64,000 nt of DNA from Deltaproteobacteria bacterium (GTDB taxonomy: Bacteria > Desulfobacterota > Syntrophia > Syntrophales > UBA2185). Of this stretch, positions 1 to 64,000 are shown one piece after another. Both the position numbers and the translations under genes were made by a program. Under the pieces are notes generated by a model, which was not told the DNA's origin, did no database searches, and was given only the letters and a program-made list of their open reading frames with translations. The stretch covers positions 1-64,000 of the forward strand of contig JAPLJS010000019.1 of the NCBI GenBank assembly GCA_026388545.1. The letters are read 5' to 3'. The first letter of the stretch is position 1; every line of letters begins with the position of its first letter.

Positions 1-888
1 ATGCAGGTTTTACCACCCTGGTTCCTCGAAGGAGATTAAAGGCCATCTGCCGACACAGGGCGTCTATGGCATTTTTCATCAATCTCGTGAACCTGGCCCG
101 AAAGGCATTGTTGTGGAGATGGCTGATTCCAAAATATTGCTCAACAATATAACGGACTTTTGAAATGGCTTTATTCCGTTCTTTTTCATATTCTGTTAAT
201 TCGGTTCCTTTAACGGCCTTCCTCATGATGCCGTCTGAGATGTTGTTCAGATTGAGGAATTCTCTGTTGTTTTCTCCAAAGTACCCTTTATCGGCATACA
301 CCTTCTTGATGGGATTTTTGGTATGACAACTGCCGGCGACGCAAAGAGGGAGAAATGGGCTATCATGAAAAGAAGCGGGGGTTATCTCCGTGGCGAGGAG
401 AAACCCATAGCGGGTATCGACGGAAGCATGTTCTTTGAGCCCATAATGAGGAATGTTGTTACGGACCGTCCAGTCCGATTCGAGATCGCGGGAGAATTTA
501 AGAGGATTCCCCTTCTTATCCAGCTGTCCTTCGGGAGTCTCTCTTTTCTTTTTCTCTTTCTCCAGTTTCTCTTTACTTATGGGATGACTGGCCGACTGGA
601 CCAAACGGGCGTCAACGGCTATGCCCTCGTTGATGGTTAAGCCTTTGGCGGCGAATTGGGAAAGAAGTTCATGATTGATCAAACGCATGGTATCTTGAGA
701 GAGCCTGCTCCTGAAACGGGATTGCTTTTGCCGACGGGATAACTTCTCAGAAGCAGATTCTCGATGCGGGACCAATCCACGATGGCGTTGATCTGTTCCA
801 TTCTTGCGATGGCCCGGTTGTGTTCCATGGAATTAAAAAGAGAAATATCCGTAAAGCTCAGATTGGTTTCCATTTTCTTGAAGCCCAT
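1..888 (-). pseudogene. IS5-family transposase, internally deleted and cut by window edge
   Basis: This is a transposase of the IS5 group carrying a DDE catalytic domain. The ATG at 888 follows a GGAGG site and opens a typical N-terminus (MGFKKMETNLSFTD...) that reads to YPVGKS near 727. There the frame breaks. A second minus frame resumes at about 719 with RFRSRLSQDTMR and stays open to base 1. Roughly 55 residues that normally lie between YPVGKS and the HSTFSRFRSRLS segment are missing, and the deletion is not a multiple of three. Downstream, the three catalytic blocks are still legible: the Asp in GIAVDARLV, the Asp in YADKGY and the Glu in YIVEQYFG. The stop codon lies outside the window. 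The copy should be inactive in cis. I could not define its terminal inverted repeats. Confidence 0.9.
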
Positions 889-1035
889 AGGTCCTCCAGA
901 GTGATGAATTTGACGGAAATATGGCATAAAAATGGATAAATGTCAAGTAATATTAATATCTTATCTTTGAATAATGATGTTTTTTGATGGAAACCTGTTG
1001 CATCAAATATAAAAACCGCCAGAGGTTGTGCAAAG

Positions 1036-1332
1036 TTGCCTGCTGCAAATAACCCTCCCCAAAAGGAACCTTCTGAGAAGGCACCGGAAGAATCCAGACA
1101 TTTGAACTCTGAAGCAGCAAAACAATTACTTGAGGATATCCAGAGTCAACTGCAATCCATGAATATCAGTTTATCCTTTTCAACATATGGGAAAAACGGA
1201 GGAAATATCGCTGTTACCGTCACAGAGAAAGATACAGGAAAGGTTATAAGAGAAATCCCGGCCAAGGAAATTCAAAATCTGTATACAAAGTTGGGTGAGC
1301 TGATCGGTATCATCTTTAATCACACTGCTTAA
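1036..1332 (+). CDS. flaG: FlaG family flagellar protein
   Basis: FlaG-family proteins (98 residues here) are small soluble proteins encoded near flagellin and fliD; they affect filament length or assembly. The first 30 residues are polar and low in complexity. The conserved FlaG core follows: a predicted amphipathic helix (QLLEDIQSQLQSMNISLSF), then the signature TVTEKDTGKVIREIPAKEI and a hydrophobic C-terminal helix. The start taken is TTG at 1036, about ten bases after AGAGG; the frame is open back to 988 but offers no better start. It is the only plus-strand gene on the left of the flagellar locus and converges on fliW. No sigma-28 promoter is visible upstream, where the transposase remnant lies, so its native promoter and flagellin neighbours may have been lost or moved. 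Confidence 0.8.
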   Translation: MPAANNPPQKEPSEKAPEESRHLNSEAAKQLLEDIQSQLQSMNISLSFSTYGKNGGNIAVTVTEKDTGKVIREIPAKEIQNLYTKLGELIGIIFNHTA

Positions 1333-1359
1333 AAGAGAATCGCCTCCCTATACCAATCC

Positions 1360-1376
1360 CCCTGTTTTTCACAGGG
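1360..1376. terminator. Small hairpin between convergent flaG and fliW
   Basis: CCCTGT (1360-1365) pairs with ACAGGG (1371-1376) around a short loop. The hairpin sits at the convergence point of flaG and fliW and overlaps the fliW stop codon. The stem is only six pairs and neither side has a clear run of T, so a terminator role is tentative. Confidence 0.35.
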
Positions 1377-1863
1377 AAGCTGCCTCGCCATCATTCTGTT
1401 TTTCACTATCTCCGGCTCCAGAAGCCCCGTCACCAGAATCCACCGCCGTTAAGTAATACCGAACCGGATATGCCGGATCTTCAAGGATGACCTGTTTGGC
1501 AATCTTCTTCTTTGCATTCACCACAATTGGCGCCCTGAGGTTTACAGAAGCGGAAAAGGGTGTTTGACGGATGGTTACAATGGTCAGCAGAACCACATCC
1601 TCTGCATTTTCTATTTTGAGAAGTTTCGTATCATTATCGTCTATCACTGGTCCATAGTCTGCTTTTGCGACAAATGGATTAATAACAACAAAGGAAATCG
1701 CGCCGTCATCAAGGGATTGAAACCACCAGAAGGGGTTCTCTTCATCCTTGATATGCAATATATATTTCTTCAGGTGTTCGAATCCAATGATCCCACCCCG
1801 CATTTCAATAATTTTGGTTTCATCCACATCGATCTCTCCGAAGCGAGTGGTAACTATATTCAC
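1369..1863 (-). CDS. fliW: Flagellar assembly factor FliW
   Basis: FliW binds CsrA and relieves its repression of flagellin translation; flagellin in turn titrates FliW. The 164-residue protein shows the family pattern: an N-terminal TRFGEIDVDETKIIEM strand, then GIIGFEHLKKYIL, a central FWWFQSLDD motif and C-terminal NLRAPIVVNAKKKIAKQV. The last 25 residues are an acidic tail. Translation starts at GTG 1863, nine bases after GGGAGG. It lies 21 bases downstream of csrA on the same strand, the usual csrA-fliW pair. The flagellin that would complete the switch is not in this window. Confidence 0.95.
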   Translation of the reverse strand: MNIVTTRFGEIDVDETKIIEMRGGIIGFEHLKKYILHIKDEENPFWWFQSLDDGAISFVVINPFVAKADYGPVIDDNDTKLLKIENAEDVVLLTIVTIRQTPFSASVNLRAPIVVNAKKKIAKQVILEDPAYPVRYYLTAVDSGDGASGAGDSEKQNDGEAASL

Positions 1864-1884
1864 GTTAAAAAACCTCCCTTATAG

Positions 1885-2148
1885 TCAATCTTCTTTTTTA
1901 TCTTCCCTCAGCAAATTTTTCAAACCATCCCAGATATCAGGCAAGGTCTCTTTCTCCATACTCGCCACCTTTACCGCCTCGATATTCTGTTCTTTAATCA
2001 GATTGTATATTTCCTCCCGATGAATGGCAATATGCGTTGGCGCCTCAATCCCAATCCTGATCTGTTTCCCCTTTGTCTCCAGAAAAGTAATTTTAATATC
2101 ATCACCGATCGTGATAGACTCACCCAACTTCCGTGTCAGGATTAACAT
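1885..2148 (-). CDS. csrA: Carbon storage regulator / translational repressor CsrA
   Basis: CsrA is a dimeric RNA-binding protein that represses translation by binding GGA motifs near ribosome binding sites. The N-terminus [20 protein letters not shown] and the [19 protein letters not shown] segment are canonical. At 87 residues it is longer than the E. coli form (61) and has the C-terminal extension common in CsrA proteins that pair with FliW. A GGAGGGAAAG ribosome site precedes the ATG at 2148. It sits between flgL and fliW in the last flagellar operon, which suggests it controls translation of late flagellar genes. Confidence 0.97.
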
Positions 2149-2193
2149 CTTTCCTCCCTATAATACTTTTGAAAAGGCTCTTACTTCAGAAGT

Positions 2194-3387
2194 CTATTTA
2201 ATAAAATTAATGATGGAAATATTGCCCAAATTTCCCGCCATTTCATAGCACGCCTGCAGGGCAATCTCTTTCATCTTGAATGCAGTCATCAGAGCCACCA
2301 CATCAGCGTCTTCAATATTGGAAGTAAGGCCTGTTAACCTTGTGTCCAGGTCTTTAAGCACGGTGTCTGAGATGTCCAGACTGTTCACCCTGGTTCCGCA
2401 TTTGGCCGTATAGCGAGTAATCTGGTCACCTGCCTCCTGGAGAGGATCGAGTTGATTCCGGATACCCTCTGCATCGTTGTTTTGCAGCGCTGTTTTTAAA
2501 TCGTTCAGTGTTTTAAATATATCAACAGTGCCGCTGCCTCGAGCAGTAAATGCCGCCTCTCCCGTAATGCTGTAATTAATTGCAACGTCTTTCCCCACCT
2601 CTACGGAGAGTTCCTCCCCGTTTCCATTGTAATAACCGGGTGCATAGGCATTGACAGAAAAACTATCGTTAGCCGCAAAAGTACCGGGAGGAAATGTTAA
2701 GGATATACCATCCCCCAAGGTATTACTTCCGGAAGCAAGTACTGTTGGCACACCCACCCACGTTTTACCACTATCGGATGAAACCTGATAGGTCGCACTT
2801 CCAAGCGTCCCCCCCGCCACGATTTTAACAACATAGGTTTTATTGGTCGCCCCTGTATACGTTCCTGCCTCTGATACTGTACCGGTATAGGTATTCCCGC
2901 TTGCATTGACGGGAGCATCTATTCGTGCAGCCGATTCTGTCGCAGAAAATGGTTCCGTATCCGTCTTCGTACCGGAAAAAAGATACCTGTCTCCGAACTT
3001 TGAATTCGCCAGGGAGCGGAGCTGGTCAATGAGTGGTTGAAGAGAATCAGCCGCAATCTGCCTCGTTGACTCGGATGCTGTTGCACTGGACTGAGAAATT
3101 GCCGTTTCTCTTATCTGATTTAGAATATCATTCACACTTGATAGTTTTGATTCTGTAAGGTCAATCCACGACTTACTCTCTTCAACTCTTTTTTCATAAT
3201 GGCTGGTATATGACTTCACGGCCCTGTAATCCAGAATTTTTCCCATTCCGAGTGGATCATCAGAAGGCTTGTTGACCTGTTTCTCTGTAGCCAGCTTTTC
3301 CATGAGCTCGCTATATTGAGTTTGCGTGTTGGAAATACTGTTGTTCAACATATCAAATTTCATATTATCCGTGACACGTGTGATCAT
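2194..3387 (-). CDS. flgL: Flagellar hook-associated protein 3 FlgL
   Basis: FlgL forms the hook-filament junction with FlgK. The 397-residue protein has the flagellin-like N-terminal coiled region (MITRVTDNMKFDMLNNSI to about residue 150) and the matching C-terminal helix ending in MAGNLGNISIINFIK. Between residues about 157 and 248 an extra beta-rich domain is inserted, starting at SGNTYTGTV and ending at FAANDSFSVNA. A clearly homologous domain occurs in the neighbouring FlgK. The start at 3387 has AGGG eight bases upstream. The gene follows flgK by 10 bases and is probably co-transcribed with flgM-flgN-flgK. Confidence 0.95.
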   Translation of the reverse strand: MITRVTDNMKFDMLNNSISNTQTQYSELMEKLATEKQVNKPSDDPLGMGKILDYRAVKSYTSHYEKRVEESKSWIDLTESKLSSVNDILNQIRETAISQSSATASESTRQIAADSLQPLIDQLRSLANSKFGDRYLFSGTKTDTEPFSATESAARIDAPVNASGNTYTGTVSEAGTYTGATNKTYVVKIVAGGTLGSATYQVSSDSGKTWVGVPTVLASGSNTLGDGISLTFPPGTFAANDSFSVNAYAPGYYNGNGEELSVEVGKDVAINYSITGEAAFTARGSGTVDIFKTLNDLKTALQNNDAEGIRNQLDPLQEAGDQITRYTAKCGTRVNSLDISDTVLKDLDTRLTGLTSNIEDADVVALMTAFKMKEIALQACYEMAGNLGNISIINFIK

Positions 3388-3397
3388 GATCTAATCC

Positions 3398-5071
3398 CTA
3401 TTCCTTACCTAAATTAATCAATACGTCCATCATTTGATTAACCACTCCGCACATTCTGGCCGCAGCGTTATACCCCGCTTGATATTTGATCAGGTTCAGC
3501 ATTTCCTCATCTATGGAAACTCCTGAAACTGCTTCTTTCTGACTTTCCAACTGATTCATGACGGCTGTTTGATGATCCAATATGCGCTTTGCATCCGCAA
3601 CGTCATTACCCACACTCGCTACAAGCGATTGATAAAAATTGTCAATGCTTGATATCCCGCCTCCCATGAGCAGGCTGTCCTTGATCGCATTGATCGAACC
3701 GGCATTGTCTCCGTCACCATTGTTGACCGTCGCGGAGGCGGCAATCTTTCCGGCATCATCTACAATCGTTGAGTTGACCTGCATATCTTTCGCAAAACAA
3801 CCTGCTTTAACACTAAAAACATCATTCGTGGCAAAAGTATCCGGAGGGAATGTTAAATTTATTCCATCACCCGGGGTTATGGTCCCCCCAACAGGAATTG
3901 TTTGCACAGCCCCCCATGTTGTACCGCCATCCGACGAAACCTTGTAGGTTGCAGCTCCAAGTGCTCCTCCCGTTACAATTTTCACCGTGTAGGTTTTGTT
4001 GGTAGTCCCTGTGTATGTACCGTCGGCAGCCACTGTAGCGGCATAGGTGTTGCCACTTGCCACCACAGGAGATTCGATTCTTGCCGGAGAAAAGAAGTCC
4101 CCGCCAATATTTTTGTTTAAATCATAGCCCGATCGGTGCTGTGTGTTGACATTAGTAACAATCGTTGAGGCCATCTGATCGAGATCATTCAGGTATCCAG
4201 AAATTTTCGTATCTCTTACATCAAGCATTCCTGCCAACTTTCCACTGGTCAGGCGCTCGTTGATCGCTTCATCGGGGGTGTCTTCAAAAACGATGTCATA
4301 ATAATTTGAATTCTCCGGATTGGTCTTAACATCAAGTTTCCAGACATTCGTTCCTTCTACAAGGGATTTCCCATTGGAAATGAAAATGTTCAGTGAACCG
4401 TTCGATTCCTCATAGTAATTAACGTCGATGATCTGGCTGATCTTCCGCAGCAATTCGGCTCTTTGATCCCTTGAACTGGCCGCGCTTCCACCGCTGATCT
4501 CCGTCTGGACAACCTTGTTGTTCAAATCCACCATTTCATCGAGATATTTATTCAGTTCCGTTACAGAATCGGAAATAGCGGCATTCGTATCACTCTGGAT
4601 ATTAATGAGATCATTCGCCTTCTGACTGAACATAGAAGCAAGGCTCTGGGAAATGGATACAAGATTATCCCTTTCAGCAGTCCCGCTGGGATTTGACGAC
4701 AACTGCGACCAGGCGCCCCAAAATTGCGACAACAGATCATTGATACCACCACCGGTGCTCTCATTGAAAATACCTTCTACATTATTGAGGAGGTCCATAC
4801 GGGCTTGGTTGTTGCCGGTATCTTGTTCCTGCTGGACGAGCTGCACCTCAAGGTATTTGTCATAGAGTCTCTCAATCTCAACAATTTTTACCCCAAGCTG
4901 TACGTCATTCGTGCTGGAGCCAATAACACCGATGGAACCGAAAGCAGGCCGTAATCTCGAATATCCTGGTGTATTCACATTGGCCACATTAGAGCCTGTA
5001 ACATTGAGTGCCGTAAGATGGCTTAAAATTGCTTCCTTTGTTGTATTCAATACACGACCGATATCACCCAT
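3398..5071 (-). CDS. flgK: Flagellar hook-associated protein 1 FlgK
   Basis: FlgK is the proximal hook-filament junction protein. The 557-residue product carries the conserved N-terminus (LNVTGSNVANVNTPGYSR), the central SGGSAASSRDQRAELLRKIS block and the C-terminal GVSIDEEMLNLIKYQAGYNA helix that packs in the D0 core. Residues about 332 to 423 form an inserted domain (SGNTYAATV ... FATNDVFSVKAG) homologous to the one in FlgL, and likely surface-exposed. The ATG at 5071 follows a weak ATAGG site. The gene sits between flgN, its likely export chaperone, and flgL. Confidence 0.96.
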   Translation of the reverse strand: MGDIGRVLNTTKEAILSHLTALNVTGSNVANVNTPGYSRLRPAFGSIGVIGSSTNDVQLGVKIVEIERLYDKYLEVQLVQQEQDTGNNQARMDLLNNVEGIFNESTGGGINDLLSQFWGAWSQLSSNPSGTAERDNLVSISQSLASMFSQKANDLINIQSDTNAAISDSVTELNKYLDEMVDLNNKVVQTEISGGSAASSRDQRAELLRKISQIIDVNYYEESNGSLNIFISNGKSLVEGTNVWKLDVKTNPENSNYYDIVFEDTPDEAINERLTSGKLAGMLDVRDTKISGYLNDLDQMASTIVTNVNTQHRSGYDLNKNIGGDFFSPARIESPVVASGNTYAATVAADGTYTGTTNKTYTVKIVTGGALGAATYKVSSDGGTTWGAVQTIPVGGTITPGDGINLTFPPDTFATNDVFSVKAGCFAKDMQVNSTIVDDAGKIAASATVNNGDGDNAGSINAIKDSLLMGGGISSIDNFYQSLVASVGNDVADAKRILDHQTAVMNQLESQKEAVSGVSIDEEMLNLIKYQAGYNAAARMCGVVNQMMDVLINLGKE

Positions 5072-5077
5072 AGTAAC

Positions 5078-5620
5078 CTATCCTTCTGTCCGCAGGATTT
5101 TTCCATTCCTGGATATGGGCCTCATTCTTCCTGTAGGCATGTAGCAGGTCGAACCGGAAGAGAGGAGGCTATGAATAAAATCGACAGTTCCCTGCAAAAA
5201 ATGGAGTGAATAATCAAGCAATTCCTTATTATTTTGATTCATTTCCCGGTTACTTGCGAGGAGTTCATTCAGTATGGACCGGCATTCTTTTAATTCTTTT
5301 TCCTGATCAGGATCTGCATAGGAACTCACCGTTGACAGATTGATCTCGTTTTCGTCAATATCAAGAACTCTTGCAATTTTCTTGATGATTTTGAATCTCC
5401 CCTCCTCCAGCATCCTTGCCTTTACTATCGCTGTTTCTTTTTTGCCGTTACTCTCCAAGAGTTTTTCAAGGGAAGGTTTCATCAATATTATTCTTTCATG
5501 GGTAATTGCAGCCTGAAGCTCTCGGTAAACCGCAATTTCTCTTTTCAGGAGATTTATTAACGAATCAAGAAGGGGATGCAAATCCGGATGAAGGCTCGTG
5601 TTCTGCTGTATCATATCCAT
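5078..5620 (-). CDS. flgN: FlgN-type export chaperone for hook-associated proteins
   Basis: FlgN is the cytoplasmic chaperone that holds FlgK and FlgL before export. The 180-residue protein is almost wholly helical, with a heptad-rich first half (LLDSLINLLKREIAVYRELQ) and a C-terminal helix NQNNKELLDYSLHFLQGTVD typical of FlgN. It ends in a basic tail that may be unstructured. Assignment rests on size, helicity and position: seven bases before flgK and downstream of flgM, the standard flgM-flgN-flgK-flgL order. Sequence conservation in this family is low, so the call is good but not certain. Confidence 0.85.
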   Translation of the reverse strand: MDMIQQNTSLHPDLHPLLDSLINLLKREIAVYRELQAAITHERIILMKPSLEKLLESNGKKETAIVKARMLEEGRFKIIKKIARVLDIDENEINLSTVSSYADPDQEKELKECRSILNELLASNREMNQNNKELLDYSLHFLQGTVDFIHSLLSSGSTCYMPTGRMRPISRNGKILRTEG

Positions 5621-5802
5621 ATCCTAATACATAATTACTTTTATTTTGCTTTTTGATTAAAGTCCCTTAGCCCACCTGGCGGTGCTCCCCGGCAAGGGAA
5701 ATGTGTATCTTCCATCGTGCCACATATACCTTTTCTCCATAGCAGAGTTCAGGGATGCACTGCCGGTCTGTATTGTAAAATTCCGTACACTATTTGCCAT
5801 TC

Positions 5803-5836
5803 ATGTAGATTGGGGTCATATAACCCTCATCTACAT
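5803..5836. repeat. Hairpin in the flgM-flgN spacer
   Basis: The 275-base spacer between flgM and flgN holds an inverted repeat: ATGTAGAT (5803-5810) pairs with ATCTACAT (5829-5836), and GGG (5812-5814) with CCC (5824-5826). There is no T-run, so it may be an attenuator or an RNA-processing site rather than a terminator. I see no gene in the spacer. Confidence 0.5.
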
Positions 5837-5895
5837 AAATGATGCGGTGGGCTCTTGAGGATGAAACATCTGAGGAAAATGGGGAAAGAAATATT

Positions 5896-6201
5896 TCAGG
5901 CGAATATATCCAAGAGAGACTCTGTCACCATTTTCTCAGCAATTTTTTGTCCGTTTACACTGTAAGCGCCCTTATCAACCTGATCCTTCAATTCATGAAC
6001 CTTATCTTCACGAACAGCAGGAAGCTGATTTACCGCATTCTTCAATTGCTGAATGTCTCTTGCCTTGGTGGAAAGATTTACTTTCTCCTCTGGCGCCGCA
6101 TTTCCGCTGACCTTCGGATTCGATTCATCCTGCACCTTCTCAGCTTTCTGATACTGCTGAAGCGCTTGGACTGCGGCATCATCGACTTTAGAAATCTTCA
6201 T
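5896..6201 (-). CDS. flgM: Anti-sigma-28 factor FlgM
   Basis: FlgM binds FliA (sigma-28) and is exported once the hook-basal body is complete, which frees FliA for late genes. The 101-residue protein has the disordered N-terminal half and the C-terminal FliA-binding half: VNLSTKARDIQQLKNAV, then VHELKDQVDKGAYSVNGQKIAEKM, which matches the family signature (KV..I...I..G.Y.....IA..ml). GGAG lies just before the ATG at 6201. A sigma-28 promoter directly upstream would make it autoregulated. Its target FliA is encoded at 15454-16206. Confidence 0.95.
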   Translation of the reverse strand: MKISKVDDAAVQALQQYQKAEKVQDESNPKVSGNAAPEEKVNLSTKARDIQQLKNAVNQLPAVREDKVHELKDQVDKGAYSVNGQKIAEKMVTESLLDIFA

Positions 6202-6235
6202 CTTAAATCTCCTTGTGATTCTTCTTTTATCACAA

Positions 6236-6263
6236 TTATCGGCAAGAAGACAAAAAAACTTTA
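6236..6263 (-). promoter_or_regulatory. Sigma-28 (FliA) promoter for flgM operon
   Basis: On the minus strand TAAAGTTT (6263 downward) is followed after 12 bases by GCCGATAA (6243-6236), an almost exact match to the FliA consensus TAAAGTTT-N11-GCCGATAA. It lies about 35 bases upstream of the flgM start, in the flgJ-flgM gap, and is correctly oriented for flgM-flgN-flgK-flgL-csrA-fliW. Confidence 0.85.
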
Positions 6264-6284
6264 GTAAAAACTCCCGTGTCGCTT

Positions 6285-6608
6285 TTAGCGACGATTGTTC
6301 AACTGCTCAAAAAGGATTTGCTGTAATCCTGATCCTCTCCCCTTATTTGCCAATTCTTCGGCAACTTTTTGGTCAAGCATCATATTGTAAGTATCTTTAC
6401 CGGGACTCTGTTTTAAAAAACCGCTCTGCGGAATTGCTTGCCGCATGGACTTAAACATGTAAAAAGTAAAAACAGCCTCAAAATCTGCACAACTCTTTCT
6501 CAGCTTATTTTCCTCCTCGATGGCTGCTTTACCCTCCACTTCGCCGGTTCTTTTCTGGGGCATCTTCCGATCCGCAATCTGTGCTTTTACTACTGCCACA
6601 TCACCCAT
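6285..6608 (-). CDS. flgJ: Rod-binding protein FlgJ (N-terminal domain only)
   Basis: This corresponds to the rod-capping half of FlgJ. The 107 residues include the family core LRKSCADFEAVFTFYMFKSM and the DTYNMMLDQKVAEELA helix. The peptidoglycan-hydrolase domain found in enterobacterial FlgJ is absent, as is common outside the Gammaproteobacteria. A separate muramidase must therefore open the wall for the rod, and none is encoded nearby. AAGG precedes the ATG at 6608. The gene closes the flgF-G-A-H-I-J operon. Confidence 0.93.
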   Translation of the reverse strand: MGDVAVVKAQIADRKMPQKRTGEVEGKAAIEEENKLRKSCADFEAVFTFYMFKSMRQAIPQSGFLKQSPGKDTYNMMLDQKVAEELANKGRGSGLQQILFEQLNNRR

Positions 6609-6664
6609 GATACTTAACCTTCTTATGATTCATCTCACTTTTTGTGAGAACTTTGTGTAAAACC

Positions 6665-7849
6665 TTATATAATCCTCAAATCCGCCTGAAGCGCCCCTGC
6701 GGCTTTTATGGCCTGCATAATGGTGATGAGATCTCTCGGAGAAACGCCAATTGCATTAAGCGCCCTCACCACTTCCTGAATGGTAACTCCTTTGGGCACG
6801 ACCAGCAGTTGCTTCTTTTCTTCCGTCACAGTTACCTGACTCTGGGGCGTCACTACCGTCTGCCCTCCGGGAGCCATTATCACGCCGCCTTGTGCGGTTG
6901 GTGTACCGCCGGCAGTCGGTCCCGGAGCAAACGGAAGCGGCTGGGAGACCTTTTTTTCTTCCTTGATTTGAATACTGAGATTTCCATGGGCTATTGCTAC
7001 AGTGGATATCCTCACATTTTCGCCCATGACAACGGTGCCCGTTTTTTCGTTCATAACCACAACGGCAACAGAATCAACAGGAACATCGAGATTTTCGACA
7101 AGCGAAACAAGCTGTACCATATTCATTACCACATTATCTTTGATCTTTACTGTAACAGAACTTGAATCAATAAGTTTTGCATCGACACTCTGCATTGCAG
7201 CGTTGATCACCTCAGCCAGGTGTGTGGATGTTGTAAAATCAGGCTGATAGAGGTTTATGGAGAGCACCCTGTTCTTTTCAAATTCAAATGGCAACTCTTT
7301 TTCAACAGTGGCGCCGTTTGTTATCCGCCCAACAGTGGTGTGGTTCTTTGTAACACCACCGCCGGCGGCGCCGCTCGCCGAAAATCCGCCAATGGTAACC
7401 GCTCCTTGAGCAATAGCGTAAATCTCACCGTCCGCGCCTTTAAGGGGAGTCATGAGCAGCATGCCGCCTTGAAGGCTTTTCGCATCACCGATAGAGGAGA
7501 TGTCGACATCGATCCTCGTTCCGTATTTGACGAAAGGCGGCAACTTGGCAGTCACCATTACCGCAGCAATATTGTTTGCCTTTATGTCCTTGTCCTTCAT
7601 TATGGCAAGTCCCTGACGGTTCAACATATTGACGAGTGTTTCCTTCGTAAATCCGTTTTTAACATCGTCACCCGTAGCATTCAGGCCGACAACCAGTCCG
7701 TAACCGATCAGTTGGTTATCCCTGACCCCGCCGATGCTCGCGATGTCTTTTATCCTCGCGGCATGCACATTATCCGCGAAATTTATACAGAACAAGATAC
7801 ATGCGATTATTCCGCATATTTTCATGATATTTGTAGAACGCTCTGCCAT
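6665..7849 (-). CDS. flgI: Flagellar P-ring protein FlgI
   Basis: FlgI forms the periplasmic P ring around the rod. The protein has a signal peptide (MKICGIIACILFC... ending at VHA) and then the family start ARIKDIASIGGVRDNQLIGYGLVVGL. The GTGDD-type block appears here as NATGDDVKNGFTKETL, and the C-terminus (VVRALNAIGVSPRDLITIMQAIKAAGAL) is canonical. The ATG at 7849 is preferred over a GTG at 7861; another ATG at 7825 gives a shorter signal peptide but has no ribosome site. It lies between flgH and flgJ. Confidence 0.97.
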   Translation of the reverse strand: MAERSTNIMKICGIIACILFCINFADNVHAARIKDIASIGGVRDNQLIGYGLVVGLNATGDDVKNGFTKETLVNMLNRQGLAIMKDKDIKANNIAAVMVTAKLPPFVKYGTRIDVDISSIGDAKSLQGGMLLMTPLKGADGEIYAIAQGAVTIGGFSASGAAGGGVTKNHTTVGRITNGATVEKELPFEFEKNRVLSINLYQPDFTTSTHLAEVINAAMQSVDAKLIDSSSVTVKIKDNVVMNMVQLVSLVENLDVPVDSVAVVVMNEKTGTVVMGENVRISTVAIAHGNLSIQIKEEKKVSQPLPFAPGPTAGGTPTAQGGVIMAPGGQTVVTPQSQVTVTEEKKQLLVVPKGVTIQEVVRALNAIGVSPRDLITIMQAIKAAGALQADLRII

Positions 7850-7873
7850 ACCTTCTGCCACCTTTCAAGAAGA

Positions 7874-8572
7874 TTAGAACGGCCACACCCAGTCAACAAT
7901 CCGTGTGAACCATCCCGGTCTCATTTTATCGTCTACGACACCCTTCCCCGTATAAACAATCTTCGCATCGGCAATATACTGGGACAAGATGGAGTTATCG
8001 GAAGTTATATCCTCAGGTCTGACAATACCGGTGATAATCAGATACTGGTCTTCGGCATTGATGGTAAGTTGTCTTCTCCCCTCTACAATGAAATTCCCAT
8101 TATCCTGGATATCAACAACCCTCGCCGAAATTTTCGCTGTTAAATTGCCATCCCGGGTAGTCTTGCCTGTTCCTTTCAGGGAATTGGCTGAGGTGCCGCC
8201 GGCTGTGATCGAGGAACCCATTCTCTGATTCTGCTCCAATATCTTTTGCTCAAGACCCAGCATGCCCGTTACCCCTGCAGTCGTACTCGTATTCCTGCTC
8301 GTATCCGTACTCGCGTTATTCCCCCCTACGGCGCTCTCATCCACTACAATTGTGACGATATCGTTTATGCGCCGTGCCTTCCTGTCGATAAAGAGAGAAT
8401 TCTTCGCATTCTCACCCGGCCAGATGGTTCCCGGTAGAGGCTTCCCGGCAATCTCTTGTGACGGTTTTATTACGGGCCGGTCAGCTTTTACATAGAGGTT
8501 GCTCGAACACCCCCCCATGATGAAAAGTAAACACAATAGATACATTTTTATAACTACTCTGGAGTCAACCAT
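7874..8572 (-). CDS. flgH: Flagellar L-ring lipoprotein FlgH
   Basis: FlgH forms the outer-membrane L ring. The 232-residue product has a lipoprotein signal peptide with the lipobox MGGCSS, which places the acylated Cys near residue 22. Family blocks follow: SLFIDRKARRINDIVTIVV, a Ser/Thr/Asn-rich segment, GTGKTTRDGNLTAKISARV, and the C-terminal GNFIVEGRRQLTINAEDQYL. GGGGAAAGA precedes the ATG at 8572. An L ring together with a P ring confirms a Gram-negative envelope. Confidence 0.97.
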   Translation of the reverse strand: MVDSRVVIKMYLLCLLFIMGGCSSNLYVKADRPVIKPSQEIAGKPLPGTIWPGENAKNSLFIDRKARRINDIVTIVVDESAVGGNNASTDTSRNTSTTAGVTGMLGLEQKILEQNQRMGSSITAGGTSANSLKGTGKTTRDGNLTAKISARVVDIQDNGNFIVEGRRQLTINAEDQYLIITGIVRPEDITSDNSILSQYIADAKIVYTGKGVVDDKMRPGWFTRIVDWVWPF

Positions 8573-8582
8573 TCTTTCCCCC

Positions 8583-9317
8583 TTAAAATTCTATTCTGAC
8601 GGAAGAATCATCAACCACCCGTGCATAAACCGTCTTATTTGATGATGTATTCCTTACTTTTATGAAATCGCCACGGCTTCCGTCCTCCTCACAGAGGCCG
8701 AACGTCATGATCGTCATGGGGCCGTTTTCGAGGAGGATCTTTACCATCTTCCCCCGTCTTATGGTTTTTACAGACTTAAGCATATTCCTCTTGATTTCCG
8801 TATTCTGCTTAACATCGCTATAGAGTTGTTTTCCCACTGCATCCTCTATTTGTGTCACCACCTGTGCCGGCATCCGGTTAAACCACTTCCGGACGAGTTT
8901 TACATCACCGTAGCTTATTTCAGAATCCCTCTGGAGATATTTTGTACTTATCACAACGTCAATGGCCGCTTCCATCCTTACACGCACCGGTATCTCCCGC
9001 AGCAGAGTCCCGTCATCATAAACCGCGACAGTAACGGTGGTGTCTCCTATAAAAGACTCCTCTCGGCCGCTCCGAATCTCAAAGTTTACTTTTTCCCCTA
9101 TGACGCTTACATCCGCTATCCGGCCCAGAAATTCAATCCGTACATTCTCGCGCGGCCAGGATATATTTGCCTCTATGTATTCCTTCACTATTTTTTTTAT
9201 CCTGCTTTCTTTAACGACTGTAGCGTTCTCCGCGAGCGATAATGAAACCGCTGCGGCCAGGAAAATCACCGTTAAAGAAATCGTTATACTGATTCTGATT
9301 AAAGTGCGAATTCTCAC
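8583..9317 (-). CDS. flgA: P-ring assembly chaperone FlgA
   Basis: FlgA is the periplasmic chaperone for P-ring (FlgI) assembly. The 244-residue protein starts with a signal peptide (residues 1-30, ending SLA), has a degenerate N-terminal domain, and then the SAF-like domain with VVISTKYLQRDSEISYGDV and the C-terminal IMTFGLCEEDGSRGDFIKV..NTSSNKTV block. Translation probably begins at GTG 9317, seven bases after GGAG. It sits between flgG and flgH. Confidence 0.93.
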   Translation of the reverse strand: MRIRTLIRISITISLTVIFLAAAVSLSLAENATVVKESRIKKIVKEYIEANISWPRENVRIEFLGRIADVSVIGEKVNFEIRSGREESFIGDTTVTVAVYDDGTLLREIPVRVRMEAAIDVVISTKYLQRDSEISYGDVKLVRKWFNRMPAQVVTQIEDAVGKQLYSDVKQNTEIKRNMLKSVKTIRRGKMVKILLENGPMTIMTFGLCEEDGSRGDFIKVRNTSSNKTVYARVVDDSSVRIEF

Positions 9318-9334
9318 TGTATACTCCTCATCCC

Positions 9335-10117
9335 TTACCGCTTCAAGTTACTCACCATTTGAAGAATCTGGTCTGCCGTCTGTATTGCCTTCGTGTTGAT
9401 TTCATAAGCCCTCTGGCCTGCAATCATTTGAACCATCTCATCAACAACATTAACATTCGACATCTCGACCGCATTCTGCGTAATGGTGCCGAATCCTGTT
9501 TCCCCCGGATTTCCCTTTACAGGGGATCCGGAACTATCCGTTATATCGTAAAGGTTCCTGCCGATACTTCTCAGTCCGGCAGGATTGATAAAGCGGACGA
9601 GTTCAATTCTGCCGCTTGACAGTTTGTTTTCTACTTTATCCCTTGCATCCCACGTCCCATCAGGAAGTATCTGAAACTTGACAGCATCCTGCGGGATGGT
9701 CACCTGAGGATTCAGCTTTAGACCTTCAGGATTGACCAGAACACCGTCCTTGTTGGTCATGAAACTCCCCGCCTTTGAATAAACCGTGCGCCCGTTATCA
9801 TCGAGCTGGAAGAAACCATCACCCTCAATGACCCAGTCATAGGCACTGTCGGTCTGCTTGAAATCGCCCTGTGTAAACATCTTTTTCGTTGCCGATATTC
9901 TCGAACCCATACCGACCTCAACACCGACCGGCACCTGGTTCCCTCCCGCGGTCTCCGTACCGGCTTTCTTGGTTGCCTGATACAGCAAATCCTGAAATTC
10001 AGCCCTCGCTTTTTTAAAGCCCACCGTATTCACATTGGCCAAGTTATTCGCAACCACATCCAGATTAATCTGCTGTGATTCCATTCCGGTTGCTGCCGTC
10101 CATAAAGCCCTTAACAT
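9335..10117 (-). CDS. flgG: Distal rod protein FlgG
   Basis: FlgG builds the distal rod. The 260-residue sequence begins MLRALWTAATGMESQQINLD and has the rod/hook motif VVANNLANVNTVGFKKARAEF, the FQDLLY block, and the C-terminal NVNVVDEMVQMIAGQRAYEI typical of FlgG. Length equals the usual 260-262. A GGAGG site precedes the ATG at 10117. It follows flgF by 36 bases. Confidence 0.98.
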   Translation of the reverse strand: MLRALWTAATGMESQQINLDVVANNLANVNTVGFKKARAEFQDLLYQATKKAGTETAGGNQVPVGVEVGMGSRISATKKMFTQGDFKQTDSAYDWVIEGDGFFQLDDNGRTVYSKAGSFMTNKDGVLVNPEGLKLNPQVTIPQDAVKFQILPDGTWDARDKVENKLSSGRIELVRFINPAGLRSIGRNLYDITDSSGSPVKGNPGETGFGTITQNAVEMSNVNVVDEMVQMIAGQRAYEINTKAIQTADQILQMVSNLKR

Positions 10118-10153
10118 TTGAAACCTCCTTTAAATGCAGATCCCATGGACCTG

Positions 10154-10849
10154 TCATACCCTCCCTATTTGAGATGTCGCCAATCTATCCTGTTCCGCTA
10201 TTGTCTGTATAATCTTCTGATAGACCTCCACGGAACGATGAATACCGATCATTTCAACCATCTCTTTTACGACCTGTACATTTGACATTTCAATATGCCC
10301 CTGCCTGACAACGGGGTCTTCTTTCTCCACTAAACCTGCTTTACCCGTATCTCTAAAAAGACACCCATCTACTTTATCGAGGGCCTGGGGATTTTTGAAA
10401 TTCACTATTTTCAAAGTATCGATCCGGTTGCCGTCCACTGCAACATCGCCTTTTTCGCTTATATTTATCGTACCATCGGGGAGTTTGATTTTTTGTCCGG
10501 ATTTACCAAGAACAAACGAACCATCCGCCGTAACCAGGTTGCTGTCTTTATCGAGTGTGAAATTGCCCTGCCTTGTATAAGTGGTTTCGATACCGGACTG
10601 AACGGCAAAAAATCCTTCGCCGTTGATAGCAACATCCATGCTATTTTCCGTCTTATGAATTGACCCGGGTGAATAGTCAACAACCACCTCAGGTATAAAC
10701 GTGACTGTTGCAGGATCCATTGCGCTATAAAACGCTCTCATTGATTTGAAACCGTGTGTATTAACGTTGGCGATATTATTTGCAATGTAATCAAGCTGGT
10801 CAACCCTGTCTATATAACCATTTGCCATCTCACCAATACTGTAAATCAT
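10154..10849 (-). CDS. flgF: Proximal rod protein FlgF
   Basis: FlgF is a proximal rod subunit. The 231-residue protein carries the D0 motif LDYIANNIANVNTHGFKSMR and the C-terminal NVQVVKEMVEMIGIHRSVEV, closely paralogous to the downstream FlgG. It is the first gene of flgF-G-A-H-I-J and has its own sigma-54 promoter 25-50 bases upstream. Confidence 0.95.
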   Translation of the reverse strand: MIYSIGEMANGYIDRVDQLDYIANNIANVNTHGFKSMRAFYSAMDPATVTFIPEVVVDYSPGSIHKTENSMDVAINGEGFFAVQSGIETTYTRQGNFTLDKDSNLVTADGSFVLGKSGQKIKLPDGTINISEKGDVAVDGNRIDTLKIVNFKNPQALDKVDGCLFRDTGKAGLVEKEDPVVRQGHIEMSNVQVVKEMVEMIGIHRSVEVYQKIIQTIAEQDRLATSQIGRV

Positions 10850-10883
10850 TCTTTTTCTTCCTCTGCGTTTTTATGCTTCATAA

Positions 10884-10902
10884 CTGCAATTCACATGCCA
10901 GT
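10884..10902 (-). promoter_or_regulatory. Sigma-54 promoter for flgF operon
   Basis: The minus strand reads TGGCATGTGAATTGCA with GG at 10899-10898 and GC at 10887-10886, exactly ten bases between them. This is a near-perfect match to TGGCACG-N4-TTGCA. The predicted start point near 10874 leaves a leader of about 25 bases before flgF. Confidence 0.88.
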
Positions 10903-11113
10903 AGGATGAAGCTCTAAATTCGAAGCACGAAATCAGAAACAGGCACAAACGTTCAAAATACAAATTATCAAAATTAAAAGGGTTGAATTTAATATTATGA
11001 ATTTGTTCAGGATTTAGATATTTGGATTTCGAATTTGAAATATGTCACCAAAATTTCAAATATGTTCGGATACTATTAGAGTTTGAAACTTTCTATTGGG
11101 GTGGGTAAAATCT
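10903..11113. other. AT-rich intergenic stretch with short degenerate repeats
   Basis: The rest of the gap between the FlhB-like gene and flgF has no plausible gene. It is rich in short related words such as AAATTCGAA, GAAATCAG and TTCGAATTTGAAAT, a low-complexity style that returns in other gaps of this window (22375-22455, 51585-51622). Confidence 0.5.
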
Positions 11114-11410
11114 TTATCGTCGGGAAAAATTTTCCCCTCTCCGCTTTTCATTGAGAGAATAGACAAAGGCGAGTATTTCAGCAACAGCCTTATACAGCAC
11201 AGGGGAAATCTGTTCATCAATTTCAAGTTTACTTAATATTTGAACGAGATTCGGATCTTCTTTTATCGGTATTCCGTTTTTCTTCGCTATACTGATTATT
11301 TTTTCCGCTATGGCGCCCCGCCCTTTAGCAGTCATTACGGGGGCTGCATCTTCCTGGGGATCATACTTCAAAGCAGCCGCAAGACGTATCTTTTCATCTT
11401 TCTTCGCCAT
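11114..11410 (-). CDS. Free-standing FlhB C-terminal-domain protein (FhlB/YlqH-like)
   Basis: The 98 residues align to the cytoplasmic domain of FlhB downstream of its autocleavage site: RLAAALKYDPQEDAAPVMTAKG, EKIISIAKKNGIPIKED and the end SPVLYKAVAEILAFVYSL match the full FlhB at 20345-21421 block for block. There is no membrane part, no linker and no NPTH-type motif, so the protein resembles a pre-cut FlhB-CC fragment. Homologous small proteins exist in other bacteria (YlqH in Bacillus subtilis) with no settled role. It is encoded 57 bases downstream of a FliK-like gene. A role in export-substrate switching is inference. Confidence 0.88.
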   Translation of the reverse strand: MAKKDEKIRLAAALKYDPQEDAAPVMTAKGRGAIAEKIISIAKKNGIPIKEDPNLVQILSKLEIDEQISPVLYKAVAEILAFVYSLNEKRRGENFSRR

Positions 11411-11467
11411 TATAATTTCCTCTGGTTACTCATTTCCCGATAACTTCCCAAAAGGCCTCTTGCATAT

Positions 11468-12619
11468 TTATACAAAGAGGTCGATTACGTCCCTGGCATA
11501 CAAAACCCGATCCTGGTAATAATCTATCTTCTCTTTGGCTAAATCACCCCCTGCGACACATTTCACCGTATAGATTTGGCAGCCCATGGTGGAAAGACTG
11601 TTCCTAAGTTCTTCCAGAAAGGACGATATAAAGTCACATACCTCCTGATCCAAACATTTGATAAGACAGTCGATCTTATCTCCTTTCAACTGGGCCTCGA
11701 TTATCATGTCGCCGAGGATATCCATACTCAAAAAGAACATTATGCGATATTGTCTTTTGTCTCGCTCTCCCCTGGGATTCCGGTCATATTCCACGAAAAT
11801 ATCACCTTTTCTGATACCGTCCTGGAAGAGAATGGGGATCTGGAATAAATACTTGCTCTCAGACTCCTGTAAAATGACATTGATAATCTGATGGGCTTCA
11901 ATCGTCTTAATGGATGAATCTAAATACTTGGAGAGGTTGTTCAGCAATATGCCGTCTTCATGAGCAAAGGACTCCTTACCCACTAACAGATTATGAAGAT
12001 CTTCAGATATTTTCATCAAAAGGCTCTTAAGGTTATGAGGGTCAAACCAGCTTTCACCTATACCTGATTTTCCCTCAAGAACCTGCCTCAATTGACTTTC
12101 CGTCAGCATACCAAGTTTGCCGAAATAATCTTTAATGTATTCGTTACCCTTTGTGTCCGGGGAAAGAAACAGCGATTTCAAAATTTTGAATATTTTCTGA
12201 AAATCTTCCTCAGGTAGATAGCGTATAATTTTTACGAGATTCCCCGTATTGAATTGCGTGACGGCCTCTGTTATCATCTGCGATATGGCATCAGGATTTG
12301 ACCTATGCCATCGCAGATAATCTGCGACCCTGAATTCCTCCAGGTTACCCCTCTCCAGAATACGTAAAATAACCTGAGGATGGAGACTTTCCACCTTTAT
12401 CCGAATCTTGTCGCCTGCATTGAGAGTTACTTCGGAATCTGCAGATAGATTGACCCCCTTAAGTGTTATCAGTATCCTCCGATCACTCAATTTCTCAACA
12501 ACGCCGGCTTCAAGTATTTCACCGATTGAAAAACCTGCGGAAGCTGCAGAACTTATATTATGGAATTGCGCTTGATTTAATTGATAGCTGGAAATTGTTG
12601 GAATATAAATAAGAGACAT
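11468..12619 (-). CDS. Second FliK-like (hook-length control-like) protein
   Basis: This 383-residue protein lacks a signal peptide. Residues about 30-95 contain a segment seen in long FliK-like proteins (GEILEAGVVEKLSDRRILI and TLNAGDKIRIKVESLHPQVI). The C-terminal 120 residues resemble the Flg_hook domain: SMDILGDMIIEAQLKGDKID, then a helix DFISSFLEELRNSLSTMG. The middle is helical and unrecognised. The true FliK is at 28686-30266, so this is an additional copy, placed directly before the free FlhB C-terminal domain. Identification as FliK-like is by pattern and needs a profile search (Flg_hook). Confidence 0.65.
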   Translation of the reverse strand: MSLIYIPTISSYQLNQAQFHNISSAASAGFSIGEILEAGVVEKLSDRRILITLKGVNLSADSEVTLNAGDKIRIKVESLHPQVILRILERGNLEEFRVADYLRWHRSNPDAISQMITEAVTQFNTGNLVKIIRYLPEEDFQKIFKILKSLFLSPDTKGNEYIKDYFGKLGMLTESQLRQVLEGKSGIGESWFDPHNLKSLLMKISEDLHNLLVGKESFAHEDGILLNNLSKYLDSSIKTIEAHQIINVILQESESKYLFQIPILFQDGIRKGDIFVEYDRNPRGERDKRQYRIMFFLSMDILGDMIIEAQLKGDKIDCLIKCLDQEVCDFISSFLEELRNSLSTMGCQIYTVKCVAGGDLAKEKIDYYQDRVLYARDVIDLFV

Positions 12620-12633
12620 CAGACATTCTCAGC

Positions 12634-13104
12634 TTAGACCCTATGTTTTGTTCTGTCTAGGTCGATGATCAGATCTATCTCTCCTTCCGTCAATTCCAAT
12701 CTCTGAGATATCTCCTTTTTCGTTAGACCCTGTTTGACCATAGTGATAACTTCCTCATATCTCTTATCCAATGTATCGCTATCAGTATGAGGGATACTTG
12801 CTTTAAGCTTTTCATATTCATTTTTTGATTCTTCAACTAATGCCCTTAACTTGCCTTCTTTCTCATCCAAGGCATAGGCAATCTCTTTCAGTGATTTTCT
12901 GCTTTCATTCATAGCTTCTATAAGGTAATTCGTAGAAGCGTTCGAATCATCAAGTAATTTTCTGAATTCCGTGAGGGTATTTTCATCCAGTCCACTGCGT
13001 CTTTTCTTTACTTCCCTGTTGACAATAACAATCAGAGCAATGACCGCAAAACACAATATAACGTCAGCAATCAATAGGCAGGTAAGGAGTAATTGTGTGC
13101 TCAT
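12634..13104 (-). CDS. Membrane-anchored coiled-coil protein, DUF2802-like
   Basis: The 156-residue protein has one N-terminal membrane helix (residues 4-27), a basic flank VNREVKKRR and a long coiled coil (about 40-105). The C-terminal helix-turn-helix-like segment reads VITMVKQGLTKKEISQRLEL, then TEGEIDLIIDL. Small proteins of this design, annotated DUF2802, occur in flagellar clusters of other Proteobacteria. It overlaps neither neighbour but lies only one base from the gene upstream and 14 from the FliK-like gene downstream, so co-expression is likely. Function unknown. Confidence 0.7.
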   Translation of the reverse strand: MSTQLLLTCLLIADVILCFAVIALIVIVNREVKKRRSGLDENTLTEFRKLLDDSNASTNYLIEAMNESRKSLKEIAYALDEKEGKLRALVEESKNEYEKLKASIPHTDSDTLDKRYEEVITMVKQGLTKKEISQRLELTEGEIDLIIDLDRTKHRV

Positions 13105-13105
13105 C

Positions 13106-13429
13106 TCAAACCTTTATATCAATTAACCCGCCATGTTCAACGTCAACCGCCGGATCACTACTTGCTTGCTTCACTTCGCTCTCTCCTATGACCTCTTCCT
13201 CAGCTTTTGCCTTTTTCTGATGTCTCTCTTTTTCCTGTTCATTTTTTATTTTAGATTTTTCCGCCTCTTCAGAACTCTTTACCGTCTCCTTTAGATGCCT
13301 TCTCTCCTCACACAACTGAACACTGAAGTATCTCTGCTGCATGTCCGAATGCTGCTGCTGTGCCTGTTGAACACGTTCCATTGAATTGGACTGTGTCAGT
13401 ATCTGTTGTAAATCAACAGCCCTAAGCAT
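13106..13429 (-). CDS. Hypothetical charged coiled-coil protein in flagellar operon
   Basis: A 107-residue protein with no family I recognise. The first 45 residues are Gln-rich (MERVQQAQQQHSDMQQ), the middle is a Lys/Glu-rich helix (EEAEKSKIKNEQEKERHQKK), and it ends in a conserved-looking tail HGGLIDIKV. The G-x-x-I-D-I-x-V ending is common at the C-terminus of small proteins preceding DUF2802 genes in flagellar loci, which supports it being real. It starts at 13429 and abuts the next gene. Confidence 0.6.
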   Translation of the reverse strand: MLRAVDLQQILTQSNSMERVQQAQQQHSDMQQRYFSVQLCEERRHLKETVKSSEEAEKSKIKNEQEKERHQKKAKAEEEVIGESEVKQASSDPAVDVEHGGLIDIKV

Positions 13430-13458
13430 TGTTTCTGAGCTCCTCTCTTTTCACCCTG

Positions 13459-13592
13459 AGAGACCTTTGAAAAATTGCATTTCGCGCTATTACGAGGAAT
13501 TTTTAGCCTCGAGGCAATACTCTGCATTTAATAAAAAGGTATTTATGTGCCCTCTTTTTCGCTCGCAACAATAATGTGAGATAAAGGTCTCT
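13459..13592. repeat. Inverted-repeat-bounded intergenic element
   Basis: AGAGACCTTT at 13459-13468 is repeated inverted as AAAGGTCTCT at 13583-13592. The 134-base interval fills most of the 219-base gap between two flagellar accessory genes and has no ORF. The layout resembles a small non-autonomous element, but I see no target-site duplication. Confidence 0.45.
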
Positions 13593-13648
13593 GAATCATT
13601 CATCGTCAAAATATGTTATAAACTTTAGTTGTTGAAACATTTCTTCTC

Positions 13649-14410
13649 CTACTGAGAAGGTATTGATATGGCAATCGTATTCAAACCGGAATCACTCTGT
13701 ATTTCAAAGAGGGCGCCCCATTTCTTCAACAGCAGGAAAGCACAGAGCAATCCCCCGCCTCTGGTCATCTCCAGAGAAGAATAATCTGCCTGTGATTCTT
13801 CAAGTAACAGCCTCTTTTGATCTTCAGATATTGGAGTTCCTTGATTCTGGATCTTCATGCATACATGACCATTGTCACATTGTGTTGAGATAGTAAATTC
13901 CTTTGAGGCGCTTTCCTTCATTGCATCCATCGAATGCCTGATCAATGCTGAAAGTGCCAGGGAATAATCAGCGGGGGCTCCTTTTACCTCCGGAAGTTCC
14001 CTATCGAGCTGCATCGTCTTTTTAATACTATGCTTGAAATCCAGATAAAAATCGAAAAACTTCATTTCGAGTTCGATAAGCTCAGATAAGTTTATTCTCT
14101 GTATTGTTGTATCACTGATTGCACAAAATTTTCCTGCCACATGCTGAAGCATACTGGAAAGTCTATCAGCCTCCCTCGCTATGGATTCAACATCATAGAC
14201 CAGTTTTTTGTTATCTTCCCAATAAGAGGCATCTCTTTCGACATCAGTTTTTTTCATGATTTCAGCTAATTTCCTCTGTAACAGTCTGGAACGGCCCATA
14301 ATCCCATTTAAAGGATTGGCAAAATTGTGAACGATGCCGGGAAGGAGTTCCTTAATAAATGTATCCTGAAACTCTTTTTCCACAATGCTGTATATATCCT
14401 GATGATCCAT
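13649..14410 (-). CDS. Degenerate histidine-kinase-like / phosphotransferase-like protein
   Basis: The 253-residue cytoplasmic protein has a DHp-type helix pair with the phosphoacceptor box PGIVHNFANPLNGIMG and then an ATPase-like domain. The catalytic boxes are eroded. The N-box position reads LIRHSMDAM, where kinases have Asn-Ala; the DxGxG box reads IQNQGTPI; the G2 box reads TRGGGLLCAFLL. There is no membrane helix or sensor. Such an intact His with a poor ATP site recalls histidine phosphotransferases of the Spo0B/ChpT type. It lies among flagellar accessory genes and could relay phosphate to a response regulator; that is inference. An active atypical kinase is the alternative. Confidence 0.7.
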   Translation of the reverse strand: MDHQDIYSIVEKEFQDTFIKELLPGIVHNFANPLNGIMGRSRLLQRKLAEIMKKTDVERDASYWEDNKKLVYDVESIAREADRLSSMLQHVAGKFCAISDTTIQRINLSELIELEMKFFDFYLDFKHSIKKTMQLDRELPEVKGAPADYSLALSALIRHSMDAMKESASKEFTISTQCDNGHVCMKIQNQGTPISEDQKRLLLEESQADYSSLEMTRGGGLLCAFLLLKKWGALFEIQSDSGLNTIAISIPSQ

Positions 14411-14474
14411 ACCTTCTTTCCCTTCCCGTGCTGTCTCTCTCGTATTGCGAACTTTATTATCGCAGATTACTGTC

Positions 14475-14813
14475 TCACTTCCTCTTGTCGATGATCATGT
14501 TCTGCAACATTTTCCACGCTTTATCCACATTCTCTTCTTCAGGATCACCGGTACCTGCTTTTGTTGAACGGCCGGTAGAGTATATCGTAATACTATTGCC
14601 TTCCTTGTCTTTGATTTCCCTTACACCAATCTGATCATAAGGATTCGCCTCTTTTGCATCCCTTTCCTGCTGCAGCATCATTTGAATTGTCTCGTCACTA
14701 ACACCCGCTTTTCTCAACTGAATGATCTGATCAGGAGTCAAGGCATAACTGTAATTCAGAAAATTGCTTAATAAAACTAAAATAACAGCGATATATATAT
14801 ATTTGCGTATCAT
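14475..14813 (-). CDS. Hypothetical secreted protein in flagellar operon
   Basis: A 112-residue protein with a signal peptide (MIRKYIYIAVILVLLSNFLN, likely cut near SYA-L). The mature part begins TPDQIIQLRKAGVSDETIQM, a short helical motif shared by many small exported proteins of Desulfobacterota and associated with helix-turn-helix-like folds. The C-terminal helix reads DKAWKMLQNMIID. No function can be named. It lies between the degenerate kinase gene and the second fliL. Confidence 0.65.
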   Translation of the reverse strand: MIRKYIYIAVILVLLSNFLNYSYALTPDQIIQLRKAGVSDETIQMMLQQERDAKEANPYDQIGVREIKDKEGNSITIYSTGRSTKAGTGDPEEENVDKAWKMLQNMIIDKRK

Positions 14814-14872
14814 TCCATTCCTTCCCGATAGTTAAGTTACCTGAAGTATGTTCATTTATGGAAACCGACACT

Positions 14873-15421
14873 TTAGAGTAATATAAATTTTGTGAAATAT
14901 ACCTCTTTTACTCCTCCGCCCAGAAGCCCATCCAATTCATCCCGTAATTCCTTTTTTATTGCACTGTATGCTTTTGAAGACGTCAGCACATACTTACCCT
15001 TGTTTTTCAAGGCATTATAGGCCATATTTCTCATCTCCGCTTTGTTTGCTGAAATTTTTTTGTCTTGATTCACGACAATAGCAATCTCACAGACAAGTAC
15101 TCTGTAATTTCCATGCTCATCTCTGAGGCCAATCACAAAACTATCCAGATTCTCTATATTTTCATGTATTGATCTGACTTCCGTAAATTCTGTACTATGG
15201 TTGACACGCGCATCTTTCTTTACAGAAAACATCAACAGTGAAACTCCGACAATACCTGAAAAGAAAAAAAGGATGGCTGCAAGGATAACCTTTTTTTTCG
15301 TCAGCCATTTTAACGATCTCCAACCCTTCCCGTTTTTTACCGGTTCCTCTTCTTTAAGTGGGGCATCGAGGTCAGGGAGATCCCCTTCTTCCAATAGATC
15401 AAGTTCTACTTTGCGTACCAT
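14873..15421 (-). CDS. FliL-like membrane protein (second copy)
   Basis: The 182-residue protein has an acidic N-terminal cytoplasmic segment, one membrane helix (about 46-66, ILAAILFFFSGIVGVSLLMF) and a periplasmic domain. The ending GGGVKEVYFTKFILL parallels the C-terminus of the canonical FliL at 25456 (GKIVKVYFTEFVVQ), and ENLDSFVIGLRDEHGNYRVL parallels its start. FliL associates with stator units and the basal body. This divergent paralogue follows fliA at a distance of 32 bases and opens the accessory cassette. Whether it duplicates or modifies FliL function cannot be told from sequence. Confidence 0.75.
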   Translation of the reverse strand: MVRKVELDLLEEGDLPDLDAPLKEEEPVKNGKGWRSLKWLTKKKVILAAILFFFSGIVGVSLLMFSVKKDARVNHSTEFTEVRSIHENIENLDSFVIGLRDEHGNYRVLVCEIAIVVNQDKKISANKAEMRNMAYNALKNKGKYVLTSSKAYSAIKKELRDELDGLLGGGVKEVYFTKFILL

Positions 15422-15453
15422 ATTACAAAACCTTTTCTTATGTCAATGGAACT

Positions 15454-16206
15454 TCAGTAATACACTCCCCGGATTTCCTTCAGGTTGCCTCCCAATCTCA
15501 GGATAGCCTGGGTATGAAGCTGGCAGACCCTTGACTCCGTCAGATTCACTACCTTGCCTATCTCCTTCATGGTCAGCTCCTCATAATAATAAAGCGATAA
15601 AATCAATCTCTCTTTTTCAGGAAGAGCATCTATGGCCTTCTTCAGCACAACCCTTAATTCATTTGTGACGAGAAATGAAAAAGGGGTTTCTTGATCCATC
15701 CTGTCAAGCAAATCATAATTTGCGTAAGTTTCTTGATAATCGGGAGGAAGATCCTCACTGCTCAGAAGTGTTACCCCCTTTGCCTCATCAAGAATCTCAT
15801 AGTATTTATGAAGAGGAACATTAAGATATCGGCACATTTCTTCCTCTTCCGGCGGTCTGCCCAATATCTTCTGAAGGGAAGAAAAAGATTCCTCTAACTT
15901 TGAATACTTATTTCTTGTCGAACGGGGCATCCAGTCTCTTGCTCTGAGTTCGTCCAGCACAGCGCCCCTGATTCTGAAGCTTGCGTATGTTTCAAACTTT
16001 ACATTCCTTTTTTTATCAAATTTTTCGATTGCCGAAATCAAACCGATAATACCCACATTTATCAACTCTTCTTTGACATTCAAATGGGACGGCAATTTCA
16101 CAGAAACCCTCTCTACAATATTTTTCACAAGAGGGGCATATTTCATGATGAATTCATCACGTTTCTTTCTCTCCATGACGAGTGCATCATGTTTCTTTTT
16201 ATCCAT
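15454..16206 (-). CDS. fliA: Flagellar sigma factor FliA (sigma-28)
   Basis: FliA directs RNA polymerase to late flagellar promoters. The approximately 250-residue protein has regions 2 (YAPLVKNIVERVSVKLPSHL, IGLISAIEKFD, TYASFRIRGAVLDELRARDW), 3 (LGRPPEEEEM) and 4 (LPEKERLILSLYYYEELTMK, LTESRVCQLHTQAILRL), all typical of sigma-28. The start is taken at ATG 16206 rather than the in-frame TTG 16221; GGTGAG lies just upstream and the start overlaps the flhG stop by eight bases. Its targets in this window include the promoters at 6236 and 44896, and its antagonist is FlgM. Confidence 0.96.
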   Translation of the reverse strand: MDKKKHDALVMERKKRDEFIMKYAPLVKNIVERVSVKLPSHLNVKEELINVGIIGLISAIEKFDKKRNVKFETYASFRIRGAVLDELRARDWMPRSTRNKYSKLEESFSSLQKILGRPPEEEEMCRYLNVPLHKYYEILDEAKGVTLLSSEDLPPDYQETYANYDLLDRMDQETPFSFLVTNELRVVLKKAIDALPEKERLILSLYYYEELTMKEIGKVVNLTESRVCQLHTQAILRLGGNLKEIRGVYY

Positions 16207-17122
16207 GATCCTCACCAACAATGGCTCGTGAAAAAAATTTCATACTGCCCAAATTATACTTCTCAGGTTTCTCAAGACATATCTTTCTGGCTATTGACGA
16301 TAGACATTTGCTTGCCTGTGAATAAGGATAGATTTCTGCGAACATTTTCTGCTGCTTTATGGCTTCTGTCACTTTTTCATCGTAAATTACGTAACCCAGA
16401 TATTCAATTGAAAGATCAAGGAAGTGTTCCGTCGCCTTACTCAATTTCGTAAAAACTTCGCGGGCTTCATGGGAACTTTTCACCATATTTACAATCAGCA
16501 TAACCCTTTTTTCGGCATGACCTTGATAGAGTATCTTAATCAGGGCATACGCGTCTGTCAGGGAGGTCGGTTCCGGTGTAACGATAACAATTATCTCCTT
16601 GGCAGCCATGTTAAAATAGAGAACATTGCTGGTTATGCCGGCGGCCGTATCGATAAACATAAAATCAAAATCTTCGTTTAAATCATTCAGTTCGTCCATG
16701 AGAGTAAGCTTTTGACCTTTGGACAATTCAGCCATTTCCTGAATCCCGGAAGCAGCCGGTAAAATCTTGATACCGCCGGGACCAGGAACCATTATTTCCG
16801 GAAGCGTCTTCTTACCGAGGAGAACATGATGTATATTGTATTGTGGGGATATGCCGAGGATTACATCAATATTTGCCAGTCCCATATCTGCATCAAATAT
16901 TAAAGTCTTCCTCTTCAGTCTTGACAGAATGTATGCAAGATTGGCCGTTATGCATGTTTTTCCGACGCCCCCCTTTCCACTGGTAATTGCAATCACCCTG
17001 ATATTCGCCTTTTCCTTGTCACCGGCAACGTCGTCTCTATGCTCGACTTCTGACGCCATCTTATGAACCCCTTTGTCTGTTTCCTTCATTTCTCTGAGAA
17101 CCGCAGCTTGATCCACTTTCAT
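16199..17122 (-). CDS. flhG: MinD-like ATPase FlhG (FleN), flagellar number regulator
   Basis: FlhG limits flagellar number and works with the SRP-like GTPase FlhF at the pole. The deviant Walker A SGKGGVGKTCITANLA, the DADMGLANIDVILG motif and DFMFIDTAAGI are present. The N-terminus carries the DQAAxLR motif (MKVDQAAVLREM) that stimulates FlhF. Start choice: ATG 17122 directly abuts GGAGG, which is too close, whereas GTG 17116, two codons in, has ideal six-base spacing; either gives an intact motif. Ten bases separate it from flhF. Confidence 0.95.
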   Translation of the reverse strand: MKVDQAAVLREMKETDKGVHKMASEVEHRDDVAGDKEKANIRVIAITSGKGGVGKTCITANLAYILSRLKRKTLIFDADMGLANIDVILGISPQYNIHHVLLGKKTLPEIMVPGPGGIKILPAASGIQEMAELSKGQKLTLMDELNDLNEDFDFMFIDTAAGITSNVLYFNMAAKEIIVIVTPEPTSLTDAYALIKILYQGHAEKRVMLIVNMVKSSHEAREVFTKLSKATEHFLDLSIEYLGYVIYDEKVTEAIKQQKMFAEIYPYSQASKCLSSIARKICLEKPEKYNLGSMKFFSRAIVGEDHG

Positions 17123-17132
17123 CCTCCATAAT

Positions 17133-18266
17133 CTATGACTGGTGCATGATGAGTCTGGCAATTCTGCCAGGATTCGCATCTTCTATATCGTTCGGTACAT
17201 TCTGCCCGTTGGTCAGATATGAAATCGGTTTACCGACGTGATCTATCACATCATACATGGAACCGAAGCCCATGGCCTCATCCACTTTTGTAAATATGAT
17301 GTTATCGTAGTTAATCATCCCAAATCTTGCCGAGGCATCCAGCATGTTTTCCCGACTTGATGTCAAACTTAAAAGAAGATTGGTCTCTACAGGAACACCA
17401 ACATTAAGAAAATCACGAAGCTTTTCCATGTAGCCTTCATCATTGCGACTTTTCCCCGGTGTATCCACCAAAACCAGATCTTTATCGGAAAATCGACTGA
17501 GGGCCTGTTTAAACTCTTCTTTTTCAGAGACCACCTTTATCGGAAGCCCCATAATCTTTGCATAGGTCTTTAATTGTTCGGCCGCGGCAATTCTATACGT
17601 ATCTGCGGATATAAGGCCGATACCTAATTTCTCACTCATTGCATAATGCGCCGCCAGTTTAGCCAAGGTTGTTGTTTTACCCACGCCTGTGGGACCGATA
17701 AAGGCAATGACTCCCCTCTTCTTTTTTTTACTTGAAACGGGGATAGACTTTATTATTGTTTCCTCAACAAATTTAAAGGTATTATCAAAACTATCTATTT
17801 TATCTATTGTAGTAACCAGCTTATAAGCCCTTTCCCGAGATACACCGTTTGCAACTAAGTGATAATAGATCTTCGATGGAGGGCCGGGAAACAAATTTTT
17901 CTCCCACGCGCAGAGGACATCCATGAGGTTATTCAGATACCCTTTCAACTGGTTCATTTCCCTGCGGATCGGGTCTTCTCTCCTCAAATCCCTTATTAAG
18001 GATTTCATTTCATCGAGATCATTCCTGATTATATCCAAGTCAGCCGACCCGCTCAACCGGTAACCGGCGCTTTCCTCCTTTTCGCTGGATTCACGGAAAC
18101 TAAGCCTGGTATCACTTTCATCCCTGGCAGCTGTTATCTCAAGAAGTGGTACTTTCCCCCCCTTCATCCTCTTTGTCGACAGGATAACGGCATTATCGCC
18201 CAGATCGTTTTTAATCCTCGTTAAAGCCTCCTGAATACTCTTTACTTCATACCTTTTAATCTGCAT
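17133..18266 (-). CDS. flhF: SRP-type GTPase FlhF
   Basis: FlhF places new flagella at the cell pole. The protein starts MQIKRYEVKSIQEALTRIKN at ATG 18266 (GGAG about seven bases upstream). It has a basic N domain, a helical middle, and the NG GTPase domain with P-loop GPTGVGKTTTLAKLAAHY, the DTYRIAAAEQL block, DTPGKSRND and TKVDEAMGFG. A longer reading to 18287 would overlap flhA and lacks support. The gene begins one base after the flhA stop, so translation is probably coupled. Confidence 0.96.
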   Translation of the reverse strand: MQIKRYEVKSIQEALTRIKNDLGDNAVILSTKRMKGGKVPLLEITAARDESDTRLSFRESSEKEESAGYRLSGSADLDIIRNDLDEMKSLIRDLRREDPIRREMNQLKGYLNNLMDVLCAWEKNLFPGPPSKIYYHLVANGVSRERAYKLVTTIDKIDSFDNTFKFVEETIIKSIPVSSKKKKRGVIAFIGPTGVGKTTTLAKLAAHYAMSEKLGIGLISADTYRIAAAEQLKTYAKIMGLPIKVVSEKEEFKQALSRFSDKDLVLVDTPGKSRNDEGYMEKLRDFLNVGVPVETNLLLSLTSSRENMLDASARFGMINYDNIIFTKVDEAMGFGSMYDVIDHVGKPISYLTNGQNVPNDIEDANPGRIARLIMHQS

Positions 18267-18267
18267 C

Positions 18268-20337
18268 TTACAACTCCACCATACCAAGTGAATTAATGTT
18301 CACATCGTGTGTGATCTCATTGTGGGAAAGAACAATAATGCCTGGGAAGAACCTTTCCAATACCTTCTTTAAATGAATCCTCGTTTTTGGAGAACAGACG
18401 ATGATCGGCTGAAGACCTCTTGTCGTAAAAGTATTCATAAATTTCTGAAGATTGCTGACAATTCTCTGTATCAAATTAGGATCTGCAATGAGGTACGACT
18501 CATGCTCCGTATGCTGAATGGAATTGTTTATATGCTCTTCAATCTCCGGTGAAAGCATAACGACGGAGATATTCCCTTTTTCATCCTTGTACTGCTTTGA
18601 TATTGTTCGTGCCAATGACTGACGAACATAACTGGTTAATAGATCGACATTTTTAGTAATTGGCAAATAATCCGCCAGGGTTTCCAGTATTGTCAGAAGA
18701 TCGCGAATAGAAATCCGCTCTTTAAGGAGTCGTTGTAATACCTTCTGGACAGTTCCCAGCGGGATGACATTGGGGACGAGTTCTTCTACGACCTTTGGAT
18801 GGCTGATGGCCAAATTATCCAGCAACGATCGAACTTCCTCCCTGCCCAATAACTCGTCGGCGTGTGATTTGATTAGTTCTGTCAAATGGGTTGTAATTAC
18901 CGTAGCACAGTCAACAACGATAACACCCTTTGCCTGTATATTTTCCTTTTCCTTTTCATTTAACCAGACGGCAGGCAGGCCAAAGGCAGGTTCTTTTGTC
19001 TGCACCCCCTTTATGGTAACTCCCCGATCCTCGGGAGTTATAGCAAGATAATAGCCTGGCATTAACTCACCCCTTGTTATTTCAACCCCCTTTAAGAGAA
19101 ACGCATACTCGTTAGGCTTCAACTGAAGATTATCCCTGATATGAATGGCGGGTATAATAAATCCCATTTCCATAGCCAGCTGCTTCCTCAGCGACTTGAT
19201 TCTCTGAAGAAGTTCTCCACCCTGCCCTGCATCAACGAGGGATATCAGACCATAACCAACCTCAAGTTCCATCAGATCAAGCGCAAGAAGTTTTTCCACG
19301 GACTCTTTCGGTGCAACTGTCGGCGCGTCTTCTCTGACCTCTTCAGTTTTCTTCATACCCTTAAAAAGATTGTATGCTAACACACCGGTGATCAGGGAAA
19401 TAATCATGAAAGAGACTTTCGGCATACCGGGGATCAAACCGAATATAAAGAGCATAACCGATGCCGTGGCTATGGCTTTAGGCTGCACAAAAAGCTGGCC
19501 TGCCAGATCCGCACCAAGATTGGAGGATGACGTAGACCTCGTTACCAGCATGCCGGAGGCTGTTGATACAATAAGGGCGGGTACCTGGGTAACAAGGCCA
19601 TCACCAACGGTAAGGAGAGTGTAGTTGCGTGCCGCATCCGCAACCTCCATACCCTGCTGCAGTACGCCGATAATCAATCCTCCCACAATATTTATTAATA
19701 TTATGACAATGCCTGCAACTGCGTCACCCCTGACAAACTTGCTTGCCCCATCCATTGCCCCGTAGAAGTCTGCCTCTCTTTCAATTTCAGATCTTCTCCT
19801 TCGGGCATCCGCTTCCGAAATAAGGCCTGCATTGAGATCCGCATCAATACTCATCTGTTTACCAGGCATGGCATCCAGTGTAAACCGTGCTGCAACTTCT
19901 GCTATCCTTGTGGCGCCCTTGGTAATAACGACGAAGTTGATCAGGGTAAGAACAAAGAACACAATTAAACCGACAACATAATTCCCACCGACAACAAATG
20001 TTCCAAATGCTTTTATGACCTGGCCGGCAGCGGCGGTCCCCTCATTTCCGTGAAGAAGAATCAGTCGCGTTGAAGCCACATTCAAAGATAACCTGAGAAG
20101 GGTTACCGTAAGCAGGAGAGAAGGAAACACTGATAGATCGAGGGGTCTCAGAACATACATGGACATCAATAAAATGATAATGGATACGGTAAGGTTGAAT
20201 GAAAGGAGTAAATCGAGTAAGAAAGTCGGCAGCGGTACGATCATTATGATAAGAATACCGATAACACCAACAGCCAGGACGGCCGTCCCGCTTTTATCCC
20301 ATCCGCGAAGAGAATCAGCATTTGCGTAAGTTGTCAT
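18268..20337 (-). CDS. flhA: Flagellar export gate protein FlhA
   Basis: FlhA forms the nonameric export gate. The 689-residue protein has eight N-terminal membrane helices (to about residue 310) and the conserved cytoplasmic FHIPEP-like block between helices 4 and 5 (AARFTLDAMPGKQMSIDADL). The large C-terminal docking domain includes GYYLAITPEDRGVTIKGVQT and ends HDVNINSLGMVEL. Length and motifs are standard. It lies eight bases from flhB. Confidence 0.98.
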   Translation of the reverse strand: MTTYANADSLRGWDKSGTAVLAVGVIGILIIMIVPLPTFLLDLLLSFNLTVSIIILLMSMYVLRPLDLSVFPSLLLTVTLLRLSLNVASTRLILLHGNEGTAAAGQVIKAFGTFVVGGNYVVGLIVFFVLTLINFVVITKGATRIAEVAARFTLDAMPGKQMSIDADLNAGLISEADARRRRSEIEREADFYGAMDGASKFVRGDAVAGIVIILINIVGGLIIGVLQQGMEVADAARNYTLLTVGDGLVTQVPALIVSTASGMLVTRSTSSSNLGADLAGQLFVQPKAIATASVMLFIFGLIPGMPKVSFMIISLITGVLAYNLFKGMKKTEEVREDAPTVAPKESVEKLLALDLMELEVGYGLISLVDAGQGGELLQRIKSLRKQLAMEMGFIIPAIHIRDNLQLKPNEYAFLLKGVEITRGELMPGYYLAITPEDRGVTIKGVQTKEPAFGLPAVWLNEKEKENIQAKGVIVVDCATVITTHLTELIKSHADELLGREEVRSLLDNLAISHPKVVEELVPNVIPLGTVQKVLQRLLKERISIRDLLTILETLADYLPITKNVDLLTSYVRQSLARTISKQYKDEKGNISVVMLSPEIEEHINNSIQHTEHESYLIADPNLIQRIVSNLQKFMNTFTTRGLQPIIVCSPKTRIHLKKVLERFFPGIIVLSHNEITHDVNINSLGMVEL

Positions 20338-20344
20338 GTTTCTT

Positions 20345-21421
20345 TTACACCGCTACCCTTTTTTTCTTTAAGCCATAAACATACGCCAATACTTCCGCAA
20401 CGGCTTTGTATAAATTTTCCGGTATTACCTCATTCATATTTGCCACCTTATACAATACGCGTGCCAATGGCTTGTTCTCGACAACAGGCACATTGTTCCT
20501 TCTGGCAATTTCCCTTATTTTTTCAGCTATGAGTCCTACTCCCTTGGCAACAACAACGGGAGCAAACATCTTTAACTGATCATACTCCAGAGCGACAGCT
20601 ATATGGTCGGGGTTCGTGATCACGACGTCCGCCTTGGGAACACGCGCCATCATCCGCTTACGCGCCATTTCCCTCTGGATACGCCTCACCCTTGCCTTTA
20701 TAAGTGGATCCCCATCTACCTGCTTGTACTCATCCTTTACCTCCTGCCGTGACATTTTGAGGCCCCTTTCGTGTTCCCAACGCTGATACACGTAATCCAG
20801 GATTGCCAGAACTATCAACACCCACGAGGTCCGTAAGATAATTTTAAATGAAATCCGCCCCATATAAACCATTATATCCCCAATACTCTCATCCATCAGG
20901 GACGGAAGGTTTTCAATTTCTCCGCTTACCGTTATATAGGCAACATACCCCACGATGCATAGTTTCAGGATACTCTTTGCCAATTCAGCAAATGATTTAA
21001 GGGAGAATAACCTCTGAAATCCATTGATTGGATCAATTTTAGAAAACTGAGGCGTTAGTGCCTCTGTAGAAACTACAAAACCTACCTGGACGAAATTGGC
21101 TAAAAAACCCGCAATCAGGACGGTCAAAAGAAGCGGCGCAATGAGGATAAAAAATTCATAGAGCCAATCTACGGCAAGCGCTTGAATATTATTGGTGTTA
21201 ATGAGTAATGTGCCTGATTCCTTTAGAAAACCGCTTATGAGACCCATCAGCTTCTTAACCAGACGGGTGGAGTCAAAATAAAAATACGTCAAACAAGCTA
21301 ACAATATAGCGGCCGAGGCTACTTCCTGGCTTTTTGCGACCTGACCCTTTTTTCTTGCCTCTTCCCGTCGCTTCGGCGTCGCTTGCTCTGTTCGTTCCTG
21401 ATCTTTATCGTTTTCCGCCAT
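20345..21421 (-). CDS. flhB: Flagellar export gate protein FlhB, with NPDH cleavage motif
   Basis: FlhB sits in the export gate, and its autocleavage allows the switch from rod/hook to filament substrates. The 358-residue protein opens KDQERTEQATPKRREEARKKGQVAKS, has four membrane helices and ends in a cytoplasmic domain with KMMARVPKADVVITNPDHIAV. The usual NPTH motif reads NPDH (N270-P271-D272-H273), with Thr replaced by Asp. Asn and Pro, the cleaved pair, and His are kept, so autocleavage remains plausible. The C-terminal domain is paralogous to the free protein at 11114-11410. Confidence 0.97.
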   Translation of the reverse strand: MAENDKDQERTEQATPKRREEARKKGQVAKSQEVASAAILLACLTYFYFDSTRLVKKLMGLISGFLKESGTLLINTNNIQALAVDWLYEFFILIAPLLLTVLIAGFLANFVQVGFVVSTEALTPQFSKIDPINGFQRLFSLKSFAELAKSILKLCIVGYVAYITVSGEIENLPSLMDESIGDIMVYMGRISFKIILRTSWVLIVLAILDYVYQRWEHERGLKMSRQEVKDEYKQVDGDPLIKARVRRIQREMARKRMMARVPKADVVITNPDHIAVALEYDQLKMFAPVVVAKGVGLIAEKIREIARRNNVPVVENKPLARVLYKVANMNEVIPENLYKAVAEVLAYVYGLKKKRVAV

Positions 21422-21443
21422 GAACTGATCCTTAACATAACAC

Positions 21444-21458
21444 CGCCCTTCGGGCGGG
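21444..21458. terminator. GC-rich hairpin between fliR and flhB
   Basis: CCGCCC (21444-21449) pairs with GGGCGG (21453-21458) around TTC. It lies in the 122-base gap between fliR and flhB, 20 bases upstream of the flhB start. No T-run follows in the direction of transcription, so attenuation or mRNA processing is as likely as termination. Confidence 0.4.
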
Positions 21459-21543
21459 GTTCAAGGAATTTTTATCATAATTACTTCCATCAACTCCAAC
21501 CATAGGGCCGAGATGATGACACTTCAGTCAAAAAACCGTCTTT

Positions 21544-22317
21544 TTATTGCATGAGACGGAGAAGTGAAATAATTTCTCCCTCAAGATTCGAGAAACGACC
21601 CTCCAATATCCGCACAAAGACCGGGAGCGTTAATCCAATGCCGATCAAGCCGATCGCTATTTGTAGAGGAAAACCAACGATAAATATGTTTATTTGGGGT
21701 ACCGTCCTTGCCACCAAACCCATCCCAACACTCAAAAATAGCAAAGCGGCAATTATGGGCGCTCCCGTTTTGATTGAAACTTCTAGCATATCTTTCACAA
21801 AAACGAGTACCAACTGCATCAATCCTCCCGAAAAATGAAAACCAAGGGGAGGAAGTATTGTGAAACTTTCTGCTATGGCATATAAAAAAATATGATGGCC
21901 GTTCATAATCAGAAATATCAGCATAGCAATGAGATACTGAAACTGAGATATAATGGACACCTCGTCATTATTGGAGGGATCAAGCACATTCACAATGGAA
22001 AAGCCCATTTGAAACCCGATGAGCTGTCCGGCAAGCTGGATCCCTGCGAAAATCAACTGGGCGGTAAACCCTACCATAACACCGATCATAATCTCCCCCG
22101 CCATCCGGAAGACGAAAGTAAAGATGTCAGCACTGAGGGTCCAAGCCGTCGTCTGAAGAGATGGAATGATAAGAAATGTAATTAAAAGAGATAATCCCGC
22201 CTTAACCCTGACAGGAATTGTCCTGTCTCCCAGTATCGGGATGGTTATAATCATTGCACTGACTCGAAGAAGAGTTAAGATTAATATTTCTGCCTGTTCG
22301 GCTGTAATGTAAGGCAT
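21544..22317 (-). CDS. fliR: Flagellar export gate protein FliR
   Basis: FliR is an integral membrane subunit of the export gate that assembles with FliP and FliQ. The 257-residue protein has six hydrophobic segments and family motifs such as LLRVSAMIITIPILGDRTIP, the AGQLIGFQMGFSIVNVLDPS block and the C-terminal FIVGFPLQIAIGLIGIGLTL. The ATG at 22317 starts MPYITAEQAEILIL. It lies 146 bases downstream of fliQ, the largest gap in the export-gate operon. Confidence 0.96.
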   Translation of the reverse strand: MPYITAEQAEILILTLLRVSAMIITIPILGDRTIPVRVKAGLSLLITFLIIPSLQTTAWTLSADIFTFVFRMAGEIMIGVMVGFTAQLIFAGIQLAGQLIGFQMGFSIVNVLDPSNNDEVSIISQFQYLIAMLIFLIMNGHHIFLYAIAESFTILPPLGFHFSGGLMQLVLVFVKDMLEVSIKTGAPIIAALLFLSVGMGLVARTVPQINIFIVGFPLQIAIGLIGIGLTLPVFVRILEGRFSNLEGEIISLLRLMQ

Positions 22318-22394
22318 ATTTCAAATCGAAAATCCCAAACTATGGTTTTTCTCCCATTTAATTGCAAAAAGGATTCGAGGGTTCAAAAATTCGA

Positions 22395-22428
22395 GGTTCA
22401 AGGTACAAGGAAACTCTAACCTTGAACC
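22395..22428. repeat. Inverted repeat within fliQ-fliR spacer
   Basis: GGTTCAAGGT (22395-22404) pairs with ACCTTGAACC (22419-22428). It lies in a 75-base patch of repeated TTGAACC/TTCGAGG words, unlike the coding DNA on either side. It could form an mRNA hairpin inside the operon. Confidence 0.55.
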
Positions 22429-22463
22429 TTGCATCTCGGCCCCTTGAACCCCTGAGATACCTT

Positions 22464-22733
22464 CTACCTGATATACATTGGAAAGTTTGCAAAAATATTA
22501 TGAGTATAGGTTATCATTATATTAATCATCCACGGTAATGTTATAATCAGAGCAACCAAGACAGCCACAATCTTGGGAACAAAAACTAACGTCATCTCTT
22601 GAATTTGCGTAACGGCCTGGAAGATACTGATTACGAGTCCGACAACAAGACCGACAAGCAGCATCGGCGCCGATATCAAAAGGGTCACTTTTATCGTTTC
22701 AACTGCTATACCTATTACGAAATCACTGGACAT
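22464..22733 (-). CDS. fliQ: Flagellar export gate protein FliQ
   Basis: FliQ is the small two-helix subunit of the export gate. The 89 residues include both membrane helices (TIKVTLLISAPMLLVGLVVG and KIVAVLVALIITLPWMINIM) and the family motif QAVTQIQEMTLVFVPK. Length matches the usual 89. The ATG at 22733 lies 23 bases after fliP. Confidence 0.97.
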   Translation of the reverse strand: MSSDFVIGIAVETIKVTLLISAPMLLVGLVVGLVISIFQAVTQIQEMTLVFVPKIVAVLVALIITLPWMINIMITYTHNIFANFPMYIR

Positions 22734-22756
22734 TCCGAATATCCTCTACAATTTAA

Positions 22757-23542
22757 TTACATAGGTCCAAAGCTTTGAACCAACGACCCGACGATCAAAT
22801 ACCAGCCGTCAACAAGGACAAAAAGGAGCAATTTAAAGGGCATACTCACCATTACAGGGGGAAGCATCATCATTCCCATTGAAAGAAGTACACTGGCAAT
22901 AACCATATCCAGTACCAGAAAGGGCATATATATTAAGAATCCAATCTGAAAAGCCGTTCTTAATTCGCTGATTACAAAGGAGGGAATCAAGACTGAAAGG
23001 GATATGTCCGCAGGAGTGTCCGGTCTTTTCGCTTTTGATATTTTTACAAAGAGGGCAAGATCTTTTTCCCTTGTCTGTTTAAGCATAAAGTCTTTTATCG
23101 GCGGGGTGCTCAGTTCAAATGCCTTTTCTCCCGATATTTGATTGTTGAAATACGGTTGGAGGGCCTGCGTATTGACCTTTTCCCAGACGGGCGTCATAAT
23201 AAAAAAAGTTAGAAAGAGTGATAGCCCAACGATAATTTGATTAGGAGGCAACTGTTGCGTCCCCAGGGCATGCCGTAACAGAGAAAATACGACAACGATT
23301 CTCGTAAATGAGGTCAACATAATAAGAATGGAGGGAGCAAGAGCCAATACGGTAAGTAACATGAGGAGCTTTAGTACCGTCGATACCTGACCTGATTCCC
23401 CGGAACCACCGATATTCAGATTGATGGTCGGAATAGGAAGGGGTTCAGACCACGCCGATGGAATGACTAAGAATAAAACACCAGCAAATATCAGTAGACA
23501 TATCGTATACTTAATTAGATTTTTATAGGCTCGCTTATTCAT
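22757..23542 (-). CDS. fliP: Flagellar export gate protein FliP
   Basis: FliP forms the core of the export gate. From ATG 23542 the protein has a signal peptide (MNKRAYKNLIKYTICLLIF ... WSEP), the family block MLTSFTRIVVVFSLLRHALG, TQQLPPNQIIVGLSLFLTFF, and the C-terminal VLDMVIASVLLSMGMMMLPP with LVDGWYLIVGSLVQSF. The frame extends upstream to 23644 but that part overlaps fliO and is not conserved. The start overlaps the end of fliO by eight bases. Confidence 0.97.
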   Translation of the reverse strand: MNKRAYKNLIKYTICLLIFAGVLFLVIPSAWSEPLPIPTINLNIGGSGESGQVSTVLKLLMLLTVLALAPSILIMLTSFTRIVVVFSLLRHALGTQQLPPNQIIVGLSLFLTFFIMTPVWEKVNTQALQPYFNNQISGEKAFELSTPPIKDFMLKQTREKDLALFVKISKAKRPDTPADISLSVLIPSFVISELRTAFQIGFLIYMPFLVLDMVIASVLLSMGMMMLPPVMVSMPFKLLLFVLVDGWYLIVGSLVQSFGPM

Positions 23543-23939
23543 TCTCTCTCGACCCTCTCCTCGTCTGTCTCGGGGCCAGCAACTTACTTCTGTACGACGA
23601 CAGATTATCAAAAAGGGAGACGGGGTTCTTTTTGTCTCTGTCAAAATCCTTCAGACGCTCTAAGGATTTGGGGTCCGAAATCGTTGTAAGCATAGTAATC
23701 TGGTTATTTGCCATACTAATTACGATGATGCTGCTGAGGACATCTATAAGCATAATGCTGCATTTCGGTCCGATATATCTGGTTGATATGATTTTTATAA
23801 ACTTTCCATCATCAATGCCTGACGCTGTTCCCTTCATAAACTTTTTCACAAAATACATTGCTGCAATCATAATCCCCAAGACTACGGCGAGCGCCGATAT
23901 CATTTTTACCAGTGACGAAAAGAAGTCCACTGCACCCAT
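23535..23939 (-). CDS. fliO: Flagellar biosynthesis protein FliO
   Basis: FliO is a membrane protein that helps FliP assemble. The 134 residues hold one N-terminal membrane helix (ISALAVVLGIMIAAMYFV) and a cytoplasmic domain with IKIISTRYIGPKCSIMLIDV, the pattern typical of this poorly conserved family, followed by a basic tail. It lies between fliN (nine bases) and fliP (overlap of eight). Confidence 0.9.
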   Translation of the reverse strand: MGAVDFFSSLVKMISALAVVLGIMIAAMYFVKKFMKGTASGIDDGKFIKIISTRYIGPKCSIMLIDVLSSIIVISMANNQITMLTTISDPKSLERLKDFDRDKKNPVSLFDNLSSYRSKLLAPRQTRRGSRENE

Positions 23940-23948
23940 TGAGCCCTC

Positions 23949-24389
23949 CTATCTGAGTTTGCTGATTCTTTCCGCAGGTGAAACGATATCGGTTAAACGA
24001 ATGCCGAACTTTTCATTGACTACCACTACTTCACCCTTAGCGATCAATTTCTGGTTAATAAAAAAATCCATCGGTTCACCCGCAAACTTTGCCAGTTCAA
24101 CGACTGATCCCTGTCCCAATTGCAAAAGATCTCCAATCAACATCTTGCATCTGCCGAGCTCAACGGTTACCGTAAGAGGAATATCCAGAATAAATTCAAT
24201 ATCTATGGCAGCAGAGCTTTTTGGCTCCGTTTTCTGAAGCTCCTCAAAATTTGCTGTACTTGCGGCGGTTTTTGGTTGTTTCTTCGATGCCGACATCTCT
24301 TCCTGAACATCATCCCAGGTGATAGTATCATCCCCTTTATTGTCAGAATCTGCTCCCTTCATCAGGTTGTCTATTTCACTCTGTTCCAT
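23949..24389 (-). CDS. fliN: Flagellar switch protein FliN
   Basis: FliN forms the lower C-ring. The 146 residues have a variable acidic N-terminus starting MEQSEIDNLMKG and the C-terminal SpoA domain: FILDIPLTVTVELGRCKMLI, GDLLQLGQGSVVEL, EPMDFFINQKLIAKGEVVVV and FGIRLTDIVSPAERI. The start overlaps the fliM stop by 14 bases, implying coupled translation. Confidence 0.96.
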   Translation of the reverse strand: MEQSEIDNLMKGADSDNKGDDTITWDDVQEEMSASKKQPKTAASTANFEELQKTEPKSSAAIDIEFILDIPLTVTVELGRCKMLIGDLLQLGQGSVVELAKFAGEPMDFFINQKLIAKGEVVVVNEKFGIRLTDIVSPAERISKLR

Positions 24390-25377
24390 ACTGAATAACC
24401 TCTTTTCTACTGATTAAATGTTTAATCTGTACGGCCTGGTTTCCCCTGCACACGCCCGGATATCCTCTAAATTTGAGCATACCTTCCATATATATATCAA
24501 TGGGTTCCGAAGCATATTGATCCAAGAGAATTACATCTCCTATTTTGAGATCTCTTACATCACGAGTCAAAAGATGTGTCCGCCCCAACAGTACTACTAA
24601 CTCAAGCCCGGCGTTCATCAGCTCATCCTTCATACTTTTCTCCCACGCCCTGTCTATCTCAGGATGATCGCCCTGAAAACCCTCCATTAATTTCTCTCTG
24701 ATCGGTTCCAATGTTGAGTACGGAACACATAAAGAAATGATCCCGGAAGAATACTCCATCTCAACTTCAAAATTAACAACGATGACGACGTCGGTTAAAG
24801 GAACAATTTGTGCGAACTGGGGATTAACTTCCGACCGCTGATAGGTCATTTTTACATCTAACAATGCCTTCCACGCTTTTTCGAGATCAAGGAGGGCACT
24901 TACAACAACCTTTTTGATCAGATTATTTTCAATAGGTGTAAACTCTCGCCCTTCCACCTTAAATCCATCCCTTCCCGAACCTCCAAAGACGATATCTACC
25001 AGAGTAAATATAACTTTTGACTCAACAACGATGATCGCATTTCCCCTTAACGGATCTATCCGGAAAAGATGCAGGCTTGTGGGAACGGGCAAAGTCTTAA
25101 GAAAGTCTCCATACTTTATCGTATCAATAGATAAGGCGCTTATATTGACAACTTTTCTCAGCAGTGATGAAAGCGTGCCCCTGAACATTCTCGCGAACTT
25201 TTCATTGGTCATCTCGAGGGCGGGCATTCTCCCCCTGATGATCCGATCCTGGCTGGTAAGGTCATAGCGTAGAACAACCGAGGGATCATGTTCTTTCTCC
25301 GGCTCGGTCTCAACTTCACCATCCGATATTCCTTTGAGAAGAGCATCTACTTCTTCCTGCGTTAATATTTGGGACAT
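24376..25377 (-). CDS. fliM: Flagellar switch protein FliM
   Basis: FliM binds phosphorylated CheY and forms the middle of the C-ring. It begins MSQILTQEEVDALLKGISDG, the CheY-binding motif, followed by the CheC-like middle domain (including LFGGSGRDGFK in the form VFGGSGRDGF) and a C-terminal SpoA domain (LKIGDVILLDQYASEPIDIY). ATG 25377 with AAGGGG five bases upstream is preferred over GTG 25383. A CheY-binding FliM implies chemotaxis genes elsewhere; none occurs here. Confidence 0.96.
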   Translation of the reverse strand: MSQILTQEEVDALLKGISDGEVETEPEKEHDPSVVLRYDLTSQDRIIRGRMPALEMTNEKFARMFRGTLSSLLRKVVNISALSIDTIKYGDFLKTLPVPTSLHLFRIDPLRGNAIIVVESKVIFTLVDIVFGGSGRDGFKVEGREFTPIENNLIKKVVVSALLDLEKAWKALLDVKMTYQRSEVNPQFAQIVPLTDVVIVVNFEVEMEYSSGIISLCVPYSTLEPIREKLMEGFQGDHPEIDRAWEKSMKDELMNAGLELVVLLGRTHLLTRDVRDLKIGDVILLDQYASEPIDIYMEGMLKFRGYPGVCRGNQAVQIKHLISRKEVIQYGTE

Positions 25378-25455
25378 AAGCACCCCTTTAACTATTTAAA
25401 CTCTGAAATGGCCGGTCCTTAATTTCTCTGCCATTTCCGTCATTATGGATAACAA

Positions 25456-25944
25456 CTACTGAACGACAAATTCTGTAAAGTAGACCTTAACGATTTTTCC
25501 TTTGGTCAAAAAGCTGTTCAGTCGAAGCATTATCTCTTCCCTCAAACGCTGTTTTCCAGAAATGTCCATGATATCTTTATACGTTTTTGATGAAAGAAGA
25601 TCCAAAACGTTATCCCTCAGTTTCGGCTTTAATTGGTTCAGCTCGTCAATACAATTTTTATCTGATACGTCGAGCTCGATAATAATTTTCAGGTATCTGT
25701 CAACACCACCTTGATCCTGTATATTCACGATAAAAGGATCCATAGGCCATATAGCTCCTTGCGGCGCCTGCTGCTCTACTTGATCTTTCTTATTGAAAAA
25801 TTTTTTATAGTAAACAGTCCCAACAGCTCCGGCCGTCACCACGATTAATGCGGCAACGCCTATAATGATAAGCTTTTTAAGAGGCAATTTCTTTTTTTTC
25901 GGAACCTCTTCCACTGCCTTTTCATCTTTTTCTTCTCTTGCCAT
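25456..25944 (-). CDS. fliL: Flagellar basal body-associated protein FliL
   Basis: FliL surrounds the basal body and supports stator function. The 162-residue protein has a charged cytoplasmic tail, one membrane helix (LKKLIIIGVAALIVVTAGAV) and the periplasmic stomatin-like domain starting WPMDPFIVNIQDQGGVDRYL and ending GKIVKVYFTEFVVQ. It is the first gene of the fliL-M-N-O-P-Q-R-flhB-A-F-G-fliA operon and has its own sigma-54 promoter. Confidence 0.95.
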   Translation of the reverse strand: MAREEKDEKAVEEVPKKKKLPLKKLIIIGVAALIVVTAGAVGTVYYKKFFNKKDQVEQQAPQGAIWPMDPFIVNIQDQGGVDRYLKIIIELDVSDKNCIDELNQLKPKLRDNVLDLLSSKTYKDIMDISGKQRLREEIMLRLNSFLTKGKIVKVYFTEFVVQ

Positions 25945-26038
25945 TGCATCCTCTCGGTCATCATGAAATGTTGAAAGTTATTTTAATTTAACCTTAAGCA
26001 TCCTGAAGGCATTACTGAACGGTGCTCGCAGAACAAAT

Positions 26039-26057
26039 TTGCAAATAACATACCAGG
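26039..26057 (-). promoter_or_regulatory. Sigma-54 promoter for fliL operon
   Basis: The minus strand reads TGGTATGTTATTTGCA with GG at 26054-26053 and GC at 26042-26041, ten bases apart. It is about 85 bases upstream of the predicted transcript's first gene fliL. Spacing and the TTGCA element fit the sigma-54 consensus; the TGGTA half is one step from ideal. Confidence 0.8.
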
Positions 26058-26214
26058 GTGATGACGGCACGGGAAAGGTTGCAATGATCGGTATATCAGC
26101 AGATTAGGTTTGGTTACTAAAGACTACAAAAAGTGATCTTTTTGACAGACGGTCAGAAATTTGACAAAATATTAAGGTAGGTGATCTCGAAAAGAAGGCG
26201 CAACAAGATAACCA

Positions 26215-26393
26215 CGAAGGGCTTTGGAAAAGCTCCGGGAGCAGGCGTGCGAATGCGAAAAATCAGTACAACGGCGTAAAGCCAGTCATAAGGAGTGAAG
26301 CATACGCAGACGTACTTCTCAGTTCACCCTGAACTCGCAATGGGCAATCTGAAACGTCCTTTGATCTATTGGACTTTTTGCAAGGTTGTTACA
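26215..26393. repeat. Dispersed intergenic repeat, copy A
   Basis: The fliL-flgE gap (489 bases) holds no gene. This part contains GGAGTGAAGCATACGCAGACG and, at the end, GGACTTTTTGCAAGGTTGTT, similar to the GGACTTTTTACGAAGTCGTC end of the repeats at 43051, 46906 and 59322. It is the most divergent copy and begins with AAAAGCTCCGGGAGCAGGCG, a part not shared with the others, so it may be a related rather than identical family. Confidence 0.55.
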
Positions 26394-26395
26394 GA

Positions 26396-26421
26396 AAGGG
26401 CTGAGGAAATCCTCAGCCCTT
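26396..26421 (-). terminator. Strong hairpin downstream of flgE
   Basis: Twelve-base arms AAGGGCTGAGGA (26396-26407) and TCCTCAGCCCTT (26410-26421) pair perfectly around two bases, 13 bases after the flgE stop. On the minus strand the stem is followed by TCTG, so the T-run is poor, but on the plus side CTTT follows. It most likely ends the fliK-flgD-flgE transcript. Confidence 0.8.
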
Positions 26422-26433
26422 CTTTAGGGTTAA

Positions 26434-27951
26434 TTACCTCTTAATATTCATCAGTTCAGTTAGCATCGCATCCTGTGTGGTTATGACCCTGGCGTTTGCC
26501 GAGTAGGATTTCTGAGCAGTGATCATGTTAATGAATTCCGTCGCGATATCGGTATTCGACATCTCGAGACTGTTTGACGATACGTTACCCATTCCGGAAG
26601 CGCCCGGAACGTTTCTGATGGCCGGTCCCGATGTTAGCGTTTCGCCAAACAGATTGGAACCCATCTTTTTCAGTCCCCATGGGTTGGAGAAATTGGCAAG
26701 GACAATCTGAGCCACGTCCGCCGTTTGTCCGTTCGTGAAGAAACCGCTTATATTCCCATCATCTCTTACGGAAAGGCTCTTCAAGAGACCGGAGGCATAG
26801 CCGTCATTGGAGAGTGATTTAATGACGGACGTACTGGCGTAACCCGTAATGCTCAGAGCGCTGTTTCCGACCAGATCCCAGTTAACGACATTGCCGCTGC
26901 CAATGGTCCCCCCGTTGGGTAGCGTTCCGAAGGTGACGTTCATATCCAACGGCGCCGTCTCGGTATGCGTGAGGGTAAATGTTGCCGTATCATTGCTTGC
27001 CCAGCCGCCAGCCAGGGTAAGAGTCACATCTGTGCCGCCATTACCATCAAGATCGAGTGTAACGGTCGTGGCGTTAGCGGAAAGTATTGTGGCATTCGTA
27101 TAGCCGCCGGGGGTGGTTACTGTCCAGTCGGCTGCTGTGGCGCCCATCGTCAGCGTTATAGAACCCATCTGATACACCTGTCCTGGTTGATTGAGGGCGG
27201 CCGTGGCAGTTCCGGCTCCGCTAGAGGTAACAGCACCGACGGCCCCCGTATAGATTGCACTGAGATCACCATTGGAATCAAACTTGAGCCCTTGAGCGGT
27301 TTGAGCTTGCGCATCCGTTCCGTCCATGTTGGCCTGGAAACTCCACATCCCATTCTCCTCTGTCTTCCTATATACGACGCCGAGGCTGTGTTTCTGTCCA
27401 AGAGAATCATATACCGTCTGTGTCGTGTTAAAGGTTTCACCTGCCTCTGTAGCGGAGTTCAAATTTGAACCAACAGAAAAGATGTTTGTCACCGAAGGAG
27501 AAGACTGGACGTTTCTCAGGTTTATATCGGTAATATTATTATTGTTGGTGCCAAAGAAATTGTAGCCTTGAAGTTTGTAAGTGTTTGTATCGACAAGATA
27601 ACCGTCGCTGTTAAGGTGAAAGGCGCCCGCCCTCGTGTAATACGAGGCGCCGTCTTGATCATTCACCATGAAAAATCCGTCCCCGTCGATGGCGACGTCC
27701 GTGGCGTTTCCTGTCGTCTCAAAAGAGCCTGGCCCAAACAGCGTACCGACCTCTGATACCTCAACACCGCGTCCTATCTGCATAGAACCCGACGAACCGC
27801 CTGAAAGACTCTGGCTCAAGACGTCAGAAAAGAATGTCTTTCCCGCCTTATAACCGATAGTATTAACGTTAGCGATATTATTCGCGATGACGTCCATCTG
27901 CTTTGAACTGGCATTTAAGCCCGAAATTCCTGCCCATAATGCACTTCCCAT
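26434..27951 (-). CDS. flgE: Flagellar hook protein FlgE
   Basis: FlgE builds the hook. From ATG 27951 (GGAGG seven bases upstream) the approximately 505-residue protein has the D0 motif SGLNASSKQMDVIANNIANV, the FFMVNDQDGASYYTRAGAFH block and the C-terminal NTDIATEFINMITAQKSYSA. It is longer than the roughly 400 residues of enterobacterial FlgE because of an inserted Thr/Ala/Gly-rich domain (residues about 255-345, ending GGWASNDTATFTLTHT), probably exposed on the hook surface. The six upstream codons back to 27969 are not needed. Confidence 0.96.
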   Translation of the reverse strand: MGSALWAGISGLNASSKQMDVIANNIANVNTIGYKAGKTFFSDVLSQSLSGGSSGSMQIGRGVEVSEVGTLFGPGSFETTGNATDVAIDGDGFFMVNDQDGASYYTRAGAFHLNSDGYLVDTNTYKLQGYNFFGTNNNNITDINLRNVQSSPSVTNIFSVGSNLNSATEAGETFNTTQTVYDSLGQKHSLGVVYRKTEENGMWSFQANMDGTDAQAQTAQGLKFDSNGDLSAIYTGAVGAVTSSGAGTATAALNQPGQVYQMGSITLTMGATAADWTVTTPGGYTNATILSANATTVTLDLDGNGGTDVTLTLAGGWASNDTATFTLTHTETAPLDMNVTFGTLPNGGTIGSGNVVNWDLVGNSALSITGYASTSVIKSLSNDGYASGLLKSLSVRDDGNISGFFTNGQTADVAQIVLANFSNPWGLKKMGSNLFGETLTSGPAIRNVPGASGMGNVSSNSLEMSNTDIATEFINMITAQKSYSANARVITTQDAMLTELMNIKR

Positions 27952-28009
27952 TTTTTTGCCTCCTTGCAATTAAATTCATAATTTCTTTTTTAGTTAACCA
28001 TTTGCGGCT

Positions 28010-28654
28010 TCAATTCGCCGGCTTCCTGACGGATAGAATATCTGCAAAAGCGATATCCTGTCCGTTCACGGTAAGGTAAGGAACATTGTTTTTAAACGTA
28101 GCACCTGTTACCTTACCCGTTACCATTGACGTAACAGATACATCTTTCCCGCTGCTGTCGGTTGCAGACACCTCAAAAGTATAAGTCCCTGCTGAAACGT
28201 TCGAGCTGTTCCACGTCAACGAATTAATACCGGCTTTTTGAGATCCGAAGCTAAAGGTTTTCATTAACGTCCCCTGGGCATTGTAGATTTTCACGGTTCC
28301 CTGCTTCACATCACTGGGCAGATTATAGTACAGTGTATTTGTTGATCCTTCCACAGTAGTCGTATTTCCTTTCGCAGAGACCTCATTGCCGATGAGATTC
28401 GCTACCTGGACATTATTCAGGGACGAGAAGGATGTCCCCAACGTTTGCAGTTGTGTATTCATGTTCTGCAATTGTTCAAGACTCGAAAACTGGGCAAGCT
28501 GGGCAGCGAAATTCGACCCATCGAGGGGGTTAAGGGGATCCTGATTCTTGAGTTGTGCGATCAGCATCTTCAGAAAATCATCCTTCCCCATTATGGTGTT
28601 CTTCGTCTGAGTGGAACTGGTAGTCCCACTATTTATACTCGATACCGTAGCCAT
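28010..28654 (-). CDS. flgD: Hook cap / hook assembly protein FlgD
   Basis: FlgD caps the growing hook. The 214-residue protein has the conserved N-terminal export and capping region MGKDDFLKMLIAQLKNQDPL, NPLDGSNFAAQLAQFSSLEQL, and a C-terminal FlgD Ig-like/Tudor region with LTWNSSNVSAGTYTFEVSAT. Length fits the family. It lies between fliK and flgE, the usual order. Confidence 0.96.
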   Translation of the reverse strand: MATVSSINSGTTSSTQTKNTIMGKDDFLKMLIAQLKNQDPLNPLDGSNFAAQLAQFSSLEQLQNMNTQLQTLGTSFSSLNNVQVANLIGNEVSAKGNTTTVEGSTNTLYYNLPSDVKQGTVKIYNAQGTLMKTFSFGSQKAGINSLTWNSSNVSAGTYTFEVSATDSSGKDVSVTSMVTGKVTGATFKNNVPYLTVNGQDIAFADILSVRKPAN

Positions 28655-28685
28655 CTCTCTTCACCTCACATATATGATTAATTAA

Positions 28686-30266
28686 TTATGCAAATAAACT
28701 GATAACACCCAAAGAGGGATCATTTAACTCATTCCCGCCTGACGGCAATATTTGAATGGGAGAATTATCCTCTTTTGTGTTATCTCTTTTTCCCCGCCCT
28801 TCCTCAAAGAAGGCGCCGCCCCCGGGCTGGAATCCCGGATTACCGTCATAAGATCTTTCCTGGACAAGAACTTCAAAACGATCGATGTTTAACCCCTGAC
28901 CTTGAAGGGCGGTTTTTAATTGGTCGAGATTGGTGTGCAATACCTGCTTCACATCATGATTGTCTGCAATCAGTACCATCCTGACCATGTCGTTATGAAC
29001 CCTGACATCCATATTCAGTGTTCCGAGATTAGGCGGCTCCAGCGTGATGACAATCCTGCCGGATCGATTCTTCATCATATTCGCGGCGCCGTCCTCAATC
29101 TGCTCCATAATGTCCTGAAACTGAAGAGGCGCAATATCACCATTCATATTTGTCCCCGAACTATTCCAAACACCTTTTACCCCGGAGTAATCAGCATTAG
29201 CCGTCCAGAGCGTGGTATCACTTTTCCCGGCAAGGGGTTCATTATCTATTCCTTCAACAGACTTTTCTGATTTGAACACTTCTGAGAAAAGATTTTTATT
29301 ATTTTGCATCTCTTCACTTGCTTCATTCAGCCGCCCCGTTGAAATTGAATTTTCTTTTACGCTCTCTAGCTTCTGTTGCTCACTCTTTAACAGTATCTCC
29401 TGCCCTTTCGGATCAGATGATACTTTCTTACTACTTACTCCCTTGATATCGAGCTCCTTCGAAATGTCTCTTTCACCATCATACTTTTGATCTTCCTTTT
29501 CATCACCGGAGCGGGAAATTCTCATTTCTTCAGATACATTCTTCTTGGCGAGTTTATTACTCTTCAAACCGTCGGCTGATAGTGCCCCTAAATCACGGGC
29601 GAGGTCATCTGAGAGCATCGTATCGACTGAAGGTGACTTCTCCACTTTTCCAAATCCACTGACTCCCTTCTTTAACGATAATGTACTTTCCTTTTCTATC
29701 GCGGATCTAATTTGCGAACTCTCACTACCATGTCCAGGAGATTCATCCGGCAGATTCAATGCATCGCCTTTGTCGATACTTCCTTCACCCATGGGGGATT
29801 GAGTTTTTCCTGATTTACCAAGGAGTTCTTTGCCCGTTTTTTTAGCTTCCGCAACTCCCCCCGATGCTAATTCTTCTGGATTGAGTTTCATATTTTTCTC
29901 AAAAGGTACCTGATGTTGAAACGCAATCGCATCTCCATTCATTTCTTTTGTTCCCTTTCGGGACCAGTACCCGCGGCCAACCTTAACACCAGCCAATCGC
30001 CCCTTTATCTCATCTTTCCCGGTTGTCAATTCTGCCTGGCAACTTACAGAACCTTCCTTTTCGGTATCGCCTTTCTCAATCGAAAAAACCGTGCCTTTTT
30101 GCTTCATTATGCTGGCAAATGAACCCACACCTCCAATGATGTCAAAGAGGTCTGCACCATTTTGCTTTCCTTTCGATAGCTCCTTAATTCTATTGGACAC
30201 ACCCTGAGACGTTGGTTGATCTTGACTTCCGCCACTTAATGTCAACTGTTGCATTGAAGTATCCAT
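28686..30266 (-). CDS. fliK: Flagellar hook-length control protein FliK
   Basis: FliK measures hook length and triggers the FlhB substrate switch. The 526-residue protein is mostly a low-complexity Ser/Lys/Glu/Gly-rich region, as in long FliK proteins. The C-terminal Flg_hook domain reads GRIVITLEPPNLGTLNMDVR, then VLHTNLDQLKTALQGQGLNI and FEVLVQ. ATG 30266 has GGAG six bases upstream. It heads fliK-flgD-flgE, just downstream of its own sigma-54 promoter. Confidence 0.92.
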   Translation of the reverse strand: MDTSMQQLTLSGGSQDQPTSQGVSNRIKELSKGKQNGADLFDIIGGVGSFASIMKQKGTVFSIEKGDTEKEGSVSCQAELTTGKDEIKGRLAGVKVGRGYWSRKGTKEMNGDAIAFQHQVPFEKNMKLNPEELASGGVAEAKKTGKELLGKSGKTQSPMGEGSIDKGDALNLPDESPGHGSESSQIRSAIEKESTLSLKKGVSGFGKVEKSPSVDTMLSDDLARDLGALSADGLKSNKLAKKNVSEEMRISRSGDEKEDQKYDGERDISKELDIKGVSSKKVSSDPKGQEILLKSEQQKLESVKENSISTGRLNEASEEMQNNKNLFSEVFKSEKSVEGIDNEPLAGKSDTTLWTANADYSGVKGVWNSSGTNMNGDIAPLQFQDIMEQIEDGAANMMKNRSGRIVITLEPPNLGTLNMDVRVHNDMVRMVLIADNHDVKQVLHTNLDQLKTALQGQGLNIDRFEVLVQERSYDGNPGFQPGGGAFFEEGRGKRDNTKEDNSPIQILPSGGNELNDPSLGVISLFA

Positions 30267-30298
30267 TTTTCACTCCAGTATTATTTGATAAGTTGTAA

Positions 30299-30317
30299 AG
30301 GCAAGAGACATGCCATG
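30299..30317 (-). promoter_or_regulatory. Sigma-54 promoter for fliK-flgD-flgE
   Basis: The minus strand reads TGGCATGTCTCTTGCC with GG at 30314-30313 and GC at 30302-30301, ten bases apart. The predicted start near 30290 leaves about 24 bases of leader before fliK. The match to TGGCACG-N4-TTGC is close. Confidence 0.85.
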
Positions 30318-30479
30318 TCGAACTCAAATAAAATAACCAGCTATTTCATGATGTTATTTAGATGTAGGAACTGACGGGATTTTCAGGGGGGGGTAAATAT
30401 TGCCCATTCTGTCACAGTGAATTTGAAAAAAATACCTAGGGAGAAAAATAAAAAGGTGGGATAATGTAGTGTAGGTATT

Positions 30480-31061
30480 TTACATACCGCTGATAGTCTT
30501 GGCGATTTCCACTGCTTTCTCAGGGTCGAGGTGCCCCCATACGGCACCGGCCTTTTTAGTATTCATCTGCATGATAATCCCGGCAGCAGTTTTATTGTCC
30601 ATTTTACTGAATAGGGCGCCCACCTTATCGGGGGGGGTTGCTTCATACACCTTAGCCAATTCTTTAATTTTTTTAATATTTTCCATTTTATCAGATTCTT
30701 GAGGAACTGTTATTTTTTCTTCCCGGTTTCGGAGCATTTCTATTTTCGCCACAACCTCATTCTTTAATAAATGAATCCTCTTTTCCTCAAATTTAACGAA
30801 ATTTTCTCTGTTTTCAAGTTGCCTTCGTCTATCTTCCAGGGAGATGATCAGGTTCCTTTCATTCATCAGCGTATCTTCAAAAACATCTCTTACCGGTGCG
30901 CGAGCGGCTGTTTGCGAGGATACATCAGCCAGGGCAGGTTTGGCTGTCCATAACGAATAATCAAAAATATCTGACCTTTTCACAATTTCCGCTATGGCAA
31001 GAATTTTCGTCATAAACAGGAATAAAATGAGGATTTCGAAAGCAACAATTATTTTTTTCAT
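30480..31061 (-). CDS. MotE/YlxF-like protein (coiled coil plus MgtE_N-like domain)
   Basis: The 193-residue protein has an N-terminal membrane helix or signal anchor (residues 3-24), a coiled coil (about 70-115, SLEDRRRQLENRENFVKFEE) and a C-terminal MgtE_N-like helical domain: LAKVYEATPPDKVGALFSKM, MNTKKAGAVWGHLDPEKAVE. Proteins of this kind lie between fliJ and fliK in many bacteria (YlxF in Bacillus; MotE chaperones the motility protein MotC in Sinorhizobium). Start overlaps fliJ by four bases. A paralogue with a SPOR domain is at 46983-48020. Confidence 0.8.
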   Translation of the reverse strand: MKKIIVAFEILILFLFMTKILAIAEIVKRSDIFDYSLWTAKPALADVSSQTAARAPVRDVFEDTLMNERNLIISLEDRRRQLENRENFVKFEEKRIHLLKNEVVAKIEMLRNREEKITVPQESDKMENIKKIKELAKVYEATPPDKVGALFSKMDNKTAAGIIMQMNTKKAGAVWGHLDPEKAVEIAKTISGM

Positions 31062-31507
31062 TTTCTCAGACCATGAGCAAATTTGATTATTGTAAAATCG
31101 TCAAGTTCTTTGCGAGCTTTAGTAGCCATCTCCAGGAGATATTCAGCCTTTTTTTTCTCCCTTAAGGTTTCCATAACTTTCCGTTTTTTAACCGCCTCCA
31201 GGAGAGCATGCCTTTTTGCTTCGGCTTCCTCCTCCATTTTGCAAATAACAGCCCTCTGCTTTTCTTCTTTGCATTTCAGGTATTCAATGAAGGCAAAGTG
31301 CCGCTGGATCACATCGGAGTTTACGGCATTTTCCTGAATTTTTGTCAATTGTACAATCCTATCTTTTTTTTCTTTTTTCAAATCTTCTAAAACGACCCTG
31401 GCCGCCTGCAGACGGTTCAGAGCATCGGAAAATTCAAGCTGACACTGCTCCTCTATCTGCACCCTGAAGTTTAACACCGCCTCCAGATCAAACCGAAACA
31501 TACTCAT
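31058..31507 (-). CDS. fliJ: Flagellar export chaperone FliJ
   Basis: FliJ is the coiled-coil stalk of the FliH-FliI-FliJ ATPase complex. The 149-residue protein is one long antiparallel coiled coil, starting FDLEAVLNFRVQIEEQCQLE with the usual L.xVLxxR opening, and is rich in Lys and Glu. It lies six bases from fliI and overlaps the MotE-like gene by four bases. Confidence 0.9.
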   Translation of the reverse strand: MSMFRFDLEAVLNFRVQIEEQCQLEFSDALNRLQAARVVLEDLKKEKKDRIVQLTKIQENAVNSDVIQRHFAFIEYLKCKEEKQRAVICKMEEEAEAKRHALLEAVKKRKVMETLREKKKAEYLLEMATKARKELDDFTIIKFAHGLRK

Positions 31508-31512
31508 CTTTC

Positions 31513-32847
31513 CTATTCAAAAAGGGCGAACATTCCCCTTCTGCTTTCTTTAAAACCTACTGATTCATTGATGGCCTGCATAGAAAAGGCATTCACCCTG
31601 CCGATCATCTCTATTGCAAAATCAACTTCATGGCTGCTGCCCTTTACATAAGCGCCAATATTTATGAGATCTTCAGCCTTCTTGTATGTTGCAAGGATGT
31701 TTAAGATACTGCCTGCTTTCCCCTTGTGCTCATCATCAACCACATCAATCATAACCCTGCTGATACTGCTCAGGACGTCTATCGCCGGATAATGATTCTT
31801 TGCCGCCAGAATGCGAGAAAGTACAATATGACCATCCAAAATCGATCTTGCCGCGTCTGCAATCGGCTCATCAAAGTCATTCCCCTCAACCAGGATTGTG
31901 TACAGGCCTGTTATACTTCCCTTGCCTTCCACGGCGCCAACCCTCTCAAGAAGCTTCGGCATAAGGCTGAACACCGAGGGCGTATATCCTTTTGTCGTCG
32001 GTGGCTCACCGATGGATAGACCAACTTCTCGCTGGGCCATGGCAAACCTCGTCAGAGAATCAACCATAAGGAGCACATCCTTCCCCTGGTCCCTGAAATA
32101 CTCGGCGATAGATGTTGCAACATATGCCGCTCTCATCCTTATGATGGGGTGCGTATCCGAGGTAGCGACAACAACTACGGATCTCTCCAAGCCTTCTTTG
32201 CCGAGATTCTTCTCGATGAACTCCCGCACTTCCCGTCCTCTCTCGCCGATGAGCCCGATTACGTTTACATCGGCCCTGGTGTTTTTTGCCATCATCCCTA
32301 AAAGAATGCTCTTGCCAATACCGGACCCGGAAAATACCCCCATTTTCTGCCCCTTACCGCAGGTGAGCAACGCATTTATAACCCTTATTCCGAGGTCCAT
32401 CACCTCCGTAACTCTTTTCCTCTTCAGAGGATTGATCGGACTGAAATATATGGGGTATTCCGTTTGGTACCCTATTGGTCCTTTGCCGTCAATGGGGTTC
32501 CCCATGCCGTCAATCACGCGCCCAAGGAGACCTCTCCCGACTCTGACATCCGCCTTCTTCCCAAGTGATATAATCTTGCAGCCGGGACCCACTCCGCGGA
32601 TAGTTTCGAGAGGCATCATGAGAACCTTGCCCGTCTTAAAACCTACTACCTCGGCACTGAGCGGCTCTTCATGGCCGTTTGTATAAATTTCACACATTTC
32701 TCCAATAGAAGTACAAGGGCCATGCCCCTCCACCACCAGACCAATGACCTGGCTTACTTTACCGAAAACCTTGATAGGATTTACTTGTTCAATTAGCCTG
32801 AAACATTTGTCAAAATCGAACATTGCTCCGGCCGTTGCTTCTTTCAC
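31513..32847 (-). CDS. fliI: Flagellum-specific ATPase FliI
   Basis: FliI is the F1-beta-like ATPase that energises export. The 444-residue protein has Walker A FSGSGIGKSILLGMMAKNT, the GERGREVREF motif, Walker B DVLLMVDSLTRFA and the family block REVGLSIGEPPTTKGYTPSV. Note Ile in place of the second Ser/Thr after GKS. Translation likely starts at GTG 32847, eight bases after GAGG; a later ATG nine codons in has poor spacing. Confidence 0.97.
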   Translation of the reverse strand: MKEATAGAMFDFDKCFRLIEQVNPIKVFGKVSQVIGLVVEGHGPCTSIGEMCEIYTNGHEEPLSAEVVGFKTGKVLMMPLETIRGVGPGCKIISLGKKADVRVGRGLLGRVIDGMGNPIDGKGPIGYQTEYPIYFSPINPLKRKRVTEVMDLGIRVINALLTCGKGQKMGVFSGSGIGKSILLGMMAKNTRADVNVIGLIGERGREVREFIEKNLGKEGLERSVVVVATSDTHPIIRMRAAYVATSIAEYFRDQGKDVLLMVDSLTRFAMAQREVGLSIGEPPTTKGYTPSVFSLMPKLLERVGAVEGKGSITGLYTILVEGNDFDEPIADAARSILDGHIVLSRILAAKNHYPAIDVLSSISRVMIDVVDDEHKGKAGSILNILATYKKAEDLINIGAYVKGSSHEVDFAIEMIGRVNAFSMQAINESVGFKESRRGMFALFE

Positions 32848-32871
32848 TCTTTACACCTCATTAGAGAACCT

Positions 32872-33546
32872 TCACTTTTTACCGGTTATGGCCTTCCTCA
32901 CTTCATGAAGTTGCTGATCCAATCTTGCGTCCACCTCACCAAACGATGTTTCTATAACAACCCCGCCCCGCCTGATGCTGTTGTCTTCTACAACCGTCAT
33001 ATTCCTGATATCGTCGAAACTATCAATAATCCCTGGATTTATCTCCATCATATTTCGATAATCCTCTGGATTCAGTCTAACCCTTATCCCTTCCTTATCA
33101 AGTACTTGTTTTATAGCGCTTTTCAGAACACTATAAACGATGTCTCTGTTTGTGGAAACTTCTTGGCTGATGACCTTTTCAGATATGGAAAAAACCAGAT
33201 TTAATATTTTCTCTTCATTGCCTTCGAGGATTTCTTTCCTTAACCTATTAAGTTCCCTCATTGAATTTGCGAGGGTTTCTGTGGCCTGAAATAACCTTTT
33301 TCTCTCTTCTTCAGTACCTTCTTTTATTCCTTCTGAATATCCTTGAGCATATGCCTCCGTTTTAGCCCTTTCAATAATCGAGGGAATCTCGACTTTTACT
33401 GAATTATTCTCCGTTTTCCCCTTTTTCCTGCCGTTAGTTTCCCCATCTCCTTTCTCTTTAGAATAAAATCTTACAAATTCCGGTGTCTTAACTTCAGCCG
33501 ATTTTATGAACGTAATGTTTTCAGATTTGATGACCTTATCAGACAA
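32872..33546 (-). CDS. fliH: Flagellar assembly protein FliH
   Basis: FliH is the stator-like regulator of FliI. The protein has a charged N-terminal half with a helix carrying AYAQGYSEGIKEGTEEERKR and the C-terminal V-ATPase E-like domain (LVFSISEKVISQEVSTNRDI, VRLNPEDYRNM, GGVVIETSFGEVDARLDQQL). The start is taken as TTG 33546 overlapping the fliG stop by eight bases, with GGGGGGTG about five bases upstream. GTG 33555 lies too near that site, and the reading back to 33579 runs inside fliG. Confidence 0.9.
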   Translation of the reverse strand: MSDKVIKSENITFIKSAEVKTPEFVRFYSKEKGDGETNGRKKGKTENNSVKVEIPSIIERAKTEAYAQGYSEGIKEGTEEERKRLFQATETLANSMRELNRLRKEILEGNEEKILNLVFSISEKVISQEVSTNRDIVYSVLKSAIKQVLDKEGIRVRLNPEDYRNMMEINPGIIDSFDDIRNMTVVEDNSIRRGGVVIETSFGEVDARLDQQLHEVRKAITGKK

Positions 33547-34543
33547 ATTGGTCACCCCCCTCACCGCGCATAAGAACAATTTTTCCCTCCGCTTCTAATT
33601 TTCTTGTTGCGTCAAGGATAATTCTCTGGCTCTTTTCTATTTCCGATAACCTTATGGGAGGCATCATTTCTATATCCTCCTTCAGCATTTCAGCGCCGCG
33701 TTTTGACATATTCCTGAAGATAACACCCCTCATTTCATCATCAACTATCTTCAAGGCGCGCGCTAAATCTTCAGTAGTAACTTCCCTCAATAATTCCCGG
33801 ATGCTCTTATCATCCAGTTTGAGGATATCTTCAAATGTAAACATCTTTTTGCGTATCTCGGCTGCAATTTCCGGAATAGTATCATCAAGCGATTTCATAA
33901 TAGTGTTCTCGGTGTTTCGGTTCATCCTGTTCAGAATTTCAGCCACCATGGCAACCCCACCGGGTTGCAGGTCACTGACACCTCCCACAATAATCTCTTT
34001 TTCAAGTGTGTTTGCAATATCCTCTACAAATTCATGAGGAACACTTTTCAAGGTCGACATCCTTTTCACAATATCAGACTGCATCTCAGGAGATAGACCT
34101 TCCAGAATGCCCACCGCCTGTTCAGTTCCCACATATGAGAGGATCAGGGCAATGGTCTGCGGATGTTCAGTCCTTGTGAAATCTATCAATATCTGGGGAT
34201 CTATTTCCTGCAATTTTTGGATTAAAGGATTATCGTAAGGTGTTTCGTTTCCCACTGTCCTTGCAATACTGGCTAAAATATCATGAGCTTTTTCTTCTCC
34301 TGCAGCTTTAATAATGAGTTTTCTCAGGGTGTCGCCATGAACCGGCAGAACCCCGCCCTTCTGCCTCGCCAGGGTACAAAATTCCTTGGCTACATTATTG
34401 ACATCTTCCAGGGACACACTGTTGAGCTGGCTCATCTGCTTTCCGATCCGTTCGATCTCTGAGGGGCTGAAATTTTTCATCACTTTTCCAGCCAGTTCCT
34501 CATCCAAGGATAACAGCAATATAGCTACTTTCTCTTCATTCAT
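33539..34543 (-). CDS. fliG: Flagellar motor switch protein FliG
   Basis: FliG couples the C-ring to the stators. The 334-residue protein has the N-terminal FliF-binding part (EKVAILLLSLDEELAGKVMK), the middle EHPQTIALILSYVGTEQAVG (EHPQ motif) and the C-terminal torque domain MFTFEDILKLDDKSIRELLR and RNMSKRGAEMLKEDIEMMPP, with the charged residues kept. It starts 24 bases after fliF. Confidence 0.98.
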   Translation of the reverse strand: MNEEKVAILLLSLDEELAGKVMKNFSPSEIERIGKQMSQLNSVSLEDVNNVAKEFCTLARQKGGVLPVHGDTLRKLIIKAAGEEKAHDILASIARTVGNETPYDNPLIQKLQEIDPQILIDFTRTEHPQTIALILSYVGTEQAVGILEGLSPEMQSDIVKRMSTLKSVPHEFVEDIANTLEKEIIVGGVSDLQPGGVAMVAEILNRMNRNTENTIMKSLDDTIPEIAAEIRKKMFTFEDILKLDDKSIRELLREVTTEDLARALKIVDDEMRGVIFRNMSKRGAEMLKEDIEMMPPIRLSEIEKSQRIILDATRKLEAEGKIVLMRGEGGDQFV

Positions 34544-34567
34544 GATTTTTATTACGATCCATTTACT

Positions 34568-36157
34568 CTACCGCAACCAAAGTCTCAACAATTCAGCAAA
34601 TCGTCTCGTATCCGCGTTGGCCATCTGCCTGACTAAATCAGTTTCGGTCAAAGCCGTCATTGATTTGTCTCCAATAGACAATGGCCTCGAAATCCCTTCC
34701 AGTTCACCCGGAGACAGTGAAGGAGCTTCCCGTATGGCATATTCCGGCGTCTTCGCTCTTACCAGCAACATCTTAATCAGCGGCTGCAGAACAAAAATAA
34801 CCAATAATATGAGCACTGCCAAAATAACCAGATACTTTATTACAGGATAAAACGTGGTTACTTTCTCCTGCCATGATTCTTTCCCCGTACCTGTATCGAA
34901 TTCACCCTTATTGAAAGGAACATTGGTAATGACAACCTGATCGCCTCTTTTTGCATCAAAACCTGATGCCTTTTTTACAAGTTCTTCCATGTCCGTGAGT
35001 TCCTTCTTTGATCTCTGCTGGAACTCCTCGACTCCTTTATCATTTTTAACATAAATCCCATCTACCAACACAGCTACTGACAGTTTTTTGATCTCCCCTA
35101 CCGGCATGACCGTTTTACTAACGACCTTGTTTATTTCATAATTTATAACTTCATCCAATCGTTCATTCCCCGGTCCCTGTTTCCCCGTCGTCGTACCGGC
35201 CTGTTTGCCTCCAACAGGTGCGATTGTTGACTGGCCTCCCGCGGTCTGCCCGGTGGAAGTTGATTTCTGAGACTGACGCTGCATGCTTCTTACCACAGGC
35301 TCTTCGGGATCATATTTTTCCTCCGTTTTTTCCGTAATCCGGAAATCAAGATCTGCGGATACTCTCACCACCGCCTTGCCTTCACCCACCACCTTTTCCA
35401 GCATTGACTGGACTCTGTTCGTCAGATCTTTCTCGACATTTCTCTGATACTCAACCTGGGAATTCGACATCCCCGCAAGCTTTAATTCATCTTGTATCTG
35501 AGACAACACCTTTCCACTACTATCAACCACCATAACATTGGTGGGATTCATTCCTTCCACAGAGCTTGCAACTAAGTGTACAATTCCGTCTATCTGTCCC
35601 GTACGTAAGGTTCTGCCTGATTTTAATTTAACAATAACGGAAGCGGTCGGTTTTTTTTGATCCTCTATAAAAAGAGATTTTTTAGGTATAACCAAATGGA
35701 CTCTACTGTGCTGTATTTCGTCCAATCCGTTTATGGTTCGGGAGAGTTCACCCTGAAGAGCCCTTTGGTAATTCAACTGCTGCACAAACTCCGTGGCGCC
35801 GAGAGATTTATTATCAAATATTTCAAAACCAACCCCACCACCCTGTGGTAGCCCTGAAGATGCCAGTTCCAATCTCAGTTCTGAAATCTTCTCAGAGGGA
35901 ACAAGGATAGAATCACCTGTCGCGGATAGCTTGTAGGGGACCTTTTTTTCCTGAAGTCTCCCGACGATATTTCCCGCATCCTCTGTGCTGAGATTTGAAA
36001 ACAGCACGCGATACTCTGGGCTATTGGTCCAATAGACCATTGTCCCAATACCGATAAAAGTGACCGCGGCTATAATAAGGAGGGTTAATTTTCTTGATGG
36101 CTCTAAAGAATTAAAGCCTTTCCATATCTGGGAAAAAAAATGAATAAGAGATTCCAT
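34568..36157 (-). CDS. fliF: MS-ring protein FliF
   Basis: FliF forms the MS ring and collar. The 529-residue protein has two membrane helices (residues about 25-44 and 438-460), periplasmic ring-building motifs (YRVLFSNLSTEDAGNIVGRL, ELSRTINGLDEIQHSRVHLV, ASVIVKLKSGRTL) and a C-terminal cytoplasmic tail ending LVRQMANADTRRFAELLRLW that binds FliG. Length is typical. Confidence 0.98.
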   Translation of the reverse strand: MESLIHFFSQIWKGFNSLEPSRKLTLLIIAAVTFIGIGTMVYWTNSPEYRVLFSNLSTEDAGNIVGRLQEKKVPYKLSATGDSILVPSEKISELRLELASSGLPQGGGVGFEIFDNKSLGATEFVQQLNYQRALQGELSRTINGLDEIQHSRVHLVIPKKSLFIEDQKKPTASVIVKLKSGRTLRTGQIDGIVHLVASSVEGMNPTNVMVVDSSGKVLSQIQDELKLAGMSNSQVEYQRNVEKDLTNRVQSMLEKVVGEGKAVVRVSADLDFRITEKTEEKYDPEEPVVRSMQRQSQKSTSTGQTAGGQSTIAPVGGKQAGTTTGKQGPGNERLDEVINYEINKVVSKTVMPVGEIKKLSVAVLVDGIYVKNDKGVEEFQQRSKKELTDMEELVKKASGFDAKRGDQVVITNVPFNKGEFDTGTGKESWQEKVTTFYPVIKYLVILAVLILLVIFVLQPLIKMLLVRAKTPEYAIREAPSLSPGELEGISRPLSIGDKSMTALTETDLVRQMANADTRRFAELLRLWLR

Positions 36158-36187
36158 ACTAAATACCGTAACAGTTTAAAATATATA

Positions 36188-36490
36188 TCAAACTTGCATT
36201 CTCATAATTTCCTGGTAGGCCTCTATAATCTTGTTCCGCACCTGCATCATTGTCCTGAATGAGATATCAGCCTTTTCCAGTGCAATTACTGCATCTTGAA
36301 TGCTTCCGGAATTTCCCAGTTCAACCTTTGTGATGGACTGATCGGCATCTAATTGAAGCTGGTTGATTTCATTTATTTTATTTGTTAGGATCGTGCCGAA
36401 TTCTGTTTTGCCCCCCTGACCGGCATCTTTTAATTTGCCGGCCGCTGTTGAAGGCTGGTATACATCCCCCTTAATCGATATATTACTCAT
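36188..36490 (-). CDS. fliE: Hook-basal body protein FliE
   Basis: FliE joins the MS ring to the rod. From ATG 36490 the approximately 100-residue protein has the family pattern: an N-terminal helix, FGTILTNKINEINQLQLDAD, and the C-terminal IALEKADISFRTMMQVRNKI with AYQEIMRMQV. A GTG at 36508 lies inside the ribosome-site region (GGGAGG) and is less likely. It lies between flgC and fliF. Confidence 0.96.
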   Translation of the reverse strand: MSNISIKGDVYQPSTAAGKLKDAGQGGKTEFGTILTNKINEINQLQLDADQSITKVELGNSGSIQDAVIALEKADISFRTMMQVRNKIIEAYQEIMRMQV

Positions 36491-36551
36491 CCCGAAATTA
36501 CCTCCCACACTTTTTCGACTGGAGACACTTATCCCTTTTTTTACTTGCGTC

Positions 36552-36983
36552 CTACTTTCCTATTTCCAATGTCTTGAGCGCCATGTTCTTTGAGGCGTCA
36601 AAGGCCGTTACACATGCTTCATACGCCCTGTTGGCAAGCATCATATCCACCATCTCCGTTACTACATTAATATTCGGCATGGAAACAAAACCCCTTTCAT
36701 CAGCATCCGGATGACCGGGCATATGCATCATTTTGGTGCTTTCATTTGTTCCGGCTTCTTCAACACCATCGACTTTTACCGTCCTTACTGCATCTCTCAA
36801 CTTAGATTCAAAATTACCGTCGACCTTTTCAGAGGAAAAAACCACTACCTTCCTCTTGTACGGTCCACCTTCCGGGGTTCTTGTTGTATGGACATTAGCA
36901 ATATTGCTTACAATAACATCCATTTTCGCCCGCTGAACCGCAAGCCCCTCTCCACAAATCTTAAAGGGTGTATAGAATTCCAT
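36552..36983 (-). CDS. flgC: Proximal rod protein FlgC
   Basis: FlgC is a proximal rod subunit. The 143-residue protein has the rod signature GLAVQRAKMDVIVSNIANVH and the C-terminal NVVTEMVDMMLANRAYEACV. It follows flgB by one base and both belong to the first structural operon under the sigma-54 promoter at 37421. Confidence 0.97.
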   Translation of the reverse strand: MEFYTPFKICGEGLAVQRAKMDVIVSNIANVHTTRTPEGGPYKRKVVVFSSEKVDGNFESKLRDAVRTVKVDGVEEAGTNESTKMMHMPGHPDADERGFVSMPNINVVTEMVDMMLANRAYEACVTAFDASKNMALKTLEIGK

Positions 36984-36984
36984 A

Positions 36985-37359
36985 TCACTTCACCTCATTT
37001 AAAACAGTTTTAATACTTTTCAATTTCCGACTTAAAAGTTCAACAGATAGATTATACATAAGGTGATTTTCCGCAAGATTGACCATTTCAGCATCAATGC
37101 TCACTCTATCACCGGTATCAGTGATCTCACCTTCTATTATACCGGCATTTGCAAACTGCCCTCTATAGTGCCTTTTGTCTGTCTTCATCAACTGTTTTTG
37201 CATCTCTTCTCCTATAATACCTTTGAAAATCAAATCTTTGGGTGTGTATTCAGGCGTATCGATGTTTGCGATGTTTGAGGTAATTACCTGATGCCTCTGT
37301 GACCGGAAATCCATCATGGAAGACAAAAGCTTGATTGTTTTCCCAAACAGAAAATCCAT
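36985..37359 (-). CDS. flgB: Proximal rod protein FlgB
   Basis: FlgB is the most membrane-proximal rod subunit after FliE. The 124-residue protein has the motif MDFRSQRHQVITSNIANIDT with PEYTPKDLIF, and the C-terminal SIDAEMVNLAENHLMYNLSV. It is the first gene of flgB-flgC-fliE-F-G-H-I-J, with a sigma-54 promoter 60-75 bases upstream. Confidence 0.97.
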   Translation of the reverse strand: MDFLFGKTIKLLSSMMDFRSQRHQVITSNIANIDTPEYTPKDLIFKGIIGEEMQKQLMKTDKRHYRGQFANAGIIEGEITDTGDRVSIDAEMVNLAENHLMYNLSVELLSRKLKSIKTVLNEVK

Positions 37360-37417
37360 ATCCCCCCTGGTTATTATGCGCCATGAAAAATCGACAAATA
37401 TCTTTTTCAGAATTATC

Positions 37418-37437
37418 TTTGCAAAGGATATACCAAA
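37418..37437 (-). promoter_or_regulatory. Sigma-54 promoter for flgB operon
   Basis: The minus strand reads TTGGTATATCCTTTGCAAA with GG at 37434-37433 and GC at 37422-37421, ten bases apart. The predicted start near 37409 gives about 50 bases of leader before flgB. It lies between flrC and flgB; the rest of that 288-base gap shows no gene. Confidence 0.8.
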
Positions 37438-37647
37438 AGAACTCTAAAAGGTCTGCATGTCGATGTTGCGCACATTATTTAAACAGAACCTCAGACTATC
37501 TCTTATCTTCAACCTTATGAACAATCATGCACCGGTCGTTGCAAAGATCCCGCATAAAGGGGCGGAAAATTCACATGATCAGCAATGTTACGATAACCGG
37601 GAAAATTTTTCCGGCCTCACAAAGAGGCATTTTTTTGACTGTCCTGT

Positions 37648-39006
37648 TCATAAATCCGCCATTTTATACTCATGCAGCTTGTTTCGCATGGTACGAACGC
37701 TGATGCCCAGAATTTTAGATGCCTTCGTCTTATTCCCATTGACCTCTTTGAGTGTTTCAAAAATGAGGCTCTTTTCCATCTCCCATAAAGTAGAGCCCGT
37801 GGGAGAAACGGTAGCTGAATCAGCTTCCCCAATCTTCTCTTCATCTCCCTCAAGGCACAGATGTTCTGGACGTATTATCCCATTATCAGCTATTAATACG
37901 GCCCTCTCGATAACATTTTCGAGTTCCCTGACATTTCCGGGCCACGAATAGCTCTTCAACACGGCTACCGCCTCATCAGACAGGACAGGCTTTTTTCTTC
38001 CCGTAAGCTCACTGTATTTCTTCAGAAAATAATCATTGAGCAAAGGGATATCACCCATTCTGTTTCTGAACGGCGGTATGCTGACCGGTATGACATTCAG
38101 CCGATAATATAAATCCTCTCTGAACTTTTTTTCTGAAATGTCTCTTTTCAAGTCGGAGTTTGTTGTTGCAATGATCCTCACATCTACAGGAACGGTTTCT
38201 CTGCCTCCCAGTCTATCAATTTCTCCCTCCTGAATGGCTCTGAGAAGCTTCGCCTGGAGCTGCATGTCCATCTCGCTAATCTCGTCCAGCAACAAGGTTC
38301 CTCCGTCGGCCAGTTCGAATTTTCCCAATCTTCTCTGCAATGCACCGGTAAACGCACCCTTTTCATACCCGAACATTTCACTTTCAAGAAGATTATGGGG
38401 AACGGCAGCACAATTAACTGCAACAAAGGGCTTATGGGATCTGTTACTATGGCGATAAATATAACGGGCAAATAACTCCTTACCTGTACCGCTTTCACCT
38501 TGAATCAAAACACTGGATTTGCTCTTTGATACACACTTTAGTAATTCCAGCAGCGAAACAATCTTTTTATCGCAGGTGATAATCTCTCTTATGGATGATT
38601 GAGTTTCTTGCTCATTTATTAATTCATTTTCTTTTTTTGAGTTATTCAAAAATACATTTTTTACAACCGACTCGAGGTCATCAAGGGAAAACGGCTTCAT
38701 GATAAAATCAGACGCCCCTTCCTTCATCGCCTCAACAGCAGTATTAACTGTTCCATAAGCAGTTATTACAATGACATGTGTTTCCGGCGAAATCTTTTTG
38801 ACACCTCGAAGCACCTCCATCCCACCTACTTTCGGCATTCGCATATCGGTAATAACAATATCAAATCTTCCTTTACTAAATTTTGCCAGGGCATCTGCAC
38901 CATCTATTGCGGCTTCTACTTGATATCCGCAGCTCAATAGAGATTCGGATAAGGCCATCCGCATGGATGGATCATCATCAACTATTAAAACCACCCTCTT
39001 ATTCAT
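37648..39006 (-). CDS. FlrC/FleR-like sigma-54 response regulator
   Basis: An NtrC-family activator of about 452 residues. The receiver domain has D54 as the phosphorylation site (IVITDMRMP); the AAA+ domain has Walker [15 protein letters not shown] and the sigma-54 contact motif GAFTGA; the C-terminal Fis helix reads [23 protein letters not shown] 39006 is preceded by AGGTGATA and overlaps the end of the kinase gene by eight bases. Its position beside flgB and the four sigma-54 flagellar promoters makes it the likely class III activator. Confidence 0.92.
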
Positions 39007-40345
39007 GTCTATCACCTAAGATACTAAAATGATTAGCTACTTCAGAGATCGTGCTCACCTGAACCAGGGGGAAGAGTATACTGAAAACCGTGCCGCCGTT
39101 TTCCCTTCTTTCAACATCGATAGCCCCCCCATGAATATGGACGATGTTATGGACGATGGCCAGGCCCAGACCCGAACCCCTCTCCCTTGTGCTGAAAAAA
39201 GGATCGAATATCTTTTTCAAATTCTCTCCTGGAATCCCGACCCCGGTGTCGGAGATTCTGATTTCAACGGTTCTATCGCCTGTACTGCCGACTTCCCGCC
39301 CATGGGACACAATTGTTTCAATATCAAGCCATCCACCATCCATCATTGCCTGTATGGCATTTAACAAAATATTGAGAAAAACCTGTTTGAGCATCTCTAT
39401 ATCCCCTCTGATAAAGGGCTCAAAATGTGAATATTTCACAGATAGCGATATGTCTTCCTGTCTGATAATCGGATCGGAAAAGCGAAGTACTTCCTTTAGT
39501 ACTTGATGAAGGTTAACTTCCCTCATCACGGGATTGTTCTGCGTCGTGAACAACAGGAGGTTCGATATCTTGTTGTCCATATTTTTTACCGAGGTGATGA
39601 TGTGCGACAATCTCCCTTGACGCTTCTCGTCTTTAATATCTTTCATCAGCAAAGAGGCAAATAACTCTATGCTACCGAGAGGATTCCTTATTTCATGGGC
39701 GATATTTGCCGCCATCTCGCCCATTGCCGCAAGCTTCTCCGTACGCTTCGCCATTTCTTCCAGCTTCTCAATTTTGGTAATATCACGCAAGATAAAGACA
39801 TTCCCTATGATTTCTCCTTGCTCTGCCTTCATGGGAGACCCGAAAATCTCTACGATCCTTTCCCTAAGGGTTACTTTTCTCCCCCTGTCCGCAGGATAGT
39901 CGGTGCAGTCAAAGACGTTCATCTCTAAAATATTCAAATCATCAAGCAAAACCTTTAGATTTTTCCCTACAACCTGATCCTGAGAGATACCGAAAAATGT
40001 CTCAGCGCACCTGTTCAGTGTTGTTATTCTTCCGGCGAGATCTGTGACAACTACACCGGTGGTAAGACTTTCAAGTATGTTTTGCAGATAATTTTTTACC
40101 TCATCCTTTTCCGCTATCGTTTGCTTTAGTTCCTCATTTTTAATTTCCAGTTCTCTGTTTATCTCTTCAAACTTCTGCTCCAGATTGTCAAAAGCCTTCT
40201 GAAGCCTGGCAGTCGCCTGATTAAATTCATCAAAAGATCGTTGTAAGAAGAGGTAATGATCTTCTGACATTTCTGAATTATTCATGATACCGTCGTGTTT
40301 CCCTGAACATTTGTTTTTAATGCCGAGACGATGCATATCTTTCAT
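38999..40345 (-). CDS. FlrB/FleS-like PAS histidine kinase
   Basis: A cytoplasmic kinase of up to 448 residues without membrane helices. It has an N-terminal coiled coil (about 35-85), a PAS domain (about 88-190, NILESLTTGVVVTDLAGRIT), then DHp with H217 in NIAHEIRNPLGSI, N-box FLNILLNAIQAM, DTGVGIPGENL, FDPFFSTRERGSGLGLAIV. The start is uncertain: ATG 40345 or 40336 overlap the TPR gene end, while ATG 40285 (MNNSEMSEDHYLF) lies beyond it. It partners the regulator encoded immediately downstream. Confidence 0.9.
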   Translation of the reverse strand: MKDMHRLGIKNKCSGKHDGIMNNSEMSEDHYLFLQRSFDEFNQATARLQKAFDNLEQKFEEINRELEIKNEELKQTIAEKDEVKNYLQNILESLTTGVVVTDLAGRITTLNRCAETFFGISQDQVVGKNLKVLLDDLNILEMNVFDCTDYPADRGRKVTLRERIVEIFGSPMKAEQGEIIGNVFILRDITKIEKLEEMAKRTEKLAAMGEMAANIAHEIRNPLGSIELFASLLMKDIKDEKRQGRLSHIITSVKNMDNKISNLLLFTTQNNPVMREVNLHQVLKEVLRFSDPIIRQEDISLSVKYSHFEPFIRGDIEMLKQVFLNILLNAIQAMMDGGWLDIETIVSHGREVGSTGDRTVEIRISDTGVGIPGENLKKIFDPFFSTRERGSGLGLAIVHNIVHIHGGAIDVERRENGGTVFSILFPLVQVSTISEVANHFSILGDRHE

Positions 40346-42485
40346 TCCAGCCGTAATCTTTTAGCGCATAATCGGCAAGATTTGACCAAAAGCCTTCACC
40401 GCCCCTACTTTTCAACTCAGAAAATGTCTTATCCGCCATCGCAGAGTTTCTCAATTCTACGTACCCACGCCCCATATTATAGATTGACCATAAGCCTTCG
40501 GTATGACCATCAAGTTTTGCCAGCGATTTCTTGTACATAGATATCGCTTCCGTGTATTCTTTCATCTCGTACAGACAATCTCCAAGACCTCTATATGAAT
40601 CAATAATGACAGCAACGGGGTATTTTTGACTCTCCCTGTTATAGATTTCTATAGCCTTTTGATAATTTGCCATCGCCAATGACAGCGAATTCGTCGCCTT
40701 CAGGCACTCAGCATAGTTCCGATATACCACAGCCATACCTTCAGTACCTTCGCCAGAAGCCAAAGCCTTGGCATAGGCTTGAGCGGCCTTATCATACAGG
40801 CCCTTTTTAAAATAGACATTCCCAAGAATTCTATTGATGTGTCTCTGTATATGACCTTCCGGCGCTGAATGTTTCACCGTTACCTTCCCCGGATGTTTGC
40901 TTTTGCGGTTATGGACAGTCATTCTTCTTTCAGTTGCCAATGGCGACACCGTCAACTGTTGCAATATCTTCTCGACATTTTCATAATTTCCCCTTTCACT
41001 CTCAACATCAGCTAATGCCAGTACAATCTTATTCCTATCGGCAACACTCCCACATGTTTTCAAAAGTTTCTCAAAGACTTCCATCGCTTCATCATAAAGA
41101 CCTATCCGCCTGAGACTTTCACCCATACTGTAAGCCATCGTGAAATTGTCTCCCGTAATCAGACCGTGTTCTCGAGACCTAAAGTATGTATCTGTAACTG
41201 CCGCATAATCTCCCTTTATAAAGCTCTCGTCTACCAGCCGATCGGTAGTCGTCAGGAAATACTTTACAGCTTCTCCCTTGTATTTTCCCTGGGGAAACTG
41301 CCTCAGCAGAAGATTGTAGGTATCAAAACTCTCCTTATACCGACCGCTTTTATAGAGGACATAACCCTTTTGAAACAGTAACTCCTCAGCTATGTCGCCG
41401 GGTGGGAATTTGGCGAGCAGATCGGTATACGCCTGGAGCGGATCCCGGTAATTTTGCATCCCGTGGAAATATGAGGGCACTTTCAATCCCGGCTTCTTTA
41501 CACCCATATTTGCCATGATAACAGCACTTTCCAATGCTTCACGGCTATTGGGGAATCTTTCTATTAAGAGGCTGAACATCTTGAGGGAAAGGGGAAGTTG
41601 ATCAAGTTCTGCGAACGAGCGGGCAATAGCAAAGAGCACTTCTTTGTAACTCTCGCTATCCGGGAATGCATTAATATAAAGGAAAAAAATCTTCAGGGCA
41701 TCATGATATTTCATGCTCCTGAAGTAATGAAACCCTATATTTAAAAGGACAGCTTCGGGAATGTTCTGCAAATCAGGCCACCTATCCAGGGCGTCCTTAT
41801 ACCATTTGCCGGCTGCCTCCTCATTATGAATCTGCGAGTAACAGTCGCCCAGGTTAAAATAAGCCGTTTTAATATATTCTCCACCAGGAAATTTACGCAC
41901 ATATTCTTCAAACTTATCAGCGGCCTCACTAAATTTCTTTGTTTTGTAGAGCATTTCTCCCATCCTGAATACAACTTCCGGGATATAGGGTGATTCGGGA
42001 TACATTGTGGAGAAATTTTCAAACTCCCGTTTCGCCTCATAATTAAAATTTAACGCCGCATAGCTTTTTGCCACTCTGTAGTGAGCAACTGCATTTTCAT
42101 CACGAGAAGCCGGATACTTCAGTATAATATTTTTATAAAGATCAGCCGCGCCCAAGAGGTTATTCGTATTTCCTTGAAAACCTAAGAAAAAGTAACAATC
42201 CGCTATATTTCTCATTACCTTTTCGTTCTTGGGAGATTCACCGGGTTCCTGTTGCAAAACCATTTTCAACTTTTCCAAAGCGTCCGAATATCTGCCTGAT
42301 TGAAAGTCACTCATTGCCTGATCATATAAAGGATCGTTCGATACTGTACCACGACTGACCGTTGCCAGCCGCTCCGGTTGCTCTCTATTTTGACTCTGCT
42401 TATTATCAGCACCACCTGCAGTTATCCCGCTTAACTGGCAAACAAGAAGCACTATTAATATGGATACACTTATGAACTTCTTCAT
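40317..42485 (-). CDS. Exported TPR-repeat protein upstream of flagellar kinase
   Basis: A 722-residue protein with a signal peptide (MKKFISVSILIVLLVCQLSG) and then at least ten tetratricopeptide-type repeats, for example FQSGRYSDALEKLKMVLQQE, KKFSEAADKFEEYVRKFPGG and KGLYDKAAQAYAKALASGEG. Repeats of BamD/YbgF style suggest a periplasmic scaffold. There is no lipobox. Its 3' end overlaps the kinase gene, so TPR, kinase and regulator form one unit. A link to flagellar checkpoint signalling is inference. No sigma-54 site is visible upstream of 42485. Confidence 0.85.
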   Translation of the reverse strand: MKKFISVSILIVLLVCQLSGITAGGADNKQSQNREQPERLATVSRGTVSNDPLYDQAMSDFQSGRYSDALEKLKMVLQQEPGESPKNEKVMRNIADCYFFLGFQGNTNNLLGAADLYKNIILKYPASRDENAVAHYRVAKSYAALNFNYEAKREFENFSTMYPESPYIPEVVFRMGEMLYKTKKFSEAADKFEEYVRKFPGGEYIKTAYFNLGDCYSQIHNEEAAGKWYKDALDRWPDLQNIPEAVLLNIGFHYFRSMKYHDALKIFFLYINAFPDSESYKEVLFAIARSFAELDQLPLSLKMFSLLIERFPNSREALESAVIMANMGVKKPGLKVPSYFHGMQNYRDPLQAYTDLLAKFPPGDIAEELLFQKGYVLYKSGRYKESFDTYNLLLRQFPQGKYKGEAVKYFLTTTDRLVDESFIKGDYAAVTDTYFRSREHGLITGDNFTMAYSMGESLRRIGLYDEAMEVFEKLLKTCGSVADRNKIVLALADVESERGNYENVEKILQQLTVSPLATERRMTVHNRKSKHPGKVTVKHSAPEGHIQRHINRILGNVYFKKGLYDKAAQAYAKALASGEGTEGMAVVYRNYAECLKATNSLSLAMANYQKAIEIYNRESQKYPVAVIIDSYRGLGDCLYEMKEYTEAISMYKKSLAKLDGHTEGLWSIYNMGRGYVELRNSAMADKTFSELKSRGGEGFWSNLADYALKDYGWNERYASSRH

Positions 42486-43050
42486 ATTTCCAACTATACA
42501 ATACCTTGGCGATTTTTACCTCTATTGCCTTTAATTCTTCAATGTTCGATATCTCCAAATATAACCAATGTGAGGACACACACTATTTTTATCGAGATAT
42601 CTTTCACGCACCCTTTTCGAAGTGGGTATTTTTGTCATGGTGATAAACCTTTCCCCAATATGCCAGTTAGAGGCTTTAGCAATTTATATACCATCTATCT
42701 ATAGCCACGAATTTCTTTTAATAAACATGACCTTAAAAGAGTATTGTCTCTCCATCAAACCGCTTTATTGCACGCATTTAATGTCAAATAGTCATCATTC
42801 AAGCCAATTTTTTGACCGAGATGCCTCCTGCAAGCTCGGTCTTCTGCAATGAATATTTTTTGCCGGGGGCTTCTCGCCTTTTAGTCGTATTTTTCTCGCA
42901 GTAACGTCTGCTTGTGCCAATATAGGAAGGATTTCTCTAAAGCAGACGAGATGAGCAGAAAGAAAAAAATTGTATCGAGGGGAAAAGTTGCAGACGGGGC
43001 TATAGTATACAGCTCCGCAAAAAACCCCGATGCAGAGGCGCTCATCATGA
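42486..43050. other. Intergenic region without recognisable gene
   Basis: This stretch upstream of the TPR gene shows no convincing coding region. Short open frames on both strands near 42622-43094 lack ribosome sites or family features, and the one at 42912-43094 runs into the repeat described next. It probably contains the promoter of the TPR-kinase-regulator operon. Confidence 0.6.
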
Positions 43051-43133
43051 GGAATGGAGTGTACTTAGATGTACGCTTCAGGAGCAAGGGATAATGAGCA
43101 ACAAAGTACCGGATTTTTTTATGAAGACATCAA
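43051..43133 (+). repeat. Dispersed intergenic repeat, copy B
   Basis: GGAATGGAGTGTACTTAGAT at 43051 opens the copy, GTACGC follows, and it ends in ATTTTTTTATGAAGACATC just four bases from the stop of the sigma-54 regulator gene. It matches the copies at 46906 and 59322 in order and spacing. The AGTGTACTTAGATGTACGCT core is partly palindromic. Confidence 0.7.
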
Positions 43134-43136
43134 GAC

Positions 43137-44516
43137 CTACTGACCAATTTTAAATCTCTTTACTTTCTCAACAAAAGTTGTTCTATTTAAGTTTAGTAAC
43201 TTTGCAGCTTTGTTTTTTGCTCCCCCCGCTTTTTCCAAGGCCCTGGAAAGTAAGTCCTTTTCAAGCTGATCAATAAGAAGGTTATAGTTAATCCCCTGAT
43301 CTGTTATTTCTATACCATTGATATAGCTGCCCACAGGGGGTAACGTCATTATTTTTCCGGGAAGATCAGCAACCTCTATATCACCTTCCTCCTTTAAAAC
43401 AACGATCATCTCAATCAAATTCTCCAGTTCCCTCACATTTCCAGGCCATGAATACCTCAGCAGATATTCCATCGCTTCAGGAACGATTCTTACCACTGCT
43501 TTTCTCTTTAACTTGTTAAACTTTCTCAAGAAATGGTTAGCTAAAATCGGTATATCAACTTTTCTCTCCCTCAGTGGAGGGAGAATAAGCGGTATGACAT
43601 TAATACGGTAAAACAGATCTTCTCGAAATCTCTTTTCTGCTATCGCCTTTTCCAAATCCTGGTTCGTCGCGGCAATAATTCTTACATCAACCTGCAGCGT
43701 CTTAACACCCCCGATGCGCTCAAATTGTTTCTCCTGAAGTACCCTTAAAACCTTCACTTGCAGGGCAGGACTCATATCCCCGATCTCATCAAGAAATATT
43801 GTCCCTCCATTCGCCAATTCAAATCTACCGATTCTCGTTCGTATGGCTCCTGTAAAAGCACCCTTCTCATGACCGAACAACTCGCTTTCAAGAAGTTCTT
43901 CAGGAATAGCCCCACAATTCACGGCAACAAGGGGGGAGTTGATTCTCTCACTGTTGAAATGTATAGCCCTGGCAACCAATTCTTTACCTGTGCCACTTTC
44001 ACCGTATATCATGATCGTGCTGTCCGAAGAAGCTACCTTTTCAATTGTATCAAAGACCTTTTTCATCTCATCGCTGTATCCGATCATCTTGTCGAAATCA
44101 TATCTTTTTTTTAAATTTTTCTTGAGCGTAATATTTTCTTCCCTGAGTTTCGCGTAGGATAACGCTCTTTCAATCGTCAATGTCACGAGATCATCCTTCA
44201 GCGGTTTTGTGATGTAGTCAAACGCGCCGAGTTTCATTGCTTCTACGGCTGTACTAATGGTGCCATGACCGGTAATGATAATGACGATATTTTCAGGATT
44301 AATTTCTTGGATAAATTCTAAAAGCCGAAGACCATCCACATTTGGCATCTTTAAATCGGTAATGACAAGGTCATACTTATCTTCAATAAAGGCATCCCTG
44401 GCCAGTCGGCCATCTTCGACGGCCGTTACCTCATAACCGCAATTTCTCAGTAATTCAGAAAGATTCTCCCTGCTGAGTTCGTGGTCCTCAGCTATTAATA
44501 TCTTACCTTTTTTCAT
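43137..44516 (-). CDS. NtrC-family sigma-54 response regulator (second)
   Basis: A 459-residue activator: receiver domain with D54 (LVITDLKMP), AAA+ domain with [14 protein letters not shown] and GAFTGA, arginine finger region [16 protein letters not shown], and a Fis-type C-terminal helix [20 protein letters not shown]. All motifs look functional. It has no adjacent kinase. It lies close to the flagellar locus but between inverted copies of a dispersed repeat. Targets unknown; a flagellar or envelope-stress regulon would both fit. Confidence 0.92.
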
Positions 44517-44571
44517 AAAATATTCTTCAAGATAATTCTAACTTATGACGATATGAAAAACAACTTGGCGG

Positions 44572-44698
44572 CATTGTAAAAAGGTCCCCTTTCTGTGTAG
44601 GAGCAAGCTTATGCTACGTTGTTCCCTATCCTTGCCCCATACCTGGCACGAGAAAAGCTATATACAGCGTAAGTCTTTTTATGCCTCATTGCTCGAGA
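44572..44698 (-). repeat. Dispersed intergenic repeat, copy B' (inverted)
   Basis: On the plus strand it reads GCATTGTAAAAAGGTCCCC near 44571-44589 and ends with ATGCCTCATTGCTCGAG near 44680-44697, which is the reverse complement of the order seen in copies B, C and D. The GTAAAAAG end faces the regulator gene. It occupies part of the 447-base gap upstream of that gene; the remainder holds the sigma-28 promoter at 44896. Confidence 0.65.
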
Positions 44699-44895
44699 CT
44701 CACTCACTTTGCCCATAGAGCTTTTACCAAGCCGCCCATTTTCCGCTAAAATTTTGATTTATTCCACGTTCATCAACCACGGTCAAACGAAATGAATATG
44801 AACAAAAAACACGCTAATAGTCAAACAGAATATTAATACAATAACCATTTATAATTGAGTTTTTATGACACTAATACTTTATTTGAAAAAATAGT

Positions 44896-44923
44896 TAAAG
44901 TTTTTAAGATTATTTTCCGATAA
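44896..44923 (+). promoter_or_regulatory. Sigma-28 (FliA) promoter for 44964-46692
   Basis: TAAAGTTT (44896-44903) is followed after 12 bases by TCCGATAA (44916-44923). Only the first base of GCCGATAA differs, and the spacing equals that of the flgM promoter at 6236. The predicted start near 44931 leaves about 33 bases before the ATG at 44964. Confidence 0.8.
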
Positions 44924-44963
44924 AATAGACGAAGGATTTCAATATACGGAGTAGAGTTGAACG

Positions 44964-45173
44964 ATGACAATTTCATCATACCAGATTGATAATATTCTTA
45001 AGGCATACAGTAAACAGAACAAGGTCAAAGCTGGTTCAATGCTGCCGGCAGATAATAGCAAGGGAGACAAGTATGTCGATGTGGTTACCCTAGACTCCGC
45101 AGATAAAACAGCTGTTTATGATAAAATCTCATACAGCTTGATGGATATTCTTCTGAAATCTAACAAACAATAA
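44964..45173 (+). CDS. Small FlgM-associated-type protein (DVU0524-like)
   Basis: The 69-residue protein begins MTISSYQIDNILKAYSKQNK and continues with a Ser/Asp-rich middle and the helix TAVYDKISYSLMDILLKSNK. The SSYQxxNxLxxYxxQ opening is the hallmark of a small family named after Desulfovibrio DVU0524 and described as FlgM-associated. It lies under a sigma-28 promoter and 19 bases upstream of the HD-GYP gene. Its biochemical function is unknown; a role related to FlgM or late flagellar control is inferred from name, promoter and location. AGTAGAG lies before the ATG. Confidence 0.75.
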   Translation: MTISSYQIDNILKAYSKQNKVKAGSMLPADNSKGDKYVDVVTLDSADKTAVYDKISYSLMDILLKSNKQ

Positions 45174-45192
45174 ATTCTGAGAGCCAAATCCT

Positions 45193-46692
45193 GTGCCCAT
45201 TTCCGCAGAAAACACGCACGATCAATTATGTCTGTTCAGGTTGAATGGTATCAGTGTGGAAAAGCAATCTATACTGGTCGTCGATGACGATATCGCCACC
45301 AGATCGCTTGTCGTCGATGCGATTAGTCAATCCGGAAATTATACAATAATTGAAGCGTGTGATGGCGTTGAAGGCTTGGAAGAGCTGGAGAAAAAACGTT
45401 TTGACCTGGTAATATGCGACGTCATGATGCCTGGCATGAATGGTATGGAGCTCCTGGACAGGATCAGGGAAATTAATCCGACCACGCATGTGATTCTTAT
45501 TACGGCATACCCGACTATCGACCTTACCGTCTCAGCAATGAAGACCGGTGCAGTAGATTTCCTCGCAAAACCCTTCGATATTGATGACCTCCTCTATAAA
45601 GTTGATGTCTATTTAAGGGCAAAAACCATGTTGGGCGAATACGGCGACCAAACATCATCCACAACGTTAAACAATAAAATAAGCGACTTATCTACACGAA
45701 GTTATATATATGACAAGATTGAACACGCGAGAAACAATGACGAAATATTTCAAGAAATGGTTAATCTGGCCCTGAAGGTCATCGGTGGGGAGGCTTGTTC
45801 CATCCTCTTATATGATAAAGATTATCAGGAATTTGATGCCATTGTTGTAGAGGGGGTATCAAAAGCATTTTTCAAAAGCATAACCATCCCATCGCTGAAT
45901 CCTATCCTCAAAGAAACCGTCCGCAGAAAAGACCCTTTACTTCAAAATCTTATCGAGAATACTGCATATTCATCTGTCATCTGCGCTCCTTTAAAAATGA
46001 GGAACCAGGTCTTTGGCGTCATTGTTCTTTCAGGAAAGAGAAATGAGCATGTCTATACAGAAAGAGACCTTTATTATATCCAGAGCATTGCTAACAGGGC
46101 GTCTCTTAATATTGAAAACAGGCTTTTGTACGAAAGCCTGTATACGAATCTCTTGAGTACCTTTGAATCTCTTGTCACGTCAATTCAGGCCCGTGATTAT
46201 TATACAGAAGAGCACTCAATGAGGGCAAAGTATCTTGCCGTTAAAACCGCAGAAGCCATGAACTGCTCCCCCAACGAATTAGAATCACTGAGAATAGCGG
46301 CAACTCTACACGATGTGGGAAAAATCGCGATACCGGATAATATACTGCTTAAACCCGCCAGGCTTACCGATGAAGAATTTGATGTTATCAAGAATCACTC
46401 CGTGATTGGAGAAAGCATTCTGAAGCCGCTTCCAATTTTAGATACTGAAAGGTTAATAATCCGCCATCATCACGAGCGTTGGGATGGCAAAGGCTATCCA
46501 GACGGACTCCAGGGTTCTGATATTCCCTTTCTATCCAGGATTTTAACCGTTGCCGATTCTTTCGATGCTATGACGAATAACCGCCCATACCGAAAGGCAA
46601 TGGAGAGAGAAGAAGCTGTTTGTGAGTTAAGAAGAAACATCAACCGTCAGTTCGACGAAGAGATTGTAAATTACTTTATAAAAATTATATAA
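45193..46692 (+). CDS. REC-GAF-HD-GYP protein (c-di-GMP phosphodiesterase response regulator)
   Basis: HD-GYP domains hydrolyse cyclic di-GMP. The 499-residue protein has a receiver domain with D76 (LVICDVMMP), a GAF-like domain (about 165-305, with ACSILLYDKDYQEFDAIVVE), and the HD-GYP domain: HDVGKIAIPD (H373, D374), HHHERWDGKGYPDGL, SRILTVADSFDAMTNNRPYR. All catalytic motifs are present. The start is uncertain: GTG 45193, or a later GTG just before EKQSILVVDDD. It follows the small sigma-28-driven gene, so it is probably made late in flagellar assembly. Confidence 0.93.
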   Translation: MPISAENTHDQLCLFRLNGISVEKQSILVVDDDIATRSLVVDAISQSGNYTIIEACDGVEGLEELEKKRFDLVICDVMMPGMNGMELLDRIREINPTTHVILITAYPTIDLTVSAMKTGAVDFLAKPFDIDDLLYKVDVYLRAKTMLGEYGDQTSSTTLNNKISDLSTRSYIYDKIEHARNNDEIFQEMVNLALKVIGGEACSILLYDKDYQEFDAIVVEGVSKAFFKSITIPSLNPILKETVRRKDPLLQNLIENTAYSSVICAPLKMRNQVFGVIVLSGKRNEHVYTERDLYYIQSIANRASLNIENRLLYESLYTNLLSTFESLVTSIQARDYYTEEHSMRAKYLAVKTAEAMNCSPNELESLRIAATLHDVGKIAIPDNILLKPARLTDEEFDVIKNHSVIGESILKPLPILDTERLIIRHHHERWDGKGYPDGLQGSDIPFLSRILTVADSFDAMTNNRPYRKAMEREEAVCELRRNINRQFDEEIVNYFIKII

Positions 46693-46905
46693 TATCGTAC
46701 CTATATGACTTCAAAATATTCTCTTTCTACAGAGAAATTGAGCGGTCTAAAATTGAATTTGAACAGTTGCATTCCTCACCAAGCACCAACTCAACCCACC
46801 TTTCTCTCATTCGCATCAGCAGGCGAATCTGCATAAATTTAAGCATACCATAACCCAATCAGAAAATTTTAAAGCTAGCTCCCCGCCCATGGGCGGTGAC
46901 TTCCC

Positions 46906-46982
46906 GGTGAGGCGTAGATTCATACACGCTAACATAACGAGAGATGAAACGTACCTTAAGCTTTTGGACTTTCATAAAACAG
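46906..46982 (+). repeat. Dispersed intergenic repeat, copy C
   Basis: GGTGAGGCGTAGATTCATAC opens the copy and AGCTTTTGGACTTTCATAAAAC closes it at the stop codon of the MotE-SPOR gene. The AGCTTTTGGACTTT portion is identical to copy D (59376-59391). The rest of the 290-base gap after the HD-GYP gene shows no gene. Confidence 0.65.
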
Positions 46983-48020
46983 TTATTTTCGCTTTTTCTT
47001 TTTTTCAGGCAGTACCTGTTCGTTCTTCTGAATGTAACTGCCAGGGTAGTTGCTTACGATATCCTTTTTTTTCATGTACGTAAGTGCCTCCTCGCGGCTG
47101 GCAAAATGACCGACGAAAATTCTATATAACGTTCCGCCATCTTTCACATTCATCCGAGACCAATAAGCATCATTGCCTTCTTCCTTGAGTATTTTCGTAT
47201 ACTCCTTTGCTACCTGAATATCCCGAACCGCCTTGATCTGTATAGCGTATGGTTTGAATGCCTCAGACCGGATATTTTTAGGTTTGTCCCTCTTCGATGC
47301 GGCAATTTTCGGTACTGCTTTCGGGGTGCTCTCTGCAACCACACTCTGTTTAGTTTCCGGTTTAATCACTCCCGTCCCGGTTATTTCTTGAGCAATTCTT
47401 TTGGCACTGGCGGCGTCAATACTGTGTGTTGCGGTTATTTCCCTGACAATCTCCACCCCTATGTCACGATTGATATTCGCCCAAACAGCACCGGCCTTTT
47501 TGCTATTCATGCGCAGCATAATTTCAGCCGCCATTTTTCTGTCCATCTTTTCGAATATTGTTGATGCCTTCTCGGCAGGAGTTGCTTCATACATCTTTGC
47601 CAGGGCCTGGTATTTTTTATCCTTCTCCGCCTTTTGAACTTCGAGTGAAGGCGTCATTTTTTCCTCCATAGCCCTAAGCGCCTCCATTTTTTCCACAAGA
47701 TCCTTTCTCAGCGCCTCGATTTTCCTCTCTTCTTCCTTTAGTATCTTCTCTCGATTATCAAGCTGTTTCTGTTTTTCCAACAAGTTATTCATGAGACTAC
47801 TATCGTGAGTCGAAGGACTTTTCGTTTCATCTTTTAGAGGTACTGCTTCAGTTGCCTGTTGCTGCGCAAACACATTATTGACAGACAATGAAACGGTTTC
47901 ATAACTACCAATATTGTGCACTACATCACTCATGGAAAAAACTGCATAAACAGTAAGAGACATAGGTATCATTCTGCCACAGAAAATAATTGTTTTTTTT
48001 ATCCGTGATCTTATATCCAT
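46983..48020 (-). CDS. MotE-like protein fused to a SPOR domain
   Basis: A 345-residue protein with an N-terminal membrane helix (about 10-30), a coiled coil (about 80-125, EKQKQLDNREKILKEEERKI), an MgtE_N-like helical domain (LAKMYEATPAEKASTIFEKM, MNSKKAGAVWANINRDIGVE) and a C-terminal SPOR domain (about 255-330, AIQIKAVRDIQVAKEYTKIL, RIFVGHFASREEALTYM). SPOR domains bind denuded peptidoglycan. The first three parts are paralogous to the MotE/YlxF-like protein at 30480-31061. The likely location is inner membrane with the rest periplasmic. Function unknown; a link between cell wall and motor proteins is inference. Confidence 0.85.
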   Translation of the reverse strand: MDIRSRIKKTIIFCGRMIPMSLTVYAVFSMSDVVHNIGSYETVSLSVNNVFAQQQATEAVPLKDETKSPSTHDSSLMNNLLEKQKQLDNREKILKEEERKIEALRKDLVEKMEALRAMEEKMTPSLEVQKAEKDKKYQALAKMYEATPAEKASTIFEKMDRKMAAEIMLRMNSKKAGAVWANINRDIGVEIVREITATHSIDAASAKRIAQEITGTGVIKPETKQSVVAESTPKAVPKIAASKRDKPKNIRSEAFKPYAIQIKAVRDIQVAKEYTKILKEEGNDAYWSRMNVKDGGTLYRIFVGHFASREEALTYMKKKDIVSNYPGSYIQKNEQVLPEKKKKRK

Positions 48021-48054
48021 GATTGCATCCTAAAAGAAATTTCTCACTATTAAC

Positions 48055-48173
48055 GACATTGTAAAAAATAGTTCCCCTTTCTGCGCAAAGACATGCCGCT
48101 GCTGCGTTATACATCATCTCTCACTATTGCAGCGTAAATCAATGCATACCTCATTCCTCGGCATTCGCTTTTC
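48055..48173 (-). repeat. Dispersed intergenic repeat, copy C' (inverted)
   Basis: The plus strand reads GACATTGTAAAAAATAGTTC at 48055 and TACCTCATTCCTCGGCATTC near 48148-48167, the reverse complement of the copy C layout. CTTTCTGCGCAAAG inside matches the equivalent part of copy B' (CTTTCTGTGTAG). The GTAAAAAA end faces the MotE-SPOR gene, which begins 35 bases away. Confidence 0.65.
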
Positions 48174-48603
48174 GGAGCGAAGGCTTATTCTTCGAATCTG
48201 CGTTCCTCGCCTCTGGAGTTTTTCCTTCGTTGTATGCTTTTCAACCGATTCTTGATCGTAACTGCGGTATCAACAATACGTTCATACAGAATATCCCCGT
48301 TGTTATCAATGCCTTTTCTTGTTCGGCAGTGTGACATAATGATAAGATTGCTTCAGTGAAAATGTCTGATGATGAAATATTCGATTCCCCAAAAGTTTCT
48401 CTCTTTAACCTTGACAACATATATAAGTGATTATAAAGATATATCATGAATATATCAAATAATATGATGAGATTTATATTACTGTTATATTCTTCAGTGG
48501 TAGAGACCTTTTATTTTTACCACAAGAAGTAAGATATCCTAAACAGAAAGTTGTAATGTAAACAGGCACATTCAGAATAATTTCTTCGTGAAACCGTTTT
48601 TCA
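48174..48603. other. AT-rich intergenic region between divergent genes
   Basis: No convincing gene is visible between the MotE-SPOR gene and the membrane protein gene at 48604. Short minus-strand frames at 48241-48447 and 48474-48743 lack ribosome sites and recognisable content. Divergent promoters are expected here. Confidence 0.5.
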
Positions 48604-49239
48604 ATGCTCATAAACAAAAAACAAAAAAAATTCACCATTATTATAATAGAGGACGAGAGGCGATTGTGTTCCTTTAAGTTTCCAATGAGCTTTTTAACAA
48701 TCTGTCTCTTAACAATTATTGGAATAAGCGTTATTACCCTCATTGCAGTTCTGCTTCACAATCGAAACGAAAGTTTAAATAAAGAGGAACTTACGGCCAA
48801 GATTGAATCTCGAAATCCCCCCCCCGATACAAGAAACAATGAAACACAAGTTACTACTACGACAGGCAATTCCGTCATACAATCCTACACCTTGTCTATA
48901 GAAAATTTTACGGCACGCTTTGACCTTTCAAAAAAAATATTCCGCTATTCCTTTTTATTGAAAAACAGAACCTCAACATATTCAACGGTATCGGGATATA
49001 TATTTATTATTCTGAAATCAGAAAGTTTGGGATCTGAACATTGGCTTGCTTATCCTCAAACTGTTCTTGTAAATGGAGCTCCACAAAATTTTAGAGATGG
49101 AGAACCCTTTTCCATCTCTAAACAAAAAGTCATCACAAGAGACATATCCACACACTATTTTTATGATTCTGCTGCGATCTTTGTATTTTCCAATGACGGC
49201 AAGCTTGTATTAAAAGAAACTTTCAACGTGAAGGGTTAA
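48604..49239 (+). CDS. Single-pass membrane protein preceding bactofilin
   Basis: A 211-residue protein. The N-terminal segment KKFTIIIIEDERRLCSFKFP followed by a membrane helix (about 29-50, FLTICLLTIIGISVITLIAV) resembles the N-terminus of membrane-anchored proteins often encoded next to bactofilins. The periplasmic part has a predominantly beta domain (FTARFDLSKKIFRYSFLLKN, VSGYIFIILKSESLG, then FVFSNDGKLVLKETFNVKG). No catalytic motif is visible. It ends 18 bases before the bactofilin gene and is probably co-expressed. Confidence 0.7.
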   Translation: MLINKKQKKFTIIIIEDERRLCSFKFPMSFLTICLLTIIGISVITLIAVLLHNRNESLNKEELTAKIESRNPPPDTRNNETQVTTTTGNSVIQSYTLSIENFTARFDLSKKIFRYSFLLKNRTSTYSTVSGYIFIILKSESLGSEHWLAYPQTVLVNGAPQNFRDGEPFSISKQKVITRDISTHYFYDSAAIFVFSNDGKLVLKETFNVKG

Positions 49240-49257
49240 CGAAAAAAGGAACAATAA

Positions 49258-49614
49258 TTGGTGAAAGGCACTGAAGACAATATTTCCATAATAAACAAAA
49301 ATAGTAAAATTGAAGGAGTTCTGCATTTTAAAGGACATCTTATCGTTGAAGGAATTATAGAAGGTACACTACTGGCTGAAACTGTTTTCACAGAAAAAGA
49401 AAGCCGTGTAACCGCAAAGGTGAATGTAACTTCTCTAACCATTGCCGGATTTTTTGAAGGAGACATTATCGTCACAGATACACTTGCACTTTTAAAGTCA
49501 GCCGACGTAAGAGGTCAGATCAGATGCTATAAATTAGTCATTGATGAAGGGGGAATAATAAATGGAAGTGTTACATTCATATCGGCAGAAAGTCCACACA
49601 ACAACCCAACATAA
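49258..49614 (+). CDS. Bactofilin (polymer-forming cytoskeletal protein)
   Basis: Bactofilins polymerise into membrane-associated filaments that scaffold wall enzymes or polar structures. The 118-residue protein is short but has the beta-helical repeats: IEGVLHFKGHLIVEGIIEGT, VTAKVNVTSLTIAGFFEGDI, ADVRGQIRCYKLVIDEGGII. Starts possible are TTG 49258 or GTG 49261, seven and ten bases after AAGGA. The neighbouring membrane protein is its likely partner. Confidence 0.92.
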   Translation: MVKGTEDNISIINKNSKIEGVLHFKGHLIVEGIIEGTLLAETVFTEKESRVTAKVNVTSLTIAGFFEGDIIVTDTLALLKSADVRGQIRCYKLVIDEGGIINGSVTFISAESPHNNPT

Positions 49615-49815
49615 TTGCATAATCTGTTTTTCTTAGGCCACAGTTTAGTAACGACATCTTCATAATTTTATGTTTTTCTTAGTCAAACGCCTTCTCAATC
49701 AGTAATCTTCAACAGGTTCGCCAAATCGCCATTTTCATTCCTGCAGTTTAAAAATTTATGGAAATTTGATCGTAAATAGTGCTATCATGATCAACAGTAC
49801 TTATTGATAATAACC

Positions 49816-49846
49816 GAGACTCATCCATCAATGATGAATGAGTCTC
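49816..49846. promoter_or_regulatory. 31-base near-perfect palindrome upstream of ctpA
   Basis: GAGACTCAT (49816-49824) pairs with ATGAGTCTC (49838-49846), and CATCA with TGATG inside, leaving one mismatch and a one-base centre. It lies in the 394-base gap between the bactofilin gene and ctpA, which otherwise shows no gene. No T-run follows on either side, so a protein-binding operator or a processed RNA hairpin are both possible. Confidence 0.55.
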
Positions 49847-50008
49847 CTGCGTTCGGCAGAGAATACGATATTATTTTGATTAATTATTTTCTGTTTTCTC
49901 CCGCCAACAGCATACGATAACGCACTTTTCAAAGAAAATCAAGGGGGAGTTAGAAGAGAAACCCCTTTAAAGAGAAACCTTTCACAAAGGGTCGTAATGG
50001 AGGTTTGA

Positions 50009-51316
50009 ATGAAAAAAATTATGCATGAGAAAGTGTTTTCAATTCTGTGCTTACTAACCTGTTTAATACTGCTTGGCCTTCAGGGAGATTCTCAAGTATC
50101 GGCTGCGCTGGACAAAAGTATCTACAAGAATCTAAAGACCTTCAATGAAGTACTCGATATGGTGCAGAAAAACTATGTTGAGGAAATAGCATCAAAAAAA
50201 CTTATAGAGGGCGCCATTAACGGAATGATGAAATCTCTGGATCCCCACAGTACTTATATGACTAAAGAAATGTACAAAGAACTCGAGGTGGAAACACGAG
50301 GGATCTTTGGCGGTATCGGTATTGAAATCACTATGAAGAAAGATGTACTAACTGTTGTTTCACCTATTGAGGATACTCCGGCATTCAATGCCGGGGTTAA
50401 AGCAGGCGATCAAATTATACAGATTGACGGGAAATCCACAAAAGATATTACGATAATGGAAGCAGTCAAAAAACTGCGAGGGCCAAAAGATTCAAAGGTT
50501 ACGATAACCATTATGCGGGAAAACATGCCCAAGCCAAAAGATTTCGTGATAACCCGGAACATTATCAAGATAAAAAGCATTAAATCAAAGATCTACGATG
50601 ACCATATCGGGTATGTCCGTGTTTCTTCGTTCCAGGAAAGAACAGCTGATGATTTAAGGAAAGAAATAAAGGATATCAATGCGAAAGCGGGCGTGCTTAA
50701 AGGACTTATCTTGGATTTTAGAAATAATCCCGGAGGCCTATTAAATCAGGCAGTAGGAGTAGCCGATGTCTTTCTCAAGTCGGGAATCATTGTTTCAACC
50801 ATGGGCAGGACAAAAAGCATGGAAACGAAGTCGTTAGCGAAAGACGATGGTGATGAGCCTACGTGTTTCATCGTTGCCCTGGTAAATGAAGGTACTGCCA
50901 GCGCTGCTGAGATTGTAGCAGGAGCGCTTCAAGATAACGGGAGAGCTTTGGTAATCGGTACCCAAACTTTCGGAAAGGGGTCCGTACAAACCGTAATCCC
51001 GCTCGAAGACGGATCCGCATTGAAACTTACCACGGCAAAATATTACACACCAAATGGCAAATCAATCCAGGCAGAGGGAATAAAACCAGATGTCATTGTA
51101 AAATACTCCAGGCCCTCTGAGGACAGGGAATCAACAGACGATTTCATCAGGGAACGGGATCTCAAGAACCATATAAAGCCAAAAAGGGAAAATGGTGCAA
51201 ATATTGACGAATCTATAAAAAAAGAACAGGACATTTCAATACAGGATAATCAGTTAAAAAGTGCCATAGATATCATCAAAGGCTTGGATATTATGAAAAA
51301 AAACTTGAAAAACTGA
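50009..51316 (+). CDS. Carboxyl-terminal processing protease CtpA/Prc (S41)
   Basis: A periplasmic serine protease of 435 residues. It has a signal peptide (MKKIMHEKVFSILCLLTCLI, cut near SAA), a cap helix segment with SLDPHSTYM, a PDZ domain (about 85-170, FGGIGIEITMKKDVLTVVSP) and the S41 core with the Ser-Lys dyad: S298 in NEGTASAAEIV and K323 in FGKGSVQTV, 25 residues apart as expected. The last 70 residues are a charged tail. GGAGG precedes the ATG by six bases. Such proteases trim envelope proteins and wall hydrolases. Confidence 0.96.
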   Translation: MKKIMHEKVFSILCLLTCLILLGLQGDSQVSAALDKSIYKNLKTFNEVLDMVQKNYVEEIASKKLIEGAINGMMKSLDPHSTYMTKEMYKELEVETRGIFGGIGIEITMKKDVLTVVSPIEDTPAFNAGVKAGDQIIQIDGKSTKDITIMEAVKKLRGPKDSKVTITIMRENMPKPKDFVITRNIIKIKSIKSKIYDDHIGYVRVSSFQERTADDLRKEIKDINAKAGVLKGLILDFRNNPGGLLNQAVGVADVFLKSGIIVSTMGRTKSMETKSLAKDDGDEPTCFIVALVNEGTASAAEIVAGALQDNGRALVIGTQTFGKGSVQTVIPLEDGSALKLTTAKYYTPNGKSIQAEGIKPDVIVKYSRPSEDRESTDDFIRERDLKNHIKPKRENGANIDESIKKEQDISIQDNQLKSAIDIIKGLDIMKKNLKN

Positions 51317-51658
51317 GTTGCAGCATAGCCCGGTGGAAGCTCGAAACCGGTATGGGGCAAAAATGAGGTGGGGGCGGGATTCATAATAATTTCAGGTTAA
51401 TCTCCGAAAAAATTGTCGCCATCTTTAGGATTCAAGTGAATGTTTAAACTATTAGTTAGAGAACCAAACATTATTTACGGGACATCTTGGTTATACTAAA
51501 TCCGCGTAATTGAAGAATGTACACGAAGATAAAGGAGACGTGGAAAGGATACTCAAGGCACTTATAAAATCGTCGGAAAACAGACACTTGAATCCTTAAA
51601 TCCTTGAATCCTCAAGTCCTTTTTGCATCTAATTGGGAAAAGAACCAAACAGATTAAT
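51317..51658. other. Intergenic region with short CTTGAATCC-type repeats
   Basis: No gene is visible between ctpA and the TPR lipoprotein gene. Near 51587-51620 the words CTTGAATCC, TTAAATCC, TTGAATCC and TCAAGTCC run in tandem, resembling the repeats in the fliQ-fliR and flgF upstream gaps. Confidence 0.5.
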
Positions 51659-53371
51659 ATGCGAAATACATTTAACAAGAAATGTTTACTTATCATTATT
51701 TTATGGTGTGTGACAGGGTGCGCATTTTCTTCGTTTAAAGGGAAAGATGCGGCCATTGCCACGGGGAAAGAGAGACCATCATTCAACTCGACCTATCATT
51801 ACTCTCTTGGCGTGCTGCATATCCTTGATGAAAATCTTAACGAAGCCATAAAGGAATATGAGGAAGCCCTGAGTTTTGATCCTCAATCCCCATTCCTCAC
51901 AAATGAACTTATCTCCCTTTATATTGAAAAAGGAGAAATTCCAAAAGCCATTCTCCTTTGTAAAAATACTCTGATTGACAACCCGGGTAATATAAATGCC
52001 CGTCTCCTTCTCGGTGGGCTGTACCTGAACATGAAAGATTATAAGAATGCAATTGGAGAATATGAAAAAGTAATTGAGCTGGATCCTTCAAACTCAGTTC
52101 CCTATCTATACCTTGGAACTATCTACGCAGAAAATAAGAACTACGAAAAGGCCTTCGAGATTTTCAAGAATCTCATCAACATCCATCCAGACCATCTGAC
52201 AGGTAACTATTATCTTGCAAAGATATTAACCGAAATGAAACGCTACGAAGAAGCAGAAGAAAGTTTCAAAAAGACTCTGGCCATAAAACCACTCTTTGAA
52301 CCTGCATTGATAGATTTGGGACTTCTTTATGAAAAGCAAAAAAAGACCGACCGGGCAATTGAAATTTATAAAAGTTATATTGATATCCATCCAACCGGGA
52401 TAAATGTGAGGATAAAACTGGGAGAAATTTTTCTCAGAGAGCACAAATTAAGCGAAGCAGAAAGAGAATTTAAAGAAATATTGACTATTGATAACAACAA
52501 CAGAGAGGCGAGATTGAATCTCGGTTATGTTTACCTTGAAAAAAACCAGTATGAACAGGCTATTGATGCGTTTTTACTTTTACTAAAAGGAAATCCTCAT
52601 GACCACAGGGCGAGATATTTACTGGCCTCAACGTATGAAGAAAAGAAGGTTCATAATCAGGCCATCGAAGAATTTAAAATGATCCCGGTAGATTCAGAAC
52701 TTTACGGAAACGCACAGATTCAAATCGGAATGATCCTGAAAAAGGGTGGCAAGATTGATGAGGCTATAGCCGTAATGAAAAGAGCAATAAATAGCAACAG
52801 ACAAATATCTGGACTTTATGCTTATCTTGCCACCCTTTATGAGGACAATAAAAAACTATTACCTGCTGAGGAAACCTTAAAAGAAGGTCTTTTAGTATTG
52901 CCACAGAGTGTAGACCTTCATTATAGTCTCGGTGTCCTTTATGAAAAGACAAACCGCTTTCAGGAGAGTATTCATGAAATGGAGTCAGTTTTGAAACTTG
53001 ATCCGGATAACGCGGAGGCTCTTAATTTCATGGGTTATACATTCGCCGACAGGGGTATACGTCTTGCCGAAGCAGAGAAAATGATCAATAAAGCTCTTAC
53101 CTTAAAACCTGGAAATGGCTATATGATTGACAGTCTCGGATGGGTATATTTCAAACAAAGCAGGCTGGATCTGGCAATAAAATACCTGAAAGAGGCATTG
53201 AATGCCGTGCCTAATGATGCAACTATTGCCGAACACTTGGGTGATGCCTACACAAAGGCCGGCAAGGTCAGCGAGGCCATCGAAATGTACAGACAGGCAT
53301 TGAGATTGAATCCCGGCAATAATGACCTGCAAAAAAAGATCGATGAACTCATTAAAGCAAAAATGCCCTGA
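51659..53371 (+). CDS. TPR-repeat lipoprotein
   Basis: A protein of about 570 residues. ATG 51659 starts a lipoprotein signal MRNTFNKKCLLIIILWCVTG followed by the lipobox Cys (VTGC); the frame extends to 51623 but that would spoil the signal. About twelve TPR units follow, such as KDYKNAIGEYEKVIELDPSN and NQYEQAIDAFLLLLKGNPHD. It overlaps the next gene by one base and is therefore translationally coupled with the LolB-like lipoprotein, a pairing seen in other Desulfobacterota. It may act as an outer-membrane assembly or secretion scaffold (inference). Confidence 0.87.
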   Translation: MRNTFNKKCLLIIILWCVTGCAFSSFKGKDAAIATGKERPSFNSTYHYSLGVLHILDENLNEAIKEYEEALSFDPQSPFLTNELISLYIEKGEIPKAILLCKNTLIDNPGNINARLLLGGLYLNMKDYKNAIGEYEKVIELDPSNSVPYLYLGTIYAENKNYEKAFEIFKNLINIHPDHLTGNYYLAKILTEMKRYEEAEESFKKTLAIKPLFEPALIDLGLLYEKQKKTDRAIEIYKSYIDIHPTGINVRIKLGEIFLREHKLSEAEREFKEILTIDNNNREARLNLGYVYLEKNQYEQAIDAFLLLLKGNPHDHRARYLLASTYEEKKVHNQAIEEFKMIPVDSELYGNAQIQIGMILKKGGKIDEAIAVMKRAINSNRQISGLYAYLATLYEDNKKLLPAEETLKEGLLVLPQSVDLHYSLGVLYEKTNRFQESIHEMESVLKLDPDNAEALNFMGYTFADRGIRLAEAEKMINKALTLKPGNGYMIDSLGWVYFKQSRLDLAIKYLKEALNAVPNDATIAEHLGDAYTKAGKVSEAIEMYRQALRLNPGNNDLQKKIDELIKAKMP

Positions 53372-54189
53372 TGATCAAAAGAATTTTACCGCCACTGCTT
53401 TTCATCCTGTCACTTTTTTTTATTTTTCCGGGATGCAGCGTTAAAAAACCGCCGCTCTCAGACCGCGTATTAAAAAATAATTTTCCCTCTCCCCAGGATG
53501 TTCTGGAAAAACTTGACCGGGATGATCATTTCAAAGAAACATTGAATGCTATTGCACATATTGAACTGAATGTTTCTGAGAAGAGGTACCCCCTGAAAGT
53601 TGCCGTAATGTTAAAACAGCCGTCTTCATTCAGAGTAGAGTCAATCCCGGTTTTTGGTCCACCGGATCTCCTCTTGTCCGTTCATGAAAATATCCTGAAA
53701 GTTTTTTTGCCACACAAGGGAGAATTCTACATCGGGCAGGCAACGACAAAAAATTTAATACATTTTTTTCCTTTTTTTACCACGGGACTTAAAGTAGAAG
53801 ACATAACATCGATCCTACTCGGCACACATCCTAAAATAAAAGAAAAATCGGTTACCTTGAATGGTTCTTTCGAAGGGGACATCTACCGCATTGACATTGT
53901 GTCTGAAAACAGAAGAATTCAGTCTCTCTGGATAGATACGGAGAAATACTACCTCGTCAGGGTCGATCTATTTGATGGTAATAACTCTCGACTGTACAGT
54001 GCCAAGTTCACAGGACACTACAGTGTAGGAAACGTGACTATGCCGCAGAGGGTTATAATTGCATCCGGAGGTGATGATAAACAAAACATCATTATCCGGT
54101 ATTCTGATGTTCAGACGGCAACAGGAATTGATACGGCGCAATTCGATCTTCAACCCCCTCCCGGCATCAGGCCTATTTCTATGGACTGA
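53371..54189 (+). CDS. LolB-like / DUF4292-type outer-membrane lipoprotein
   Basis: A 272-residue lipoprotein with signal MIKRILPPLLFILSLFFIFP and lipobox PGCS. The mature part fits the open beta-barrel fold of LolA/LolB: LNAIAHIELNVSEKRYPLKV, VMLKQPSSFRVESIPVFGPP, SLWIDTEKYYLVRVDLFDGN. True LolB function cannot be proven from this; it may accept lipoproteins at the outer membrane. It begins at the stop codon of the TPR gene (TGATG overlap). Confidence 0.75.
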   Translation: MIKRILPPLLFILSLFFIFPGCSVKKPPLSDRVLKNNFPSPQDVLEKLDRDDHFKETLNAIAHIELNVSEKRYPLKVAVMLKQPSSFRVESIPVFGPPDLLLSVHENILKVFLPHKGEFYIGQATTKNLIHFFPFFTTGLKVEDITSILLGTHPKIKEKSVTLNGSFEGDIYRIDIVSENRRIQSLWIDTEKYYLVRVDLFDGNNSRLYSAKFTGHYSVGNVTMPQRVIIASGGDDKQNIIIRYSDVQTATGIDTAQFDLQPPPGIRPISMD

Positions 54190-54236
54190 TACAATAAATT
54201 GGTGGGTAATGGGGAATTAAATCTCAGTTTACTCTA

Positions 54237-55037
54237 TTACTTAATTTCGACTAATTTTGCCCTTGCTATTCTTGCTTGATTGGTGTTGGGATAATCTTTT
54301 ATTATTTGCTGAAGAATCAGTCTTGCACTTGATTTGTCACCGAGATTCAAAAAGGAAAGACCCTGTTTCAGCAAAGCGTATGGAACCTTGTTCCCATTGG
54401 GATAGTTTTTGACCACTTTTTCATATTCAAGGATAGCCTTTTCATATTTATTCTCAAAATAATACGTTTCCCCGGTCCAGAATTGGGCATTATCGGAATA
54501 TTCTGAGTTAGGATACTGCTTCAGGAAATTTTGAAACTCCCCCCTAGCATTTTCATACTTTCCTTCCTTAAAAGTTTCATACGCTGAAGCATATACCGAT
54601 TCCTTGTCCCCTTTCCCTTTTATGGCATTTTTCGCGGCGACTCTCCCTGTTTTTTCACCCTCCGAGTGGTTTTCCCTCTTTCCAATGCCAAGGAAATTTT
54701 CTATAAAATTTATCTTGAACGATACACTGTCGAGCTTTTCTTTTATTTCCTTCAGTGCTGAGATGTCTTTTCGTAATCCTTCATTAACCCCTTTCAGATT
54801 CTGGATACTGTCTCTCATTTCAGTGATGTCTGCATTAACTTCTGCCTGACTTTTTCGTAAAGCCTTTATCGCTTCGTTGAGCTTGTCAATATCCTTCCGG
54901 ATACCGGCATCATCCTCTTTTAAAGTCAGAATCTTCCGATCAAGGTCTCCCTGAACCCGATGCAGGTCCTTTGTCGTCGCACACCCTAGTGTGAATGTGA
55001 AACAGACAAGTAAAAGCAAGGGTATACTTTTTTTCAA
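54237..55037 (-). CDS. ybgF: Cell division coordinator CpoB / YbgF
   Basis: CpoB/YbgF is the periplasmic Tol-Pal partner that links outer-membrane constriction to wall synthesis. The protein has a lipoprotein-like signal ending LGCATT, a coiled coil (about 25-125) and three C-terminal TPRs starting YASAYETFKEGKYENARGEF and including NPN-type NYPNGNKVPYALLKQGLSFL. TTG 55037 is the better start: GGGAGG lies eight bases upstream, while GTG 55046 abuts that site. The TTG overlaps the pal stop as TTGA. Confidence 0.92.
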   Translation of the reverse strand: MKKSIPLLLLVCFTFTLGCATTKDLHRVQGDLDRKILTLKEDDAGIRKDIDKLNEAIKALRKSQAEVNADITEMRDSIQNLKGVNEGLRKDISALKEIKEKLDSVSFKINFIENFLGIGKRENHSEGEKTGRVAAKNAIKGKGDKESVYASAYETFKEGKYENARGEFQNFLKQYPNSEYSDNAQFWTGETYYFENKYEKAILEYEKVVKNYPNGNKVPYALLKQGLSFLNLGDKSSARLILQQIIKDYPNTNQARIARAKLVEIK

Positions 55038-55603
55038 TCGCTGCACCTCCCGTGTCCTGGATCCAAGGGCCTCTCCTTACCATAACTTATCGTTTTTATC
55101 CTTTTCCCATCAATCCCGAGTTCAACAAAATATTTCATGGCCTCCTTAGCACGTCTTTCCCCGAGGGCAAGGTTATATTCGGTTGTCCCCCTTTCATCAC
55201 AGTGCCCTTCAATGAGCACATTATAATTTTTATTTTGGGTGAGTTTATCCGCATGCTGTTTAAGAGTTTCCCTGGCTTCGGGTATGAGATTGAATTTATC
55301 AAAATCAAATGTAATATCTTTAAATGCACCTTCTTCTTTTGCTACAGTGGCCTTTTCTCTTGTGGCCTCTCCCTCAAAAGCTGCCTTTTCTTCTGCTTCT
55401 TTTACAGTAACTGCCTTAACCTCCTTTGAAGCAGTTTCTTCCTTTTTCACAACATCTTTGCCGGCTGTCTTCACTGCAGCTTTTTCTTCAGTCGTAACCG
55501 CCTGCCCCTTTACTACCGACTTTTTTGCGCACCCAGTCATAACCATAATCGAAAAACACAGGACCAACCCGACCATCCCTATTATTGCGAAATTCTTCCT
55601 CAT
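55034..55603 (-). CDS. pal: Peptidoglycan-associated lipoprotein Pal, C-terminally truncated
   Basis: Pal anchors the outer membrane to peptidoglycan. The 189-residue protein has a lipoprotein signal (MVMTGCAKK), an Ala/Lys/Glu-rich linker unusual in length (about 30-85), and the OmpA-like domain with FDFDKFNLIPEARETLKQHA, VLIEGHCDERGTTEYNLALG and TISYGKERPLDPGH. Here the family normally continues with about 16 residues including AWAKNRR; this copy instead ends GRCSD and stops. The missing NRR segment contains an Arg that contacts peptidoglycan. The domain may be weakened or non-functional. The stop overlaps the ybgF start. Confidence 0.9.
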   Translation of the reverse strand: MRKNFAIIGMVGLVLCFSIMVMTGCAKKSVVKGQAVTTEEKAAVKTAGKDVVKKEETASKEVKAVTVKEAEEKAAFEGEATREKATVAKEEGAFKDITFDFDKFNLIPEARETLKQHADKLTQNKNYNVLIEGHCDERGTTEYNLALGERRAKEAMKYFVELGIDGKRIKTISYGKERPLDPGHGRCSD

Positions 55604-55864
55604 TATGTTCCCTCCTCTTTTTATTGGGTTAAATTGGGTTATTTATATAATCCGAGACCTTCTAAAGCACAATCCACTTTAAAGGTCAACCATAAAAATT
55701 CTAAAATTCACGATTATAACTTCAGAACGATTGGTTACATTGCTGTATATCAGTCATATTAGAAACTCTCGTAATTAAAGAAAGGATATCTCCAATAAAA
55801 AGTTAATAATTTTCAGGATGATAGCCCCTTAACGCATTTCCGGCGACATTTTTTACAGTAAGGG

Positions 55865-57223
55865 TCATTTTATTCGAGGAGACCAAGAGGGACTGATACA
55901 ACCGTTGACATTTTCATACAATATTCTTATATTTAAGCCATTCGTATTCATTATGCAAATTCTACTCTTGCCGTTTCCCTTTGAACTAAAAACTAAATAT
56001 CTACCCTCTGGAGACCAGGAAGGGGATTCATGATCTACATTATCAAAGGTAAGCTGCAAGGGATTGCTGCCGTCCTCATCGATAGAAAATATCTGGAAAC
56101 GGCCGTTTACCAACCCTTCATACGCGATTCTATTTCCCTTCGGCGACCATGATGGAGATGTATTATAATTTCCGTTATAAGTAATTCTTCTCATATTGTT
56201 TCCGTCGGTATCCATTAAATATATTTGTGGCGAACCTGAACGATTTGAAACGAAGGCAATTTTTCGATTATCAGGTGACCAGGCAGGGGAAACGTCAATA
56301 GCAAAATTATTCGTTAGACGTTTAAGATGTCTGTAATCGAGATCCATCATATAAAGATTTTCATAGCCGTCCTTGCTCAGGGTTAGCAACAGTTTCTTGC
56401 CATCCCGCGACCAGGAGCCAGCCAGATTGATCCCTTCGTAATTTGAGATTTTTTCAGCCGTTGCGGTACCGTTTATGGCTTTTATATAGAGATCGGGATT
56501 CCCATCTTTATAAGATGTAAATGAAATATATTTTCTGTCAGGTGACCAGCGGGGCGAAAGAGCTAAGGACTTGTAGTTGGTAATTCTGGTAAGATCGGTT
56601 CCATCGAAGTTTATTGTATAGATATCTGAATTTTGACCCTTTTTCAGTACAAACGCGATCTTTGTACTAAATACACCTTCATCCCCTGTCAGGGCAGAGA
56701 GAATTTCACCGGCAAACGTCCGCACCATCTCGTTCCTATCCTCAATTTTTCCCGTGTATCGCTTGGCGGTAATAACTTCTCCCTTTATAACGTCGAAAAG
56801 ATAACATTCTGTAACCAGATCCCTGCCGTTGCCGTTGTAAAGGAAAGTCCCCTTTACCAAATATTCTGCACCGATGGCAGTCCAGTCGGCAAACCTGATA
56901 CTTTCAGCCGTCAAACCTGTCTGCGCTTGATCTTCGAGAAAAGCCTTTTTACTGATTATGGTAAAGAACCCTGTCATCCCAAGATATTTTGCCAGCGTAT
57001 CGGAAAACCAGCTTGAGAGGTCTCCCTGATAATTTTCCACGCTCATTTTTTTAAAATCCGTAATTGCAATGGGAAATTTTTGAAATGCGGGTGAGTCGAT
57101 GTCTATATACACTTTGCCTACGGCACTATGGGCCTCGCATAAAATAAGTAACATACCCGCCAAGCACACAAATAATTTTAATAAGCATCTCCTTCTCATT
57201 GTTTCATCACTAATCATCGTCAT
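55865..57223 (-). CDS. tolB: Tol-Pal system beta-propeller protein TolB
   Basis: TolB is the periplasmic propeller that binds Pal. From ATG 57223 (AGGG six bases upstream) the protein has a signal peptide (MRRRCLLKLFVCLAGMLLIL ... SAVG), the N-terminal domain with IAITDFKKMSVENYQGDLSS, and six PD40-type blades, each with SWSPDG-like motifs (LSPRWSPDRKYISFTSYKDG, VSPAWSPDNRKIAFVSNRSG). The frame runs back to 57241. The 261-base gap to pal shows no gene. Confidence 0.95.
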   Translation of the reverse strand: MTMISDETMRRRCLLKLFVCLAGMLLILCEAHSAVGKVYIDIDSPAFQKFPIAITDFKKMSVENYQGDLSSWFSDTLAKYLGMTGFFTIISKKAFLEDQAQTGLTAESIRFADWTAIGAEYLVKGTFLYNGNGRDLVTECYLFDVIKGEVITAKRYTGKIEDRNEMVRTFAGEILSALTGDEGVFSTKIAFVLKKGQNSDIYTINFDGTDLTRITNYKSLALSPRWSPDRKYISFTSYKDGNPDLYIKAINGTATAEKISNYEGINLAGSWSRDGKKLLLTLSKDGYENLYMMDLDYRHLKRLTNNFAIDVSPAWSPDNRKIAFVSNRSGSPQIYLMDTDGNNMRRITYNGNYNTSPSWSPKGNRIAYEGLVNGRFQIFSIDEDGSNPLQLTFDNVDHESPSWSPEGRYLVFSSKGNGKSRICIMNTNGLNIRILYENVNGCISPSWSPRIK

Positions 57224-57255
57224 AACAAACCCTGCATTCACAATTCTTCCACTTT

Positions 57256-57951
57256 TTATCTTAATTCCGATGAATGGAACCTGATACCCAACTCGATACT
57301 GTTATCTTTAATCCATTCAGGCAGAGGAGAAAAAGGGCTTGCCTTTTTGATAGCCTTGATTGCGGACTCATCAAAATATCGATTACCTGATTTTTTTTCA
57401 AAACTCATGTCTACCACAGTTCCATTCCTCAAGATTCTCACATGGATAATCGCATCAATGTTTTCCCTCGGTAATATGCCCTGCGGAAGTGCCCATTTCC
57501 CTTTGATCCGAGACCAGATTAAGGTGTAATACGTGTTCATCTTCGCGTTCGATTCCGCATCACCCATTTGGCTCGGTTGGCTCGCCGAAGAAACCACCTT
57601 CCTTCTAACGTCTTCGATTGCTCTATCGACATTGCCACTCTGTTTTTTTTGAATATCTATTCGCTTGATAGGAACAGATGGGGTAGTATCAAGGTGCTTT
57701 TTTAAAATGGAAGAACGATCAGTCGAAATTGTTTCATTGATTTCTCCCGAAATTGCCGATGTCGCTTTCTTTCCCTGGAAATCTTCAGAAAAGTCGACCA
57801 GATGAACTGAATAAACAGGACCGAAGGTCCATCTTGGAGAGGGAAGTGAAGGTAAAAAGAAAATGATGGACAGCACAATAACATGAAGCAACAGAGATAT
57901 AACAATCATATTTTTGAGGCTGATATAATTGTCATAGTGCTCCTTTATCAT
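57256..57951 (-). CDS. tolA: TolA/TonB-type energy transducer
   Basis: A 231-residue protein with one N-terminal membrane helix (MIVISLLLHVIVLSIIFFLP, containing the SLLLHV...H-type motif), a short periplasmic linker and a C-terminal TonB/TolA domain (about 155-230) with IIHVRILRNGTVVDMSFEKK and YFDESAIKAIKKASPFSPLP. Position between tolR and tolB indicates the TolA role. The helical domain II of enterobacterial TolA is almost absent, as in many non-enteric TolA proteins. Confidence 0.9.
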   Translation of the reverse strand: MIKEHYDNYISLKNMIVISLLLHVIVLSIIFFLPSLPSPRWTFGPVYSVHLVDFSEDFQGKKATSAISGEINETISTDRSSILKKHLDTTPSVPIKRIDIQKKQSGNVDRAIEDVRRKVVSSASQPSQMGDAESNAKMNTYYTLIWSRIKGKWALPQGILPRENIDAIIHVRILRNGTVVDMSFEKKSGNRYFDESAIKAIKKASPFSPLPEWIKDNSIELGIRFHSSELR

Positions 57952-57972
57952 CCGTTATCATCCTGCAAAATG

Positions 57973-58395
57973 TCATCTTGATTCCTCTGGCGATTCTGTG
58001 ATCATCCCCAGCTTATCCACACCGGCCTTCCGAACCGCAGACATCACCTCAACCACAAAACCATAAGGAACATTCTTGTCCGCCCGCATGAAAATCTCTC
58101 TATCGATTCTGTTGGAAAAGATACTTTCCAGTTTTACACCGAGATCAGGAACAGATATCTTATTCTTGTTTATGAATATCTCCTTTTCACTGTTAATTGT
58201 CAGTACAAGTTTTTCCTCCGTCACATCGATGCTCTTTGATTTTACCCGGGGAAGATTTACATCTATACCCATCTGGAGCATTGGAGCTGTTACCATAAAA
58301 ATTATCAACAAAACCAGAACGACATCAACAAGTGGGGTAACATTGATGTCCGCCAAAAGCTTGCTTTCATTATTACGTTTTCTTCCGTTTCTCAT
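57973..58395 (-). CDS. tolR: Biopolymer transport protein TolR (ExbD family)
   Basis: TolR forms the proton channel with TolQ. The 140 residues include one membrane helix with the proton-carrying Asp (INVTPLVDVVLVLLIIFMVT) and a periplasmic domain with LTINSEKEIFINKNKI and REIFMRADKNVPYGFVVEVM. It lies eight bases from tolQ and 21 from the TolA gene. Confidence 0.96.
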   Translation of the reverse strand: MRNGRKRNNESKLLADINVTPLVDVVLVLLIIFMVTAPMLQMGIDVNLPRVKSKSIDVTEEKLVLTINSEKEIFINKNKISVPDLGVKLESIFSNRIDREIFMRADKNVPYGFVVEVMSAVRKAGVDKLGMITESPEESR

Positions 58396-58403
58396 AACAT
58401 GCT

Positions 58404-59156
58404 CTATTTTTTCACATAATATCGTTCAATAATATTTAATACCTCGGAAGCAAAATTATCCATTTCCATTGTCATGTTTTTTATCCTGTTGAGGTAATAG
58501 TTATAAAAAATGACAGCCGGTATGGCAGCAGCAAGACCTGCAGCAGTAGCAATAAGTGCCTCAGAAATGCCCGGCGCCACAACAGCCAGGGTTGCTGAAC
58601 CTCTTGTGCCTATGGATCTGAACGTATCCATAATACCCCAGACTGTTCCAAACAGGCCAATAAATGGCGATGCGCTTCCTGTCGTAGCCAAGAAACCAAG
58701 AGTACTTTCAAGCTTTGTTGACTCAGAACTGCATGCTCTGTTTAAAGCCCTCTCAACATTATCTATTCCTTTCATCTCCAAATGAGGCCCGGTTAATTCA
58801 TCGTTTTCTTTAGCAGATGTTGACTCTCTGATAACCTTGGTGATCTTGACCAGTTCCGTGTAGCCGGCCTGAAATACTTCAGCAATACTCGAATTTTTAT
58901 ATTTTTTCGATTCAGGGAAAATATCAGAGAGCTTATTACTCTTCATATATGCATCTAAAAACATATCATTTTCCCTTTTAACTTTTTTAATGCTTCTATA
59001 TTTCATGAAAATTATAGCCCACGACACAACGGAAAAGAAAAGGAGCAGGAGCAGGACAAACTGCACCATTATTCCTGCATCAAGGATCATATTCAGAAGA
59101 CTGCCATGGAAATGTCCACCCAGGCTTGCAGCACTAACAGACGAAATCTCTTTCAC
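58404..59156 (-). CDS. tolQ: Biopolymer transport protein TolQ (ExbB/MotA family)
   Basis: TolQ is the multi-helix proton channel subunit. The 250-residue protein has three membrane helices (about 27-45, 160-180, 195-220) and the family motif LGFLATTGSASPFIGLFGTV with GIMDTFRSIG and PGISEALIATAAGLAAAIPA. It is the first gene of the tol operon. It should not be mistaken for the flagellar stator MotA, from which it differs by the TolQ-type motif and its tol neighbours. Confidence 0.96.
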   Translation of the reverse strand: MKEISSVSAASLGGHFHGSLLNMILDAGIMVQFVLLLLLFFSVVSWAIIFMKYRSIKKVKRENDMFLDAYMKSNKLSDIFPESKKYKNSSIAEVFQAGYTELVKITKVIRESTSAKENDELTGPHLEMKGIDNVERALNRACSSESTKLESTLGFLATTGSASPFIGLFGTVWGIMDTFRSIGTRGSATLAVVAPGISEALIATAAGLAAAIPAVIFYNYYLNRIKNMTMEMDNFASEVLNIIERYYVKK

Positions 59157-59321
59157 TTTTATTCTCCCTGAATCAATTATTAACGGGATTACCTGTAATT
59201 GAAAAAAATGTCCTTGTCAATATATTTAGGATAATGACTATTGACGATCCCGCAAAGAGACTTTAACTGGGCACGGGATGGGCGGTTTGGGAAAAGCGTA
59301 AGTTTCAATGCGTAAATATCG

Positions 59322-59404
59322 GGAATAAGGTGTACATAGATGTATGCCGCAGTAACGATGATTGCAGCACGCCGAAAGCTTTTGGACTTTTTACGAAGTC
59401 GTCA
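59322..59404 (+). repeat. Dispersed intergenic repeat, copy D
   Basis: GGAATAAGGTGTACATAGAT opens the copy and GGACTTTTTACGAAGTCGTC closes it. It is the clearest copy and serves as reference for B, C and E. It lies in the 324-base gap between tolQ and epmA, both minus-strand, so downstream of epmA and upstream of tolQ. The rest of the gap (59157-59321) carries a weaker extension of the repeat and no gene. Confidence 0.75.
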
Positions 59405-59480
59405 GTCTGTACAAGAGGATTTTTCACGACCAATCAAATTTCTGGAAGGCATCTTAAAAAAAACAAAACAGTAAAAACCA

Positions 59481-60404
59481 TTACAGTAATTCCGGTGTAA
59501 ACGTTACAACGTTATCGATTATGGGTGAATCAGTAAAAATCATGGCTAATCTGTCAACACCAAGGGCAATTCCGGCGGCTGCCGGCATTGTAACAACATC
59601 CTGCAAAAAACGTTCTGATATCGGATACACCGATTTATTCATCGAACGGCGATATTTCTGTACCTTTTCAAATCGTATATAATGCTCATTGGGGTCAGTA
59701 AGTTCGGAACAAGCATTGGCTATCTCCTTTCCTCCTATATATAACTCAAATCGTTCAGCTAAGTCCGGTTCCTCTTCCTTCGCTTTTGCCAGGGTTGCCT
59801 TCGAAACGGGATAATCATAGATAAAGGTTGGCTGCTCAAATCCCAGGTGAGGTTCGATATAACTGACCATCACTTCATCGAAACAGTCTTCTTTCAGAGC
59901 TTTATCCATCGGCATCGGTCCATATAAGGCAAAGGCCTCTCTTACCGATATACTCTCCCATGGTCTCTGCAACCGTAATGTCTGCCCCTGGTAAGGAATA
60001 ACATCACCATACCCGAGATTATGGGCAACAGATATGATCAATTCTTCACACTCCTTCATCAACAGACGGTAATCTATCGCCTGGCAATACCACTCCAGCA
60101 TGGTAAACTCAGGAAGATGGCATGAACCCCGTTCCCCTTCACGGAAACACTTGCAGATTTGAAATATCCTTGGATAACCTGCCGCAAGAAGTCGCTTCAT
60201 GTATAGTTCGGGTGATGTGTGTAAAAAACAATCTCCACAGGAAATGGCATCGATATGGGATTCCGGAATAAGTACCGGAATCATATTGGGAGTTTCTACC
60301 TCTAAATAACCCCTGCTGATGAAAAAATCCCGTACAGCATGGATCATTCTGGCGCGTTTCCATAAGGTATCCTGTTTTTTCGACAGTCTCCATGTTTCTT
60401 CCAT
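59481..60404 (-). CDS. epmA: EF-P lysyl-modifying ligase EpmA (PoxA/GenX)
   Basis: EpmA attaches (R)-beta-lysine to the conserved Lys of EF-P. The approximately 307-residue protein is a LysRS-like class II catalytic domain without an anticodon-binding domain. Motifs: motif 2 region FQICKCFREGERGSCHLPEF with TMLEWY, and motif 3 GIALGVDRLAMIF. ATG 60404 (MEETWRLSKKQDTLWKRARM) is chosen over the frame's earliest ATG, which lies inside efp. It follows efp by seven bases. Confidence 0.95.
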   Translation of the reverse strand: MEETWRLSKKQDTLWKRARMIHAVRDFFISRGYLEVETPNMIPVLIPESHIDAISCGDCFLHTSPELYMKRLLAAGYPRIFQICKCFREGERGSCHLPEFTMLEWYCQAIDYRLLMKECEELIISVAHNLGYGDVIPYQGQTLRLQRPWESISVREAFALYGPMPMDKALKEDCFDEVMVSYIEPHLGFEQPTFIYDYPVSKATLAKAKEEEPDLAERFELYIGGKEIANACSELTDPNEHYIRFEKVQKYRRSMNKSVYPISERFLQDVVTMPAAAGIALGVDRLAMIFTDSPIIDNVVTFTPELL

Positions 60405-60411
60405 CGGTGGT

Positions 60412-60975
60412 TCATTCCTTGACCCTTGTAAGATATTCACCGCTCCGTGTATCAACCCTGATCTTCTCCCCTTCTTCGACAAAAGGAGGTACCTGAATCT
60501 GATAACCGGTTTGCAGGGTTACCGGCTTTGTTTTACCCGATACCGAATCGCCCCTAGCCCAAGGCTCAGCTTGCACGACAACCAGATCAACAAAATTCGG
60601 TAAGCTGACTTCCAAAGGCTTATCCTCGAAAAAAAGAATTTCTGCCTCCAAATTATCAATCAAGAAATTTTTTGCTTCCCCAATTTGATCTTCGGTAAGA
60701 AAAACCTGTTCATAGCTTTCGTTATCCATGAAACAGTATTTTCCTTCTTCCTTATAAAGGTACTGCATTTTTTTCTCTTGGAGATCCGCCGGTTCAAAGC
60801 TATCCACTGACCGGAATGTCCGCTCAAACTGTGCCCCCGTAATCATATTTCGCAGTTTGGACCGGTACAAAGCCTGGCCTTTTCCGGGTTTTACAAAGTT
60901 GAATTCGGTAACGATATAAGGCTCATTGTCAATTTTAATCCGTAACCCTTTCTTCAAATCACTTGCATTATACAT
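60412..60975 (-). CDS. efp: Translation elongation factor P
   Basis: EF-P rescues ribosomes stalled at polyproline. The 187-residue protein has the KOW-like N domain with VKPGKGQALYRSKLRNM, in which K32 is the expected site of beta-lysylation, and two OB domains ending GDSVSGKTKPVTLQTGYQIQ and IRVDTRSGEYLTRVKE. Length matches the E. coli type (188). It lies between epmB and epmA, so substrate and both modifying enzymes are co-encoded. Confidence 0.97.
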   Translation of the reverse strand: MYNASDLKKGLRIKIDNEPYIVTEFNFVKPGKGQALYRSKLRNMITGAQFERTFRSVDSFEPADLQEKKMQYLYKEEGKYCFMDNESYEQVFLTEDQIGEAKNFLIDNLEAEILFFEDKPLEVSLPNFVDLVVVQAEPWARGDSVSGKTKPVTLQTGYQIQVPPFVEEGEKIRVDTRSGEYLTRVKE

Positions 60976-61056
60976 GTTACAATTTCTCTCCTTTCATCAT
61001 AATCATGGATTTCTTAATTCACTTCCCCCCTCTTGTCAAAAAAATGTCCATCTGTC

Positions 61057-62136
61057 TTAGTGCCTTGGTTCAGAAAACAGAGAAAGCGGATAAAGAGGGA
61101 ATTTCCCTTTACCTCCCGGGATATCAACAACATACTGCGGCACACAAAGTCCTGATATATTTCTCCATAGTTTTTCCATGATCTTTATCCCCGAATAAAT
61201 ATCAGTGCGAAAGTGATCCGTACCTTTTACCGGGTCACATTGAAATAAATAATAAGGCCTGACTGATATTCGTTGAAGGCCATAAAGGAGATCCCGCATC
61301 GTCTCGTAATTATCGTTAACACCTCGAAGCAAAACAGACTGATTTGAGATAGGGATGCCTGCCTCAAGCAGCATTTCGCAGGCACGTGCCGCCTCCGGTG
61401 TAATCTCATTTGGATGATTGAATTGGGTATTAAACCAAAGTGGACGGTATTTACGCAACATGGAACAAAGTTGTCGGGTAATCCTCATCGGCATAACCAC
61501 CGGAATACGGCTTCCAATACGAAGGACCTCTACATGGGGAATAGAACGTAAAGATCCGAGAAACCACTCAAGGGAACTTTCTTCCATGGTCAGGGGATCG
61601 CCTCCTGAAATGATGACTTCACGAATGCTCAACGTTTTAGAAATATAATCGATCATGCGCGGGAGATATCTCCTGTTATCTTCCGTTCCGGTTCTCTTCC
61701 ACATTCGCTTACGATTGCAATGTCGACAGTATGTTGCACAGGTATTTGTGATGATCGTCAAGCAACGATCAGGATAACGATGTACCAGACCTGGAACAGG
61801 CATGTCCCGCTCTTCTTCAAGGGGATCAGCCACACCGCCGAGCGAAAAATCGATTTCCTTCTGATCAGGGAAACATTGAATACGAAGGGGATCATTTTCA
61901 TCCGCTACATTCATTAGAGAAAAATAAAACGGTGTGATGCTGAAGGGATAAGATCTGACCACGGTTCTCCATTTTTCGAGAGTCGTCCGAGTCACGTTGG
62001 AAACGCTTGCCAATTGAGGAATAGTATGTATTCGATTATTATACTGCCATTTCCAGTCATTCCAGTCTTTCGGTAAGACGTCCGCCCATGAAGCGATAGA
62101 AATGGTAAGATTTTTCGATTCCATAGAGTTTGACAT
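61057..62136 (-). CDS. epmB: EF-P lysine 2,3-aminomutase EpmB (YjeK)
   Basis: EpmB converts (S)-alpha-lysine to (R)-beta-lysine for EpmA. The 359-residue radical SAM protein has the cluster motif C133-A-T-Y-C137-R-H-C140, the preceding PGLVHRYPDRCLTIIT and conserved REVIISGGDPLTMEESSLEW. It resembles catabolic lysine 2,3-aminomutase, but its length and the adjacent efp and epmA favour EpmB. It is the first gene of the operon. Confidence 0.92.
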   Translation of the reverse strand: MSNSMESKNLTISIASWADVLPKDWNDWKWQYNNRIHTIPQLASVSNVTRTTLEKWRTVVRSYPFSITPFYFSLMNVADENDPLRIQCFPDQKEIDFSLGGVADPLEEERDMPVPGLVHRYPDRCLTIITNTCATYCRHCNRKRMWKRTGTEDNRRYLPRMIDYISKTLSIREVIISGGDPLTMEESSLEWFLGSLRSIPHVEVLRIGSRIPVVMPMRITRQLCSMLRKYRPLWFNTQFNHPNEITPEAARACEMLLEAGIPISNQSVLLRGVNDNYETMRDLLYGLQRISVRPYYLFQCDPVKGTDHFRTDIYSGIKIMEKLWRNISGLCVPQYVVDIPGGKGKFPLYPLSLFSEPRH

Positions 62137-62396
62137 TATGAAAACATGATTTTTAAAAAGTTGCTTTCTATTAGCATTATACTTTATAATAAAATATAGA
62201 AAAATGAATTATGTAAACATCATCAATCGATGAAAAGCGCATATAAGACCTCACCTGAAGAAATAATACTCCAAAATTTAATAAATTGCTGTTTTGAATT
62301 TAATCCATTGTATTGTAATTATTATGTAAATATTTAATAAGTGAGTGGACTTATTCTTAATGCTCCCGTAAAAAAGCCCTCACCTGGGTAAAAAAA
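62137..62396. other. AT-rich region upstream of epmB
   Basis: No gene is visible. The region is very AT-rich and probably carries the epmB promoter. A small inverted repeat TCATC-AATC-GATGA lies at about 62220-62233. Confidence 0.4.
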
Positions 62397-62421
62397 CAGA
62401 AGGCTTCATTAAAGTCTTCTG
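62397..62421 (-). terminator. Intrinsic terminator-like hairpin on minus strand
   Basis: CAGAAG (62397-62402) pairs with CTTCTG (62416-62421), with CTT/AAG inside. Read on the minus strand the stem is followed by TTTTTTTACC, the classic terminator layout. No minus-strand gene is recognised to its right, so the transcript it would end is unknown. Confidence 0.6.
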
Positions 62422-62427
62422 GGGTAT

Positions 62428-62465
62428 GGCGCAATGCAGCATATGGACTTCTTACGAAGTCGTCA
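62428..62465 (+). repeat. Dispersed intergenic repeat, partial copy E
   Basis: GGCGCAATGCAGCATATGGA followed by CTTCTTACGAAGTCGTCA repeats the last half of copy D. The 5' half with the GTAC palindrome is missing. Confidence 0.6.
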
Positions 62466-62605
62466 TTCTTCGAGCAGGATACTTCGCAGTGAATATGGAG
62501 TCTTCGCTGGGCTTAAAGGAAATGATTGCTACATTTCTTAGACATTGCATAATGAAACAGAATAGGTAATAATAGTATATAGCTTATATGGTATGGAGAT
62601 GTAAA

Positions 62606-62782
62606 ATGGGTTATCCGGAAACGATGCGGGATATAATGGAAGAGATAAGAAGGAAAGTAATAAGGGGCCAGAAGAAAGAGCTCGAAAACCATCCTATTAT
62701 TGATCACGAACAGACCGACGAATTTGTCAAATCGGCCATTGATACCCTTTCTAAGGGCAAACAAGAATCAAATGGAAAATAA
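62606..62782 (+). CDS. Small hypothetical protein
   Basis: ATG 62606 lies seven bases after GGAG and opens a 58-residue, highly charged helical protein (MGYPETMRDIMEEIRRKVIR ... HEQTDEFVKSAIDTLSKG). The frame begins at 62588 but the ribosome site favours the later ATG. I recognise no family. It lies on the same strand as, and 206 bases upstream of, the baeRF gene; co-transcription is possible. Confidence 0.5.
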   Translation: MGYPETMRDIMEEIRRKVIRGQKKELENHPIIDHEQTDEFVKSAIDTLSKGKQESNGK

Positions 62783-62988
62783 ACAGGAAATTTACCCTTA
62801 CCAGCTTGAAACATTTTTTGAGCCCGGGGTATTTGTCTGTGAATGACTCTTACCATCCGGGACAAAAATCCCCTTTCTAACAAAGAGGTGTGGCTCAATT
62901 AACCGGGAACCTCATTTGTCAAAATTTCTAAAATTCCCGTAATAGGTCATAATTAGAAATAGTTTTTGCATTAAAGGAGATTAAGTAT

Positions 62989-64000
62989 ATGAAATCACTA
63001 TCGAATTATGAACTAAAGACTTTAATGAACAAACAAAAGGCTCCTTGCATTTCATTGTTTATGCCTACTTATCGTACGGGTGCTGAACTTCAGCAAAATC
63101 AAATCAGACTCAGAAACTTGCTTCGTGAAGCTGAGGAAAAATTACTCGACGGTGGCCTCCGCACCGCAGAGGCAAAGGCACTACTTGAACCTGTTTCCGG
63201 ACTTTTAGGTAATGTCATTTTCTGGCGACAGCAGAGTGACGGTCTTGCCGTGTTTTTGTCTGCCGATGTATTTAGTTACTACTGTCTACCGATTGATTTT
63301 GATGAACTGATAGTCGTCGCCGACCGTTTTCATGTCAGGCCTCTTCTGCCGGTCCTCGGCAGCGATGGGCGCTTCTATATTTTAACGCTCAGCCAAAACG
63401 AGATCCGTCTTTATGAGAGTACAAAACAGAGCATCAGAGAAATTGAACTTGAAACAATTCCAAAGAATATTGCGGACGCCCTTCACTATGATGAGTTGGA
63501 AAAGCAAGTCCGTTTTCATAGAGGAACATCGAGGGGCGGCGAACGTGGATCTATGCTTTCGGGGGGGGGAGCGAACTTGGATGATATGAAGGAAAACATT
63601 TTAAAATATTTCCGCCAGATCAACAGAGGGTTACATAGCCTCCTGAAAGACGAACGGGTGCCTCTGGTGCTGGCCGGTGTCGATTATCTCTTCCCCATAT
63701 ATAGAGAAGCAAATACGTATCCTTCTCTTATTGATGAAGGAATTGCGGGAAATCCCAAGGGAATAAGCACGGAACTATTGCATAAACAGGCATTGCAGAT
63801 TATAAAACCATATTTTCAGAAGGCTGAAGATGATGCTATTGCACAATACAGGCAATCTTCCGGTACGGGGTTAACATCCAATGATATAAAAGAAATCGTC
63901 CCCGCAGCATATCATGGGCGGGTCGGTTTGCTTTTTATCTCCACAGGTCACCAACCATGGGGGGTTTTTGACCCGGAAAGCAATGAGGTACAATTACACC
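62989..64000 (+). CDS. Bacterial archaeo-eukaryotic release-factor-like protein (baeRF), 3' end outside window
   Basis: The frame is open from ATG 62989 (AAGGAGA eight bases upstream) to the window edge, 337 codons so far. It begins MKSLSNYELKTLMNKQKAPC and continues with ISLFMPTYRTGAELQQNQIR, then RNLLREAEEKLL; the later part has VPLVLAGVDYLFPIYREANT and IVPAAYHGRVGLLFISTGHQ. These blocks belong to bacterial proteins distantly related to eukaryotic peptide-release factor eRF1 (baeRF families), thought to act on ribosomes under stress. A GGERGS loop (about residue 179) occurs where eRF1-type proteins carry a functional loop, but the equivalence is not established. Function is unproven. Confidence 0.82.
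   Translation, partial: MKSLSNYELKTLMNKQKAPCISLFMPTYRTGAELQQNQIRLRNLLREAEEKLLDGGLRTAEAKALLEPVSGLLGNVIFWRQQSDGLAVFLSADVFSYYCLPIDFDELIVVADRFHVRPLLPVLGSDGRFYILTLSQNEIRLYESTKQSIREIELETIPKNIADALHYDELEKQVRFHRGTSRGGERGSMLSGGGANLDDMKENILKYFRQINRGLHSLLKDERVPLVLAGVDYLFPIYREANTYPSLIDEGIAGNPKGISTELLHKQALQIIKPYFQKAEDDAIAQYRQSSGTGLTSNDIKEIVPAAYHGRVGLLFISTGHQPWGVFDPESNEVQLH

Follow-up and report, generated by a model that had tools for sequence, protein, structure and literature searches.

Two adjacent genes on the minus strand of the window (the whole 64,000-nucleotide stretch that was analysed) encode pared-down second versions of the two proteins that partner in the flagellar export switch. FliK2 (11468–12619) is a 383-aa FliK-like protein, and flhX (11114–11410), 57 bp away on the same strand, encodes a 98-aa free protein resembling the C-terminal domain of FlhB (FlhB-CC), without an NPxH site. 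A preliminary description of this DNA had proposed a paired role for the two, which comparative sequence evidence makes very likely because their linkage is conserved and their co-occurrence is near-strict. Both open reading frames lie side by side where that description placed them. What it missed is the age of the FlhX family, which is no copy of the local FlhB, and the upstream reach of the unit, which takes in a SwrB-like gene and a short gene, here called mini-tail, whose product ends in the same FliK-type tail.

The canonical partners are also present, as had been noted. Native full-length FlhB (20345–21421, minus strand) scores over the TIGR00328 cut-off and carries the cleavage motif N270-P-D-H273, and canonical FliK (28686–30266, minus strand) is a 526-aa protein with a Flg_hook match at 1.4e-18 and the tail VISLFA. 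Beyond the pair, the genome contains exactly one Flg_hook protein and one PF01312 protein, namely this FliK and this FlhB, each the sole other member of its family.

FlhX is an FlhB-CC domain of 98 aa that lacks both hallmarks of FlhB, the membrane domain with its transmembrane part and the NPxH autocleavage site. Its match to PF01312 (E = 2.2e-21) covers only profile positions 261–335 of 335. By BLASTP it aligns with residues 273–355 of the window's FlhB at 49% identity over 83 aa, starting at H273, the last residue of the cleavage motif. The earlier statement that this protein is FlhB-like only past the cleavage site is thus confirmed. The NPxH motif was absent from all FlhX sequences scanned (0/108). 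An FlhX profile matches the FlhB-CC crystal structures 3b1s (8e-23) and 3b0z (2e-20), and it is on sequence similarity to these solved domains that the fold of FlhX rests, because its AF2 prediction was poor (pLDDT 59.5, 23 alignment rows).

The best family match of the window's FlhX is TIGR00789 flhB_rel (E = 2.3e-29), at 101.4 bits against a cut-off of 117.35 bits. That cut-off is passed by FlhX of two Aquificota and one Campylobacterota and is reached by no genome sampled from the window's own order or phylum, so it misses this branch. In a tree built on 84 columns, with root unknown, FlhX from several phyla (three of them passing the TIGR00789 cut-off) were compared with FlhB fragments; the 41 FlhX and 42 FlhB fragments fell on opposite sides of one branch with support 99/97. 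This split argues against a recent origin of FlhX by duplication of the local FlhB and marks it as an ancient family in its own right. The family has its own conserved positions (D21, I39, D52, V56 and F82, plus a one-residue deletion), and the core residues that it has in common with FlhB-CC are also conserved. Among the conserved residues, A23, P24, A77 and L80 align with residues of the FlhB pocket, which we take to be A286, P287, A341 and L344 in Salmonella FlhB.

FliK2 is more divergent from its namesake. The preliminary description had likened its C-terminal part to the Flg_hook domain, and the HMM search that it proposed gave a weak match for the window copy (11546–11761, minus strand, residues 287–358; E = 0.0015, 18.8 bits against a cut-off of 29.8, and 21.8 bits, likewise sub-threshold, in a second search). 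Because of this weakness, the window sequence by itself would not prove Flg_hook identity. The resemblance is carried by the orthologues and the predicted fold. Flg_hook was matched in 21 of 22 FliK2 orthologues (best 1.1e-11), many orthologues from the order exceed the cut-off with up to 47 bits, and with Pfam only and no custom profile, FliK2 passes it in Campylobacterota, Aquificota, Methylomirabilota and one unclassified bacterium. A PDB sequence search with FliK2 returned nothing but a designed protein at E = 0.5.

AF2 modelling of FliK2 (56 sequences, mean pLDDT 84.7) predicted a fold with mostly good confidence between residues 30 and 375 or thereabouts. The predicted layout comprises an N-terminal beta-domain (35–89), a helical middle (93–254), an alpha/beta switch domain (256–356) and the tail VIDLFV. 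A Foldseek comparison of the model brought up the switch domain of PscP (5cuk; prob 1.00, rmsd 2.6, E = 0.12) and FliK-C (2rrl; prob 0.98, E = 0.28); these E-values are poor because the two structures match just one domain of the model. Taking orthologue sequences and model together, the C-terminal domain of FliK2 is best read as a FliK-type switch domain. The composition of FliK2 is less disorder-prone than that of FliK, and it is predicted to be folded almost throughout and not a typical disordered ruler.

The very end of the protein is FliK-like as well. The 3′ end of the gene (11468–11485, minus strand) encodes a FliK-type C-terminal pentapeptide, IDLFV, and the stop codon; the equivalent residues are VDIFA in E. 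coli FliK and ISLFA in the window's FliK. A pentapeptide of this type ends 56 of 67 FliK2 proteins versus 3 of 366 other ORFs, and two of those three are FliK2 that the profile had missed.

The neighbourhood survey that the preliminary description called for used one genome per species and yielded at least 521 confirmed FlhX loci. The best 80 of these were examined; they span about ten phyla, and some are MAGs that are possibly misbinned. In 65 of these best 80 loci the gene directly preceding FlhX, on the same strand, is FliK2, and in 23 of the 80 the two genes overlap by exactly 4 nt. The pair was seen in Thermodesulfobacteriota, Bacillota, Nitrospirota, Myxococcota, Campylobacterota, Aquificota and others, and this recurrence of the same pair across phyla puts it far beyond chance. 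A recognised FliK2 directly upstream was absent in the other 15 of the 80. Three loci (L073, L104, L106) have FlhX beside flgF-flgG-flgA-flgH, without a recognised FliK2 upstream. Apparent FliK2-FlhX fusions at four places (L053, G204, G198, G191) were discarded, since the long ORFs are spurious upstream extensions with FliK2 in another frame. Among Bacillota, our count gave a short FlhX in roughly 59 of the 86 genomes with any match; one Bacillota genome has an FlhX match (G107:C1:195769-196005) and no FlhB match.

Co-occurrence was examined within the window's relatives. Across 60 related genomes, nearly all of those with FlhB also have FlhX, usually about 9 kb away, and in at least one of those without FlhX (G006) the contig ends before its expected place. 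To count as FliK2, a match had to extend into the N-terminal region, for which FliK has no counterpart. On this basis, among 36 flagellated genomes of the phylum, FliK2 was present in 27 of 27 genomes with FlhX versus 1 of 9 without it (Fisher 3e-7, in a test that ignores shared ancestry). Both FlhX states occur within a single family (f49). The sole exception is G218, where mini-tail, SwrB-like and FliK2 genes are present (L231, 6929-9668) and no FlhX was detected. Another genome, G208, is not a case of missing FlhX: its FlhX ORF reads as 360 aa, but it has an FlhX-type match with FliK2 directly upstream. Several co-occurring genomes have the two genes in separate places; among them, FliK2 remains beside the SwrB-like gene in G200 and G209, and FlhX beside flgF-flgG in G200. 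Flagella in general do not require the pair, since some flagellated genomes have neither gene.

The usual order in Thermodesulfobacteriota is mini-tail, SwrB-like, FliK2, FlhX, flgF, flgG, flgA, flgH. Directly upstream of FliK2 in the window is the SwrB-like gene (12634–13104, minus strand; DUF6115 1.9e-9, DUF2802 1e-7), whose product has an N-terminal hydrophobic stretch, a coiled coil and an HTH-like end; in the window's order this gene is a conserved neighbour, usually right before FliK2. It is preceded by mini-tail (13106–13429, minus strand), which is kept in that position through most of the order and encodes a 107-aa protein with no credible Pfam or NCBIfam match. This protein ends GGLIDIKV, a FliK-type terminal motif, and is the third protein with such a tail. 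A histidine-kinase-like protein is encoded in the same flagellar block (13649–14410, minus strand; HisKA just below cut-off, HATPase weak). On the other side, flhX is followed by the distal rod genes flgF (10154–10849, minus strand; TIGR02490 over cut-off) and flgG (9335–10117, minus strand; TIGR02488 over cut-off).

In the window, FliK2 and FlhX trail the fliR-flhB-flhA-flhF-flhG-fliA block, and gene spacing suggests that they belong to the same operon. Between flhX and flgF lies the sole exact match in the window to the sigma-54 promoter consensus TGGCAT-N5-TTGCA (10885–10900, minus strand). An exact site downstream of flhX was likewise found in 28 of 70 loci tested, against a density of 0.023 per 700 bp, and flgF therefore probably starts its own transcription unit. 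Most of the fliK loci retrieved also have exact sigma-54 sites, in several cases immediately before fliK; the window's fliK has a site with one mismatch. No Rfam elements were found in 10700–13800, and generic sigma-70 and terminator scans showed no clear excess over shuffles.

What might the pair do? In Salmonella, the C-terminal fragment of FlhB holds the export gate in its early mode and its loss depends on FliK, whose last five residues are proposed to act on the fragment and drive that loss (PMC13344023). A free copy of the fragment with a FliK-like partner that has the same five-residue ending suggests a unit acting on this step. The reading that we favour, at somewhat less than even confidence, is that FliK2 and FlhX are a dedicated pair in which FliK2 binds FlhX and FlhX holds the gate in rod/hook mode. 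The switch domain and terminal pentapeptide of FliK2 would bind FlhX, and FliK2 would control when FlhX is free. FlhX would dock on the gate, replacing or competing with the native FlhB fragment, for which HP1575 offers a precedent; it could do so because it keeps the FlhB core and has neither membrane part nor cleavage site. The most likely outcome would be that the gate stays in rod/hook mode. The pair is encoded behind export-apparatus genes, apart from the sigma-54-type rod/hook units. We found no report of a FliK2-FlhX interaction in the open-access papers that the search covered. The preliminary description had proposed exchange or competition with the native fragment, which remains plausible given the conserved FlhB core of FlhX and the switch fold and pentapeptide of FliK2. 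Its further proposal, a second switching event, is not established: FliK2 is predicted to be folded and not ruler-like, and it trails the flhB-flhA-fliA block, unlike several fliK genes of the order, which have their own sigma-54 site.

As a rival explanation, which we regard as rather unlikely, such a second switching event would come from FliK2 as a further secreted switch protein, flipping the gate at a different step, for example from rod to hook, through FlhX or FlhB. It would account for the retained switch fold and pentapeptide and for the many loci in which FlhX adjoins flgF-flgG. The N-terminus of C. jejuni Cj0849c is able to route a reporter through the flagellar type III export system (PMC2764114). 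From locus numbers only, Cj0849c is probably the gene beside flhX (Cj0848c); if it is FliK2, this reporter export would fit a secreted FliK2 better than a cytosolic partner. Against the rival, FliK2 of the order is predicted to be folded nearly throughout and is less disorder-prone than FliK, and in Bacillota and most Nitrospirota the pair does not adjoin flgF/flgG. It is improbable, in our estimate, that FlhX is instead a decoy soaking up the FliK C-terminus, or that FliK2 occupies FlhB, so that early switching is prevented. The core residues that FlhX shares with FlhB-CC and the tail common to FliK and FliK2 are both compatible with this, but it does not account for the retention of a specific FliK2 alongside FlhX in 27/27 genomes.

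The kinship of FlhX with FlhB-CC would suit a mere spare FlhB-CC, as HP1575 reportedly is according to the title of a 2006 paper by Wand et al. (cited in PMC2923134), with FliK2 an ordinary, redundant second FliK. FlhX, however, forms an old clade apart from FlhB, with a set of conserved positions of its own, and is not an interchangeable copy of the local FlhB, and this simple redundancy strikes us as quite improbable. Very improbable is a docking helper that carries rod/hook subunits in the cytosol by means of an FlhB-like gate-recognition pocket. The FlhX residues aligned with that pocket, taking the numbering given above, are conserved, and FlhX is linked to flgF/flgG in Thermodesulfobacteriota; the role of the pocket in FlhB comes from PMC8983047. 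Yet the flgF linkage is not general, and such a helper leaves the FliK2 switch domain and tail without a role. Returning to the dedicated pair, we think it unlikely, though worth stating, that FlhX re-docks on gates that have lost the native fragment and that FliK2 loads it there or takes it off. The switch, described as irreversible in Salmonella, could then be reset or re-armed in many phyla.

Timed secretion has one of its models in the flagellar export switch. In many bacteria a separate gene encodes the FlhB fragment as a free protein, accompanied by a FliK-like partner that is predicted to be folded. Should this pair act on the gate, the one-way picture from Salmonella would be incomplete for many phyla. 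B. subtilis ylqH and its neighbour, a putative FliK2 gene, offer a tractable system. FlhX itself is a known family (HP1575, YlqH, TIGR00789). Together with the SwrB-like and mini-tail genes next to it, the pair seems not to have been described in the open-access literature searched, and may be described elsewhere; new relative to what we found there are the FliK2 family with its predicted fold, the co-distribution of FliK2 and FlhX, the common tail and the wider cassette.

Among known systems, TIGR00789 flhB_rel models the same domain as FlhX, with the window protein below its cut-off (101 of 117 bits), and YlqH of B. subtilis and COG2257 presumably represent the same family. By description, HP1575/FlhX of Helicobacter and Campylobacter is of the same kind, a free FlhB C-terminal domain without a membrane part. 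HP1575 is called an FlhB C-terminal homologue and "spare part" in the title of Wand et al. 2006, cited in PMC2923134; the HP1575/FlhX literature that we found leaves the partner FliK2 undiscussed. In Nitratiruptor, flhX-fliK are named together in a passing remark, without analysis of the partner or the pair (PMC9321776). Actinobacteria without FlgFG are also without FlhX (PMC10746217). The gene upstream of FliK2 resembles SwrB (YlxL), a membrane-anchored export activator of B. subtilis (PMC4526659), in its layout and its DUF6115/DUF2802 matches only. FliK/SctP proteins (YscP, PscP; PF02120) have the switch-domain fold that is predicted for FliK2, and FliK also the terminal pentapeptide, but they have a disordered ruler where FliK2 is predicted to have a folded N-terminal beta-domain and a helical middle; unlike them, FliK2 sits with FlhX behind export-gate genes. 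The FlhB-CCD of Salmonella (PMC13344023) is the same domain as FlhX, but it is cleaved from FlhB, whereas FlhX has a gene of its own.
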